64,000 nucleotides of DNA from Isoptericola sp. AK164 (GTDB lineage Bacteria; Actinomycetota; Actinomycetes; Actinomycetales; Cellulomonadaceae), in the NCBI RefSeq assembly GCF_029643425.1, contig NZ_CP119106.1:2356001-2420000 (forward strand), given 5' to 3'. A program made the position numbers and the translations under genes. Shown here one piece after another: positions 1 to 64,000 of the stretch (position 1 is the stretch's first letter; the number at the start of each line of letters is the position of its first letter). Below the pieces are notes generated by a model. That model saw only the letters and a program-made list of their open reading frames with translations. It did no database searches and was not told the origin of the DNA.

Positions 1-179
1 GGCACGTCGACCTGGGCACCCTCGGGGTCGCGGACCGGTGGGCGGATCTCGCCGTGGCGAGCATGAGCCTGGGGTGGAACTTCGGCGAGGGGTACGAGCC
101 GCTCTTCTTCGCGGCCTACGGCATCGAGCCCGACGCCGGGCGGCTCGCCTTCTACCACCGCCTGTGGGACGCGGCGTAG
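1..179 (+). CDS. Aminoglycoside 3'-phosphotransferase-like kinase, C-terminal fragment (cut by window edge)
   Basis: Only the last 58 codons are present; the gene begins outside the window. The visible residues include LGVADRWADLAVA, then YEPLFFAAYGIE and a final AFYHRLWDA. This is the C-terminal helix pattern of APH(3')-type kinases (family form LGVADRYQDIA...YGI...AFYRLLDE). The family phosphorylates aminoglycosides or related small molecules with ATP. The catalytic loop and DxD metal motif lie upstream of the window, so activity and substrate cannot be judged. Reading frame begins at base 3 and ends at TAG 177-179. The helicase gene follows 29 bases later on the same strand. Confidence 0.75.
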   Translation, partial: HVDLGTLGVADRWADLAVASMSLGWNFGEGYEPLFFAAYGIEPDAGRLAFYHRLWDAA

Positions 180-208
180 CGGCGGCGGGCTGACACAATG
201 ACGGCACG

Positions 209-2962
209 ATGACTGCCACCGACACCGCCGCCTCGTCCGTCGCCTCCGTCCCGCGCCCTGCCGGCACCCTGCTGCCGCACCTGCCCGCGCCCACCGGGCA
301 GGCCCCGGACCCGGACGCGCTGTTCGAGGGGTTCAGCGAGTGGGCGGCCTCGACCGGTCGTCCGCTGTACCCGCACCAGGAGGAGGCGCTGCTCGAGCTC
401 ATGACGGGCTCGCACGTCGTGCTGGCCACGCCGACCGGGTCGGGCAAGTCGATGGTGGCGATGGGCGCGCAGTTCGCGGCCCTGGCGGCGCGCCGGTCCG
501 GGATGGGCGGGCGCACCTACTACACGGCCCCGCTCAAGGCCCTGGTCAGCGAGAAGTTCTTCGACCTCGTGGCGGCGTTCGGGTCGCGCAACGTCGGGAT
601 GATGACCGGCGACAGCGCCGTGAACCCCGACGCCCCGATCATCTGCTGCACCGCCGAGATCCTCGCGAACCTCGCGCTGCGCAACGGCGCGGGCAGCCCG
701 GGCCAGGACCAGTTCATCGGCCAGGTCGTCATGGACGAGTTCCACTTCTACGGCGACCCGCAGCGCGGCTGGGCCTGGCAGGTGCCGCTGCTGGAGCTGC
801 CGCACACCCAGTTCCTGCTGATGTCCGGCACCCTCGGCGACACCAGCCGCCTGCGCGAGGACCTCACCGAGCGCACCGGCCGGGACGTCGCCGAGGTCAC
901 CGGCGCCGAACGACCGGTCCCGCTGGAGTTCTCCTACGTCCAGGACCCGCTGCCCGAGGTCATCGAGGAGCTGGTACACACCCACCGCGCCCCGGTGTAC
1001 GTCGTGCACTTCACGCAGAAGGACGCCGTCGACCGCGCCCAGGCGCTGCTCAGCACCAAGCTCGCCTCCAAGGAGGAGAAGCAGGCGATCGTCGACGAGA
1101 TCGGCGCGTTCCGGTTCGGCACCGGGTTCGGCAAGATCCTGTCCAAGTACCTGCGCGCCGGCGTCGGCGTGCACCACGCCGGGATGCTGCCCAAGTACCG
1201 CCGGCTCGTCGAGCGGCTCACGCAGAAGGGGCTGCTCAAGGTCGTCTGCGGCACCGACACCCTGGGCGTGGGCATCAACGTCCCGATCCGCACGGTGCTC
1301 ATGACCTCGCTGGTGAAGTTCGACGGCGAGCGCATGCGGCACCTGACCGCCCGCGAGTTCCACCAGATCGCCGGCCGGGCCGGTCGCGCGGGCTACGACA
1401 CCCTCGGCGAGGTGCTCGTCATGGCGCCGGAGCACGTCATCGAGAACCGCAAGGCGCTCGCCAAGGCCGGTGACGACCCCAAGAAGAAGAGGAAGATCGT
1501 CCGCAAGAAGGCGCCGTCGGGTGCGGTCAACTGGACCGAGTCGACCTTCGAGCGCCTGCGCGACGCCCCGCCGGAGCCGCTGGCCAGCCAGTTCCACGTC
1601 AACCACGCGATGGTGCTCAACGTGCTGGCCCGCACGCGGCCCGACGGCGGGTCGGGCCACGACGGCGGCACGTCCGGCCCCGCTGTCGACCCCGTCGAGG
1701 CGATGCGCCACCTGCTCACCGCCAACCACGACACCGCCGCCCAGCAGGCCGGGCACGTGCGCCAGGCGCTGCGGATCTACCGCTCCCTGCGCGTGGCCGG
1801 CGTCGTGGAGAAGGTGCGCGTCCCCGACGACTCCCGCCCCGCGGGCTACCGCCCCAGCGTGCGGCTCGAGGTCGACCTGCCGCGCGACTTCGCGCTCAAC
1901 GCTCCCCTGTCGCCGTTCGCGCTGGCGGCCATGGACCTGCTCGACGTCGAGTCGCCCACGCACGCCCTCGACGTCGTCTCCGTCATCGAGGCCACCCTCG
2001 ACGACCCCCGCCAAATCCTCTTCGGCCAGCAGAAGAAGGCCCGCGGCGAGGCCGTCGCCGCGATGAAGGCGGAGGGCATCGAGTACGACGAGCGCATGGA
2101 GCTGCTCGAGGAGGTCACCTGGCCCCGGCCGCTGGCCGACCTGCTCGAGCCCGCGTTCGCCCAGTACAAGCAGTCCAACCCGTGGGTCGCGGGCGCCGAG
2201 CTGGCGCCCAAGTCCGTGGTGCGCGACATGCTCGAGCAGGCGATGACGTTCGCCGAGCTCGTCAGCACCTACGGCCTGGAGCGCACCGAGGGCGTCGTGC
2301 TGCGCTACCTCGCCGACGCCTACCGGGCGGTGCGCCAGGTCGTGCCCGAGGAGCACCGCACCGAGGAGGTCGCCGAGATCGTCGAGTGGCTCGGCGAGCT
2401 CGTGCGCGGCGTCGACTCCTCGCTGCTGGACGAGTGGGAGCGGCTGCAGAACCCCGTCGACGACGACGCCGACGACGTCGTGCAGGGCGAGCTGGCCGAG
2501 GCCGGGGCCGAGGCGCCGGCCCGGCCCGTCACCGGCAACCCACGCTCGTTCCGCCGTCTCGTGCGCAACGCCATGTTCCGTCGAGTCGAGCTCGCCGCCC
2601 GTGAGGACTACGACGCCCTCGAGGCCCTCGACAAGGCCTCGGGCTGGGACGGCGACGCCTGGGCCGACGCCCTGGAGGACCTGTTCGAGACCCAGGGCGA
2701 CGACGCGATCGGGTTCGGGGCGGACGCCCGCGCCACCGCGCTGCTGACCATGCTGGAGCCGGGGGCGGCGCTGCCCGCCGACGCGACGACGTCGGACGGC
2801 GAGGCCCTGGCGACCGTGCCGGCCGACACCTGGTGGGTCCGCCAGGTCCTCGACGACGCGAACGGCGACCGGGACTGGTCGATCACCGCCCTGGTCGACC
2901 TGCCGGCCTCGGACGAGGCCGGACGGCCGGTGGTCCAGGTGCTCTCGGTCGGGCGCCGGTAG
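209..2962 (+). CDS. Ski2-like DEAD/DEAH-box helicase with DUF3516 C-terminal region
   Basis: 917-residue ATP-dependent RNA/DNA helicase of a type common in actinobacteria. Motif I is TPTGSGKS at residues 74-81, motif II is DEFH at 176-179, motif III is SGT at about 206-208, and motif VI is QIAGRAGRAG at 386-395. After the two RecA-like domains come about 500 residues, including a basic stretch around 427-435 and an acidic segment near 750. This is the layout of the DUF3516 helicase family. The start ATG at 209 lies after a weak CACAAT box. The gene converges with the permease gene, with only one base between the stop codons. Substrate and cellular role are unknown; RNA turnover or repair would fit the Ski2 class (inference). 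Confidence 0.9.
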   Translation: MTATDTAASSVASVPRPAGTLLPHLPAPTGQAPDPDALFEGFSEWAASTGRPLYPHQEEALLELMTGSHVVLATPTGSGKSMVAMGAQFAALAARRSGMGGRTYYTAPLKALVSEKFFDLVAAFGSRNVGMMTGDSAVNPDAPIICCTAEILANLALRNGAGSPGQDQFIGQVVMDEFHFYGDPQRGWAWQVPLLELPHTQFLLMSGTLGDTSRLREDLTERTGRDVAEVTGAERPVPLEFSYVQDPLPEVIEELVHTHRAPVYVVHFTQKDAVDRAQALLSTKLASKEEKQAIVDEIGAFRFGTGFGKILSKYLRAGVGVHHAGMLPKYRRLVERLTQKGLLKVVCGTDTLGVGINVPIRTVLMTSLVKFDGERMRHLTAREFHQIAGRAGRAGYDTLGEVLVMAPEHVIENRKALAKAGDDPKKKRKIVRKKAPSGAVNWTESTFERLRDAPPEPLASQFHVNHAMVLNVLARTRPDGGSGHDGGTSGPAVDPVEAMRHLLTANHDTAAQQAGHVRQALRIYRSLRVAGVVEKVRVPDDSRPAGYRPSVRLEVDLPRDFALNAPLSPFALAAMDLLDVESPTHALDVVSVIEATLDDPRQILFGQQKKARGEAVAAMKAEGIEYDERMELLEEVTWPRPLADLLEPAFAQYKQSNPWVAGAELAPKSVVRDMLEQAMTFAELVSTYGLERTEGVVLRYLADAYRAVRQVVPEEHRTEEVAEIVEWLGELVRGVDSSLLDEWERLQNPVDDDADDVVQGELAEAGAEAPARPVTGNPRSFRRLVRNAMFRRVELAAREDYDALEALDKASGWDGDAWADALEDLFETQGDDAIGFGADARATALLTMLEPGAALPADATTSDGEALATVPADTWWVRQVLDDANGDRDWSITALVDLPASDEAGRPVVQVLSVGRR

Positions 2963-2963
2963 C

Positions 2964-3719
2964 TCAGACCAGGCCGGTCACGCCGCGCGCCAGCGTGGCC
3001 ACGCCGCCGACGTACGCCAGCAGGATGAGGACGCGTCGGGTCGCCGTGGCCGAGACGCGCGGCGCGAGCAGGTCCCCCAGGACGAGCCCGCCGAGGATCG
3101 AGACCATGAGCAGCACCCACTGCCACGGGGCCATGGTCGGGAACGAGGCGTCGGCGAGCACCAGCTTGGCCACCAGGGCGGCGAGCGCGTTAGCGGCGAA
3201 GAACGGCTGGGCGGTGGCGGCGAACCGCCGCGGGTCCCAGCCGCTGAGCACCGCGTAGACCGCCACGGGGGGCCCGCCGATGCCGGCCGCGACCGAGCCG
3301 ATGCCGCTCGCCGTGCCGGTCAGGGCCAACGGCCAGCCGGCCGCGGGGTCCACGGGGTGCCTGCCCTCGCGGCGCAGCCGGGTCGTGAGCACTGCCAGCG
3401 TCATCGCCGCGAGGATGAACAGGCCGATCGTCACCTCGAGCGCCGGGGCGCTGACGTCGCGCAGGGCGAGCGCCGCCGGCACGGTCACGACCAGCGAGGA
3501 CAGCGTGAGCCAGGCGAACTTGCGCCACTCCACGTCGCGCACGACGCGGCCGAGGATCAGGGCCGAGGCCGTCGCCCCGGCGAGGTTCACGAAGAGCACG
3601 CCCTCGAGCGGGCCCACGATGAGCACGATGAACGGTCCGGCCACGAGGCCGAACCCCATGCCCGTCACCCGTTGCAGGACACCACCGACGAGGATGGCGA
3701 GGACGAGGAGGGCGAGCAC
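2964..3719 (-). CDS. TauE/SafE-family membrane permease
   Basis: About 251 residues, almost wholly hydrophobic, with repeated transmembrane segments. It opens with VLALLVLAILVGG and has the glycine-rich GFGLVAGPF turn followed by NLAGATASALILGR. The family (DUF81) exports or imports sulfite, sulfonates and other small organic anions across the cytoplasmic membrane; the substrate here is unknown. The GTG at 3719 is preferred because a TAGCGT -10 box (plus-strand 3727-3732) ends seven bases upstream, matching the leaderless pattern of this window. A GTG at 3728 is an alternative that adds three residues. The in-frame extension further upstream is an artefact of the opposite-strand YbaK gene. 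Confidence 0.8.
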   Translation of the reverse strand: MLALLVLAILVGGVLQRVTGMGFGLVAGPFIVLIVGPLEGVLFVNLAGATASALILGRVVRDVEWRKFAWLTLSSLVVTVPAALALRDVSAPALEVTIGLFILAAMTLAVLTTRLRREGRHPVDPAAGWPLALTGTASGIGSVAAGIGGPPVAVYAVLSGWDPRRFAATAQPFFAANALAALVAKLVLADASFPTMAPWQWVLLMVSILGGLVLGDLLAPRVSATATRRVLILLAYVGGVATLARGVTGLV

Positions 3720-3810
3720 GGCCCCCACGCTACGCCGCGGTCGCCGCCGCGAGCCGTCCGGCCGGCGGAAAGGACCTGACCGGCGTCGTGGCGTCGGGCA
3801 CACTGGGCGC

Positions 3811-4302
3811 GTGGCCCGCTCCCAGACCCGTGGATCGACCCCCGCCGTGCTCGCGCTCGAACGGGCCGGGGTCGCGCACGCGCTGCACCCGTACGAGCAC
3901 GACCCTCGCAGCGGGCTGAGCTTCGGCCTCGAGGCCGCCGCGGCGATCGGGGTCCCGGCCGAGCAGGTGTTCAAGACGCTCGTCGCCGACGTCGACGGGG
4001 ATCTCGTGGTCGCCGTCGTCCCCGTGACCGGCGAGCTCGACCTCAAGGCGCTCGCCCGCGCCGTCGGCGGCAAGAAGGCCGCCATGGCCGCCGTGCACCG
4101 CGCCGAGCGCGCCACCGGCTACGTCGCGGGGGGCATCTCTCCCCTGGGCCAGCGGGCGCGGCACACCACGGTCGTGGACGCGTCGGCCGCGTCGTTCGAC
4201 GCCGTCTACGTCTCGGGCGGACGCCGGGGGCTCGACGTGTCGCTGGCTCCCGCCGACCTGGTGCGCCTCACCGACGCCACGACCGCACCCCTCGGGCGCT
4301 GA
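3811..4302 (+). CDS. ybaK: YbaK/EbsC-type Cys-tRNA(Pro) deacylase
   Basis: 163 residues. The family hydrolyses Cys-tRNA(Pro), correcting misacylation by prolyl-tRNA synthetase. The conserved VFKTLVAD motif places the key lysine at residue 55. GYVAGGISPLGQ, a loop typical of the YbaK clade, follows near residue 110-121. Length matches the family (about 155-165). The GTG start at 3811 is chosen because the product aligns from there, and a CACACT box at 3799-3804 ends six bases upstream with no Shine-Dalgarno, suggesting a leaderless mRNA. It diverges from the permease gene; the two starts are 91 bases apart. The downstream palindrome at 4348-4415 separates it from the convergent yccF. Confidence 0.9.
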   Translation: MARSQTRGSTPAVLALERAGVAHALHPYEHDPRSGLSFGLEAAAAIGVPAEQVFKTLVADVDGDLVVAVVPVTGELDLKALARAVGGKKAAMAAVHRAERATGYVAGGISPLGQRARHTTVVDASAASFDAVYVSGGRRGLDVSLAPADLVRLTDATTAPLGR

Positions 4303-4347
4303 CACGCGCGCGGCCCGTCCCCGCCCCGAGCACCGCCCCGAGCACCG

Positions 4348-4415
4348 CGAGATTGACCCACCCGTGCCGAGATCGACTCACGGTAGGTCGATCTCGCCCG
4401 GGTGGGTCGATCTCG
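4348..4415. repeat. Nested intergenic palindrome between convergent genes
   Basis: Two stems are nested. The outer arms 4348-4364 and 4399-4415 are 17 bases each with one mismatch (CGAGATTGACCCACCCG against its complement). The inner arms CGAGATCGAC (4368-4377) and GTCGATCTCG (4387-4396) are a perfect match. The element thus holds four copies of a CGAGATYGAC unit in alternating orientation. It lies between ybaK (+) and yccF (-), so it can act as a two-way terminator, but there is no U tract. Confidence 0.75.
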
Positions 4416-4460
4416 GCGAGCGGTGGACGGCGGCTCGGCGGATCGGCGCGCGCCGGGGCG

Positions 4461-4862
4461 TCAGGCCGGGCGGTAGGTGGGGTACCGCGTGTCGGTCGAG
4501 ACGATGTCCTTGCCGAGCGGCAGCAGCGAGATCGGGATCATCTTGAGGTTCGCGATGCCCAGCGGGATGCCGATGATCGACACGAACAGCGGGATCGCGG
4601 TGATGATGTGGCTCAGCGCCAGCCACCAGCCCGCGAAGACCAGCCAGACGACGTTGCCCAGCACCGAGAACGCCCCGGACCCGGGCCGGTCGACGACGGT
4701 GCGGCCGAAGGGCCACAGCGCGTAGCCGGCGATCCGGAACGAGGCGATCCCCCAGGGGATCGTCACGATGAGCACGCAGCAGATGAGGCCCGCGAGCACG
4801 TAGCCGAGGGCGAGCCAGAAGCCCGAGAGCACCAGCCAGATGACGTTCAGGATCGCTTTCAC
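4461..4862 (-). CDS. yccF: YccF-domain inner-membrane protein
   Basis: 133 residues built from two tandem YccF (DUF307) repeats. Each has a hydrophobic VIWLVLSGFWLAL-like helix followed by a TIPWGIASFRIAGYALWPFG or IGIPLGIANLKMIPISLLPLG segment. The conserved PxG(I/L)xxxK/R turn after each hairpin is clear. The protein should be an integral membrane protein of unknown function; some relatives sit next to transporters. The GTG at 4862 starts the conserved helix. An AAGAAT box lies just upstream and there is no ribosome binding site. It is divergent from the YggS gene. Confidence 0.88.
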   Translation of the reverse strand: MKAILNVIWLVLSGFWLALGYVLAGLICCVLIVTIPWGIASFRIAGYALWPFGRTVVDRPGSGAFSVLGNVVWLVFAGWWLALSHIITAIPLFVSIIGIPLGIANLKMIPISLLPLGKDIVSTDTRYPTYRPA

Positions 4863-4944
4863 CCCCCGATTCTTCCACCACCGGGCCGTCCGGGGGATCC
4901 GGGGAGTCCCGGAGAACGACCCTGAGGTTCCTACACTGGGCGCC

Positions 4945-5694
4945 ATGCCGTCCGACCTGACCGACCGGATCGCCCGTGTGCGCGAACGCGTCGACCACGC
5001 CGCCACCGCCGCGGGACGCCGACCTGCCGACGTGCGCCTGATGCTCGCCACCAAGACCCAGGACGCCGAGACCGTGCTGGCCGCGGTCGCCGCGGCCACG
5101 GAGCTCGCCGCCGGCCGCGGGGACGACGGCCCGGTCCTGATCGGCGAGAACCGGGTCCAGGAGCTGGTCGCCAAGGCACCCGCCCTGGCCGACCTGGTCG
5201 CCGCCGGCCGCCTCGACGTGCACATGATCGGGTCGCTGCAGCGCAACAAGATCAACCAGATGCTGCCGACCGTCACCGGCCTGGCCGGCGTCGACCGGCT
5301 CTCGCTGGCGCAGGCCGTGGCCCAGCGGTGCGTCCGCGACGGGCGCACCCTCGACGTCATGGTCCAGGTCAACGTCTCCGGGGAGTCCTCGAAGTCCGGT
5401 GCGGCGCCGTCGGACGCCGCGGACCTGGCCTCGGCCGTGGCGGCCCTGGACGGCCTGCACCTGACCGGCTTCATGACCATCGGCGCGAACACCTCCGACG
5501 AGGCGCAGGTGCGGGCCGGGTTCGCGCGGCTGCGCGAGATCCGTGACGAGGTCGTCGCCTCCGGTGCGCCGGGGACCGCCGACGCCCGCGAGCTGTCGAT
5601 GGGCATGTCCACCGACCTCGAGCTCGCCGTGGCCGAGGGGGCCACGATCGTGCGCGTCGGCACGGCGGTGTTCGGCGAGCGCCCACCCGCCTGA
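4945..5694 (+). CDS. yggS: YggS/PLPBP pyridoxal-phosphate homeostasis protein
   Basis: 249 residues, the normal length. It is a PLP-binding single TIM barrel that buffers cytosolic pyridoxal phosphate and influences amino-acid metabolism. The PLP lysine is K37 in LMLATKTQD. Other family blocks are IGENRVQE, HMIGSLQRNK, VQVNVSGESSKSG and the C-terminal phosphate-binding LSMGMSTDLELAVAEGAT. The ATG at 4945 is preceded by a TACACT -10 box at 4932-4937 with a seven-base gap and no Shine-Dalgarno, so the mRNA is probably leaderless. It converges with the lipoate ligase gene, with five bases between the stop codons. Confidence 0.95.
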   Translation: MPSDLTDRIARVRERVDHAATAAGRRPADVRLMLATKTQDAETVLAAVAAATELAAGRGDDGPVLIGENRVQELVAKAPALADLVAAGRLDVHMIGSLQRNKINQMLPTVTGLAGVDRLSLAQAVAQRCVRDGRTLDVMVQVNVSGESSKSGAAPSDAADLASAVAALDGLHLTGFMTIGANTSDEAQVRAGFARLREIRDEVVASGAPGTADARELSMGMSTDLELAVAEGATIVRVGTAVFGERPPA

Positions 5695-5699
5695 ACGGC

Positions 5700-6788
5700 T
5701 CAGGGCACCCGGTGGATCCACTCGGCGGTGTCGAACTTCGTGCGCACCAGGTCCTCGGCCCGCTCCAGCTCCTCGGCACGCAGGCCGGAGACCTCGGTGC
5801 GGTGCCGGTCGGCGAAGTAGGCGGCGAAGGCCTCCACGACCTCGTCGCGGGCCAGGCCGGTCTGCGAGCGCAGCGGGTCGACGCGCTTGTTGGCGCTGCG
5901 GGTGCCCTTGTCGGACATCTTCTCGCGCCCGATGCGCAGCACCTGCATCATCTTGTCGGCGTCGATGTCGTAGGCCATCGTCATGTGGTGCAGCACCGCT
6001 CCCCCGGCGAGCCGCTTCTGGGCGGAGCCGGCGAGCTTGCCGCCCGGTGAGGCGACGTCGTTCATGCCGCTGAAGTAGGCCTCGACGCCCAGCTCGCCGA
6101 GCGCGCCGAGCACCCAGGCGTCCAGGAAGGCGTAGGACTGCTCGAAGCTCATCCCGTCGACGAGCGAGCCCGGCACGACGAGCGAGAACGTCACGCAGTT
6201 GCCGGCCTCCATGAACATCGCCCCGCCCCCGGAGATGCGCCGCACGACCGTGACGTCGTGCTCGGCCACGCCGTCCTCGTCGATCTCGTTCCGGTAGGAC
6301 TGGAAGGACCCGATGAACACGGCCCGCTCGTCCCAGTCCCAGAACCGCAGGGTCGGGCCGCGTCGGCCGGCGGCGAGCTCCTCGGTCAGCACCTGGTCGA
6401 GCGCGGCGAGCGTGCGCGGCGGCAGCGGGCCGGGACGCAGCACCTCGAAGGTGTGGTCCTGCCACGTCGTGGCCAGGCCCAGGGCCCGGCGCACGGCGAC
6501 CGCCACGGCACGGGCGTCGAAGCCGACCATCGCGACCGGGCCGGCGATCTCGCCGGACAGCTCGGCCTTCTCCAGCGCCTCGGTGACGGTGCGCTGGAGC
6601 TCTCCGGTGCCGGTCGAGGCCGGCAGGCCGGTCAGCGCGGTGTCGATGACGCCCAGCGCCTCGTCGGGCTCGAGGAAGAAGTCGCCCGACAGGCGCACCG
6701 CCGTCAGGACGGCGGGGTCGGAGGAGTCGTCGACCTCGAGGTCGACCGCGACGAGCTTGCCACCGGGGACCTTGTACTCACCATGCAC
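5700..6788 (-). CDS. lplA: Lipoate-protein ligase A family, accessory domain at the N terminus
   Basis: 362 residues. The catalytic LplA-like domain occupies about residues 115-345. It has RRISGGGAMFMEAGN (183-197, lipoate/adenylate loop; the usual H of the GGG...H motif is M) and the putative catalytic lysine K251 in GGKLAGSAQKR. The first 105 residues (GEYKVPGGKLVAVDLEV... VRLSGDFFLEPDEA) resemble the LplA accessory or LplB domain, which in E. coli follows the catalytic domain, so the order is reversed. The enzyme attaches lipoate to E2 and GcvH lysyl residues using ATP. The GTG start at 6788 lies six bases after a TAGGCT box (plus 6795-6800), implying a leaderless mRNA. Confidence 0.87.
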   Translation of the reverse strand: MHGEYKVPGGKLVAVDLEVDDSSDPAVLTAVRLSGDFFLEPDEALGVIDTALTGLPASTGTGELQRTVTEALEKAELSGEIAGPVAMVGFDARAVAVAVRRALGLATTWQDHTFEVLRPGPLPPRTLAALDQVLTEELAAGRRGPTLRFWDWDERAVFIGSFQSYRNEIDEDGVAEHDVTVVRRISGGGAMFMEAGNCVTFSLVVPGSLVDGMSFEQSYAFLDAWVLGALGELGVEAYFSGMNDVASPGGKLAGSAQKRLAGGAVLHHMTMAYDIDADKMMQVLRIGREKMSDKGTRSANKRVDPLRSQTGLARDEVVEAFAAYFADRHRTEVSGLRAEELERAEDLVRTKFDTAEWIHRVP

Positions 6789-6825
6789 CCCGTCAGCCTA
6801 ACCGCCCCGCCGTCCCCGCTGCCCC

Positions 6826-6895
6826 CGTCGTTGTGGGCATGAAATCTGCAGGTCTCCGGGCCCGCCGAGCTGCAGATTTCATGCCCACAACGACG
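6826..6895. repeat. Perfect 26-bp inverted repeat with 18-nt loop
   Basis: Arms 6826-6851 and 6870-6895 are exact reverse complements around the loop 6852-6869. The arm core reads TTGTGGGCATGAAATCTGCA, which is far more AT-rich than the flanks. It lies between the 3' end of cimA and the start of lplA, both on the minus strand. It could be a rho-independent-like terminator without a U tract, or a member of a dispersed palindromic repeat family. No second copy exists in this window. Confidence 0.9.
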
Positions 6896-6902
6896 AGCGG
6901 GG

Positions 6903-8558
6903 TCAGCGGGGAGCGACGTCGGCGTGCAGCAGCCCGTAGACGTGCGCGTCGATCAGCGCCTCCCAGGCGGCCTCGATGATGTTGGGCCCGACGCCGACGG
7001 TCGACCAGGTGTGGTGGCCGTCGGTGGTCTCGACCAGCACCCGGGTGGTCGCGTCGGTGCCGTGCTCGGCGTCCATGATCCGCACCTTGAAGTCCACGAG
7101 CTCGAACTTCTCGATGGTCGGGTAGACGCGCGTCAGGGCGTGCCGGAGCGCCTGGTCGAGGGCGTTGACCGGGCCGTTGCCCTCGCCGGTGACGACGATG
7201 CGCTCCCCGCCGGCGTGCAGCTTGACGGTCGCCTCGGCCAGCGCCTCGGCGTCGCGCCGGTCCGCGTCGGGCACCCCGCCGGTGCGCCCGCCGGTGGTCT
7301 CGACGATCGCGCGCCAGGACTCGACCTGGAAGTAGGCGGGCCGCCGGCCGGTGAGCTCCTCGCGCAGGATGAGCTCGAAGGAGGCGTCCGCGGCGTCGAA
7401 CGTGTAGCCCTGCGCCTCGGCGTCCTTGACCCGGTTGGTCACCCGGGTGAGCAGCTCGCCCTGCCCGGCCAGGTCGAAGCCGAGCTCGCGGCCCTTGAGC
7501 TCCACCGACGCCCGGCCGGCCATGTCGGAGACGAGCATGCGCATGTCGTTGCCGACGGCGGTGGGGTCGATGTGCTGGTAGAGGTCGGGGTCGATCTTGA
7601 TGGCGCTGGCGTGCAGGCCGGCCTTGTGCGCGAACGCGCTGGACCCGACGTACGGCTGGCGCGTGTACGGCGCGATGTTGGTGATCTCGGCGACGGCGTG
7701 CGCGATCCGGGTGGAGTCGGCGAGCCCGTCGCCGGCCAGCGTGGGCAGGCCGCGCTTGAGGGCCAGGTTCGCGACGACGGCCACGAGGTCGACGTTGCCC
7801 GTGCGCTCGCCGTAGCCGTTGACGGTGCCCTGGACGTGGGCGCACCCGGCCTCGACGGCGGCGAGGGTGTTGGCCACGGCGCAGCCCGAGTCGTTGTGCG
7901 CGTGCATGCCCAGCAGCGGGTCGCCGGGCAGCGCGTCGCGCCCGTGCGGCAGGTCGAGGGCCGTGCGCAGCTCGCCGACGACGTCGGTCACCCAGTCGGG
8001 CAGCATGCCGCCGTTGGTGTCGCACAGGGCGACGACCTCGGCGCCGGCCTCGAAGGCTGCCTCCACGGCGGAGCGCGTGTAGGCCGGGTCGACCCGGTAG
8101 CCGTCGAAGAAGTGCTCGGCGTCGACGACGACGCGGCGGCCCTCGCCCACGAGGAACCGCACGGTGTCGCTGATCATCGCCAGGCCCTCGTCCGGCGTCG
8201 TGCGCAGCGCCCGCTCGACGTGCCGGACGTCGGACTTGGCCACGAGCGTGACCACCGGCGCCTCGGAGTCGAGCAGCGCGCGGACCTGCGGGTCGTCCCA
8301 GGCGCGGGTGCCGGCGCGCCGGGTGGAGCCGAACGCCGCCAGCACGGCGTTGCTGAGCTCGAGCTCCTTGGCGGCGCGACGGAAGAACTCGGTGTCCTTG
8401 GGGATCGCGCCCGGCCAGCCACCCTCGATGAAGCCCACACCGAGCTCGTCGAGCAGCGGCGCGATCGCGAGCTTGTCCGCGACGGAGAGGTTCATGCCCT
8501 CCTGCTGCGCGCCGTCGCGCAGGGTGGTGTCGTACACGTGGAACGGGGCGGTGGCCAT
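6903..8558 (-). CDS. cimA: (R)-citramalate synthase
   Basis: 551 residues, the length of the CimA/LeuA-like family. It condenses pyruvate and acetyl-CoA to citramalate, the first step of the threonine-independent isoleucine route. The HMGL-type TIM barrel opens with VYDTTLRDGAQQEG (catalytic R and metal-binding D) and carries the metal ligands HAHND and the NGYGERTGN signature. The C-terminal LeuA dimer/allosteric domain ends the protein. The VEF-free, GWPGAIPKD sequence after FIEGG is typical of CimA rather than 2-isopropylmalate synthase. The ATG at 8558 has a GGAG seven bases upstream; the extra upstream ATG at 8591 lies in the attenuator. Regulated by the leader described at 8590-8698. 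Confidence 0.93.
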   Translation of the reverse strand: MATAPFHVYDTTLRDGAQQEGMNLSVADKLAIAPLLDELGVGFIEGGWPGAIPKDTEFFRRAAKELELSNAVLAAFGSTRRAGTRAWDDPQVRALLDSEAPVVTLVAKSDVRHVERALRTTPDEGLAMISDTVRFLVGEGRRVVVDAEHFFDGYRVDPAYTRSAVEAAFEAGAEVVALCDTNGGMLPDWVTDVVGELRTALDLPHGRDALPGDPLLGMHAHNDSGCAVANTLAAVEAGCAHVQGTVNGYGERTGNVDLVAVVANLALKRGLPTLAGDGLADSTRIAHAVAEITNIAPYTRQPYVGSSAFAHKAGLHASAIKIDPDLYQHIDPTAVGNDMRMLVSDMAGRASVELKGRELGFDLAGQGELLTRVTNRVKDAEAQGYTFDAADASFELILREELTGRRPAYFQVESWRAIVETTGGRTGGVPDADRRDAEALAEATVKLHAGGERIVVTGEGNGPVNALDQALRHALTRVYPTIEKFELVDFKVRIMDAEHGTDATTRVLVETTDGHHTWSTVGVGPNIIEAAWEALIDAHVYGLLHADVAPR

Positions 8559-8589
8559 CGGTGGCTCCGAGGGGTGCGGTCTGGACAAC

Positions 8590-8618
8590 AAAAAAGACCC
8601 TCCGGGTACGGAAGGTCT
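8590..8618 (-). terminator. Attenuator terminator upstream of cimA
   Basis: In the minus-strand transcript a ten-base-pair stem (AGACCUUCCG with CGGAGGGUCU, one wobble pair, UACC loop) is followed by six U residues (plus-strand A tract 8590-8595). It lies in the 5' leader, about 32 bases before the cimA ATG, rather than after a gene, which marks it as an attenuator. Confidence 0.85.
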
Positions 8619-8648
8619 GCGCGTCCGGTCGGGGTGGACCGGACGCGC
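8619..8648 (-). promoter_or_regulatory. Anti-terminator or pause hairpin in the cimA leader
   Basis: GCGCGTCCGGTC (8619-8630) and its exact complement (8637-8648) form a 12-bp stem with a GGGGTG loop. It directly abuts the attenuator stem and begins at the stop codon of the leader ORF. A ribosome stalled in the leader would alter which structure forms; the switching details are inference. Confidence 0.7.
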
Positions 8649-8698
8649 TAGCTAATGAGGCAGCTGCAGCGCTGGTGGGGCTGCCGTGCACGAGTCAT
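8648..8698 (-). CDS. Candidate cimA leader peptide (16 aa)
   Basis: ATG at 8698 encodes MTRARQPHQRCSCLIS and stops at TAG, whose last base enters the 12-bp hairpin. Placement matches an attenuation leader. Codons for Leu and Ile lie just before the stop, which would suit control by branched-chain amino acids, but there is no long run of them and the two Cys codons are odd. A CACCAT box seven bases upstream fits the leaderless pattern. A competing frame, GTG 8705 to TAG 8652 (MTYDSCTAAPPALQLPH), has a single Leu-Gln-Leu block. Confidence 0.5.
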   Translation of the reverse strand: MTRARQPHQRCSCLIS

Positions 8699-8825
8699 AG
8701 GTCACATGGTGCCACACCCGCTGACGCGTGGGCAGGACCCGTCCGAACACCGGACATCCTGTCGATCCTCGTCCATAGGTCGCCATCTTTTGATTGCTAT
8801 TCGTCGAAAGTGTGGCTAGCGTGAC

Positions 8826-8873
8826 GTCGAAGGCAGGGACGCCTTCGACACCGCGATCGGTCGACCACGACCG
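8826..8873. promoter_or_regulatory. Two palindromes in the 5' region of the Ebo-type operon
   Basis: GTCGAAGGC (8826-8834) pairs exactly with GCCTTCGAC (8841-8849), and CGGTCG (8858-8863) pairs with CGACCG (8868-8873). Both lie between a TAGCGT-like -10 box (8817-8822) and the GGGGGAG ribosome binding site of the first gene. They could be operators or a structured 5' UTR. The cimA leader starts on the opposite strand within the same divergent region. Confidence 0.45.
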
Positions 8874-8892
8874 ACCCCTGGGGGGAGCAACG

Positions 8893-10110
8893 ATGCACCA
8901 CGCGACCACGACCACCGCCGCGCCGGACACCCCGGCGTCGACCGGACGCACGGGCCTCTGGCTCGTCGGCGCCCGCGGCTCGGTGGCCACCACCGCCACG
9001 CTCGGCCTCGCCGCGCTCGCCGCCGGGCACGCCCCGCCGACCGGCTGCGTCACCGCCGCCGAGCCGTTCGACGGCCTCGCGCTGCCCGCGTTCGGCGACC
9101 TCGTCGTCGGCGGGCACGACGTCGCGCCCACGACGATGGTCAAGCAGGCCGAGGCGCTCGCCGCCGCCGGGATGATCCCCGGTCACCTGCTGTCCGCCAC
9201 CCGCGACGCGCTCGCCGCGGCCGACGCCGAGGTCCGCCCCGGGTACGACGCCCGCCAGCACCACGGGTCGCAGCAGGAGGCCGCCGAGGCGCTGGCCGCC
9301 GACCTGACCGCCTTCCGCCGGACCCACGACCTGGACCGGGTCGTCGTCGTCGACGTCGCCTCGACCGAGCCGCCGCTGGACCTGCTCCCCGAGCACGAGG
9401 ACCCGGCGCTCCTGCGCGCGGCGCTGGCCGACCCCGACCAGGCCGTGCTCCCGGCGTCGTCGGTGACCGCCTACGCCGCGGTGCTGGCCGGCTGCGCGTA
9501 CGCCTCCTTCACGCCGTCGGCCGGGATGACCGTGCCCGTGCTGGCGCGCTGGGCCGCCGAAGCGGGCCTGCCGGTGGCGGGCCAGGACGGCAAGACCGGG
9601 CAGACCTGGCTGCGCACCGTCCTGGCGCCCGCCTTCACCGCCCGCGGCATGCGCGTGCTGTCCTGGGCCGGCACCAACCTGCTCGGCGGCGGCGACGGCG
9701 CCACCCTGGCCGACCCCGTGGCCGCCCGCAGCAAGCTCACCTCCAAGAACCGCGGCCTGCGCGACCTCACCGGCACCGACGTCACCCCGTTGCACATCGA
9801 CAACGTGCCCGACCTCGGCGACGTGAAGGTCGCCTGGGACCACGTGCACGTCGAGGGCTTCCTCGGCTCGCGGCTGACCCTGCAGACGACCTGGAGCGCC
9901 CACGACTCCATGCTCGCCGCCCCGATGATCCTCGACCTGGCCCGCCTCCTCGCGCTGGCCCACGCCGCCGGGGTGTCCGGCCCGGTGCCCGAGCTCGGCT
10001 ACTTCTTCAAGGACCCCTGGGGCTCCGACGTGCACGGCGCCGCCGCCCAGGCGATCCAGCTGGCCGACTGGGCCCGCCGCACCGCCGACGTCGCGGGGCA
10101 CCGGCCGTGA
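8893..10110 (+). CDS. Inositol-3-phosphate synthase homologue, first gene of Ebo-type operon
   Basis: 405 residues. myo-Inositol-phosphate synthases convert glucose 6-phosphate to inositol phosphate with catalytic NAD. Family blocks are present in order: GARGSVATT (26-34, NAD loop), GQDGKTGQT (230-238), GGGDGATL (265-272), ARSKLTSK (278-285, with K281 and K285 matching the paired active-site lysines), VPDLGDVKVAWD (305-316, K312) and HDSMLAAPMILDL (338-350). These resemble the INO1-like branch more than a minimal bacterial enzyme, but the glycine-rich loop and several side chains diverge. RBS GGGGGAG precedes the ATG. It overlaps the prenyltransferase gene by four bases. In known Ebo clusters EboD, a dehydroquinate-synthase-like cyclase, fills this cyclitol-forming slot; the replacement role here is inferred. 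Confidence 0.85.
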   Translation: MHHATTTTAAPDTPASTGRTGLWLVGARGSVATTATLGLAALAAGHAPPTGCVTAAEPFDGLALPAFGDLVVGGHDVAPTTMVKQAEALAAAGMIPGHLLSATRDALAAADAEVRPGYDARQHHGSQQEAAEALAADLTAFRRTHDLDRVVVVDVASTEPPLDLLPEHEDPALLRAALADPDQAVLPASSVTAYAAVLAGCAYASFTPSAGMTVPVLARWAAEAGLPVAGQDGKTGQTWLRTVLAPAFTARGMRVLSWAGTNLLGGGDGATLADPVAARSKLTSKNRGLRDLTGTDVTPLHIDNVPDLGDVKVAWDHVHVEGFLGSRLTLQTTWSAHDSMLAAPMILDLARLLALAHAAGVSGPVPELGYFFKDPWGSDVHGAAAQAIQLADWARRTADVAGHRP

Positions 10111-11018
10111 GGGCCGGAGACCTCGTCGAGCTCGTCCGCGCCCCGGCCGCCCTGACCGTCCTGGGCGACACCCTCGCCGGGATGGCCGCCGCCCCGCCGA
10201 CCACGCGCCGGGCACGCCACGGGCTGCTGCCCGTCGCCTCGGCCTGCCTCTACCTGGGCGGCATGGCGTTGAACGACTACGGCGACCGCGACCTCGACGC
10301 GCTCGAACGCCCCGAGCGCCCGATCCCGTCCGGCCGGGTGACCCCGGGCCAGGCGCTCGCCGTCGGCACGGGGCTCGTCGCGACCGGCGTCGTGGCCGCG
10401 GGGGTCGCGAGCGGACGACGCGGGCTCGGGGTGGCGCTGCCGCTCGCGGCCTGCGTGCTCACCTACGACCTCGCCGCCAAGGACCGGCCGGCTGGCGCGG
10501 TCGTCATGGCCGCCTGCCGCGGCCTGGACGTCCTGCTGGGCGCGACACCGACCTCGTGGCGGGCGGCCGCCCCGACCGCCGCCGTGTTCTTCACCCACAC
10601 GCTGGCCGTGACCGCGCTGTCCCGGGGCGAGGTCCACGGCACGACCAGCACGGTGGCCCGCTGCGCCGTCGCCGGCACGACGGCGGCCGCGACCGCGACC
10701 GCCGCCGCGGCCCTGCGGCCCGCGACCGCCCGGCCCGCCGCCTCGCGGTCCGGTGCGGTGACCCGGACGCTCGGCGCGCTGGCCGCCACGGCCGGGTACG
10801 TAGCCATGTGCCTGCCGCCCCAGCTGCACGCGGCCGAGGACCGGTCGGCCGGGGCGGCCCGCGCCGCGACCGGGGCCGGCATCCAGGCGATGGTCCCGCT
10901 GCAGGCCGCCTGGACGCTGCGCGGGGGCCGGGCGGCGAGCACCGCCGTGCTCGCGGGCGCCCTGGTCGCCGGGCGCCTGCTGCGCCGCCGCGGCCGCAAG
11001 CAGGTGAGCATCACGTGA
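10107..11018 (+). CDS. eboC: UbiA-family prenyltransferase, EboC type
   Basis: 303 residues, integral membrane. The first Asp-rich motif NDYGDRDLD lies at 56-64, followed by RPIPSGR. The second motif is replaced by YDLAAKDRP (120-128), as in the EboC branch rather than MenA or UbiA proper. UbiA enzymes move a polyprenyl group onto an acceptor at the membrane. In the Ebo system the acceptor is unknown; a cyclitol made by the preceding synthase is a reasonable candidate (inference). GTG start overlaps the upstream stop (GTGA), and the 3' end overlaps the isomerase start in the same way, so translation is coupled. The C-terminal tail is basic (RRRGRK). Confidence 0.87.
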   Translation: MRAGDLVELVRAPAALTVLGDTLAGMAAAPPTTRRARHGLLPVASACLYLGGMALNDYGDRDLDALERPERPIPSGRVTPGQALAVGTGLVATGVVAAGVASGRRGLGVALPLAACVLTYDLAAKDRPAGAVVMAACRGLDVLLGATPTSWRAAAPTAAVFFTHTLAVTALSRGEVHGTTSTVARCAVAGTTAAATATAAAALRPATARPAASRSGAVTRTLGALAATAGYVAMCLPPQLHAAEDRSAGAARAATGAGIQAMVPLQAAWTLRGGRAASTAVLAGALVAGRLLRRRGRKQVSIT

Positions 11019-11917
11019 GCGGCTCCGCCTCCTCGTCCCCGCTCCCCTTCGCGATCGGCTACGGCACGAACGGGTTCGGGGACCACCCGCTGCCGTCCGC
11101 CCTCGACGTCCTGGACGCCCTGGGCTACGACGCCGTCGCCCTGACGGTCGGCTACCCGCACCTCGACCCCTTCGCGCCCGGGTCGTCGCAGACGACGGAA
11201 CGGCTGGCGCGGCGGCTCGGCCGGATGCGCGACGGCGCCGGTGCCGCCGTGGTCGTCGAGACCGGCACCCGGTTCACGCTCGACCCGTGGACCAAGCACC
11301 GTCCGACGCTCGTCGACGCCGAGGCCGGGCTACGGATGCGCTACCTGACCCGGGCGATCGACGTCGCCGCGACGCTGGACGCGCGCTGCGTGTCGTTCTT
11401 CTCCGGCGTGCTGCCCGAGGACGACCGTCCCGCCGACGGGTGGGCCCGGCTGGTCGACCGGCTCCCCGTGCTCCTGGAGGAGGCCCGGGAGAGCGGGGTG
11501 CGCCTGGCGATCGAGCCCGAGCCGGGCATGCTCGTCGAGACCGTGGAGGACGCCCTGCGCCTGCGGTCCGCGCTCGGCGACCCGGACGACCTGGGACTGA
11601 CCGTCGACGTCGGGCACTGTCTCGTCGTCGAGCCCGACGGCGTGGTCGGGGCCCTGCGCGCCGCGGCCCCCGTGCTGGCCAACGTCCAGCTCGACGACAT
11701 GCCGTGCACGCACCACGAGCACCGGCCGTTCGGCGAGGGCGACCTCGACCTGCCGCTGGTGCTGGCCACGCTCGCCGAGATCGACTACCGCGGCGTCGCC
11801 GCCGTCGAGCTCCCCCGCCACTCCCACGACGCCCCGGCGCTCGCCCGCCGCAGCCTGGCCGCGCTGCGGCAGGCCTGGGCGGACGTCGTCGGGCACCCCC
11901 CGGAGGCCACCTCATGA
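11015..11917 (+). CDS. Sugar phosphate isomerase/epimerase-like TIM barrel in Ebo-type operon
   Basis: 300 residues, xylose-isomerase-like (AP endonuclease 2) fold. Metal-site landmarks are VVETG near 75, AIEPEPGMLVET, VDVGHC, NVQLDDM and the closing AVELPRH. It resembles, but is shorter than, the EboE protein encoded three genes downstream, so the operon carries two members of this superfamily. Likely acts on a sugar or cyclitol phosphate; substrate unknown. GTG start at 11015 overlaps the eboC stop by four bases and the stop overlaps the eboA ATG (ATGA), so it is part of the same coupled unit. Confidence 0.82.
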   Translation: MSGSASSSPLPFAIGYGTNGFGDHPLPSALDVLDALGYDAVALTVGYPHLDPFAPGSSQTTERLARRLGRMRDGAGAAVVVETGTRFTLDPWTKHRPTLVDAEAGLRMRYLTRAIDVAATLDARCVSFFSGVLPEDDRPADGWARLVDRLPVLLEEARESGVRLAIEPEPGMLVETVEDALRLRSALGDPDDLGLTVDVGHCLVVEPDGVVGALRAAAPVLANVQLDDMPCTHHEHRPFGEGDLDLPLVLATLAEIDYRGVAAVELPRHSHDAPALARRSLAALRQAWADVVGHPPEATS

Positions 11918-12591
11918 CCGACACCTGGATCGACCGGGCCCGGGCCGACGTCGCCCGCGACCCGCGGACGCTGACCCGCCTGTTCGCCCTCGCGCCACGA
12001 CGCGCCGGCCGAGGCCCCCACGACCCGCAGGGCGACCCGCACGGCGTCGTGCGGGGCACCGCCGAGGACGACGCGCGCGCCGCCCTCGTCGTCGCGCTGG
12101 TCCGCGGCGTCGACGGCACCGGCAGCGACACCGGCGACGCGACGGCCGCGCGGCTGCGCGAGCTCTACGACCGGGGCGACACCGGCGAGCGCCGGGGCGT
12201 GCTGCGCGGTCTGGACGCCCTCGAGGCCGCCGGGGGCGTCCCCGGAGGCTCGCCGCTGGCGCGCACCGGCGTCGAGCTCGCCCACGACGCCCACCGCGCC
12301 AACGACCCGTCCCTGGTGGCCGCCGCCGTCGGCCGGTTCGGCGGGCGGCACCTGGACCAGCACACCTGGCGGCACACGGTGCTCAAGCTCGTGTTCCTGG
12401 GCGTCCCCCTGGACGCCGTCGCCGGGCTGACCGACCGGCTCGACGACGAGACCGTCCGCATGGCGTCCGACTTCGCCGCCGAACGGCGCGCGGCCGGCCG
12501 GCCGGTCCCGGACGACGTCGACCGGATCCTGCACCCCCTCGACCCCGGCCGGCCCGCGCCGACCGCCCCGACCCCGAGCACCGCGGAGTGA
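11914..12591 (+). CDS. eboA: EboA-domain protein
   Basis: 225 residues, soluble. The C-terminal half carries the EboA signature: RHLDQHTWRHTVLKLVF, then GVPLDAVAGL and a SDFAAERRAAGRPV tail. EboA is a helical protein of unknown activity found with EboB-F in cyanobacteria, algal endosymbionts and others. In Nostoc the ebo cluster is reported to be needed to move a scytonemin precursor to the periplasm. The N-terminal 60 residues are weakly conserved and Arg-rich. ATG overlaps the upstream stop by four bases. Assignment rests on the signature and on the neighbours. Confidence 0.85.
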   Translation: MTDTWIDRARADVARDPRTLTRLFALAPRRAGRGPHDPQGDPHGVVRGTAEDDARAALVVALVRGVDGTGSDTGDATAARLRELYDRGDTGERRGVLRGLDALEAAGGVPGGSPLARTGVELAHDAHRANDPSLVAAAVGRFGGRHLDQHTWRHTVLKLVFLGVPLDAVAGLTDRLDDETVRMASDFAAERRAAGRPVPDDVDRILHPLDPGRPAPTAPTPSTAE

Positions 12592-12593
12592 CC

Positions 12594-13469
12594 ATGCGCA
12601 TCTTCGACCCGCACATCCACATGACCAGCCGCACCACCGACGACTACGAGCGGATGTACGCCGCCGGGGTCCGCGCCGTCGTCGAACCCGCGTTCTGGCT
12701 CGGCCAGCCGCGCACCAGCGTGGCCTCCTTCTGCGACTACTTCGACTCCCTCGTGGGCTGGGAACGGTTCCGGGCCGAGCAGTTCGGCATCCGCCACCAC
12801 GCGACCATCGCCCTCAACCCCAAGGAGGCGAACGACCCGCGCTGCCGCGACGTGCTGGACGAGGTGCCGCGGTACCTGCTCAAGGACGGCGTCGTGGCCG
12901 TGGGCGAGGTCGGCTACGACTCGATGACCCCGGCCGAGGACGAGGCGTTCGCCGCGCAGCTCCAGATGGCGCGCGAGGCCGAGCTGCCCGTGCTGGTGCA
13001 CACCCCGCACCGCGACAAGCTGAACGGCACGCGGCGCACGCTCGACGTGGTGCGCGAGTCCGGCATCGACCCGTCGCGGGTGCTCGTGGACCACCTCAAC
13101 GAGACCACCGTGGCGATGGTCCGCGACGCCGGGGCGTGGGCGGGCTTCTCCATCTACCCGGACACCAAGATGGACCCGCACCGCATGGTCGCGCTGCTGC
13201 ACGAGTACGGCACCGAGCGGATGATCGTGAACTCCGCGGCCGACTGGGGGCGCAGCGACCCGCTGCGCACGGCGCGCACCGGGGAGGAGATGCTCGCCGC
13301 CGGGTTCACCGACCACGACGTCGACCGCGTGCTGTGGCGCAACCCGGTGGCCTTCTACGGCACCTCCGGCAACCTCGTGCTGGACCCCGTCCCCGGTTTC
13401 GTCCCCGGCGAGGTCCCGGCGCCCGCGGAGTTCGAGGGCTCCTCGGTGCTGCGCGGCGCGCGGGTCTGA
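12594..13469 (+). CDS. eboB: TatD-family metal-dependent hydrolase, EboB type
   Basis: 291 residues. It opens with MRIFDPHIHM, where H7 and H9 are the first metal ligands of the amidohydrolase barrel. GEVGYD supplies the Glu ligand and PVLVHTPH the next His. SAADWGRSDPL near the C terminus carries the Asp. Relatives of TatD remove nucleotides or hydrolyse phosphoesters; EboB's substrate is unknown. GTG at 12588 overlaps the eboA stop, but GGAG at 12585-12588 sits five bases before ATG 12594, so the ATG is preferred. A nine-base gap separates it from eboE. Confidence 0.88.
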   Translation: MRIFDPHIHMTSRTTDDYERMYAAGVRAVVEPAFWLGQPRTSVASFCDYFDSLVGWERFRAEQFGIRHHATIALNPKEANDPRCRDVLDEVPRYLLKDGVVAVGEVGYDSMTPAEDEAFAAQLQMAREAELPVLVHTPHRDKLNGTRRTLDVVRESGIDPSRVLVDHLNETTVAMVRDAGAWAGFSIYPDTKMDPHRMVALLHEYGTERMIVNSAADWGRSDPLRTARTGEEMLAAGFTDHDVDRVLWRNPVAFYGTSGNLVLDPVPGFVPGEVPAPAEFEGSSVLRGARV

Positions 13470-13478
13470 GGGACGCCG

Positions 13479-14675
13479 ATGCACCTGTCGTACTGCACCA
13501 ACGTCCACCCCGCCGAGGACCTCGACGGCGTGCTGGCGCAGCTGGAGCGCTACGCGGCACCGGTCCGGCGCGCCACCGGCCGCGAGCGCCTCGGGATCGG
13601 CCTGTGGCTGCCCGCCGCGCTCGCGCACCGGCTCGACGCCTCGGCCCCGGACCGCGACCGGCTGCGCGGAGCGCTGGACCGGCACGGCCTCGAGGTGCGC
13701 ACGCTCAACGCCTTCCCCGCCGGCGGCTTCCACGCCGAGGTCGTGGGCCGCGACGTGTACCACCCGGACTGGACCCGGCCGGAACGGCTCGCGTACACCC
13801 TGGCCTGCGCCCGCGTGCTCACGGACCTGCTGCCGCCCGGCGCCGCCGGGTCGATCTCCACCCTGCCGCTGGGCTGGCGCACCGGCTGGACGACGCGCGA
13901 CGACGAGGCCGCCACCCGGGCGCTGGCCGCGCTGTCCGCGGAGCTGCGCGCCCTGGCCGACCGCACCGGTGTCGTGGTGCGGCTGGCCGTCGAACCGGAA
14001 CCGGGGTGCGTGCTGGACACGGTCGACGACGTCGTCGGCTGGCTGGCGGACCGGACCGGTACCGACCGGCCCGCCGGGACGCGCATCGACCCCGCGCTCG
14101 TCGGGGTGTGCCTCGACACCTGCCACCTCGCGGTGTCGTTCGCGGACCCCGCCGCGGCGGTGCGTCGCGTCACCGACGCCGGGCTGCGCGTCGTCAAGGT
14201 CCAGGCGTCGGCCGCCCTGCACGTCGCCGACCCCGCCGACCTGGAGACCCGCAGCGCCCTGACCCGGTTCGCCGAGCCCCGCTACCTGCACCAGACCCGC
14301 GCGCTGGACGCCGCGGGCCGGGTGCACGGCGTCGACGACCTGCCCGAGGCCCTCGCCGGCGGTCTGCCCCGGACCGGTCCGTGGCGCGTGCACTTCCACG
14401 TGCCGCTGCATCACGACCCGGCTCCCCCGCTGTCGGCCACCACCGACGTGCTGCGCACCGCCGTCGACGCCGTGGCGCGCGCCCCGCACGGGCGCGAGAC
14501 GCACCTGGACGTGGAGACCTACACCTGGGGGGTGCTCCCCGCCGACGTGCTGCCGACGGGGGCCGACGAGCTCGTCGCCGGCATCGCCGCCGAGCTGCGC
14601 TGGGCCGCCGACCACCTGGAGGCCGTGGAGGCCCCCGACGCCGTCCTGACCACCACCGGGAGGAACACGCTGTGA
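13479..14675 (+). CDS. eboE: EboE, metabolite traffic protein (TIM-barrel isomerase-like)
   Basis: 398 residues, a normal EboE length. Conserved blocks are LSYCTNVHPAEDL at the start, LNAFPAGGFHAEVVGRDVYH, GSISTLPLGWRTGW, the metal-site AVEPEPGCVLDT, CLDTCHLAVSFADP and the closing HLDVETYTWGVLP. The fold is xylose-isomerase-like with probable divalent-metal ligands in the E, D and H residues of those blocks. Its reaction is unknown. The name comes from the cyanobacterial ebo phenotype. GTGA overlaps with the following gene, so it is coupled to eboF. Confidence 0.9.
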   Translation: MHLSYCTNVHPAEDLDGVLAQLERYAAPVRRATGRERLGIGLWLPAALAHRLDASAPDRDRLRGALDRHGLEVRTLNAFPAGGFHAEVVGRDVYHPDWTRPERLAYTLACARVLTDLLPPGAAGSISTLPLGWRTGWTTRDDEAATRALAALSAELRALADRTGVVVRLAVEPEPGCVLDTVDDVVGWLADRTGTDRPAGTRIDPALVGVCLDTCHLAVSFADPAAAVRRVTDAGLRVVKVQASAALHVADPADLETRSALTRFAEPRYLHQTRALDAAGRVHGVDDLPEALAGGLPRTGPWRVHFHVPLHHDPAPPLSATTDVLRTAVDAVARAPHGRETHLDVETYTWGVLPADVLPTGADELVAGIAAELRWAADHLEAVEAPDAVLTTTGRNTL

Positions 14676-16132
14676 GACCCGTCCTGCTGCTCGACGTCGT
14701 CGGCCTGACGCCCCGCGCGCTGGCCCACATGCCCCGGTTGCGCCGCCTCGCGGGCACCGGGTGGTCCTCGCCGCTGGCGACGGTGCTGCCCGCCGTGACC
14801 TGCACCGTGCAGTCGACGATGCTCACCGGCCTGTCCCCCGCCCAGCACGGCGCGGTCGCCAACGGCTGGTACTTCCGCGAGCTCGGCGAGGTGTTCCTGT
14901 GGCGGCAGCACAACCGTCTGGTCGCCGGCGAGACGGTCTGGGAGACCGGTCGCCGACGGCACGCTGACTACTCCGCCGTCAACGTGTGCTGGTGGTACGC
15001 GATGGGGATGACCACCGAGGTCACCGTGACGCCCCGGCCGATCTACCACGCCGACGGCCGCAAGTCCCCCGACGCCTACGTCCGCCCGCCGGGCCTGCAC
15101 GACGAGCTCGTCGAACGGTTCGGCGACTTCCCCCTGTTCACCTACTGGGGTCCGACGGCGTCGCTCACCTCCAGCCGGTGGGTCGTGGACGCCACCCGGC
15201 ACCTGCTGCGCACCCGCGCCGCGGACCTGACCACCGCGTACGTCCCGCACCTGGACTACGACCTGCAGCGGTTCGGCCCCGAGTCCCCGCAGGCCGACGC
15301 CGCCGCGGCCGACCTGGACGGCGTGCTCGCGCCGCTGCTGGACCAGGCCGAGGCCGACGGCGTGACCGTCGTCGTCGTGTCCGAGTACGGCATCACCCGC
15401 GCGGAGCGTCCCGTGCACCTCAACCGGGTGCTGCGCCGTGAGGGGCTGCTGGAGGTCTACACCCAGGCGGGCCGCGAACAGCTCGACCCGTGGACCTCGC
15501 GGGCGTTCGCCGTCGCCGACCACCAGGTCGCGCACGTGTACGTCGACGACGCCGCCGACGTCGCCCGGGTCGCCGACCTGCTGCGCGCCGTGCCCGGCGT
15601 GGACGAGGTGCTCGACCGCGAGGCCCAGGCCCGCTACGGGCTCGACCACGAGCGCTCCGGCGAGCTCGTCGTCGTCGCCGAGCCCGGGGCGTGGTTCACC
15701 TACTACTTCTGGCTGGACGACGACCGGGCCCCGGAGTACGCGCGCGCCGTGGACATCCACCGCAAGCCCGGCTTCGACCCGGCCGAGCTGTTCTTCGACC
15801 CGGCCGACCGGCTCGCGAAGGCCAAGGCCGGGCTGAACCTCGTGCGCAAGAAGCTCGGGCTGCGCTACGCGATGTCCACCGTGCCCCTGGACGCCTCCTG
15901 GGTGGGCGGCACGCACGGCCGCCTTCCCGACGACGCCGCGGACTCCCCGATGATCCTCTGCTCGGCCCCGGAGGTCCCCGACGTCGTGGCGCGGCAGGTG
16001 CACGACGACGACCGGTCGGTCCCGGCGGCCGCGGTCAAGGACCTCGTGCTCGCCCTGCAGGGGATCGCTCCCGGCGGGTCCCCGCAGCACGCCGTCCCAG
16101 GGGGCGCCGAGGCCGCGGATGTGGTCGGCTAG
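14672..16132 (+). CDS. eboF: Nucleotide pyrophosphatase/phosphodiesterase, EboF type
   Basis: 486 residues of the alkaline-phosphatase superfamily. The nucleophile region is TVLPAVTCTVQSTMLTG, followed by LSPAQHGAVANGW. VPHLDYDLQRFGPES, VSEYGIT and GGTHGR are the later metal-ligand segments expected for a phosphodiesterase of this class. In Ebo clusters EboF is the last gene and is presumed to cleave a phosphate ester or diphosphate from the product. No signal peptide is visible, so it should be cytoplasmic. GTG at 14672 overlaps the eboE stop and has GGGAGGA upstream. It ends the coupled run of seven genes; the next gene starts 28 bases on with its own ribosome binding site. Confidence 0.85.
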   Translation: MRPVLLLDVVGLTPRALAHMPRLRRLAGTGWSSPLATVLPAVTCTVQSTMLTGLSPAQHGAVANGWYFRELGEVFLWRQHNRLVAGETVWETGRRRHADYSAVNVCWWYAMGMTTEVTVTPRPIYHADGRKSPDAYVRPPGLHDELVERFGDFPLFTYWGPTASLTSSRWVVDATRHLLRTRAADLTTAYVPHLDYDLQRFGPESPQADAAAADLDGVLAPLLDQAEADGVTVVVVSEYGITRAERPVHLNRVLRREGLLEVYTQAGREQLDPWTSRAFAVADHQVAHVYVDDAADVARVADLLRAVPGVDEVLDREAQARYGLDHERSGELVVVAEPGAWFTYYFWLDDDRAPEYARAVDIHRKPGFDPAELFFDPADRLAKAKAGLNLVRKKLGLRYAMSTVPLDASWVGGTHGRLPDDAADSPMILCSAPEVPDVVARQVHDDDRSVPAAAVKDLVLALQGIAPGGSPQHAVPGGAEAADVVG

Positions 16133-16160
16133 GGGCACGACGACGGCGAGGAGAGGAACT

Positions 16161-16727
16161 GTGAGCGATCAGCAGCGTCCGTACGGGTCCGAGGACCCGA
16201 CGCAGCGCTACCGGCCGGTGAACCGGCCGGCGGACCAGCCCCCCGGGATGCCGCCCGCGGCGAAGCCCTCCTGGGAGGCCGCTCCGAAGGACCCGCCTCC
16301 CGAGCCGCGGCTCGACCTGGGCCGGTACTGGGCGGGAGCCGCGGCCACCGTCCTGGTGTGCGCCCTCCTGGGCTTCACCGCCTCGGTGATCTTCGACGAG
16401 GTCTTCGACATCGGGCTCATCCCGCCGCCCGACGCGTTCGGCGCGGGCGACGACGCCTCGTGGGCCGCCGCGGGGGCGCTCTTCGCCCTCGCCGCCGCCG
16501 TCGTGCTCAACCTGCTGGTCGTGGTGGCCCCGCGGCCGCGGATGTTCTTCGGCTGGCTCGTGGGCCTGGCCACGGTGATCCTGGCGGTGCTGCCGTTCAC
16601 CGGCAACCCGGACCCGCTGCCCGGCGCGATGACCGCGCTGGTGTGGGTGATCCTGGGCATCGCGGTGTCCTCGATGCTCGGCAGCGTCATCGTGCGGACC
16701 CTCGTGGTCCCGACACCGCCGCGCTGA
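16161..16727 (+). CDS. Four-helix membrane protein (DUF6069-like)
   Basis: 188 residues. About 55 N-terminal residues are hydrophilic and Pro-rich. They are followed by four hydrophobic segments (starting near YWAGAAATVLVCALLGF, WAAAGALFALAAAVVLNLLVVV, FFGWLVGLATVILAVLPF and ALVWVILGIAVSSMLGSVI). The layout and ends match small actinobacterial membrane proteins annotated DUF6069; function is unknown. GTG 16161 follows GAGGAGAGG. It may be co-transcribed with the Ebo-type operon, since only 28 bases separate them and the strong hairpin comes after this gene. Confidence 0.7.
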   Translation: MSDQQRPYGSEDPTQRYRPVNRPADQPPGMPPAAKPSWEAAPKDPPPEPRLDLGRYWAGAAATVLVCALLGFTASVIFDEVFDIGLIPPPDAFGAGDDASWAAAGALFALAAAVVLNLLVVVAPRPRMFFGWLVGLATVILAVLPFTGNPDPLPGAMTALVWVILGIAVSSMLGSVIVRTLVVPTPPR

Positions 16728-16732
16728 ACCGC

Positions 16733-16780
16733 CGACGGGGCGGTGCCGACGAGATCCTCCTCGTCGGCACCGCCCCGTCG
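16733..16780. terminator. Strong two-way terminator hairpin
   Basis: Arms 16733-16753 and 16760-16780 are 21-base perfect complements with a six-base loop. It lies just after the membrane-protein stop and before the convergent ilvE end, so it can end transcription from both sides. There is no U tract. Confidence 0.8.
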
Positions 16781-16827
16781 CACGTCCGGGCCGGGCCCGC
16801 CTGCACGGAACGCCCGGTGGGCTGCGG

Positions 16828-17958
16828 TCAGGCCAGGCGGCGCATCCAGCCGTGCCGGTCCTGCGCGCGCCCGTACTGGATGTCGGTGAGCTCGGTCCGC
16901 ACCGCCATCGTCAGCTCGCCGGGCTCGCCGTCGGCCACCGTGTGGTCGAACGTCCCGCCGGCCAGGCGGCCCACCGGGGTCACGACGGCGGCGGTGCCGC
17001 AGGCGAAGATCTCCCGCACGCTGCCGTCCGCGAGACCCGCGACGACCTCCTCGAGCGGGATCTTGCGCTCGACGACCTCGCGCCCGTGGTCGGCGACGAG
17101 GCGCAGGATCGACGAGCGGGTGACGCCCTCGAGGATCGAGCCGGTCAGCTCCGGGGTGTGGACCGTGCCGTCGTCCATCACCACGAAGATGTTCATGCCG
17201 CCGAGCTCCTCGAGGTAGGAGTTCGTCGTGGCGTCCAGGAAGCACACCTGGTCGCAGCCGTTCTGCTGGGCCTCGGTCTGCGGCAGGAGGCTGGCGGCGT
17301 AGTTGCCGCCGCACTTGGCGTCGCCGGTGCCGCCCGGGCCTGCGCGGTGGTAGTCCTGGGAGACCCAGATCGACACCGGCTTCACGCCGCCGGCGAAGTA
17401 GGGACCCACCGGCGAGGCGATGCACAGGTACTCGACCTGCGCCGCCGGGCGGACGCCGAGGAACGACTCCGAGGCGAACATGAACGGGCGCAGGTACAGG
17501 CTGGAGTCCTCGCCGTCGGGAACCCACGCCAGGTCGGTCCGCACCAGCGCGGCGATCGACCCGATGAAGTCGTCCACGGTGAGCGCGGGCAGCGCCAGCC
17601 GGTGGGCGGAGCGTGCGAACCGCGCGGCGTTGGACTCGGGGCGGAAGGTCCACACCGACCCGTCGGCGTGCTTGTACGCCTTCATGCCCTCGAAGATCTC
17701 CTGCGCGTAGTGCAGGACGGCGGTGGCGGGGTCGAGCTGCAGCGGTCCGTACTTCTCCACCCGCCGGTCGAGCCAACCGTCCTCCTGGCGCCAGGAGACC
17801 CGGGCCATGTGGTCGGTGAAGACCGTGCCGAAGCGGGGTGACGCGAGCGCCTCCTCGCGCTCGGCGTCGGGGGTGGGCTCGTCGGTTCCGCGGACGTCGA
17901 AGAGCGCGACGAGGTCCTCGAGCTCCTCGGGGAGCACGTTGTGCGAGGTCGTGGTCAT
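16828..17958 (-). CDS. ilvE: Branched-chain amino acid aminotransferase
   Basis: 376 residues, PLP fold type IV, class of the actinobacterial/eukaryotic-like IlvE. It transaminates the 2-oxo acids of Val, Leu and Ile with glutamate. Visible blocks are VLHYAQEIFEGMKAYKH, DAKCGGNYAAS (PLP lysine in AKCGGNYA), EELGGMNIF and the phosphate-binding FACGTAAVVTPVG. Length fits the family. ATG at 17958 begins MTTTSHNVL after an AAAGG-like site; further in-frame codons upstream are non-coding. It is next to leuB on the same strand with 139 bases between. A short uORF (GTG 17999 to TGA 17961-17963, MENYRGYPVKGP) ends two bases before the ATG; whether it is translated is unknown. Confidence 0.95.
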   Translation of the reverse strand: MTTTSHNVLPEELEDLVALFDVRGTDEPTPDAEREEALASPRFGTVFTDHMARVSWRQEDGWLDRRVEKYGPLQLDPATAVLHYAQEIFEGMKAYKHADGSVWTFRPESNAARFARSAHRLALPALTVDDFIGSIAALVRTDLAWVPDGEDSSLYLRPFMFASESFLGVRPAAQVEYLCIASPVGPYFAGGVKPVSIWVSQDYHRAGPGGTGDAKCGGNYAASLLPQTEAQQNGCDQVCFLDATTNSYLEELGGMNIFVVMDDGTVHTPELTGSILEGVTRSSILRLVADHGREVVERKIPLEEVVAGLADGSVREIFACGTAAVVTPVGRLAGGTFDHTVADGEPGELTMAVRTELTDIQYGRAQDRHGWMRRLA

Positions 17959-18097
17959 GATCAGGGGCCTTTCACCGGGTAACCCCTGTAGTTTTCCACG
18001 TCTGGCGGCACCGTGGGACACCGCGCGGGCGCTCGACCACAACGGTCACCCGGAACCGTGGGTTCGCGGGGATTGTCGGGGCGACGACCGAGGTCGC

Positions 18098-19141
18098 TCA
18101 GCCGGCGACGCGGGCGGCGAGCTCGCGTCCGACCTCGGCCGTCGAGCGTACTCGGTCCCCGCGCTCGGCCAGGTCGGCGGCCACGGCGGCCTCCACGCGA
18201 CGCGCCTGCTCGGTCAGGCCCAGGTGCTCCAGCAGCAGCGACACGGACAGCACGGTCGCCGTCGGGTCGGCCTTGCCCTGCCCGGCGATGTCCGGGGCGG
18301 AGCCGTGCACGGGCTCGAACATCGACGGCGCCGTCCGGTCGGGGTTGATGTTGCCCGACGCGGCCAGGCCGATGCCGCCGGTGATGGCCGCCGCCTGGTC
18401 GGTGATGATGTCGCCGAACAGGTTGTCGGTGACGATGACGTCGAACCGCGAGGGGTTCGTGGTCAGGAAGATCGTCGCCGCGTCGACGTGGAGGTAGTCC
18501 GTGGTCACGTCGGGGAACTCGGCGCCCACGGCCTCGACGGTGCGCCGCCACAGGTGTCCGGCGTGCACGAGCACGTTGTGCTTGTGCACCAGCGTCAGGT
18601 GCTTGCGGGGGCGCGCCTGGGCGCGGGCGAAGGCGTCGCGGACGACCCGCTCGACGCCGAACGCGGTGTTGACCGACACCTCGGTGGCGATCTCGTGCGG
18701 CGTGCCGGTGCGCACCGACCCGCCGTTGCCGACGTAGGGCCCCTCGGTGCCCTCGCGCACGACGACGAAGTCGACCTCGCCCGGGTCGGCCAGCGGGCTG
18801 GTGACGCCCGGGTAGAGCGTGCCGGGGCGCAGGTTGACGTAGTGGTCCAGCGCGAAGCGCAGCTTGAGCAGCAGGCCGCGCTCGAGCACGCCGGAGGGCA
18901 CCGACGGGTCGCCGATGGCACCGAGCAGGATCGCGTCGTGCTCGCGGATCCGGGCGAGGTCGTCGTCGGTGAGCGTCTCGCCGGTCTCGTGCCAGCGACG
19001 CGCGCCGAGATCGAACTCGGTGGTCGAGACCTTCACGTCGGAGCCGGCCAGCGCGGCGTCGAGCACGGCGAGCCCCTGCTCGACGACCTCGGGGCCGATG
19101 CCGTCGCCTGCCACCACAGCCAGATCGATGTTGCGCGTCAT
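18098..19141 (-). CDS. leuB: 3-Isopropylmalate dehydrogenase
   Basis: 347 residues. Oxidatively decarboxylates 3-isopropylmalate with NAD in leucine synthesis. It shows GDGIGPEV at the start, [16 protein letters not shown], the substrate-binding [29 protein letters not shown] and [20 protein letters not shown]. Length and motifs are those of the actinobacterial LeuB. ATG at 19141 follows a TAGGAT -10 box (plus 19148-19153) by six bases with no Shine-Dalgarno, so the transcript is probably leaderless. ilvE follows downstream. Confidence 0.96.
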
Positions 19142-19208
19142 GGGCCGATCCTACGCGCCCCGGACCCAGGATGCGGACACCCGTCCCACGATGCGGACGT
19201 ACCGGGGA

Positions 19209-19607
19209 TCAGTACTCGCGCGACGACAGCACGCAGAACTCGTTGCCGTCCGGGTCGGCCAGGACCGTCCAGGACGCGTCCACCGGCTGCCCGACGTCGA
19301 TCACCGTCGCCCCGAGCGCGACGAGCCGGTCGATCTCGGCGTCCCGGTCGTCGGAGGTGTGCGGGGCGAAGTCCCAGTGCAGCCGGTTCTTGGAGGTCTT
19401 CTCGTGCTCGACGCGCACGAACACCATCCCCGGCGGGACCTGGTGGAACTCGAACCGGTCGACGAGCTCGCGGGCCCACGGCGGCACCAGGACGCACTCC
19501 TCGTCGGAGGTGTGCGCGAACGTCCAGCCCAACGCCTCGGCCCACCAACCGGCCAGGGCGCGAGGATCGGTGGTCTCCACCACCGTCGAGTACCAGCGCA
19601 ACGCCAC
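19209..19607 (-). CDS. VOC-family (glyoxalase-like) protein
   Basis: 132 residues, one vicinal-oxygen-chelate module pair. It begins LRWYSTVVETTDPRALAGWWAEALGW and ends DPDGNEFCVL, the standard last strand with the Glu metal ligand. NRLHWDFAP supplies the His. Members range from dioxygenases to resistance proteins, so the reaction is unknown. GTG at 19607 has GAGGTGA six bases upstream, overlapping the end of the ASCH gene; the two are co-transcribed. Confidence 0.85.
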   Translation of the reverse strand: MALRWYSTVVETTDPRALAGWWAEALGWTFAHTSDEECVLVPPWARELVDRFEFHQVPPGMVFVRVEHEKTSKNRLHWDFAPHTSDDRDAEIDRLVALGATVIDVGQPVDASWTVLADPDGNEFCVLSSREY

Positions 19608-19618
19608 CTCGGCTCACC

Positions 19619-20149
19619 TCACTCGGAGTAGAGGACCTTGAACCGCTCGCAGAGGACCTCCAGGGACGGGTCGAACTCGTGCGCCGTGCCGGCCAGGGTG
19701 CGCCGCCAGTAGCGTTCGTGCCCCTCGCGCCAGGACTCCAGCGTCCGGTCGCCCTCCCCCTCGCGCCACGCGTGCTCCGCGGTGACGTCGCGGAACGGCA
19801 CCCGGTCGACCTGCGTCGTGCGCACGAGCGCCCGGGGCTCGCCCCTGCCGTCCAGGAGGATCGACAGGTCGCCCTTGCGGGGCGCGGGCTCGGCGGCGTC
19901 CTCGTACTCGACGACGAGCGACGCCGTCGCCGTCTTGGTGCCGGCGAGCACCAGGCCGAGCAGCTCGTCGGCCAGCGCCGGGTTGTCCCCGAACGCCCAC
20001 GCCGGCGGCGGCACGACGTTCTCGGAGCGCTCGCCGACGGCACCGCCGTGGCTCGTGCGTCCGGCGGAGGGCCGGGCGGTGTCCCAGAAGGCGGTGATCC
20101 GTTCGGCCTGTGCCACGTCGTCGAGGTGCGGTCCCTGCTCGTCCGTCAT
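19619..20149 (-). CDS. ASCH-domain protein
   Basis: 176 residues. The ASCH (PUA-like) core shows the G-x-K-T motif in LAGTKTATASL, GDLSILLDGRGEPRALV, and the GDRTLESWREGHERYW helix near the C terminus. ASCH proteins are thought to bind RNA or modified nucleosides; some hydrolyse N4-acetylcytidine. ATG at 20149 lies six bases after a CAGGAT box and is likely leaderless. It is divergent from the Nudix gene and upstream of the VOC gene in one unit. Confidence 0.88.
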   Translation of the reverse strand: MTDEQGPHLDDVAQAERITAFWDTARPSAGRTSHGGAVGERSENVVPPPAWAFGDNPALADELLGLVLAGTKTATASLVVEYEDAAEPAPRKGDLSILLDGRGEPRALVRTTQVDRVPFRDVTAEHAWREGEGDRTLESWREGHERYWRRTLAGTAHEFDPSLEVLCERFKVLYSE

Positions 20150-20223
20150 GCGGCCATCCTGCCACCACGGCCGCGACGCTGCCGACCACCCGCGCGTGCC
20201 GGGGACCTGGGACGATGGCAGCC

Positions 20224-20706
20224 ATGTACCTGCGGGTGGCGGCCTACGCCGTGATCATCTCCGACGGCCAGGTCCTCCTGCCGCACTGGTCGGACCGACG
20301 GCGGTCGGGCTGGACGCTGCCCGGCGGGGGCATCGACCCGGGCGAGCACCCCGAGGACGCGGCCGTGCGGGAGGTCCGCGAGGAGACCGGCTACGGCGTG
20401 GAGCTCGACGGGCTGCTCGGCGTCGACAGCATCGTCGTCCCGCCCGAGCACCTCATCGGGTTCGACGACGACGCGGACGTCGACCCCCTGCACGGGATCC
20501 GCATCGTGTACCGGGCCCGCATCGTCGGCGGGTCGCTGACGGTCGAGCAGGACGGGTCCACCGACGACGTCGCCTGGCATCCCCTCGAGGGGGTCGCCCA
20601 CCTGCCGCGGGTCGAGCTCGTCGACCGCGCGCTGGCGATGGCCGGGGTGCTGGACCTCTCCGCGCAGGACGGCGGTCCCGGCGCGACGGACGCCGTCCCG
20701 GGCTGA
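20224..20706 (+). CDS. Nudix hydrolase
   Basis: About 160 residues. The full Nudix box is present as GGIDPGEHPEDAAVREVREE followed by TGYGV, with the metal-binding RE..EE residues intact. The family cleaves nucleoside diphosphates linked to other groups; the substrate here is not evident. Start could be ATG 20215 (adds three residues) or ATG 20224; neither has a clear ribosome binding site, and 20224 is taken because homologous strands begin YLRVAAYAVI. It converges on ilvC across the terminator at 20777-20810. Confidence 0.88.
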   Translation: MYLRVAAYAVIISDGQVLLPHWSDRRRSGWTLPGGGIDPGEHPEDAAVREVREETGYGVELDGLLGVDSIVVPPEHLIGFDDDADVDPLHGIRIVYRARIVGGSLTVEQDGSTDDVAWHPLEGVAHLPRVELVDRALAMAGVLDLSAQDGGPGATDAVPG

Positions 20707-20776
20707 GCGGTCCGCCGTCGTCCCCGCGTCGTCCGGGCCGGACGCCCGCGTGCGGACGCACAGGGCGGACATGCGT

Positions 20777-20810
20777 GCGGCCGCCGCCCCGGGGTGGGGG
20801 CGACGGCCGC
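20777..20810. terminator. Hairpin between Nudix gene and ilvC
   Basis: Arms 20777-20790 and 20797-20810 pair over 14 bases with one mismatch and a six-base loop. Placed 28 bases after the ilvC 3' end (minus strand) and 71 bases after the Nudix stop, it can terminate both. Confidence 0.65.
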
Positions 20811-20837
20811 GCGCGTCGATCGCAGACAGGGGTGGCG

Positions 20838-21884
<1,047 letters not shown>

Positions 21885-21944
21885 TCAGGGTGTGACGCGT
21901 CAGGGGGATTCTGGCAGGCGCGGGAGGTCGGCGGTGCAGGCGTC

Positions 21945-22466
21945 TCACGCGCTGCGGACCCGCTCCAGCGCCCGGTCGGTGATGGATCGCGACCCGCGCC
22001 CGACGGCGAGGGTCCCGGACTTGACGATCTCGCGGATGCCGTAGGGCTCGAGCGCGGTCAGCAGCGCCTCGAGCTTGCTCCCCGTGCCGGTCGCCTCGAT
22101 GACGACCGTGTCGGGCACGACGTCGACGACCTTGGCCCGGAAGAGCTCGACGACCTCGAGCACGCCCGACCGGGTGGCCTGGTCGGCCTTGACCTTGACC
22201 AGCAGCAGCTCGCGCTGGACCGAGGACTCCGGGTCGAGCTCGACGATCTTGATGACGTGCACCAGCTTGTTGAGCTGCTTGGTGACCTGCTCCAGCGGGT
22301 GGTCCTCGACGTCGACCACGACGGTGATCCGCGAGATCTCCGCGTGCTCGGTCGGACCCACCGCCAGGGACTGGATGTTGAACGCGCGTCGGGCGAAGAG
22401 CCCGGCGACGCGGGTCAGGACACCCGGCTTGTCCTCGACCAGCACGGACAACGTGTGACGGCTCAT
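21945..22466 (-). CDS. ilvN: Acetolactate synthase regulatory subunit
   Basis: 173 residues with an N-terminal ACT domain (SRHTLSVLVEDKPGVLTRVAGLFARRAFNI) and a C-terminal domain. It binds valine and gives feedback control of IlvB. The ATG lies four bases after the ilvB stop, with GAGAGGA overlapping the end of ilvB, so the two are coupled. Length is that of the IlvN/IlvH large form. Confidence 0.96.
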   Translation of the reverse strand: MSRHTLSVLVEDKPGVLTRVAGLFARRAFNIQSLAVGPTEHAEISRITVVVDVEDHPLEQVTKQLNKLVHVIKIVELDPESSVQRELLLVKVKADQATRSGVLEVVELFRAKVVDVVPDTVVIEATGTGSKLEALLTALEPYGIREIVKSGTLAVGRGSRSITDRALERVRSA

Positions 22467-22470
22467 CGGC

Positions 22471-24294
22471 TCAGTCCTCTCGTTCCCAGGCCGGCGAGAT
22501 GCCCCGCGCGTACTGGATGTCGTCGTTGCTGACCCCGGCCGCGACCATCGGCCACACCATCGCGTCGCGCGAGACGGTGAAGTCGACGACCACCGGGCGG
22601 TCGTTGATCTCCTGGGCCTTCTTGATCGCGGCGTCCACCTCGCCGGGGTGCTCCACCCGGATCCCCACGCAGCCGTACGCCTCGGCGAGCTTGACGAAGT
22701 CGGGGATGCGCGCCGTGCCGTGCCCGGTGTGCAGGTCGGTGTTGGAGTACCGCTCGTTGTAGAAGAGCGTCTGCCACTGGCGGACCATGCCGAGGGAGCT
22801 GTTGTTGATCAGCGCGACCTTGATCGGGATGTCGTTGATCGCGCAGGTGGCCAGCTCCTGGTTGGTCATCTGGAAGCAGCCGTCGCCGTCGATCGCCCAC
22901 ACCTCGCGGTCGGGCGCTCCGGCCTTGGCGCCCATCGCCGCCGGGACCGAGTACCCCATGGTGCCCAGACCACCGGAGTTGATCCAGGTGTTGGGCCGCT
23001 CGTAGCGGATGAACTGGGAGGCCCACATCTGGTGCTGCCCCACACCGGCGACGTAGATGGCGTCGGGACCGGCCAGCTCGCCGAGCCGGGAGATCACCGA
23101 CTGCGGCGCCAGGTGGCCGTCGTCCGTGGAGGTGTAGCCGAGCGGGTAGGTCTCCCGCCAGGTGTCGATCTGGTGCCACCAGGCCTCGACGTCGGGTCGG
23201 CCGACCTTGGCGTGCTCGGCCTCCAGCGCCGGGACCAGGTCGCCGATGACCTCGCGCAGGTCGCCGACGATGGGCACGTCCACGGCCCGGTTCTTGCCGA
23301 TCTCGGCCGGGTCGATGTCGGCGTGGACGACGGCGGCGTGCGGAGCGAAGCTGGACAGCTTGCCGGTCACGCGGTCGTCGAAGCGCGCGCCGAGGGCGAC
23401 GATGAGGTCGGCCTTCTGCAGCGCGGCCACGGCGGGCACCGTGCCGTGCATGCCGGGCATGCCCAGGTGCTGGGGGTGCGAGTCGGGGACCGCACCGCGT
23501 GCCATGAGGGTCGTCACGACGGCGGCGCCGGAGACGTCCACCAGACGGCGCAGCTCGGCCGCGGCCCCGGAGCGCACGGCCCCGCCGCCGACGTACAGCA
23601 CGGGCCGGCGCGCGGTGGCCAGCAGCTTGGCGGCCTCGCGGATCTGCTTGGCGTGCGGCTTGGTCACCGGGTGGTAGCCGGGCAGCGCGGGCTGCTGCGG
23701 CCACGAGAAGGTGGTCTGGGCCTGCATCGCGGACTTGGCGATGTCGACCAGCACCGGACCGGGACGCCCCGTCGAGGCGATGTGGAACGCCTCGGCGATG
23801 GTCCGCGGGATCTCGGCCGGGTCGGTCACCAGGTAGGAGTGCTTGGTGATCGGCATCGTGATGCCGACGATGTCCGCCTCCTGGAACGCGTCGGTCCCGA
23901 TCGCGGGCGCCGCCACCTGGCCGGTGATCGCGACCATCGGGATCGAGTCCATGTTGGCGTCCGCCAGCGGGGTGACCAGGTTGGTCGCGCCGGGGCCCGA
24001 GGTCGCCATCGTCACGCCGACCCGACCGGTCGCGTGGGCGTACCCGGAGGCGGCGTGCCCGCCGCCCTGCTCGTGCCGCACCAGGATGTGGCGCAGCTTC
24101 TGCGAGTCCATCAGCGGGTCGTAGGTCGGCAGGATGGCGCCGCCCGGGATGCCGAACACGGTGTCGACGCCGACGGCCTCGAGCGACTTGACGATCGACT
24201 CCGCCCCCGTGACCTGCTCGTCGACCCGGCGCTCGACCGGGCGCGGGGCGGTACGCGCTGCCACCTGGGCTGGTGTCGGGTTCGGCTGGCCCAT
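22471..24294 (-). CDS. ilvB: Acetolactate synthase catalytic subunit
   Basis: 607 residues. TPP-dependent condensation of two pyruvates (valine, leucine) or pyruvate and 2-oxobutyrate (isoleucine). The catalytic Glu is in [15 protein letters not shown], and the TPP-binding segment runs from [12 protein letters not shown] to [18 protein letters not shown] is the N-terminal substrate-tunnel block. Sequence and length are normal for actinobacteria. Preceded by a 14-residue leader peptide and an intrinsic attenuator (24353-24469). The ATG follows CAGGAGTGACCG. Confidence 0.97.
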
Positions 24295-24352
24295 CGGTCA
24301 CTCCTGCCGCTGGAACGGAATCTGGGGGGATATCAGGTGAATCTGTGCAATG

Positions 24353-24393
24353 AAAAACCCCTCGGTCCCGACGAGTGGGGACGAACGAGGGGT
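24353..24393 (-). terminator. ilvB attenuator terminator
   Basis: On the minus-strand transcript ACCCCUCG (24386-24393) pairs with CGAGGGGU (24357-24364), and an inner GUCCC/GGGAC extends the stem. Five U residues (plus 24353-24357) follow. It sits about 60 bases upstream of the ilvB ATG, inside the leader. Confidence 0.9.
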
Positions 24394-24424
24394 GAGCGCG
24401 CTGACGAAAGCCCGGAACGTGGCC

Positions 24425-24469
24425 TCAGCCGGCGCGCCCAGGAAGTACTACGAGGAAGATCGTCTGCAC
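24425..24469 (-). CDS. ilvB leader peptide (14 aa)
   Basis: GTG 24469 encodes MQTIFLVVLPGRAG and stops at TGA. The ILVVL-type run of branched-chain codons (Ile, Leu, Val, Val, Leu) is the control region of a classical attenuator. It is similar in design to the leader known before Streptomyces ilvB. A TAACGT -10 box (24477-24482) ends seven bases before the GTG, with GTGACA 17 bases further up (24500-24505). The leader mRNA itself is therefore probably leaderless. GTG 24478 is an alternative start. Confidence 0.85.
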   Translation of the reverse strand: MQTIFLVVLPGRAG

Positions 24470-24476
24470 GTGACGC

Positions 24477-24505
24477 ACGTTACGCCGTCGGAACGCAGAT
24501 GTCAC
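24477..24505 (-). promoter_or_regulatory. ilvBNC promoter
   Basis: On the minus strand GTGACA (-35, plus 24500-24505), a 17-base spacer and TAACGT (-10, plus 24477-24482). Transcription would begin at or next to the GTG of the leader peptide. Confidence 0.65.
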
Positions 24506-24567
24506 GCGCTGGTCCAAACGTCCCAGATGATGGGACAGCGTCTCGCGGACCTGCGAGGAACCGCTGC

Positions 24568-25656
24568 TCAGGCGACGTCGCGGCGGCGGAAGACGACGAC
24601 GGCGAGCAGCGTGAGCACGGCCGCGACGGCGAGCAGGTACAGCCCGCCCTGCAGGCCCGTGACCACCTCGGTGGTCCACGTCGTGGTGACCATGCCGCTC
24701 TCGTCGCGGGTCTCGAGGGCCACGCCGTACGCGGTGCCGCCCTCGAGCCACGCGGTCAGGTTCGTCGTCGGGGTCCAGCGCTGGGCGGCGCCCAGGGGGT
24801 AGCCGAAGGCCGCACCCGCCCACAGGACCACGGCCACCGCGCCGACGGCCGCCACGGCGTGCCGCAGCAGGACGCCGAGGGCCGTGCCGACCGCGGCACA
24901 GAGCACGCCGGCCCCCACGAGACGGACCGAGAAGGCGCCGATCTCGACCCAGTCCTCCGTGGTGACCGTGCCCACCGTGCCGAAGACGGCGTGCAGCGTG
25001 TAGATGCCCCCGGCCACCGCCGCCCAGCCCGCGACGACGAGCGGGACGGTCCCCAGCGCGGCCGCGAGCGCCTTCGACCCGTACACCCGCGAGCGCCGGG
25101 GCTCGAACGTGAGCCACATGCCCAGCGCCCCCGTGCTGCGCTCGGCCGTCATGAAGCTCACCCCGACGACGAAGGCGAGCATGAGGAACGCCGGGGCGTA
25201 GCCGGCGGCCGCCCCGACACCGGACCAGCCGGTCCAGACCGACTGCTCGATCTCCGCGACGCGCGGGTCCTGGCTCTCGCCCCGGTCGGGCGGTAAGCCG
25301 AAGGCCGCGGCCTCCCGGTCGTCGGCGTCGGGGACGAACGACACGGTCGGCGGCAGGAAGTACTCCAGCCGGGGCGCCATGTCGTCGCAGCCGAAGTCCG
25401 CACCGGGGTCGTCCGCGGCGGCCTCCGCCTCGGCCTCCTCGCACTGCTCGACCTGCTGCTCGCCGGTCTCCTCCCAGCGCTCGAGCTCCTCGGCGTAGAA
25501 CGCCTCCGCTTCGGCGACCTGCCGGTCGGTGGGCGGCTGGGCGCTGCCGATCTGCCCGGCGACACCGAGGCCCGCGACGACCAGCGCGAGCAGGAGGCCG
25601 CCCCACGTCACGCGCCGCATCCACAGCCGACGCAGCTCCACCCTGAGCAGTCGCAT
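24568..25656 (-). CDS. ABC transporter permease (ABC-2 type)
   Basis: 362 residues. The first membrane segment (WGGLLLALVVAGLGVAG, about 18-34) is followed by a large extracytoplasmic loop to about residue 145. That loop is acidic (YAEELERWEETGEQQ). Five more hydrophobic segments follow. This matches ABC-2 exporter permeases with one long loop between TM1 and TM2. Cargo is unknown. The ATG overlaps the ATPase stop by one base (TGATG), with GGAGAT upstream, so the pair is translated together. The loop has two Cys (QCEEAE, FGCDDM). Confidence 0.85.
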   Translation of the reverse strand: MRLLRVELRRLWMRRVTWGGLLLALVVAGLGVAGQIGSAQPPTDRQVAEAEAFYAEELERWEETGEQQVEQCEEAEAEAAADDPGADFGCDDMAPRLEYFLPPTVSFVPDADDREAAAFGLPPDRGESQDPRVAEIEQSVWTGWSGVGAAAGYAPAFLMLAFVVGVSFMTAERSTGALGMWLTFEPRRSRVYGSKALAAALGTVPLVVAGWAAVAGGIYTLHAVFGTVGTVTTEDWVEIGAFSVRLVGAGVLCAAVGTALGVLLRHAVAAVGAVAVVLWAGAAFGYPLGAAQRWTPTTNLTAWLEGGTAYGVALETRDESGMVTTTWTTEVVTGLQGGLYLLAVAAVLTLLAVVVFRRRDVA

Positions 25657-26741
25657 CAGATCTCCTCGCCGCCGTCCGCCCGGCCGGTCCCGGAGCTCGT
25701 GGCCGCCGCCGTCGCGGCGGGTCCGACGGGCGGCTCGGCGTCTCGTCGCCGACGACGACGTCCACCCCGGTGGTCGCGGCCGCCCGGCGTCTCGTGCTGG
25801 GTCAGGCCGAGGAACACCGACTCCAGGTCCACCTGGAGCGGTGCGATCTCGCGAGCCCAGACGCCCTGCTCGCCGAGCATCCGGTTGACACCGGCGGGGT
25901 CCGCGCCCTCGACGACGAGCGCATCGCCCTCGGGCCGTGCGACGATCCCGCGGGAGGCCAGCAGGCTCGTCGCGATCACGGCGTCGTCGGGCGCGACGAC
26001 GACGCGCACGGCGGGGCCGCCCTGCCCGGAGATCAGGTCGGCCACCCGCCCGGAGGCCACGAGTCGGCCCCGCGCGACGATGGAGACGGTGTCGGCGACC
26101 TGCTCGACCTCGGCGAGGATGTGGCTGGAGACCAGCACCGTCTTGCCCTGGTCGCCCAGGTCGCGCATCGTGCGCCGGATCTCGTGGATGCCCGCCGGGT
26201 CGAGACCGTTGGTCGGCTCGTCGAAGATCAGCAGGTCGGGATCCTTGAGCAGCGTCGCCGCGATCGCCAGACGCTGCTTCATGCCGAGCGAGTAGGTCCG
26301 GTAGCGGTCCTTCGCCCGGCCGGTCAGGCCGACGTCGTCGAGGACCGCGTCGACCCGCTCGCGCGGGGCCCCGATGCCGTCGGCGAGGAGCCGCAGGTTC
26401 GCCCGGGCGCTGAAGGCGGGGAAGAACGTCGGGCTCTCCACGATCGCGCCGACCCGACCGACGACGTCGGGCAGGTGTCGCGGCACGTCGTGCCCGAAGA
26501 TCGTCGCGCTCCCCCGGTCCGGGCGCACCAGCCCGAGCAGCATCCGGATGGTCGTGGTCTTGCCGGAGCCGTTCGGTCCGAGGAACCCGTGCACGCCGCC
26601 GACGGGCACCTGCAGGTCGAGGTCCTCGACCCCGACGCGCCGCCCGCGGACGCTGCGGTAGGTCTTGCGCAGCCCGCGGGTCTCGATCGCCAGCTCGCCC
26701 TCGACCGCCACGTCGCCTCCCGGTGGCCGGACGTCGGCCAC
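25656..26741 (-). CDS. ABC transporter ATP-binding protein
   Basis: 361 residues. One ABC domain: GPNGSGKTTT (Walker A), YSLGMKQRLAIA (signature), LLIFDEPTNGLDP (Walker B), SSHILAEVEQ (switch). After about residue 220 comes the regulatory C-terminal region seen in ABC-2 exporter ATPases, then an Arg-rich tail. Start is taken at GTG 26741, which has GGAG eight bases upstream. A TATGCT -10 box (plus 26783-26788) lies above it, and the TTG at 26813 would fall upstream of that promoter. Works with the permease immediately downstream. Confidence 0.87.
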   Translation of the reverse strand: MADVRPPGGDVAVEGELAIETRGLRKTYRSVRGRRVGVEDLDLQVPVGGVHGFLGPNGSGKTTTIRMLLGLVRPDRGSATIFGHDVPRHLPDVVGRVGAIVESPTFFPAFSARANLRLLADGIGAPRERVDAVLDDVGLTGRAKDRYRTYSLGMKQRLAIAATLLKDPDLLIFDEPTNGLDPAGIHEIRRTMRDLGDQGKTVLVSSHILAEVEQVADTVSIVARGRLVASGRVADLISGQGGPAVRVVVAPDDAVIATSLLASRGIVARPEGDALVVEGADPAGVNRMLGEQGVWAREIAPLQVDLESVFLGLTQHETPGGRDHRGGRRRRRRDAEPPVGPAATAAATSSGTGRADGGEEI

Positions 26742-26818
26742 GTCGCCTGCTCCGCCCCGGCGGGACGCCGGGTGTGATGCGGAGCATAGCGGCACATCGG
26801 ATGCCGAGGGCAAACCGG

Positions 26819-27139
26819 TCAGGCGGACGACGGGGCCTCGGCGGGGATGTCGAGCTCGCGCGCCGCCGCCGAGATCTGTGCGGCGAGCGCGGCGTCCCGC
26901 TGGCTCAGCCCGCCGATGTCGTGGGACACGGTCCGCACGACGACGGTGCCGTACCGCAGGTCGACGTCGGGGTGGTGGTTCGCGGCCTCGGCGAGCTCGC
27001 CGATCTCCTCGACCAGCCGCACCCCGGTGGTGAAGGCACCGGTGCGGAAGGTCGCCGTCGCCCGCCCGTCGTCGAGCACCCGCCAGTCCGCGGTCCCTGC
27101 GGCGGCGCGGAACTGCGTGGGGGTCATGTGGTCACTCAT
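26819..27139 (-). CDS. phhB: Pterin-4a-carbinolamine dehydratase (PCD/DCoH)
   Basis: 106 residues. The active-site block NHHPDVDLRYGTVVVRTVSHD (54-74) holds the HHP motif and the later catalytic His; LSQRD follows. The family dehydrates 4a-hydroxytetrahydrobiopterin for aromatic-amino-acid hydroxylases, but no hydroxylase gene is seen in this window, so the role is unknown. Its start overlaps the 3' end of the PCD-VOC fusion gene by eight bases, so it is in the same unit. Confidence 0.9.
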   Translation of the reverse strand: MSDHMTPTQFRAAAGTADWRVLDDGRATATFRTGAFTTGVRLVEEIGELAEAANHHPDVDLRYGTVVVRTVSHDIGGLSQRDAALAAQISAAARELDIPAEAPSSA

Positions 27140-28469
27140 GCTCTTCCCTCCCGATCGAGACGGCGATGTCGATCTCGTTGCCCTCCGGGTCCGCGACCGT
27201 CCGCCACAGCGGCGCCTCGGCGTCGCGCACGACGCGCCCGCCCGCGGCGACGGCGGCCGCGACCCTCTCGTCCGCCACGTCGGCGGGGACGAACGCGTCG
27301 ACGTGGATCCGGTTGCGCTGCTCGCGCGGCTCGGCCATCGGCTGGATGGAGACCGCCGGACCGCGCAGCAGCGGGTCGAACAGGTCGGTGTCCTCGCGGG
27401 TGGTGTACCCGAGGGCGGCGGCCCAGAACCGCTGCACGGCGGCGACGTCCAGGGCGTCGAACGTGAGCTGGACGTCCCGCAGGGCCCGCGGGTCGGGCTC
27501 CAGGTCGGCGGCGCGGGCGGCGGCCTGGATCCGGCGGGCCACCACGAGGGCCGCGTCGTCGATCCAGCCGTCCTCGGGCGCGCCCACCCGGAAGGAGACG
27601 TGCCCGAAGCGCAGGTCCGTGGAGAGACGGACCCCGGCGTCGTCGGCGATCCGCTGCGCGCTCGCCGCCAGGTCCACCCCGGTGTGGAACCGCCCGGTCC
27701 GGTAGCGCGCGCACGCTCCCTGCAGCACCCGCCAGTCCTCCACGCCGTGGGCCGCGCGGAAGGCGTCCGGGGAGACGAGCCCCTCGGGCAGCTCGTCGGT
27801 GAAACCCTCCCACGCCTCGACGTCGGCCTCGTTGCCCTCCGGGTCGGCGAGCGTCCACCACTGCGGGACGAACTCCTCGGTGGTGAGCCTCCCGCCGGCC
27901 GCCAGGGCGGCCTCGACCCGGGCGGGCCGGTCGTCGTGCGGCACGAACACGTCCAGGTGCAGCCGGTTCCGCAGCGGCCGGGGCGCGTCCATCTGCTGGA
28001 ACCAGATGCCGGGCCAGCGCGCGTCCGGGTCGAGCAGGTCCTCGTCGCCGGCCCGCTCGTGCCCGAGCACCACGGCCCAGAAGGGCATGATGCGCTCGCG
28101 GTCGGTGGCGTCGATCGTCAGCTCGACGTCCTGCAGCGCCGCCGGGTCGGCGGTCAGCCCCAGCCGGTCGGCCGCGGCCGAGACGTCCTGGGCGAGCGCG
28201 ACGTCGCGCCGGCTCAGGCCGCCGACGTCGTGCGAGACGCACCGCACGACGACGCCGTCGGGCCGCAGGTCCACGTCCGGGTGGTGGTTCGCGGCGTCGG
28301 CGAGCACCGCGACGTCCTCGAGCAGGACGGCTCCGGCGCCCGGCGTCCCGGTGCGGAAGAGCGCGCAGGCCCCGTGCGACAGCACCCGCCAGTGACCGGT
28401 GGAGTCGGCCTGCTCGAACTGGTCCGGGGTCAGCTCGTCCGTGACGGGATCGTCGGACTCGGTGGACAT
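27132..28469 (-). CDS. Tandem PCD-VOC-PCD-VOC fusion protein
   Basis: 445 residues in four parts. PCD 1 (about 14-102) keeps HHPD at 62-65 and VSHDVGGLSRRD. VOC 1 (about 112-222) has LHLDVFVP and ends ADPEGNEADV. PCD 2 (about 231-322) begins SPDAFRAAHGVEDWRVL, but the HHP motif is lost (DDAGVRLSTDL). VOC 2 (about 332-436) again has IHVDAFVP and ADPEGNEIDI. The two halves align and look like an internal duplication of an ancestral PCD-VOC unit. A third, free PCD gene follows. VOC 1 contains an unusual DADRERIMPF-like loop (DATDRERIMPFW). Function unknown. Confidence 0.85.
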   Translation of the reverse strand: MSTESDDPVTDELTPDQFEQADSTGHWRVLSHGACALFRTGTPGAGAVLLEDVAVLADAANHHPDVDLRPDGVVVRCVSHDVGGLSRRDVALAQDVSAAADRLGLTADPAALQDVELTIDATDRERIMPFWAVVLGHERAGDEDLLDPDARWPGIWFQQMDAPRPLRNRLHLDVFVPHDDRPARVEAALAAGGRLTTEEFVPQWWTLADPEGNEADVEAWEGFTDELPEGLVSPDAFRAAHGVEDWRVLQGACARYRTGRFHTGVDLAASAQRIADDAGVRLSTDLRFGHVSFRVGAPEDGWIDDAALVVARRIQAAARAADLEPDPRALRDVQLTFDALDVAAVQRFWAAALGYTTREDTDLFDPLLRGPAVSIQPMAEPREQRNRIHVDAFVPADVADERVAAAVAAGGRVVRDAEAPLWRTVADPEGNEIDIAVSIGREEHE

Positions 28470-28535
28470 GGCCCCTCCCGCGGTCGCCGGTGCGATGTCC
28501 CTACCGTGCCGCGCTCCGCGCCCGCTCGCGCGTGC

Positions 28536-30251
28536 TCAGCCGAGCACCGCGCCCGTCGAGGCGGACTGCACCAGCTTGGTGTACTTGGCGAGCACCCCGC
28601 GGGTGTAGCCGTGCGGCACGGGCTCCCAGTCGTCGGTGTGCCGGGCGGCCAGCTCGTCGGCGTCGACCAGGAGGTCGAGCGTCTTGGCGGCGACGTCGAG
28701 GCGGATGCGGTCGCCGTCGCGCACGAAGGCGATCGGTCCGGCGTCGACGGCCTCCGGGGCGATGTGCCCGACGCACAGCCCGGTGGTGCCGCCGGAGAAC
28801 CGGCCGTCGGTGACGAGCAGGACGTCCTTGCCGAGTCCCGCACCCTTGATCGCGCCGGTGATGGCCAGCATCTCGCGCATCCCGGGTCCGCCCTTGGGGC
28901 CCTCGTACCGGATGACGACGACGTCGCCGGCGGTGATCGTGCCGTCCTCCAGCGCGTCCAGGGCGTGCCGCTCCCGCTCGAACACGCGCGCGGTGCCTTC
29001 GAAGACGTCGGAGTCGAACCCGGCGCTCTTGACCACGGCGCCCTCGGGGGCGAGGGACCCGTGCAGGATCGTGATGCCGCCGGTGGGGTGGATCGGCTGG
29101 TCGAGGGCGCGCAGGATCTTGCCGTCCGGGTCCGGCGGGGCGATGTCGGCCAGGTTCTCGGCCACGGTGCGCCCGGTGACGGTGAGGCAGTCGCCGTGGA
29201 TCAGCCCGGCGTCCAGCAGCGCCTTCATGATCACGGGGACCCCGCCGATGCGGTCGACGTCGTTCATCACGTAGCGGCCGAACGGCTTGAGGTCGCCCAG
29301 GTGCGGCACGCGGCTCGCCACCCGGTCGAAGTCCTCGAGCGTCAGCTCGACCTCGGCCTCGTGGGCGATGGCCAGCAGGTGCAGCACGGCGTTGGTGGAC
29401 CCGCCGAACGCCATGACGACGGCGATGGCGTTCTCGAACGCCTCCTTGGTCATGATGTCGCGGGCGGTGATGCCGCGGCGCAGCATCTCGACGACGGCCT
29501 CGCCGGAGGCGTGCGCGAAGGAGTCGCGGCGACGGTCGGCCGACGGCGGGGCGGCCGAGCCCGGCAGGGACATGCCCATGGCCTCGGCCACCGAGGACAT
29601 GGTGTTGGCCGTGTACATCCCGCCGCAGGCACCCTCGCCGGGGCAGATGGCCCGCTCGATGCGGTCGACGTCGTCGCGGGACATCAGCCCGCGCGAGCAG
29701 GCGCCGACGGCCTCGAAGGCGTCGATGAGGGTGACGTCCTTCTCGGTGCCGTCCGCGAGCTTCACCCAGCCGGGCATGATCGACCCGGCGTAGAGGAACA
29801 CGCTGGCCAGGTCCAGGCGGGCGGCGGCCATGAGCATGCCGGGCAGCGACTTGTCGCAGCCGGCCAGCAGCACCGAGCCGTCCAGGCGCTCGGCCTGCAT
29901 GACCGTCTCGACGGAGTCGGCGATGACGTCCCGGGAGACCAGCGAGAAGTGCATCCCCTCGTGGCCCATCGAGATGCCGTCGGAGACGGAGATCGTGCCG
30001 AACTCCAGCGGGTAGCCGCCGCCGGCGTGCACGCCGTTCTTCACCGCGCCGCCCAGCCGGTCCAGCGACAGGTTGCAGGGCGTGATCTCGTTCCACGAGC
30101 TCGCGACACCGATCTGCGGCTTGTCCCAGTCGTCGTCGCCCATGCCGACCGCGCGCAGCATGCCGCGCGATGCGGTGGCCTCCAGGCCGTCGGTCACCTG
30201 GCGGGAGCGGGGCTTGAGGTCAGGCGTGGTCCGGTCGTCGGTGCTCGTCAT
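28536..30251 (-). CDS. ilvD: Dihydroxy-acid dehydratase, probable [2Fe-2S] type
   Basis: 571 residues. It dehydrates dihydroxy acids to the 2-oxo acid precursors of Val, Leu and Ile. Cysteines C59 (NEITPCN), C132 (AGCDKSLPG) and C209 (GEGACGGM) form the ligand triad expected in the plant- and mycobacterium-like [2Fe-2S] class. C203 is an extra one. [10 protein letters not shown] and [14 protein letters not shown] are standard blocks. The ATG at 30251 overlaps the end of the broken GNAT gene. A second ilvD of a different class lies just upstream (30660-32522). Confidence 0.94.
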
Positions 30252-30657
30252 GCCCCCAGGCTAGGGCCGACGACGCCACCTGGCCCGGCGGTTCCTCGGC
30301 GCGTGACCGGACGGGTCCAGACGCGGGCCACGGACTCGACGCTCCCGGCGGCGAACGGCGTGGCCCCGCCGGTCGGCGCGTAGCCGAGGGCGCGCCAGAA
30401 GGGTTCGGCGACCTCCCGGTTGGTGTCGACGACGGCGAGGCGCAGCGTCGTGATCTCCGGCCAGCGCTCGGCCCGTCGCTCCAGCGCCGCGTGCAGCGCC
30501 CGCCCCAGTCCCTGCCGGTGCCGGCCCGCCGCGGTCTGCAGCAGGCCGACGTGCGCGTCGCCGGCCGGCCCGCGACGCGGCAGGAGTAGCCGCCGTCGTC
30601 CGCGAACAAGCCTGCGACGTCGTCGACGTCGTGCGAGGAGAGGTCGACGACCCGCAC
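30248..30657 (-). pseudogene. GNAT acetyltransferase, frameshifted and internally deleted
   Basis: From GTG 30657 the frame reads VRVVDLSSHDVDDVAGLFAD and continues to GGYSCRVAGRPA, then loses sense. From that point the other frame reads AHVGLLQTAAGRHRQGLGRA (the acetyl-CoA loop), then LRLAVVDTN and FWRALGYAPTG, ending at TGA 30248-30250. Together they form one GNAT of a common actinobacterial type, but about 35-45 residues of the core (the strand before AHVGLL) are missing and the frame changes. The gene lies two bases after ilvD (30660-32522) and overlaps the next ilvD start. It could be a decaying gene or a base-call error, although an error alone would not explain the deletion. Confidence 0.7.
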
Positions 30658-30659
30658 GC

Positions 30660-32522
30660 TCAGCGGCGGGTGACCAGGTTGATGTCGCGCACCGCGCCCT
30701 TGTCCGCGCTGGTGGCCATGGCGGCGTAGGCGCGCAGCGCCGGGGAGACGTACCGGTCGCGGTCCTTCGGCTGCCACGGGTTGTCCGAGGCCTCCATCGC
30801 GGCGCGTCGCTCGGCGAGCACGTCGTCGGCCACGTTGAGCCGGACGGAGCGGGACTCGACGTCGATCTCGATCTCGTCGCCGTCCTCGACCAGGCCGATG
30901 ACGCCGCCCGCGGCCGCCTCCGGGGAGACGTGGCCGATGGAGATGCCGGACGAACCGCCCGAGAACCGGCCGTCGGTGATGAGGGCGCAGACCTTGCCCA
31001 GACCGCGGCCCTTGATGAAGGAGGTCGGGTAGAGCATCTCCTGCATGCCGGGGCCGCCGGCGGGACCCTCGTAGCGCACCACGACGACGTGCCCGGGCTC
31101 GACCTGCTTGGTCAGGATCTTCTCCACGGCCTCGTCCTGCGACTCGCACACGAGCGCCCGGCCGGTGAAGTGGAAGACGTCCGGGTCGACGCCGGCGGTC
31201 TTGAACACCGCGCCGTCGGTCGCGAGGTTGCCGCGCAGCACCGCCAGACCACCGTCGACGGTGTAGGCGTGCTGGACGTCGCGGATGCAGCCCTCGGCGG
31301 CGTCGGTGTCCAGTGACTCCCAGCGGTTCTGCGTGGAGAACGCCTGCGTCGTGCGCACACCGCCCGGTGCCGCGTAGAACATCTCGGTGGCCTGCTCGGT
31401 CGCCTTCCCGCCGCGCACGTCCCAGTCGTCCAGCCACTGCTGCAGCGTCGGGGTGTGCACGCTGGAGACGTCCTTCTCGAGCAGCCCGGCCCGGTGCAGC
31501 TCGCCGAGCAGCGCGGGGATGCCGCCGGCCCGGTGGACGTCCTCCATGTGGTAGTTCGGGTGGTTCGGCGCGACCTTGCTCAGGCAGGGCACGCGGCGCG
31601 AGATCTCCTCGATGTCGGACAGCGTGAAGTCGACCTCGGCCTCCTGCGCCGCCGCCAGCACGTGCAGCACCGTGTTGGTCGAGCCGCCCATGGCGACGTC
31701 GAGCGCCATCGCGTTGGCGAACGCCTCCTTGGTGGCGATACCGCGGGGCGCCGCGGTGTCGTCGGACTCGTCGTAGTAGCGCTTCGCCAGCTCGACGACG
31801 GTCCGGCCGGCCTCGAGGAACAGCTCCTTGCGCGCGGCGTGCGTGGCCAGCACCGACCCGTTGCCCGGCAGCGACAGGCCCAGGGCCTCGGTGAGGCAGT
31901 TCATCGAGTTCGCCGTGAACATGCCGGAGCAGGAGCCGCAGGTCGGGCAGGCGTTCTCCTCGACCTTCGCCAGCGCCTCGTCGGAGACGTTCTCGTCGGC
32001 CGAGTAGTTGATCGCGTTGATGAGGTTGAGGTTCGTCCTCGCCACCCCGTCCGCGACGACCGCCTTGCCGGCCTCCATCGGGCCGCCGGAGACGAACACG
32101 ACCGGGATGTTCAGCCGCAGCGCGGCGTTCAGCATGCCCGGGGTGATCTTGTCGCAGTTGGAGATGCACACCAGGGCGTCCGCGCAGTGGGCGTTGACCA
32201 TGTACTCGACCGAGTCGGCGATGAGGTCGCGGCTGGGCAGCGAGTAGAGCATGCCGCCGTGGCCCATCGCGATGCCGTCGTCGACGGCGATGGTGTTGAA
32301 CTCCTTGGCCACTCCCCCGGCCTCGCGGATGGCTCCCGCGACGAGGTCGCCCATGTCCTTGAGGTGGACGTGTCCCGGGACGAACTGGGTGTACGAGTTG
32401 GCGATCGCGACGATCGGCTTGCCGAAGTCCTCCGACCCCATGCCGGTGGCGCGCCACAGGGCGCGGGCGCCGGACATGTTGCGGCCGTGGGTCGACGTGC
32501 GCGAACGCAGGGGGCGGCTCAT
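30660..32522 (-). CDS. ilvD: Dihydroxy-acid dehydratase, E. coli-like [4Fe-4S] type
   Basis: 620 residues, the longer IlvD class. It has [13 protein letters not shown] with no cysteine where the other paralogue has [13 protein letters not shown] carries C123, and [10 protein letters not shown] carries C192, C195 and C198. That pattern fits the oxygen-sensitive [4Fe-4S] enzymes such as E. coli IlvD. Same reaction as the paralogue at 28536-30251. AAGGAG lies eight bases before ATG 32522; the ATG at 32528 is only one base from it, so 32522 is chosen. Two small hairpins (32539-32559 and 32602-32617) lie in the 108-base leader. Confidence 0.95.
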
Positions 32523-32538
32523 CTGCATGCTCCTTCGG

Positions 32539-32559
32539 ACCGGCTCACGGACGCGCCGT
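32539..32559 (-). promoter_or_regulatory. Hairpin upstream of the second ilvD
   Basis: GCTCACGG and CCGTGAGC are perfect complements with a five-base loop, just before the ribosome binding site region of ilvD (30660-32522). It may be the terminator of the peptide transporter gene or a regulatory fold; a further palindrome TGGGACgcccGTCCCA lies near 32602-32617. No leader peptide with a clear control run is seen. Confidence 0.4.
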
Positions 32560-32630
32560 GAGCGACGTGCTCCCGCAGGGTACGCCGTCGTGCCGCATGC
32601 TGGGACGCCCGTCCCAGGTGATGGTCGGGA

Positions 32631-34148
32631 TCAGGCGCCCGCCGTGTGCACGCCCTCGGCCTCGTCGGCGGCCCGGATCTGCCGGACCACCCACGGCGAG
32701 ACGGCCCAGACCAGCCCCGCCACCGCGAGCGCCACGACGCCGATCCCGCCGAAGTAGGCGGTGTCGGAGACGTCGGCGGTCGCCTGGACGAGCTGCGCGG
32801 TGATCGCCTGGCCCGAGGCGTTGGCCAGGAACCACAGCGCCATCGCCTGCCCGCGGAACGCCTGCGGCGCCAGCAGGGTCGTGGCCGCGAGCCCGACCGG
32901 GGACAGGCACAGCTCGCCGAGGGTCTGGATCACGTAGACGACGATCAGCACCCACGCCGGCGCGCGGTCGTCCCCGACGACCTCCGAGGCCCCCGCCAGG
33001 AACAGGAACGACACCGCGGCCAGCGCCAGCCCCAGCGCGAACTTGTACGGCGTGGGCGGGCGCCCGCCGGTCCGCTGCCACAGCCAGGCGAACACCGGGG
33101 CGAGCAGAATGATCGAGGCCGGGTTCACGGACTGGAAGAACGCCGGGCTGATCTCCACCCCGAGGACGTCGAGCTGGGTCCGGTCGCGGGCGAACGTCGT
33201 CAGGGTCGTGGCGGCCTGCTCGAAGATCATCCAGAACAGCATGGCGGCGACGAACAGCGGGATGTAGGCCAGCAGACGCGGGCGCTCGGTGTCGGTGACC
33301 TTCGGCGAGCGGTACATCACCACGAAGTAGACGACGGGGGTCACCAGGGCGACGTAGCTGAGGGTGTCGACGAACGCTCCTCCGGACCAGCCGCCCGAGA
33401 CCGCGACCGCCACGAGGTAGAGCACGCCGACGCCGGCGACGACCGCCACCATGATCCGTGCGATGGTGCCCCGCTCCTCGCGCCGGACCGGGTTCGGTAC
33501 GGCGTCGCCGGCACCGTGGAGGTAGCGGCGGCCGGCGACGAAGAAGACCAGGGCGACCGCCATGCCGACCGCGGCGACGAGGAATCCCGCGTGGTAGCCC
33601 CAGAGCCGCTGCACGCTGCCCACCACGAGCGGCGCGAACAACGACCCGAAGTTGATGCCCATGTAGAAGATCGAGAACCCGGCCTCGCGGCGCGGGTCGC
33701 GCCGGTCGTAGAGCTCGCCGACCATCGCCGAGACGTTCGGCTTGAGCAGGCCGGTGCCCGTGGCCACGAGGACCAGACCGAGCCAGGTGAACGCGGCCTG
33801 CGGGACGGTGAGGGCCACGTGGCCGGCGGCGATGACGATGCCTCCGTACAGCACCGAACGCCGGGCACCGATGACGCGGTCGGCCAGCCAGCCGCCGACG
33901 ATGGACAGCAGGTAGACCGAGCTGCCGTAGATCGACCCGATCGCGTTGCCGGTCGTCTCGTCGTAGCCGAGCCCGCCGTCGACCACCGCGTCGGTGATGT
34001 ACAGCACCAGGATGGCGCGCATCCCGTAGTAGCTGAACCGTTCCCACGCCTCGGTGGTGAACAGCGTCAGCAGCCCGCGCGGGTGCCCGAAGAAGGTCCG
34101 CTCGGCCGGCTGGGCGGGGCGGCCCGAGCCGGCCGCGGAATCCGTCAT
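32631..34148 (-). CDS. POT/PTR-family proton-coupled oligopeptide transporter
   Basis: 505 residues, 12-14 membrane segments of the MFS fold. It imports di- and tripeptides with protons. The family signature is complete: the EAWERFSYYGMR segment on helix 1 (ExxERFxYY), then GGWLADRVIGARRSV and the FSIFYMGINFGSLFAP signature. FFAV and the EQAATTL segment mark helix 7. ATG at 34148 lies six bases after a CAGAGT box and has no Shine-Dalgarno, so it is likely leaderless. It is divergent from the photolyase gene. Confidence 0.94.
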   Translation of the reverse strand: MTDSAAGSGRPAQPAERTFFGHPRGLLTLFTTEAWERFSYYGMRAILVLYITDAVVDGGLGYDETTGNAIGSIYGSSVYLLSIVGGWLADRVIGARRSVLYGGIVIAAGHVALTVPQAAFTWLGLVLVATGTGLLKPNVSAMVGELYDRRDPRREAGFSIFYMGINFGSLFAPLVVGSVQRLWGYHAGFLVAAVGMAVALVFFVAGRRYLHGAGDAVPNPVRREERGTIARIMVAVVAGVGVLYLVAVAVSGGWSGGAFVDTLSYVALVTPVVYFVVMYRSPKVTDTERPRLLAYIPLFVAAMLFWMIFEQAATTLTTFARDRTQLDVLGVEISPAFFQSVNPASIILLAPVFAWLWQRTGGRPPTPYKFALGLALAAVSFLFLAGASEVVGDDRAPAWVLIVVYVIQTLGELCLSPVGLAATTLLAPQAFRGQAMALWFLANASGQAITAQLVQATADVSDTAYFGGIGVVALAVAGLVWAVSPWVVRQIRAADEAEGVHTAGA

Positions 34149-34218
34149 GGCACGACTCTGGCACCCCGGCCCCCGACCTGCGAGCGCGGCGGGCCCGGCC
34201 GGGCCGTACGGTGGCGCC

Positions 34219-35592
34219 ATGCCGACGACCGTGATGTGGTTCCGGCGCGACCTGCGCCTGGCCGACAACCCGGCCCTGCTCGCCGCCGTCGAGGCGGCGC
34301 GGGACGACGACGCGACCGTCGTCGCCCTGTACGTGCTCGACGAGACGCTGTGGCGCAGCGCGGGCGCCAACCGGCTCGCCTACCTGCGCGCGTCGCTGCA
34401 GGCCCTGGACGAGGCCTGCGACGGACGGCTCGTGGTCCGCCGCGGGGACCCGGCCGAGATCGTGCCGCAGGTGGTGCGCGAGACCGGGGCCGGTGCCGTG
34501 CACGTCGCGGCCAGCCACGAGCCGTACGGGTGCCGCCGGGACGCCGAGGTCGCCGCCGCCCTCGACGACCTCGGAGTGTCCCTGGAGCGCACCGGGTCGG
34601 CCTACGCCGTGTCCCCGGGGCGGCTGTTCACGCAGACCGGCGGGCCGTACCAGGTGTTCACCCCGTTCCGGCGGGCGTGGCTGGAGCACGGCTGGCCGTC
34701 CCCGGCCCGCCGTCCGCGGCAGGTCCCGTGGGCCGCGCTGGACGGAGACGCCCTGCCGGAGGGACCGGAGCCCACCGCGCACCTGCCCCGGGCCGGCGAG
34801 GACGCGGCGCGGCGCCGCTGGCGGGACTTCCTCGCCGACGGGCTCGCCGACTACCCCGACGCCCGGGACCGCCCCGACCTCGCCGGGACCTCGGCGATGT
34901 CCGTGCACCTGCGCTGGGGGGAGATCCACCCGCGCACGATGCTCGCCGACCTCGCCGCCGCGCAGGGCGACGGTGTCGACCCGGACGCCGTGGCGACGTT
35001 CCGCTCCGAGCTGTCGTGGCGCGAGTTCCACGCCGACGTGCTGCACCACCGCCCCGACGCCCGCACCCGCTCGCTGCGCGCCGTCGTGCCCGACGACGCC
35101 TGGACGCGGGGCGAGCAGGAGGACGAGTGGCTGACGGCGTGGCGGGACGGGCGCACCGGCTATCCGTTCGTCGACGCCGGGATGCGCCAGCTGCTCGCCA
35201 CCGGCTGGATGCACAACCGCGTGCGGATGGTGGTGGCGTCGTTCCTCGTCAAGGACCTGCACGTGCGCTGGCAGCGCGGGGCCGAGCACTTCATGGCCCA
35301 CCTCGTGGACGGCGACGTGTCCCAGAACCAGCTCAACTGGCAGTGGGTCGCCGGGACCGGGCACGACGCCGCGCCCTACTTCCGCATCTTCAACCCGGTC
35401 ACGCAGGGCGAGAAGTTCGACCCCGACGGGGGGTACGTGCGCCGCTGGGTGCCCGAGCTGGGCGACGTGGCCGGCCGGCGGGTGCACCAGCCCTGGAAGC
35501 TGGACACCCCGCCGGCCGACTACCCGGCACCGCTGGTCGACCACGCGCACGAGCGCAGGGTCAGCCTCGACGACTTCCAGCGGGGCCGGTGA
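34219..35592 (+). CDS. phrB: Deoxyribodipyrimidine photo-lyase (cryptochrome/photolyase family)
   Basis: 457 residues. N-terminal Rossmann antenna domain begins VMWFRRDLRLADNPAL. The C-terminal FAD domain has FRSELSWREF, YPFVDAGMRQLLATGWMHNR, MVVASFLVKDL and GDVSQNQLNWQWVAGTG, which are class I CPD-photolyase signatures, followed by FRIFNPVTQGEKFDPDG. It repairs cyclobutane dimers with blue light. ATG at 34219 lies six bases after TACGGT (34207-34212), again a leaderless pattern. It converges with the GNAT gene at 35602. Confidence 0.95.
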   Translation: MPTTVMWFRRDLRLADNPALLAAVEAARDDDATVVALYVLDETLWRSAGANRLAYLRASLQALDEACDGRLVVRRGDPAEIVPQVVRETGAGAVHVAASHEPYGCRRDAEVAAALDDLGVSLERTGSAYAVSPGRLFTQTGGPYQVFTPFRRAWLEHGWPSPARRPRQVPWAALDGDALPEGPEPTAHLPRAGEDAARRRWRDFLADGLADYPDARDRPDLAGTSAMSVHLRWGEIHPRTMLADLAAAQGDGVDPDAVATFRSELSWREFHADVLHHRPDARTRSLRAVVPDDAWTRGEQEDEWLTAWRDGRTGYPFVDAGMRQLLATGWMHNRVRMVVASFLVKDLHVRWQRGAEHFMAHLVDGDVSQNQLNWQWVAGTGHDAAPYFRIFNPVTQGEKFDPDGGYVRRWVPELGDVAGRRVHQPWKLDTPPADYPAPLVDHAHERRVSLDDFQRGR

Positions 35593-35601
35593 GGCGAGGC
35601 C

Positions 35602-36177
35602 TCAGGCGGTGCGCACCATCGCCCGGTACTCGTCCTCGAGGAGGCTCATCACGATCGCGTCGGACCAGTCGTCCCCGTCGCGGTAGGCGTCGCGCAGCCG
35701 CCCCTCCTCGACGAAGCCGAGCGACGCGTACAGCGCCTTGGCCCGCGGGTTGATGCTCAGCACGTCCAGGCCCACCCGGTGCAGGCGCAGCTGGTCGGCC
35801 TCGAAGGCGAAGCGGAGCACATGCTCGATCGCCTCGCGACCGTAGCCGCGGCCCCGGTAGTCCGGCAGCATCTGCAGGCGCAGGTTGGCGCTGCGGCTGA
35901 CCGGGTCGATGTCGTTGAGCACGATCTCGCCGATCAGCTCGTCGCTGACCAGCTCGCCGTCCCGTACCGCGGCCGGCGTGATGGCCCAGTCGAACCGGCC
36001 GTCGCGCCCGGCGACCGAGGACGCCCACTCGTCGATCTGCTCCCGGGTGAAGCTCGCCGTCGTCCCCGTCAGGCGCATGCCCTCCGGGTCGTGCAGCGAC
36101 TCCCAGAGGCGGTCGGCGTCGCGGGCCGCGAGCGGACGCAGCCGCACCATCTCCCCCGGCAGCACCGGGGGTGTCAC
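35602..36177 (-). CDS. GNAT acetyltransferase (RimJ/RimL-like)
   Basis: 191 residues. It has the acetyl-CoA loop [16 protein letters not shown] and the C-terminal [22 protein letters not shown] block of ribosomal-protein or metabolite N-acetyltransferases. Substrate unknown. GTG at 36177 overlaps the gatB stop by four bases (GTGA), so it is co-translated with gatCAB. Confidence 0.85.
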
Positions 36178-37676
36178 GAGCCGATCCTCTCGAGGATGAG
36201 CTCGCGCACGCGCTTGGCGTCGGCCTGCCCCTTGGTCGTCTTCATCACGGCGCCGATGATCGCGCCGACGGGCCCCTGGTTGCCGCCGCGGACCTTCTCG
36301 ACGACGTCGGGCTGGGCGGCCAGCGCCTCGTCGATGGCGGACAGCAGCGCGCCGTCGTCGGAGACGATCTCGAGGCCGCGGTCGACCACGACCTGCTCCG
36401 GGTCGCCCTCGCCGGCGAGCACGCCGTCGAGGACCTGACGGGCGATCTTGTCGTTGATCCGGCCGGAGTCGACCAGACCCTGCAGCTCGCCGATCTGGGC
36501 CGGCGTGATGGCCAGGTCGGCCAGCTCGACCTCGTCCTGCTTGGCACGGCGGGCGAGCTCGCCCATCCACCACTTGCGCGCCGCGGCCGGGCTGGACCCC
36601 GCCGCGACGGTCGCCTCGATGAGGTCGAGGGCGCCGGCGTTGACGACGTCGCGCATCTCGGCGTCGGCGTAGCCCCACTCGTCCTGGAGCCGACGGCGGT
36701 GCGCCTGCGGCAGCTCCGGCAGCCCGGCGCGGATCTCCTCGACCCACTCGCGGGACGGCTCGACCGGCACCAGGTCCGGCTCGGGGAAGTACCGGTAGTC
36801 CTCGGCGTCGGACTTCACGCGGCCCGAGGTGGTGATGCCGGTGTCCTCGTGCCAGTGCCGGGTCTCCTGGACCACGGTGTCCCCGGCGTCGAGGATCGCG
36901 GCCTGCCGGGAGACCTCGTAGCGCACGGCCCGCTCGACCGACCGGAACGAGTTGACGTTCTTGGTCTCGGTGCGGGTGCCGAGCGGGGCGTCCGGCGTAG
37001 CACGCAGCGAGAGGTTGACGTCGGCACGCACGTTGCCCCGCTCCATGCGGGCCTCGGACACGTCCAGCGCCCGGAAGATGTCGCGCAGCGCCTGCACGTA
37101 GGCGCGGGCCACCTCGGGGGCACGGTCCCCGACGCCGGTGATCGGCTTCGTGACGATCTCGACCAGCGGGATGCCCGCACGGTTGTAGTCCACGAGCGAG
37201 TAGTCGGCGCCGTGGATCCGGCCGGCGGCACCCCCGACGTGGGTGTTCTTGCCGGCGTCCTCCTCCATGTGCGCCCGCTCGATCTCGACACGGTGGACCG
37301 TGCCGTCCTCGAGCTCGACGTCGAGCCAGCCGTCGAAGGCGATCGGCTCGTCGTACTGGGAGGTCTGGAAGTTCTTCGGCACGTCCGGGTAGAAGTAGTT
37401 CTTCCGGGCGAAGCGGCAGGACTCGGCGATCTGGCAGTTGAGCGCCAGGCCGATCCGGATCGCGTACTCGACGGCCGTCCCGTTGACGACGGGCAGCGCA
37501 CCGGGGAGCCCGAGGCTGACGGGGGTCGTCTGGGTGTTCGGGTCGCCGCCGAACTCCACCTCGGCCGGGCAGAACATCTTGGTCCGGGTGCCGAGCTCGA
37601 CGTGCACCTCGATGCCGAGCACCGGGTCGAACCGTCGGACCGCGTCGGCGTAGTCGACCAGCTGGGTCACAGTCAT
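36174..37676 (-). CDS. gatB: Asp-tRNA(Asn)/Glu-tRNA(Gln) amidotransferase subunit B
   Basis: 500 residues. It binds and phosphorylates the mischarged tRNA. Typical blocks are [29 protein letters not shown], the long central domain and the C-terminal YqeY-like helical domain starting near [15 protein letters not shown] at 37676 sits immediately after GGAG; GTG at 37670 has a better six-base spacing and may be the true start. It lies 16 bases after gatA. Confidence 0.95.
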
Positions 37677-37692
37677 CTCCTTCGTGGGTCCG

Positions 37693-39213
<1,521 letters not shown>

Positions 39214-39214
39214 C

Positions 39215-39511
39215 TCACTCCTCCCCGAGGATCTGCGGCACCGCGAAGCGGCCGTCCTCGGCCTCCGGCGCACCCGCGAGCACGTCGTCGACCGGCAGCG
39301 CCGGCTCGGGCACGTCGGGACGGAACACGTTGGACATGGGCAGCGGATGGCTCGTCGCGGGGACCTCGGGGGTCGCGACCTGGCTCACCTTGGCGATGGA
39401 CTCGACGATCACGTCGAGCTCGCCGGCGAGCCGATCCAGCTCGTCAGGGCGCAGCTCGATCCGCGCCAGCGCGGCGACACGCGCGACCTCGTCACGGGAG
39501 ATGGTGGACAT
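39215..39511 (-). CDS. gatC: Asp-tRNA(Asn)/Glu-tRNA(Gln) amidotransferase subunit C
   Basis: 98 residues. The small bridging subunit shows [17 protein letters not shown] and the hallmark SNVFRPDVP segment. ATG 39511 lies seven bases after TAGACT (plus 39519-39524), with no Shine-Dalgarno, so the mRNA of gatCAB is probably leaderless. The rRNA terminator lies about 190 bases upstream. Confidence 0.94.
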
Positions 39512-39702
39512 GGCCGCCAGTCTAGTGGGCCGACGTGACGGCCCGATGACACGGAGCCGACCGCGGATGTGACACGCGTCCCGTCGGGGAGGGCGCTCGG
39601 TCGGCCGGCGGTGTGAGACCGGTCGGGGGCCCGGCCGCGGGGCAGCCGGGGCCCGGAGGTCGGCCGGGTGGCGCGGTGGGCGTGTGGTGGGGGGAAAGCA
39701 GT

Positions 39703-39735
39703 CAGGCCCCCAACCCGTGAGGGGTTGGGGGCCTG
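39703..39735 (-). terminator. rRNA operon terminator
   Basis: CAGGCCCCCAACCC (39703-39716) and its complement (39722-39735) form a perfect 14-bp stem with a short loop. It lies about 12 bases after the 5S 3' end. Confidence 0.9.
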
Positions 39736-39746
39736 CTGTGAAGGGT

Positions 39747-39864
39747 GTCCGGCGGCGTCCTACTCTCCCACCCCGTCTCCAGGGCAGTACCATCGGCGCT
39801 GAAGGGCTGAGCTTCCGGGTTCGGTATGGGACCGGGCGTTTCCCCTTCGCTGTGACCGCCGTAA
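39747..39864 (-). rRNA. rrf: 5S ribosomal RNA
   Basis: About 118 bases. Contains the conserved GGAAACGCCCGGTCCCATAC and CGCCGATGGTACTGCC blocks on the minus strand. Ends are judged by pairing of TTACGGCGG with the CCGCCGGA region and may be off by one or two bases. Confidence 0.92.
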
Positions 39865-39951
39865 CAGTATCGAGTTGTCGGGTCCCCACCGGGTTTCCCC
39901 GGGGTGCCACGCAGGGTGGCGGGGGGGGTGGGGGTGGTGCCCGTTTCTCGG

Positions 39952-39974
39952 GAACCGCACAGTGGACGCGGAGC
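39952..39974 (-). promoter_or_regulatory. 23S processing stem, 3' half
   Basis: The transcript here is complementary to 43184-43205 (GCACAGTGGACGC core plus flanks). The pair would form the stem that brings the 23S ends together for RNase III cleavage. Confidence 0.7.
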
Positions 39975-39989
39975 AAGCAGTGTAGGTGT

Positions 39990-45132
<5,143 letters not shown>

Positions 45133-45530
45133 AAGAGAGAAAACACCACCAACCACCACGGGCCGGCGATGCCATATCGATACTGGCCAGACCAAACAAA
45201 CTAGCAAAACTAGCTGTCCAATCTAGTCCAAAGGAACCAATGAAGGTTCAAAATTTGGCATTGACTATCAAGCACACTGTTGAGTTCTCAAACAACCGAC
45301 ACACACCATCCAAGACCGGAACCTCTGTCCCGACCCCGTCCGGGGCAACCCTTCAACCTTACCCGAACCGATCCGCCCTGTCCAGTCCGCTCTGCGAACC
45401 GTGGGCGACCTGCTCGAGGTCCAGCCCCTCCCGAATCCGGGGCGCACGAAGCACCCTGTCCGTTCGAGGAGAGTTTCAGCCCCGGCGGCCACCTCGCGGT
45501 GTCCGTTCCCTGTCGGGCTGACGTCAGAGA
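45133..45530 (-). other. rRNA operon leader
   Basis: About 400 bases between promoter and 16S, with no gene. On the transcript, TTGTTTGAGAACTCAACAG (near 45275-45295) resembles a boxA-type antitermination and processing element, as found before many actinobacterial 16S genes. Several shorter inverted repeats are present but none is strong. Confidence 0.6.
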
Positions 45531-45559
45531 ACATTACACGGCTTGGGCACCGAGTCCAA
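45531..45559 (-). promoter_or_regulatory. rRNA promoter
   Basis: TTGGAC (-35, plus 45554-45559), 17-base spacer, TAATGT (-10, plus 45531-45536) on the minus strand. It is the best match to a housekeeping promoter in the window. Confidence 0.8.
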
Positions 45560-45665
45560 CTCCTGACGGGGTGACCCGGCGCACAGTGCCCTGCCGCCCC
45601 GTCGTCGCAGGTCGCACCACCTCCCCCCGACCGCGGAACGACGCCGTCCGCGCTAGGTTCGCAGC

Positions 45666-46247
45666 GTGACCGCACCATCCGTCGTCGTCCGTCCCGCCCG
45701 TCCCGACGAGGCCGCCGAGCTCGCCTGGCTCGCCGCCCTGACGTTCCCCCTCGCGTGCCCGCCGGGGACCTCCACGGCCACCATGGCCCGGCACATCGCC
45801 GAGCACCTGACGCCGGAGCGCTTCCGCGCGTGGAGCCGCGACCCCGGCTGCGCGCTGCTCGTGGCCGACGGAAGCGAGTCTGAGGAGCCCGCCGGCTACG
45901 TGCTGCTGCTGCGGGGCGAGCCGGACGGGGACGCCGAGCGGGACGTTCTGCGGTCCACGGTCGGGCCCGGTCCCTACGTCGAGCTGTCGAAGATCTACGT
46001 CCACCCCGCTCGTCAGGGAGACGGCACGGCGAACGCGCTGATGTCCGCAGCCGTCCGGACGGCGGACGAGCTCGCACCCGATCGTCCGTTCTGGCTCGGC
46101 ACCAACGGGGACAACGGGCGCGCCCAGGCCTTCTACCGCAAGCACGGGTTCACCGTCGTCGGCAGCCGCACCTACGACGTCGGGGGTGTGCAGCACGACG
46201 ACGTGGTCATGCTGCACACCCCCGGTGCGCAGGCGGCGCGCTCCTGA
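45666..46247 (+). CDS. GNAT acetyltransferase
   Basis: 193 residues. SVVVRPARPDEAAELAWLA at the start, ELSKIYVHPARQGDGTANAL (acetyl-CoA loop) and NGRAQAFYRKHGFTVVG near the end are classic GNAT blocks. Substrate unknown. The GTG lies six bases after TAGGTT (45654-45659) with no Shine-Dalgarno, so the transcript is likely leaderless. It is divergent from the rRNA promoter and converges with the isomerase gene. Confidence 0.85.
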   Translation: MTAPSVVVRPARPDEAAELAWLAALTFPLACPPGTSTATMARHIAEHLTPERFRAWSRDPGCALLVADGSESEEPAGYVLLLRGEPDGDAERDVLRSTVGPGPYVELSKIYVHPARQGDGTANALMSAAVRTADELAPDRPFWLGTNGDNGRAQAFYRKHGFTVVGSRTYDVGGVQHDDVVMLHTPGAQAARS

Positions 46248-46257
46248 TCCCTGCGGG

Positions 46258-47259
46258 TCAGTCCTTGGAGGAGAAGGCCGCGTCGAAGGCCGCGTCCGGG
46301 GCGTCGAACGCGAGCCGGCGCACGAAGGCCAGACCCTCGGGCGCCCCGACGAGACGGTCCATCCCGGCGTCCTCCCACTCGACCGAGAGCGGTCCGTCGT
46401 ACCCGATGGCGTTGAGCATCCGGAACGAGTCCTCCCACGGCACGTCACCGTGGCCGGTCGAGATGAAGTCCCAGCCGCGCCGCGGGTCCGCCCACGCCAG
46501 GTGCGACGAGAGCCGGCCGTTGCGGCCGTTGAGGCGCTTCTTCGTGTCCTTGCAGTGCGCGTGGTAGATGCGGTCCTGGAAGTCCCAGAGGAAGCCCACG
46601 GGGTCGACGTCCTGCCAGACCATGTGGCTCGGGTCCCAGTTCAGGCCGAACGACTCCCGGTGCCCGATCGCCTCGAGCGTGCGCTGGGTGGTCCAGTAGT
46701 CGTAGGCGATCTCGCTCGGGTGGACCTCGAGGGCGAACCGCACACCGACCTCCTCGAAGACGTCGAGGATGGGGTTCCAGCGGTCGGCGAAGTCCTGGTA
46801 GCCGGCCTCGACCATGTCCGCGGGCACCGGCGGGAACATCGCGACGGTCTTCCAGATCGAGGAGCCGGTGAATCCGACGACGGTGCGCACACCGAGCTTC
46901 GCGGCCATGCGCGCGGTGTCCTTCATCGCCTCGGCGGCCCGCTGCCGGACGCCCTCCGGGTCGCCGTCCCCCCACACCTCCGGCGAGAGGATCTCCTCGT
47001 GCCGCCGGTCGATCGGGTCGTCGCAGACCGCCTGACCCGTGAGGTGGTTGGAGATCGCCACGATCTGCAGACCGTGCCGGGCCATGAGGTCCTTGCGTCC
47101 CTGGACGTACTCGGCGTCGTCCCAGCGGGTCACGTCGAGGTGGTCCCCCCAGCAGCACAGCTCGAGGCCGTCGTAGCCCCAGCCGGACGCCAGACCCGCC
47201 AGCTCCTCCAGCGGCATGTCGGCCCACTGACCGGTGAACAGGCTGATCGGTCGTGTCAT
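46258..47259 (-). CDS. Sugar phosphate isomerase/epimerase (IolE/Xyl-isomerase fold)
   Basis: 333 residues, TIM barrel. Metal-site landmarks are [29 protein letters not shown] and [11 protein letters not shown]. It works on a sugar or cyclitol derivative. GAGGAAG precedes ATG 47259. It follows the Gfo/Idh gene across a 151-base gap with a GC-rich hairpin (47331-47370). Given the ABC importer and dehydrogenase upstream, it is probably a catabolic enzyme of the imported compound (inference). Confidence 0.87.
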
Positions 47260-47330
47260 CGTTCTTCCTCTCGTTCGTCAACGTCGGCCGGGCACCCGGC
47301 GCGGCGGGTCCTCGCCAGCAACCTTGGCAG

Positions 47331-47370
47331 GGGGTGCGCGCCGGGGAACAGGGCCTCCGGCGCACACCCC
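47331..47370 (-). promoter_or_regulatory. Hairpin between dehydrogenase and isomerase genes
   Basis: Arms 47331-47344 and 47357-47370 pair over 14 bases with one mismatch. No U tract, so it may lower or process the mRNA rather than end it. Confidence 0.5.
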
Positions 47371-47410
47371 GGTCCTGGTGGCGCGCACCTCCTGGACTGT
47401 CTCGATCCGA

Positions 47411-48589
47411 TCAGGAGAGGTCGATCCAGCGGTGCTTGTCGGACGCGCTGCGCTCGACGGCGTCGAGGACGCGCTGCACGGCGAGCCCCTCGGCGAACGA
47501 CGGCGCCGGCTCGTCGCCGGCTGCGAGCGCTCCCACCAGATCGACGACCTGGTGGGTGAAGGCGTGCTCGTAGCCCAGGCCGTGGCCCGGGGGCCACCAG
47601 GCCGCCACGAAGGGGTGCTCGGCCTCGGTGACCACGATCCTGCGGAACCCTGCCGTCGCCGGCGGCTCGGTCGCGTCGTAGAAGTGCAGGACGTTCATGT
47701 CCTCGAAGTCGAAGGCGAGAGAGCCCGCCGACCCGTTGATCTCGATGCGGATGGCGTTCTTGCGGCCGTTGGCGTAGCGCGTGGCCTCGTAGCTGGCCAT
47801 GGCCCCGCCGGACATGCGGCCGAAGAAGACGGCGGCGTCGTCGACGGTCACCGGACCGGTCTCCGTGCCCGCCGTGCCGGACAGCCCGGAGAACTCGGTG
47901 GCCACCGGGCGCTCGGGCACGAAGGTCTCGAGCATCCCGGCGACGCCCGTGAGCCGCTCACCGGTGATGAACTGGGTGAGATCGACGACGTGCGCACCGA
48001 TGTCACCGAGCGCACCCGACCCTGCCTTGTCCTTCTGCAGGCGCCAGTTCAGCGGTGTCGACGCGTCCGACAGCCAGTCCTGCAGGTACTGGGCCCTCAC
48101 GTGCCGGACCTGGCCGAGACGACCGTCGGCGACGAGCTGGCGCGCGAGCTGGATGGCGGGGACACGCCGGTAGGTGAACCCCACCATGGCGTGCACACCC
48201 CGCTGCGCCGCGCGGTCTGCTGCCGCCACCATCTGCTCGGCCTCGGCGACCGAGTTGGCCAACGGCTTCTCGCACAGCACGTGCTTGCCGGCGTCGAGCG
48301 CCGCGACGGCGATCTCGGCGTGGGTGTTGCCCGGTGTGCAGATGTCGATGAGGTCGATGTCGTCCCGCTCGAGCAAGCGACGCCAGTCCGTCTCGGAGGA
48401 CTGCCATCCGAGCCGGTCCGCGGCCGCCGCGACCTTCTCCGGGTCCCTGCCGGCGACCGCCGTCATCTCCGTGCGCAGCGGCAGGTCGAAGAAGCGGGGG
48501 GCGGTGCGCCACGCGTGGGAGTGCGCCGCGCCCATGAACGAGTAGCCGACCATGCCGACGCCGAGGCGAGCGCCGTCTGCTGCAGCCAT
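47411..48589 (-). CDS. Gfo/Idh/MocA-family oxidoreductase
   Basis: 392 residues. The NAD(P) domain opens GVGMVGYSFMGAAHSHAW, and the EKPLANSVAEAEQM segment holds the catalytic Lys. The Gfo/Idh C-terminal sheet domain follows (HVVDLTQFITGERL). Members oxidise sugars or inositols; the position next to a sugar ABC importer and an isomerase suggests use of an imported sugar or cyclitol (inference). AAGGA lies seven bases before ATG 48589. Confidence 0.9.
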   Translation of the reverse strand: MAAADGARLGVGMVGYSFMGAAHSHAWRTAPRFFDLPLRTEMTAVAGRDPEKVAAAADRLGWQSSETDWRRLLERDDIDLIDICTPGNTHAEIAVAALDAGKHVLCEKPLANSVAEAEQMVAAADRAAQRGVHAMVGFTYRRVPAIQLARQLVADGRLGQVRHVRAQYLQDWLSDASTPLNWRLQKDKAGSGALGDIGAHVVDLTQFITGERLTGVAGMLETFVPERPVATEFSGLSGTAGTETGPVTVDDAAVFFGRMSGGAMASYEATRYANGRKNAIRIEINGSAGSLAFDFEDMNVLHFYDATEPPATAGFRRIVVTEAEHPFVAAWWPPGHGLGYEHAFTHQVVDLVGALAAGDEPAPSFAEGLAVQRVLDAVERSASDKHRWIDLS

Positions 48590-48646
48590 TGGTGTGTCCT
48601 TTCTGTCCTCGTGCGGCTCGAGCCACCACGAGGGCGGACGAGTCCG

Positions 48647-48677
48647 CGGCGGCGGGGCGTGTCACGCCCCGCCGCCG
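48647..48677 (-). terminator. Hairpin after the binding-protein gene
   Basis: CGGCGGCGGGGCGT (48647-48660) and its exact complement (48664-48677) form a 14-bp stem with a GTC loop, 24 bases after the binding-protein stop. It probably limits read-through into the dehydrogenase gene. Confidence 0.75.
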
Positions 48678-48700
48678 TGGTGTGGGTCGACCGGGTCAGG

Positions 48701-49771
48701 TCAGGAACGGAACCCGATGCTCATGTACTGGTCGACGTTGTCCGCCGTGACCACCGGGGCGAAGAGCTGCACGGTGCGCGGGACGGCCGCCGAGGCCAGG
48801 TCGGACATGTTCTTGTCCTGCGCGATCAGGCGGGCGAGCTTGATGCCGTCGGCCGCCTGGGTCGACGGGTAGACGACCGTGGCCTGCAGCACGGTGTCAC
48901 CGGACTGGATGTGCTCCATCACGTCGAGCGAGCCGGCGCCGCCGACCATGAAGAACTCGTCGCGACCGGCGTTCTCGATCGCCTGCAGGACGCCGACACC
49001 CTGGTCGTCGTCGTGGTTCCAGATGGCGTCGATCTCGGGCGCCGCCTGCAGGAGGTTGGCGGTCACCTGCTCACCGCTCTGGACGGTGAACTCCGCGGAG
49101 ACCTGGTTGTCGACGTCGAGGCCGCAGTCGGACAGCGCGTCGGCGAAGCCCTGCGAACGGTCCTGCGTCAGCGGCAGCGAGGCGATGCCCTGGATCTCGG
49201 CGATGACCGCGTCGGGCTGGTCGCCGAGCTGCTCGCAGATGTAGGTGCCGGCGCTGACGCCCATGCCGTAGTTGTCGCCGAGCACGGTGGTGCGGGCGGC
49301 GAACGGGCTGGTGAACTCGCGGTCGACGTTGACGACCGGGATACCGGCCTCCATCGCCTCGATCGCGACGTCGGTCAGCGCGGCGCCGTCGAACGGCAGG
49401 AGCACGATGGCGTCCACGCCGTCGGCGATGAACGTCTCGATCTGGCTGATCTGGACGTTGACGTCGTTCGTGCCCTCGGCGACGCGGAGCTCGACGTCCT
49501 CGTAGTTGTCGGCCTCGGCCTCGGCGGCGGAGGTGATCGCACCCATCCAGCCGTGGTCGGCGGCGGGGGCGGAGAAGCCGATGGTGACGGGCTCCCCCGG
49601 CTCGTCGTTGGCGGTGCCGGCGGCCCCGCCCTCGGAGCTCATCTCCTCGGAGGAGTCGGTGCCCTCCTCCTCGGCAGGCTCGTTGCTGACGCAACCGGCC
49701 AGCAGGGCAGCCGAGGCGGCCAGGGCGAGCGGTGCCGCGATGAGACGACGGCGCATGGTTCGTGCGGACAT
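48701..49771 (-). CDS. Sugar ABC transporter substrate-binding lipoprotein
   Basis: 356 residues. Lipoprotein signal: MSARTMRRRLIAAPLALAAS then AALLAGC, with Cys at the lipobox. Then a Glu/Ser-rich acidic linker and a periplasmic-binding fold (GFSAPAADHGWMGAITSAAE, then a TVLGDNYGMGVSAGTYICE block and NHDDDQGVGVLQAIENA), typical of the RbsB-like class for ribose, inositol or related sugars. ATG 49771 has GAGG six bases upstream; ATG 49777 is too close to it. It is the third gene of the ABC operon. Confidence 0.92.
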   Translation of the reverse strand: MSARTMRRRLIAAPLALAASAALLAGCVSNEPAEEEGTDSSEEMSSEGGAAGTANDEPGEPVTIGFSAPAADHGWMGAITSAAEAEADNYEDVELRVAEGTNDVNVQISQIETFIADGVDAIVLLPFDGAALTDVAIEAMEAGIPVVNVDREFTSPFAARTTVLGDNYGMGVSAGTYICEQLGDQPDAVIAEIQGIASLPLTQDRSQGFADALSDCGLDVDNQVSAEFTVQSGEQVTANLLQAAPEIDAIWNHDDDQGVGVLQAIENAGRDEFFMVGGAGSLDVMEHIQSGDTVLQATVVYPSTQAADGIKLARLIAQDKNMSDLASAAVPRTVQLFAPVVTADNVDQYMSIGFRS

Positions 49772-49844
49772 GATCATCCTCGATTCGGTCCGGGTACTGA
49801 CGTGTACTTGCAGGACAGGTAGGGGTCGGTGGGACAGGTCGGGG

Positions 49845-50879
49845 TCAACTGGACTTGGAGCGGCCGGCGAACCGCTGCTGGAGCAGCACGGCGGCGACGA
49901 TGATCGCGCCGCGGGCGATCTGCTGCACCGAGCTGTCGACGTTGTTGATGATGAAGACGTTCTGCAGGGTCGCGAAGATGAGGACGCCGATGATCGTGCC
50001 GATGATCGTGCCGCGCCCACCGGCGAGCAGGGTGCCGCCGACGACGACCATGGCGATCACGTCGAGCTCCATCAGGAGACCGTTGGTGGACGACCCCGCT
50101 CCGGTCCGGGCGAGCATCATCACACCGCCGATGCCGGCCGCCAGGCCCGAGAAGCCGTAGACGTAGAGCAGGTGGCGCTTGACGTTGATGCCGGCGAGCC
50201 GGGCCGCCTCCCGGTTGCCGCCGATGGCCACCGTGCGGCGCCCGAAGGTGGTCCGGTTGAGCAGGAACCAGCCGGCGATGGCGACGACGACGAAGATCCA
50301 GACGATCTTCGGCACGCCGAGCAGGTCACCCTGGAAGGTGCTCTCGAACGACGACTGGTCGACGATCTGCGTGCGCCGGTTGGCGATGAGCTCGGCGAGC
50401 CCGCGGGCCGCGACCAGCATCGCCAGCGTGGCGATGAACGCCACCACGTTGCCGTAGGCGATGATCACGCCGTTGACCAGCCCGGCGGCGAGGCCGACCA
50501 GGAGCGCGCAGCCGACCATGACGATCCAGCCGTACTGGTCGGCCATGGTCTGCGTGGCCAGGGTCGAGGCCCACACGGTGGTCAGGCCGAGCACGGAGCC
50601 GACCGACAGGTCGATGCCGCCGGTGGTGATGACGAAGGTCATGCCGATCGCCAGCACGCCGGTCACCGACGCGAGGCTGAGCACGATCATGAGGTTCTGC
50701 ACGCTGGCGAACCGGTCGCCGCCGGTGAGGAGCCCGACCAGGCACAGCAGGACCAGGGCGGCGACCAGACCGAGGTTCCGGACCGTCGTTCCCGAGAGCC
50801 CCAGGCGGGAGCGGGAGCTCTCCTTGTGGTTCGTGGGGGTTTCTGTCGCCGAACTCGACGGCGTCTGCTGCTCGCTCAC
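49845..50879 (-). CDS. Sugar ABC transporter permease (RbsC-like)
   Basis: 344 residues, about ten hydrophobic segments of the BPD_transp_2 family. GGIDLSVGSVLGLTTVWAST and IGGNREAARLAGINVKRHLL (EAA-like loop) are family marks. The first 30 residues are hydrophilic and Ser/Thr-rich. GTG 50879 overlaps the ATPase stop by four bases, so translation is coupled. Confidence 0.92.
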   Translation of the reverse strand: MSEQQTPSSSATETPTNHKESSRSRLGLSGTTVRNLGLVAALVLLCLVGLLTGGDRFASVQNLMIVLSLASVTGVLAIGMTFVITTGGIDLSVGSVLGLTTVWASTLATQTMADQYGWIVMVGCALLVGLAAGLVNGVIIAYGNVVAFIATLAMLVAARGLAELIANRRTQIVDQSSFESTFQGDLLGVPKIVWIFVVVAIAGWFLLNRTTFGRRTVAIGGNREAARLAGINVKRHLLYVYGFSGLAAGIGGVMMLARTGAGSSTNGLLMELDVIAMVVVGGTLLAGGRGTIIGTIIGVLIFATLQNVFIINNVDSSVQQIARGAIIVAAVLLQQRFAGRSKSS

Positions 50880-52396
50880 GCGGCACTTCCTTCCATGACC
50901 ATGTCGAGCACCTGGTGCTCGTCGATCGACTCGGCGGACCCTTCGTGCACGACCTGTCCGTCGGAGATGACGAGGACACGGTCGGCGAGGCCCAGAACTT
51001 CGGGGATCTCGCTGGAGACGACCAGCACGGCGGTGCCGGCGTCGGCGAGCCGTCGTACCAGGTCGTAGATCTCGGACCTCGCGCCGACGTCGACGCCGCG
51101 GGTCGGTTCGTCGAGCAGCAGCACCTCGCAGCCGTGGACCAGCCAGCGGGCGAGCATCGCCTTCTGCTGGTTTCCGCCGGAGAGGGTGCGGATGGCGCGG
51201 TCGACGTCCGGCGGCCGCAGGTCCAGGGCCTTCGCCTGCTCTTCGGCAGCGGCCTTCTCCGCCTTCTCGTCGAGCCAGCCGCCCCGGGCGGTCCGCGCGA
51301 AGGAGGACAGGGTGATGTTGCGGTAGACGGGCTCGTCGAGCAGCAGCCCCTGGCTCTTGCGCTCCTCGGGTGCGAGGCCGATGTCGGCGGCCACGGCCGC
51401 CCCCACGGAACCGCGGCGGAGCCTCTTGCCGTCCAGCTCCACGCGACCGTGCGTGGCCCGGCGCGCACCGTAGATCGTCTCGAGGATCTCGGAGCGCCCC
51501 GAGCCGACCAGACCGGCCAGGCCGACGATCTCCCCGGCACGGATGGACAGGCTCACGTCGGAGAAGACGCCCGCCAGCGAGAGGTTCTCGACCTGGAGCC
51601 GCAACGGGGCGTCGTCCGGCACGCCGGGGCGCTCGGGGAACGAGTACTCCATCGACTTGCCGGTCATCAGCTTGATGAGCTCGTCCGTCGGCGTGGTCGC
51701 CACGTCGAGGTTGCGCCCCACCGTCACGCCGTCCTTGAGCACGGTGATCCGGTCGCCGATCCGGCGGATCTCCTCGAGCCGGTGCGAGATGTAGACGATG
51801 GCGACGCCCTGCTCGGTGAGCTCGGCGACGACGCGGAAGAGGTTGTCGACCTCGCCCGAGTCCAGGACGGCCGACGGCTCGTCCATGACGATCACGCGCA
51901 CGTCGCGCGACAGCGCACGGGCCATCGACACGATCTGCTTGCCCGCGGCGGAGAGCGACCCGACCTCGCGGTGCGGCGAGATCTCGGGGTGCCCGAGCCG
52001 GGCCATGAGCTCTCGGGTCCGCTGCGCGGCGAAGCGGCGCTTGGTGAACCCGGCCGAGGCCAGCTCGTGACCGAGGAAGATGTTCTCGGCGACGGTCAGA
52101 CCGTCGACGACGTCCAGCTCCTGGTACATCGTGGCCACGCCGTGCTCGAGCGCGGCGTCGGGGTGCGGGATGGCGATCTCTTCGCCGTCGAATCGGATGG
52201 TGCCGGACGTGGGCTGGTGGGCGCCGGCCAGCACCTTGATGAGCGTGGACTTGCCGGCACCGTTCTGCCCGAGCAGACAGTGCACCTCGCCGGCGCGGAC
52301 GTCGAGGTCCACACCGTCGAGGGCCTTGGCGCCCGGGAAGTGCTTGACGATCCCTTGCATCTGCAGCAGCGGCGCTGCGGGGTCTTCTGTGACCAT
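50876..52396 (-). CDS. Sugar ABC transporter ATP-binding protein (RbsA-like, two ABC domains)
   Basis: 506 residues, two fused ABC domains. Domain 1 has GQNGAGKST, LSAAGKQIVSMARAL and VIVMDEPSA. Domain 2 has GLVGSGRSE (degenerate Walker A), LSGGNQQKAMLARWL and LLLDEPTRGVD. This is the RbsA/XylG architecture. ATG 52396 sits six bases after the TAGAGT -10 box, so it opens a leaderless transcript. With permease and binding protein it forms an importer of the ribose/inositol class. Confidence 0.94.
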   Translation of the reverse strand: MVTEDPAAPLLQMQGIVKHFPGAKALDGVDLDVRAGEVHCLLGQNGAGKSTLIKVLAGAHQPTSGTIRFDGEEIAIPHPDAALEHGVATMYQELDVVDGLTVAENIFLGHELASAGFTKRRFAAQRTRELMARLGHPEISPHREVGSLSAAGKQIVSMARALSRDVRVIVMDEPSAVLDSGEVDNLFRVVAELTEQGVAIVYISHRLEEIRRIGDRITVLKDGVTVGRNLDVATTPTDELIKLMTGKSMEYSFPERPGVPDDAPLRLQVENLSLAGVFSDVSLSIRAGEIVGLAGLVGSGRSEILETIYGARRATHGRVELDGKRLRRGSVGAAVAADIGLAPEERKSQGLLLDEPVYRNITLSSFARTARGGWLDEKAEKAAAEEQAKALDLRPPDVDRAIRTLSGGNQQKAMLARWLVHGCEVLLLDEPTRGVDVGARSEIYDLVRRLADAGTAVLVVSSEIPEVLGLADRVLVISDGQVVHEGSAESIDEHQVLDMVMEGSAA

Positions 52397-52402
52397 GCGA
52401 CG

Positions 52403-52450
52403 ACTCTAAGGGCAACTTCTGCTCGTCGTCAATCATAAGTTCCGGTACTT
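52403..52450 (-). promoter_or_regulatory. ABC operon promoter and ROK-type operator candidate
   Basis: On the minus strand TTGACG (-35, plus 52427-52432), 18-base spacer, TAGAGT (-10, plus 52403-52408). Just upstream, AAGTTCCGGTACTT (52437-52450) is a near-perfect palindrome around CCGG. It lies between the ABC operon and the divergent ROK gene, where a repressor of that family would bind. Confidence 0.55.
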
Positions 52451-52514
52451 TCGGATCGTTACCCCGCTGTGATGCAGTACGGGTTGACACATGCGACGGA
52501 GATGAGAGGCGTGG

Positions 52515-53723
52515 TTGACTGTGCTTATGGAAGGGTTGGCGAAGTTTCCCCCGCGCCCGACAGGGGCCGGAGCGATGTTTCAGCTGTTCCGGGACGGTCG
52601 ACCCCGCACACGAGCGTCCCTGGTCGCCGCCACGGGACAGTCGCGCTCCACCGTCGCCGCGCGCATCGACGCGCTGCGCGCCGTCGGGCTGCTCGCCCCA
52701 GCGGGCGAGGCCTCGAGCACCGGCGGTCGCCCGCCGTCCACCTTCGCCTTCGACCCGACGTCGCGGATCGTGCTCGGCGTGGACCTCGGCGCCACGCACG
52801 CACGCCTCGCGATCACCGACCTCGCCGGAGAGCCCATCGGCGTGCTCCAGGAGCCCCTGTCGATCGCCGACGGCCCCGCGCCCGTGCTCGACTGGGTCGC
52901 CGAAGCGGGTTCCAAGGTTATCGCGCAGGCCGGTCGGCGGGTCGACGAGCTCGCCGGTATCGGCATCGGGCTCCCCGGACCCGTGGACCACACCACCGGC
53001 CGACCGGTGAACCCGCCGATCATGCCCGGCTGGGACGGCACCGACGTCCCGGCCGAGCTCTTCGCCCGGCTCAGAGCGCCCGTCCTCGTGGACAACGACG
53101 TCAACATCATGGCTCTGGGCGAGCACCGCACGGTGTGCGCCTCGGTCGACGACCTGCTGTTCGTCAAGGTCGCGACGGGCATCGGGGCCGGCGTCATCAT
53201 GGACGGCGAGCTGCGGCGCGGCGCCCAGGGCGCCGCCGGCGACCTCGGTCACATCACCGTGCCGCGCGGTTCGGACATCCCCTGCCGGTGCGGGAACACC
53301 GGATGCCTCGAAGCCGTGGCCGGTGGCGCCGCCCTCGTGGCGGACCTGCGGGCCCGCGGCGCGGACGTCAGCAGCACCAGCGACGTCGTGGACCTCGTAC
53401 GGGCCGGGGACGTCGCGGCCGGACAGGCGGTCCGCCAGGCCGGACGCGACATCGGCAGCGTGCTGGCGGCCTCCGTGAGCCTGCTCAACCCGGCGCGCAT
53501 CGTCATCGGCGGCATCCTGTCCGACGCCGGCGAGCACCTCATGGCCGGCATCCGCGAGATCGTCTACCAGCGTTCCCTGCCCCTGGCGACCCAGCACCTG
53601 CGGATCGCCACCACCGGCGCCGGCGCGCAGGCCGGTGTCGTGGGCGCGGCGTTCCTCGTCACCGAGCAGTACCTCGCGGCACCGTCGATCGACGCCCTCA
53701 TCGCCTCGGCCGAGAGCGCCTGA
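52515..53723 (+). CDS. ROK-family transcriptional regulator
   Basis: 402 residues. An N-terminal winged-helix domain (QLFRDGRPRTRASLVAATGQ, SRSTVAARIDALRAVGLL) is fused to a ROK sugar-kinase-like domain with GVDLGATHARLAI (ATP loop), GLPGPVD and the zinc-binding CRCGNTGCLE motif. Such proteins repress sugar or xylose operons and respond to a sugar ligand. It diverges from the ABC operon. TTG 52515 has GAGAGG five bases upstream; ATG 52527 is an alternative without an obvious site. Confidence 0.9.
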   Translation: MTVLMEGLAKFPPRPTGAGAMFQLFRDGRPRTRASLVAATGQSRSTVAARIDALRAVGLLAPAGEASSTGGRPPSTFAFDPTSRIVLGVDLGATHARLAITDLAGEPIGVLQEPLSIADGPAPVLDWVAEAGSKVIAQAGRRVDELAGIGIGLPGPVDHTTGRPVNPPIMPGWDGTDVPAELFARLRAPVLVDNDVNIMALGEHRTVCASVDDLLFVKVATGIGAGVIMDGELRRGAQGAAGDLGHITVPRGSDIPCRCGNTGCLEAVAGGAALVADLRARGADVSSTSDVVDLVRAGDVAAGQAVRQAGRDIGSVLAASVSLLNPARIVIGGILSDAGEHLMAGIREIVYQRSLPLATQHLRIATTGAGAQAGVVGAAFLVTEQYLAAPSIDALIASAESA

Positions 53724-53759
53724 GACACACCGCGGTCCGGCGGGGCGGCCCGGGCACGG

Positions 53760-63999
<10,240 letters not shown>

Positions 64000-64000
64000 C

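What the first reader, a model, noticed from the sequence alone, without database searches (positions are those of the whole stretch)
8893..16132. Ebo-type operon in which an inositol-phosphate synthase takes the place of EboD
Seen: eboC, eboA, eboB, eboE and eboF homologues lie in one coupled run of seven genes, with stop-start overlaps of ATGA or GTGA at most joints. The first gene is a clear inositol-phosphate-synthase homologue. Known: described Ebo clusters pair these proteins with EboD, a dehydroquinate-synthase-like sugar phosphate cyclase. Inference: both enzymes make a cyclitol from a sugar phosphate, so Ebo may need a cyclitol headgroup that EboC prenylates and EboF trims, and this actinobacterial version supplies inositol phosphate instead. 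The product is unknown.
Basis: partly seen in the sequence, partly recalled or inferred. Interest (0 to 1): 0.8.

Follow-up and report, generated by a model that had tools for sequence, protein, structure and literature searches.

The report
Inositol-type Ebo operon lacking EboD
A conserved seven-gene bacterial operon, related to one that in other bacteria is thought to build an unknown lipid-like molecule, carries an inositol-phosphate synthase where its relatives carry a different ring-making enzyme, which gives a concrete clue to what the unknown molecule is.

Summary
Window 8893-16132 is a seven-gene run: inositol-phosphate synthase (MIPS), EboC-type UbiA, a TIM-barrel gene (TIM1), EboA, EboB, EboE, EboF. 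The genome has no EboD. In 296 genomes of the phylum, EboE is over cut-off in 13 and this MIPS clade scores high in the same 13, within 5.3 kb; EboD reaches the threshold in none. Of 80 actinobacterial EboE loci, 68 reach far enough upstream: 62 carry the MIPS; none of the 80 has an EboD hit. The best sign of substitution is Gemmatirosa (Gemmatimonadota): EboB, EboE and EboF of the EboD-type lineages, but MIPS-TIM1 and no EboD on that plasmid. Three haloarchaeal plasmids carry MIPS with EboB/C/F-like genes. Eight catalytic residues are intact in 73 of 73 MIPS.

Most likely MIPS, with TIM1, supplies an inositol-derived cyclitol that EboC prenylates in place of EboD's cyclitol. Substrate, product and purpose are inferred. 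'EboF trims' is weak: its active site departs from the hydrolase pattern. Searches showed no paper on MIPS with ebo. New variant of a known kind.

The parts
8893..10110 (+). MIPSx: myo-inositol-phosphate synthase homologue of the Ebo-associated clade (405 aa)
   Evidence: PF07994/PF01658; nearest solved structure A. fulgidus Ino1 1u1i, E=3.6e-57; D232 N262 D268 K281 K285 K312 D338 K373 in 73 of 73 actinobacterial Ebo MIPS of 330-480 residues; one clade of 34 actinobacterial rows, SH-aLRT 99
10107..11018 (+). EboC-type UbiA prenyltransferase (SCO3242 family, 303 aa)
   Evidence: NF045897 308 bits over cut-off 260, NF035940 EboC 146 bits under its cut-off 250; N56 D57 D60 D64 in 82 of 82
11015..11917 (+). 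TIM1: xylose-isomerase-like TIM barrel that accompanies MIPSx (300 aa); appears fused to EboA in 16 of 68 eligible relatives
   Evidence: PF01261; E167, D198, H201, E265 invariant in 26 aligned sequences; TIM1 frames of 442-539 residues where no separate EboA is found
11914..12591 (+). EboA-domain protein (225 aa)
   Evidence: NF035938 133 bits over cut-off 50
12588..13469 (+). EboB, TatD-like metal-dependent hydrolase (293 aa)
   Evidence: PF01026; EboB tree; nearest solved structure 3guw AF_1765
13479..14675 (+). EboE, TIM-barrel protein (398 aa)
   Evidence: NF035939 435 bits over cut-off 250
14672..16132 (+). EboF, PF01663 nucleotide pyrophosphatase/phosphodiesterase family (486 aa) with a changed active site
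   Evidence: PF01663 E=7e-60; T43 in 99 of 99, E238-Y239 in 99 of 99 where phosphonoacetate hydrolase has D-H

Best explanation
This is a variant of the Ebo pathway in which the sugar-phosphate cyclase EboD is displaced by an unrelated cyclase, an NAD-type myo-inositol-phosphate synthase, together with a TIM-barrel partner (TIM1). Shown by sequence: the genes, the missing EboD, the intact MIPS catalytic residues, the co-occurrence across a phylum, and a Gemmatimonadota operon with MIPS-TIM1 among genes of the EboD-type lineages. Inferred: MIPSx cyclises glucose 6-phosphate (or a close hexose phosphate) to an inositol phosphate; TIM1 modifies a cyclitol derived from it (isomerase, epimerase or dehydratase chemistry); membrane-bound EboC transfers a prenyl chain to it; EboB, EboE and EboF finish it, with EboA as scaffold. 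The product would be a polyprenyl-cyclitol that stays in the membrane, like the presumed product of EboD-type operons. Its purpose is unknown; from the published Nostoc work and from the neighbouring secreted sugar-oxidation genes of relatives, a lipid carrier or membrane cofactor serving periplasmic metabolism is the best guess.
For: Co-occurrence: in one sample of 296 genomes of the phylum, EboE over cut-off in 13 genomes, MIPSx at 566-615 bits in exactly those 13 and next best 328 bits, EboD at E<=1e-80 in 0; the MIPSx lie within 5.3 kb of EboE, start to start (coordinates). In 80 named EboE loci, 68 reach >6.5 kb upstream, 62 have MIPSx in 31 genus labels, 0 of 80 have an EboD hit. Substitution in another background: Gemmatirosa plasmid EboE/EboG-EboB-EboF-EboC-MIPS-TIM1; its EboB sits with Deinococcus EboG/EboD-type EboB (SH-aLRT 100; placing it with actinobacterial EboB rejected, p-AU 9e-6), its EboF is nested in the EboD-type (98), its EboE lies on the EboD-type side of a branch with 100; no EboD on that 1.04 Mb plasmid. 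The other eight non-actinobacterial EboE plasmid loci looked at have EboD and no MIPS hit. Across domains: haloarchaeal plasmids L154, L156, L157 with MIPS, EboB-, EboC-, EboF-like genes and two TIM barrels, no EboD on those records. Catalytic residues 73 of 73. Housekeeping INO1 is separate, so the operon copy looks dedicated. Clean operon ends against empty sites in the genus. EboC groups by cyclase type: the 8 EboD-type EboC are one side of a branch, 100.
Against: Six of 68 eligible loci have no MIPSx next to the operon. Five of those six genomes have one elsewhere (two Lentzea about 22 kb from eboC on what by length is the same contig; L092 in a second full operon; L122 once with EboC and TIM1 and once at a contig end; L088 without Ebo genes beside it); one draft genome (L128) has none found. 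Gemmatirosa EboC grouping with all EboD-type EboC is not rejected (p-AU 0.119), though grouping with Deinococcus is (p-AU 0.0008). Gemmatirosa TIM1 groups with non-Ebo TIM1 of Hymenobacter, Methylobacterium and G279 (92), not with the actinobacterial operon TIM1, and its MIPS is unresolved between actinobacterial and haloarchaeal Ebo MIPS. The haloarchaeal TIM barrels are only 24-31% identical to TIM1. EboC-type enzymes assayed in print (flavobacterial Ubi-297) farnesylated quinoline acids and not phenols; the 14 acceptors described were aromatic (PMC9235831, passages). The genome already has an INO1. The MIPS family includes an enzyme with another product (6k96, five-membered-cyclitol-phosphate synthase). 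A Halomarina MIPS of the halo clade sits among glycosyltransferases without Ebo genes. Limits: only the best 5-6 first-look candidates per genome were scored, and no control genome rang (the model does ring in two EboD plasmids); EboD absence in Gemmatirosa and the haloarchaea was tested on the plasmid records only.
Confidence: 0.55

Rival explanations
1. MIPSx makes a different cyclitol phosphate (from another sugar phosphate, or a ring of other size), and the Ebo headgroup is not inositol-derived in the strict sense.
For: MIPSx forms its own clade, apart from the 17 non-Ebo actinobacterial MIPS compared, and it is paired with TIM1; the MIPS family contains a five-membered-cyclitol-phosphate synthase (6k96); the genome already has an INO1.
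Against: The eight catalytic positions match the archaeal MIPS, and the closest solved relatives are named inositol-phosphate synthases.
Confidence: 0.22
2. MIPSx only adds a side branch (for example inositol for a phospholipid or thiol), EboD is simply lost, and the Ebo core makes the same non-cyclitol (for example prenylated aromatic) product as elsewhere.
For: Ubi-297 accepts quinoline acids (PMC9235831, passages); some ebo loci in print lack EboD (PMC5133447 section 12); no MIPSx found in the genome of L128.
Against: 13 of 13 co-occurrence in the phylum sample, position inside the transcription unit, clean operon ends, and re-occurrence of MIPS-TIM1 with Ebo genes in Gemmatimonadota and of MIPS with EboB/C/F-like genes in haloarchaea.
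Confidence: 0.15
3. The operon is a catabolic or salvage route for (keto-)sugars or cyclitols, with EboC anchoring an intermediate, rather than a biosynthetic route.
For: Recurrent neighbours in relatives are sugar-oxidation and uptake genes: a ThuA/GSDH/3-keto-disaccharide-hydrolase family in 32 of 80 loci, a TIM barrel distantly like IolE in 30, Gfo/Idh/MocA in 11, sugar ABC parts; ThuA within 10 kb of EboE in 6 of 13 genomes.
Against: MIPS runs in the anabolic direction (general knowledge), a UbiA prenyltransferase has no obvious catabolic use, and the window operon has none of these as direct neighbours.
Confidence: 0.08

Closest known systems
ebo cluster eboA-F (Yurchenko et al. 2016, PMC5133447; Klicki et al. 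2018, PMC6282210)
   Same: [quoted passage not shown] both versions contain a sugar-phosphate cyclase and a UbiA-family prenyltransferase
   Different: EboD replaced by an unrelated NAD-type MIPS plus TIM1. PMC5133447 mentions hybrid xylose-isomerase-like/EboA proteins in Actinobacteria, but the word inositol occurs 0 times in its main text
ebo-type clusters of Saccharomonospora and Flavobacteria (Ubi-297, PMC9235831)
   Same: Same gene neighbourhood; that paper's Figure 3 legend includes Saccharomonospora
   Different: Its text describes EboD as a putative 3-dehydroquinate synthase (passages); the Saccharomonospora locus seen here (L101, S. piscinae) is MIPS-type with no EboD hit
SCO3242/SCO3243 of Streptomyces coelicolor, listed with CDA cluster genes (PMC3610822, passages)
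   Same: Named 'putative transferase' and 'myo-inositol phosphate synthase'; SCO3242 gives its name to the NCBIfam model that gene 2 passes
   Different: Treated there as antibiotic-cluster genes, not as Ebo; I did not fetch that locus, so its identity with this operon is inferred
Archaeal myo-inositol-phosphate synthase (A. fulgidus Ino1, 1u1i)
   Same: Catalytic residues aligned and kept
   Different: The window enzyme belongs to a clade tied to a prenyltransferase operon (1u1i itself was not in that tree)

Membership tests
Ebo operon (eboA-F) | EboE present | tested here: met
   NF035939 435 bits, cut-off 250
Ebo operon (eboA-F) | EboA present (or EboG in its place) | tested here: met
   EboA-domain model 133 bits, cut-off 50; the narrower EboA family model is not passed (42 bits, cut-off 320)
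Ebo operon (eboA-F) | EboC prenyltransferase | tested here: inconclusive
   EboC equivalog model 146 bits, below its cut-off 250; sister model SCO3242 passed, 308 over 260. The Azospirillum EboC of an EboD-type operon also stays below the EboC cut-off (89 bits)
Ebo operon (eboA-F) | EboB (TatD-like) and EboF (PF01663) | tested here: met
   PF01026 and PF01663 over cut-off; EboF 51% identical to Azospirillum and Deinococcus EboF; trees
Ebo operon (eboA-F) | EboD sugar-phosphate cyclase in operon or genome | tested here: not met
   One DHQ-synthase in the genome, a true AroB; NF004852 in 0 of 296 (best candidates only). Hence filed as a variant, not a standard member
myo-inositol-phosphate synthase | PF07994 and PF01658 domains | tested here: met
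myo-inositol-phosphate synthase | Catalytic lysines and acids | tested here: met
   Aligned to 1u1i and to the lysine variants 3qvw/3qvx; eight of eight positions in 73 of 73. The role of each residue is recalled from the A. fulgidus literature
myo-inositol-phosphate synthase | Makes inositol phosphate from glucose 6-phosphate | not testable with these tools
   needs an enzyme assay
Actinobacterial mycothiol-type INO1 | TIGR03450 over cut-off | tested here: not met
   36 bits against 638; the other gene of the genome passes with 717
PF01663 dizinc phosphodiesterase | Threonine nucleophile and full metal-ligand set | tested here: not met
   T43 in 99 of 99, but E238-Y239 in 99 of 99 and Q199 in 97 of 99 replace the aligned D-H and H of phosphonoacetate hydrolase; ligand roles recalled

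The most novel reading that the evidence does not exclude
Ebo operons of bacteria and haloarchaea make a previously unrecognised class of membrane molecule, a polyprenyl-cyclitol, whose ring can be supplied by two unrelated, interchangeable cyclases: EboD, or MIPS with a TIM-barrel partner. The prenyltransferase EboC is matched to the cyclase, and the lipid serves as a carrier or redox-type cofactor for oxidation chemistry outside the cytoplasm (scytonemin in cyanobacteria, sugars in actinobacteria and haloarchaea).
Probability: 0.25. Interest if true: 0.9.

Novelty: new variant of a known kind. Interest (0 to 1): 0.72.

Why it matters
The Ebo product is unknown in the papers seen here, from the naming of the operon in 2016 on. 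Two unrelated ring-forming enzymes in the same slot point to a cyclitol as the shared element, and MIPS chemistry is well known, so isotope-labelled inositol or glucose 6-phosphate becomes a direct handle on the product. It would also re-label genes that are listed with the CDA cluster in S. coelicolor, and it extends the pathway to Gemmatimonadota (MIPS form) and haloarchaea.

Tried and rejected
Considered and rejected: (1) a hidden EboD elsewhere in the genome: only AroB. (2) MIPSx as the housekeeping INO1: a separate INO1 passes the equivalog model. (3) An importer replacing MIPSx in Lentzea: a CUT2-type sugar ABC transporter runs into eboC there, but MIPSx is still about 22 kb away on what by length is the same contig, and one of the two genomes (L179) has a second full MIPS-type operon. 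(4) The inositol-monophosphatase-like gene upstream of the MIPS-less second locus of G128 (L028): its best model is histidinol-phosphatase and inositol-1-monophosphatase is only third, so it is not used as support. (5) The EboC tree as proof of cassette transfer in Gemmatirosa: not significant against all EboD-type rows.

Led nowhere: structure prediction (see below); the phage collection (no EboB match); paper searches for prenylated inositol and for the CDA cluster.
Full report
What is there. The seven genes at 8893-16132 are real and tightly coupled: five of six joints are 4-base overlaps and one is a 9-base gap. Gene 1 has both MIPS domains, gene 2 is a SCO3242-family UbiA protein that also matches EboC below its cut-off, gene 3 is a xylose-isomerase-like TIM barrel (called TIM1 here), and genes 4-7 are EboA-domain, TatD-like EboB, EboE and PF01663 EboF. 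The genome (one 3.58 Mb contig) has one DHQ synthase, a true AroB, and a second, mycothiol-type INO1 elsewhere. So EboD is absent and the operon MIPS looks dedicated.

Is MIPS part of the module? In a sample of 296 genomes of the phylum, EboE is over cut-off in 13 genomes (14 loci; a 14th genome, G279, has only EboE pieces). A profile of the operon MIPS scores 566-615 bits in exactly these 13; 43 further genomes have a match at E<=1e-25, the best at 328 bits. The EboD model NF004852 has no match at E<=1e-80 in 296. In that call no control genome rang; the same model does ring over cut-off in the Azospirillum and Deinococcus plasmids. In some searches only the best five or six first-look candidates per genome were scored. 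G279 has lost most of EboC and the middle of EboE, and it has no MIPS of this clade. In 17 of the 68 no separate EboA is found; in 16 of these the TIM1 frame is 442-539 residues long, which agrees with the TIM-EboA hybrid proteins mentioned in PMC5133447. Of the six MIPS-less loci, five genomes have such a MIPS elsewhere and one (L128) has none found; the EboD model is over cut-off in none of the seven genomes searched (those six and L134), with three sub-cut-off matches of 220-226 bits. In the genus, 8 of 13 genomes have EboE. In the window genome and L204 the seven genes lie between cimA and a small membrane-protein gene, with ilvE beyond; L205 shows the same order with wider gaps; L206 shows the ilvE side, and no cimA in the 2.5 kb fetched beyond MIPSx. 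L211 and L212 have cimA and the membrane-protein gene with nothing between, and four further congeners carry a diverged MIPS-type operon whose fetched stretch shows no cimA or ilvE. The module is therefore seven genes with clean ends and patchy inheritance.

Is MIPS in the place of EboD? Nine non-actinobacterial EboE plasmid loci were looked at, out of 15 named non-actinobacterial records among the 48 found. Eight are EboD-type with no MIPS hit (L024-L026, L160-L164). The ninth, Gemmatirosa kalamazoonensis (Gemmatimonadota), carries EboE, then EboG-EboB-EboF-EboC-MIPS-TIM1, with no EboD on the 1.04 Mb plasmid. Its EboB is sister to the Deinococcus EboG/EboD-type (SH-aLRT 100; placing it with the actinobacterial rows is rejected, p-AU 9e-6), its EboF is nested in the EboD-type (98), and its EboE lies on the EboD-type side of a branch with 100. 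Its EboC is placed with the MIPS-type (88), but a grouping with all EboD-type EboC is not rejected (p-AU 0.119), only the one with Deinococcus (p-AU 0.0008). Its MIPS is 42% identical to the window's and unresolved between the actinobacterial and haloarchaeal Ebo MIPS; its TIM1, also 42% identical, groups with the non-Ebo TIM1 of Hymenobacter, Methylobacterium and G279 (92), not with the actinobacterial operon TIM1. The trees are quick IQ-TREE trees with SH-aLRT only. Haloarchaeal plasmids of Halobaculum, Halocatena and Natronococcus carry MIPS, EboB-like, EboC-like (Halobaculum: best model EboC, 178 bits, below cut-off), EboF-like and two TIM-barrel genes (24-31% identical to TIM1); no full-length EboE or EboA was found in the fetched stretches and no EboD on those records. 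The actinobacterial Ebo MIPS (34 rows) form one clade (99); a 100-support branch sets 17 other actinobacterial MIPS and the Hymenobacter and Methylobacterium MIPS apart from them, Gemmatirosa and the haloarchaea (the housekeeping INO1 has a very long branch and its place is unsure). One Halomarina MIPS in the haloarchaeal clade lies among glycosyltransferases, not Ebo genes.

Chemistry. MIPSx aligns best with the A. fulgidus enzyme, and D232, N262, D268, K281, K285, K312, D338 and K373 are present in 73 of 73 actinobacterial Ebo MIPS (frames of 330-480 residues; others were left out) and in the 24 others compared (the residue roles are recalled). A cyclitol phosphate as product is likely; which one is not shown. 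TIM1 keeps a metal-type set (E167, D198, H201, E265 invariant in 26; the metal role is recalled), and TIM1-like genes also lie near MIPS in the non-Ebo Hymenobacter, Methylobacterium and G279 loci, so an action on a MIPS-derived cyclitol is reasonable. EboC keeps the first Asp motif in 82 of 82. EboF keeps the threonine nucleophile (T43) and D195 but has E-Y for the aligned D-H in 99 of 99 and Q for H in 97 of 99: ordinary dizinc hydrolysis is doubtful, a changed but conserved activity is likely.

Function. In Nostoc punctiforme, ebo deletions stop scytonemin formation and the monomer stays in the cytoplasm (PMC6282210, passages), from which those authors suggest a lipid-carrier role. Some neighbours recur within the 10 kb flanks of the 80 actinobacterial loci (a crude gene finder and single-link clusters): a large-protein family in 32 loci (15 genus labels), whose two members checked have ThuA, glucose/sorbosone dehydrogenase, CBM6 and 3-keto-disaccharide-hydrolase domains; a 335-residue TIM barrel distantly like IolE in 30 (16); a second TIM-barrel family, some members with a Tat-type signal, in 36 (14); Gfo/Idh/MocA in 11 (11); a polyprenyl synthetase in 7 (7) (domains). 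ThuA genes number 47 in the 13 ebo+ genomes, 7 of them within 10 kb of EboE in 6 genomes; by my arithmetic about 0.2 would be expected by chance. Natronococcus has a PQQ-type sugar dehydrogenase nearby, Halocatena a ThuA gene, Salipiger a PQQ dehydrogenase and an EboD fused to a VTT/DedA-type membrane domain, and Streptomyces camelliae a ScyD/ScyE-family gene directly upstream of the MIPS. The direct neighbours of the window operon are of none of these kinds. They hint at a link with oxidation chemistry outside the cytoplasm and with lipid flipping, and no more than that.

What is in print. PMC5133447 (passages, section 17 and the first part of section 12 read) describes EboA-F with EboD, and its main text does not contain the word inositol. 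PMC9235831 (passages) describes the ebo cluster with EboD and reports farnesylation of quinoline acids by flavobacterial EboC-type enzymes. Searches for ebo with inositol, for prenyl-inositol and for MIPS with UbiA, TatD and DHQ synthase showed no report of this variant (one search listed 30 of 66 papers); the library lacks most subscription journals. SCO3242 and SCO3243 are listed with CDA cluster genes as putative transferase and myo-inositol phosphate synthase (PMC3610822, passages); that they belong to this operon type is my inference.

Verdict. The headgroup and prenylation steps are plausible and testable, not shown. New variant of a known kind, interest 0.72.

Noticed in passing
L026:7073-8974 (Salipiger sp. 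CCB-MM3 plasmid NZ_CP014598.1): EboD fused at its N-terminus to a VTT/DedA-type membrane domain (PF09335 E=1.4e-18; weak hit to undecaprenyl-phosphate transporter UptA), a hint of a lipid-flipping step in the Ebo pathway.
   Followed up: partly
80 EboE loci, for example L097:1041-5537 and L150:1206-4727: A family of very large proteins (two checked: ThuA + glucose/sorbosone dehydrogenase + CBM6 + 3-keto-disaccharide hydrolase) lies near the operon in 32 of 80 loci; ThuA within 10 kb of EboE in 6 of 13 ebo+ genomes.
   Followed up: partly
L138:12540-13613 and relatives in 7 of 80 loci: A polyprenyl synthetase near the operon, a possible source of the prenyl donor for EboC.
   Followed up: no
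L021:3191-4393 (Streptomyces camelliae plasmid): A ScyD/ScyE-family gene (NF033206, 243 bits over 80) directly upstream of the MIPS, recalling the scytonemin-ebo link of cyanobacteria.
   Followed up: no
L158:8545-15171 (Hymenobacter volaticus plasmid) and L159 (Methylobacterium aquaticum plasmid): MIPS with a TIM1-like gene about 4.5 kb away and no Ebo hits; in Hymenobacter with HD-domain, Gfo/Idh/MocA and YcaO genes between. Possibly another uncharacterised cyclitol pathway.
   Followed up: partly
L207, L208, L209, L210 (congeners G310, G311, G312, G314): The genus carries two distinct MIPS-type ebo operons: the window type beside ilvE and a diverged type (about 50% MIPS identity) in stretches without cimA or ilvE.
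   Followed up: yes
L096:2352-7033 and L103 (Lentzea): A CUT2-type sugar ABC importer runs into eboC with a 7-base gap; MIPSx lies about 22 kb off on what by length is the same contig.
   Followed up: partly
L040 (genome G279): A decayed ebo locus: only a piece of EboC, EboE without its middle, no TIM1 or MIPS, next to intact-looking EboB and EboF.
   Followed up: partly
L021:15439-15762: A resistance-gene label tet(W/32/O) predicted by the database sits on a small 2Fe-2S protein gene; probably a false label.
   Followed up: no
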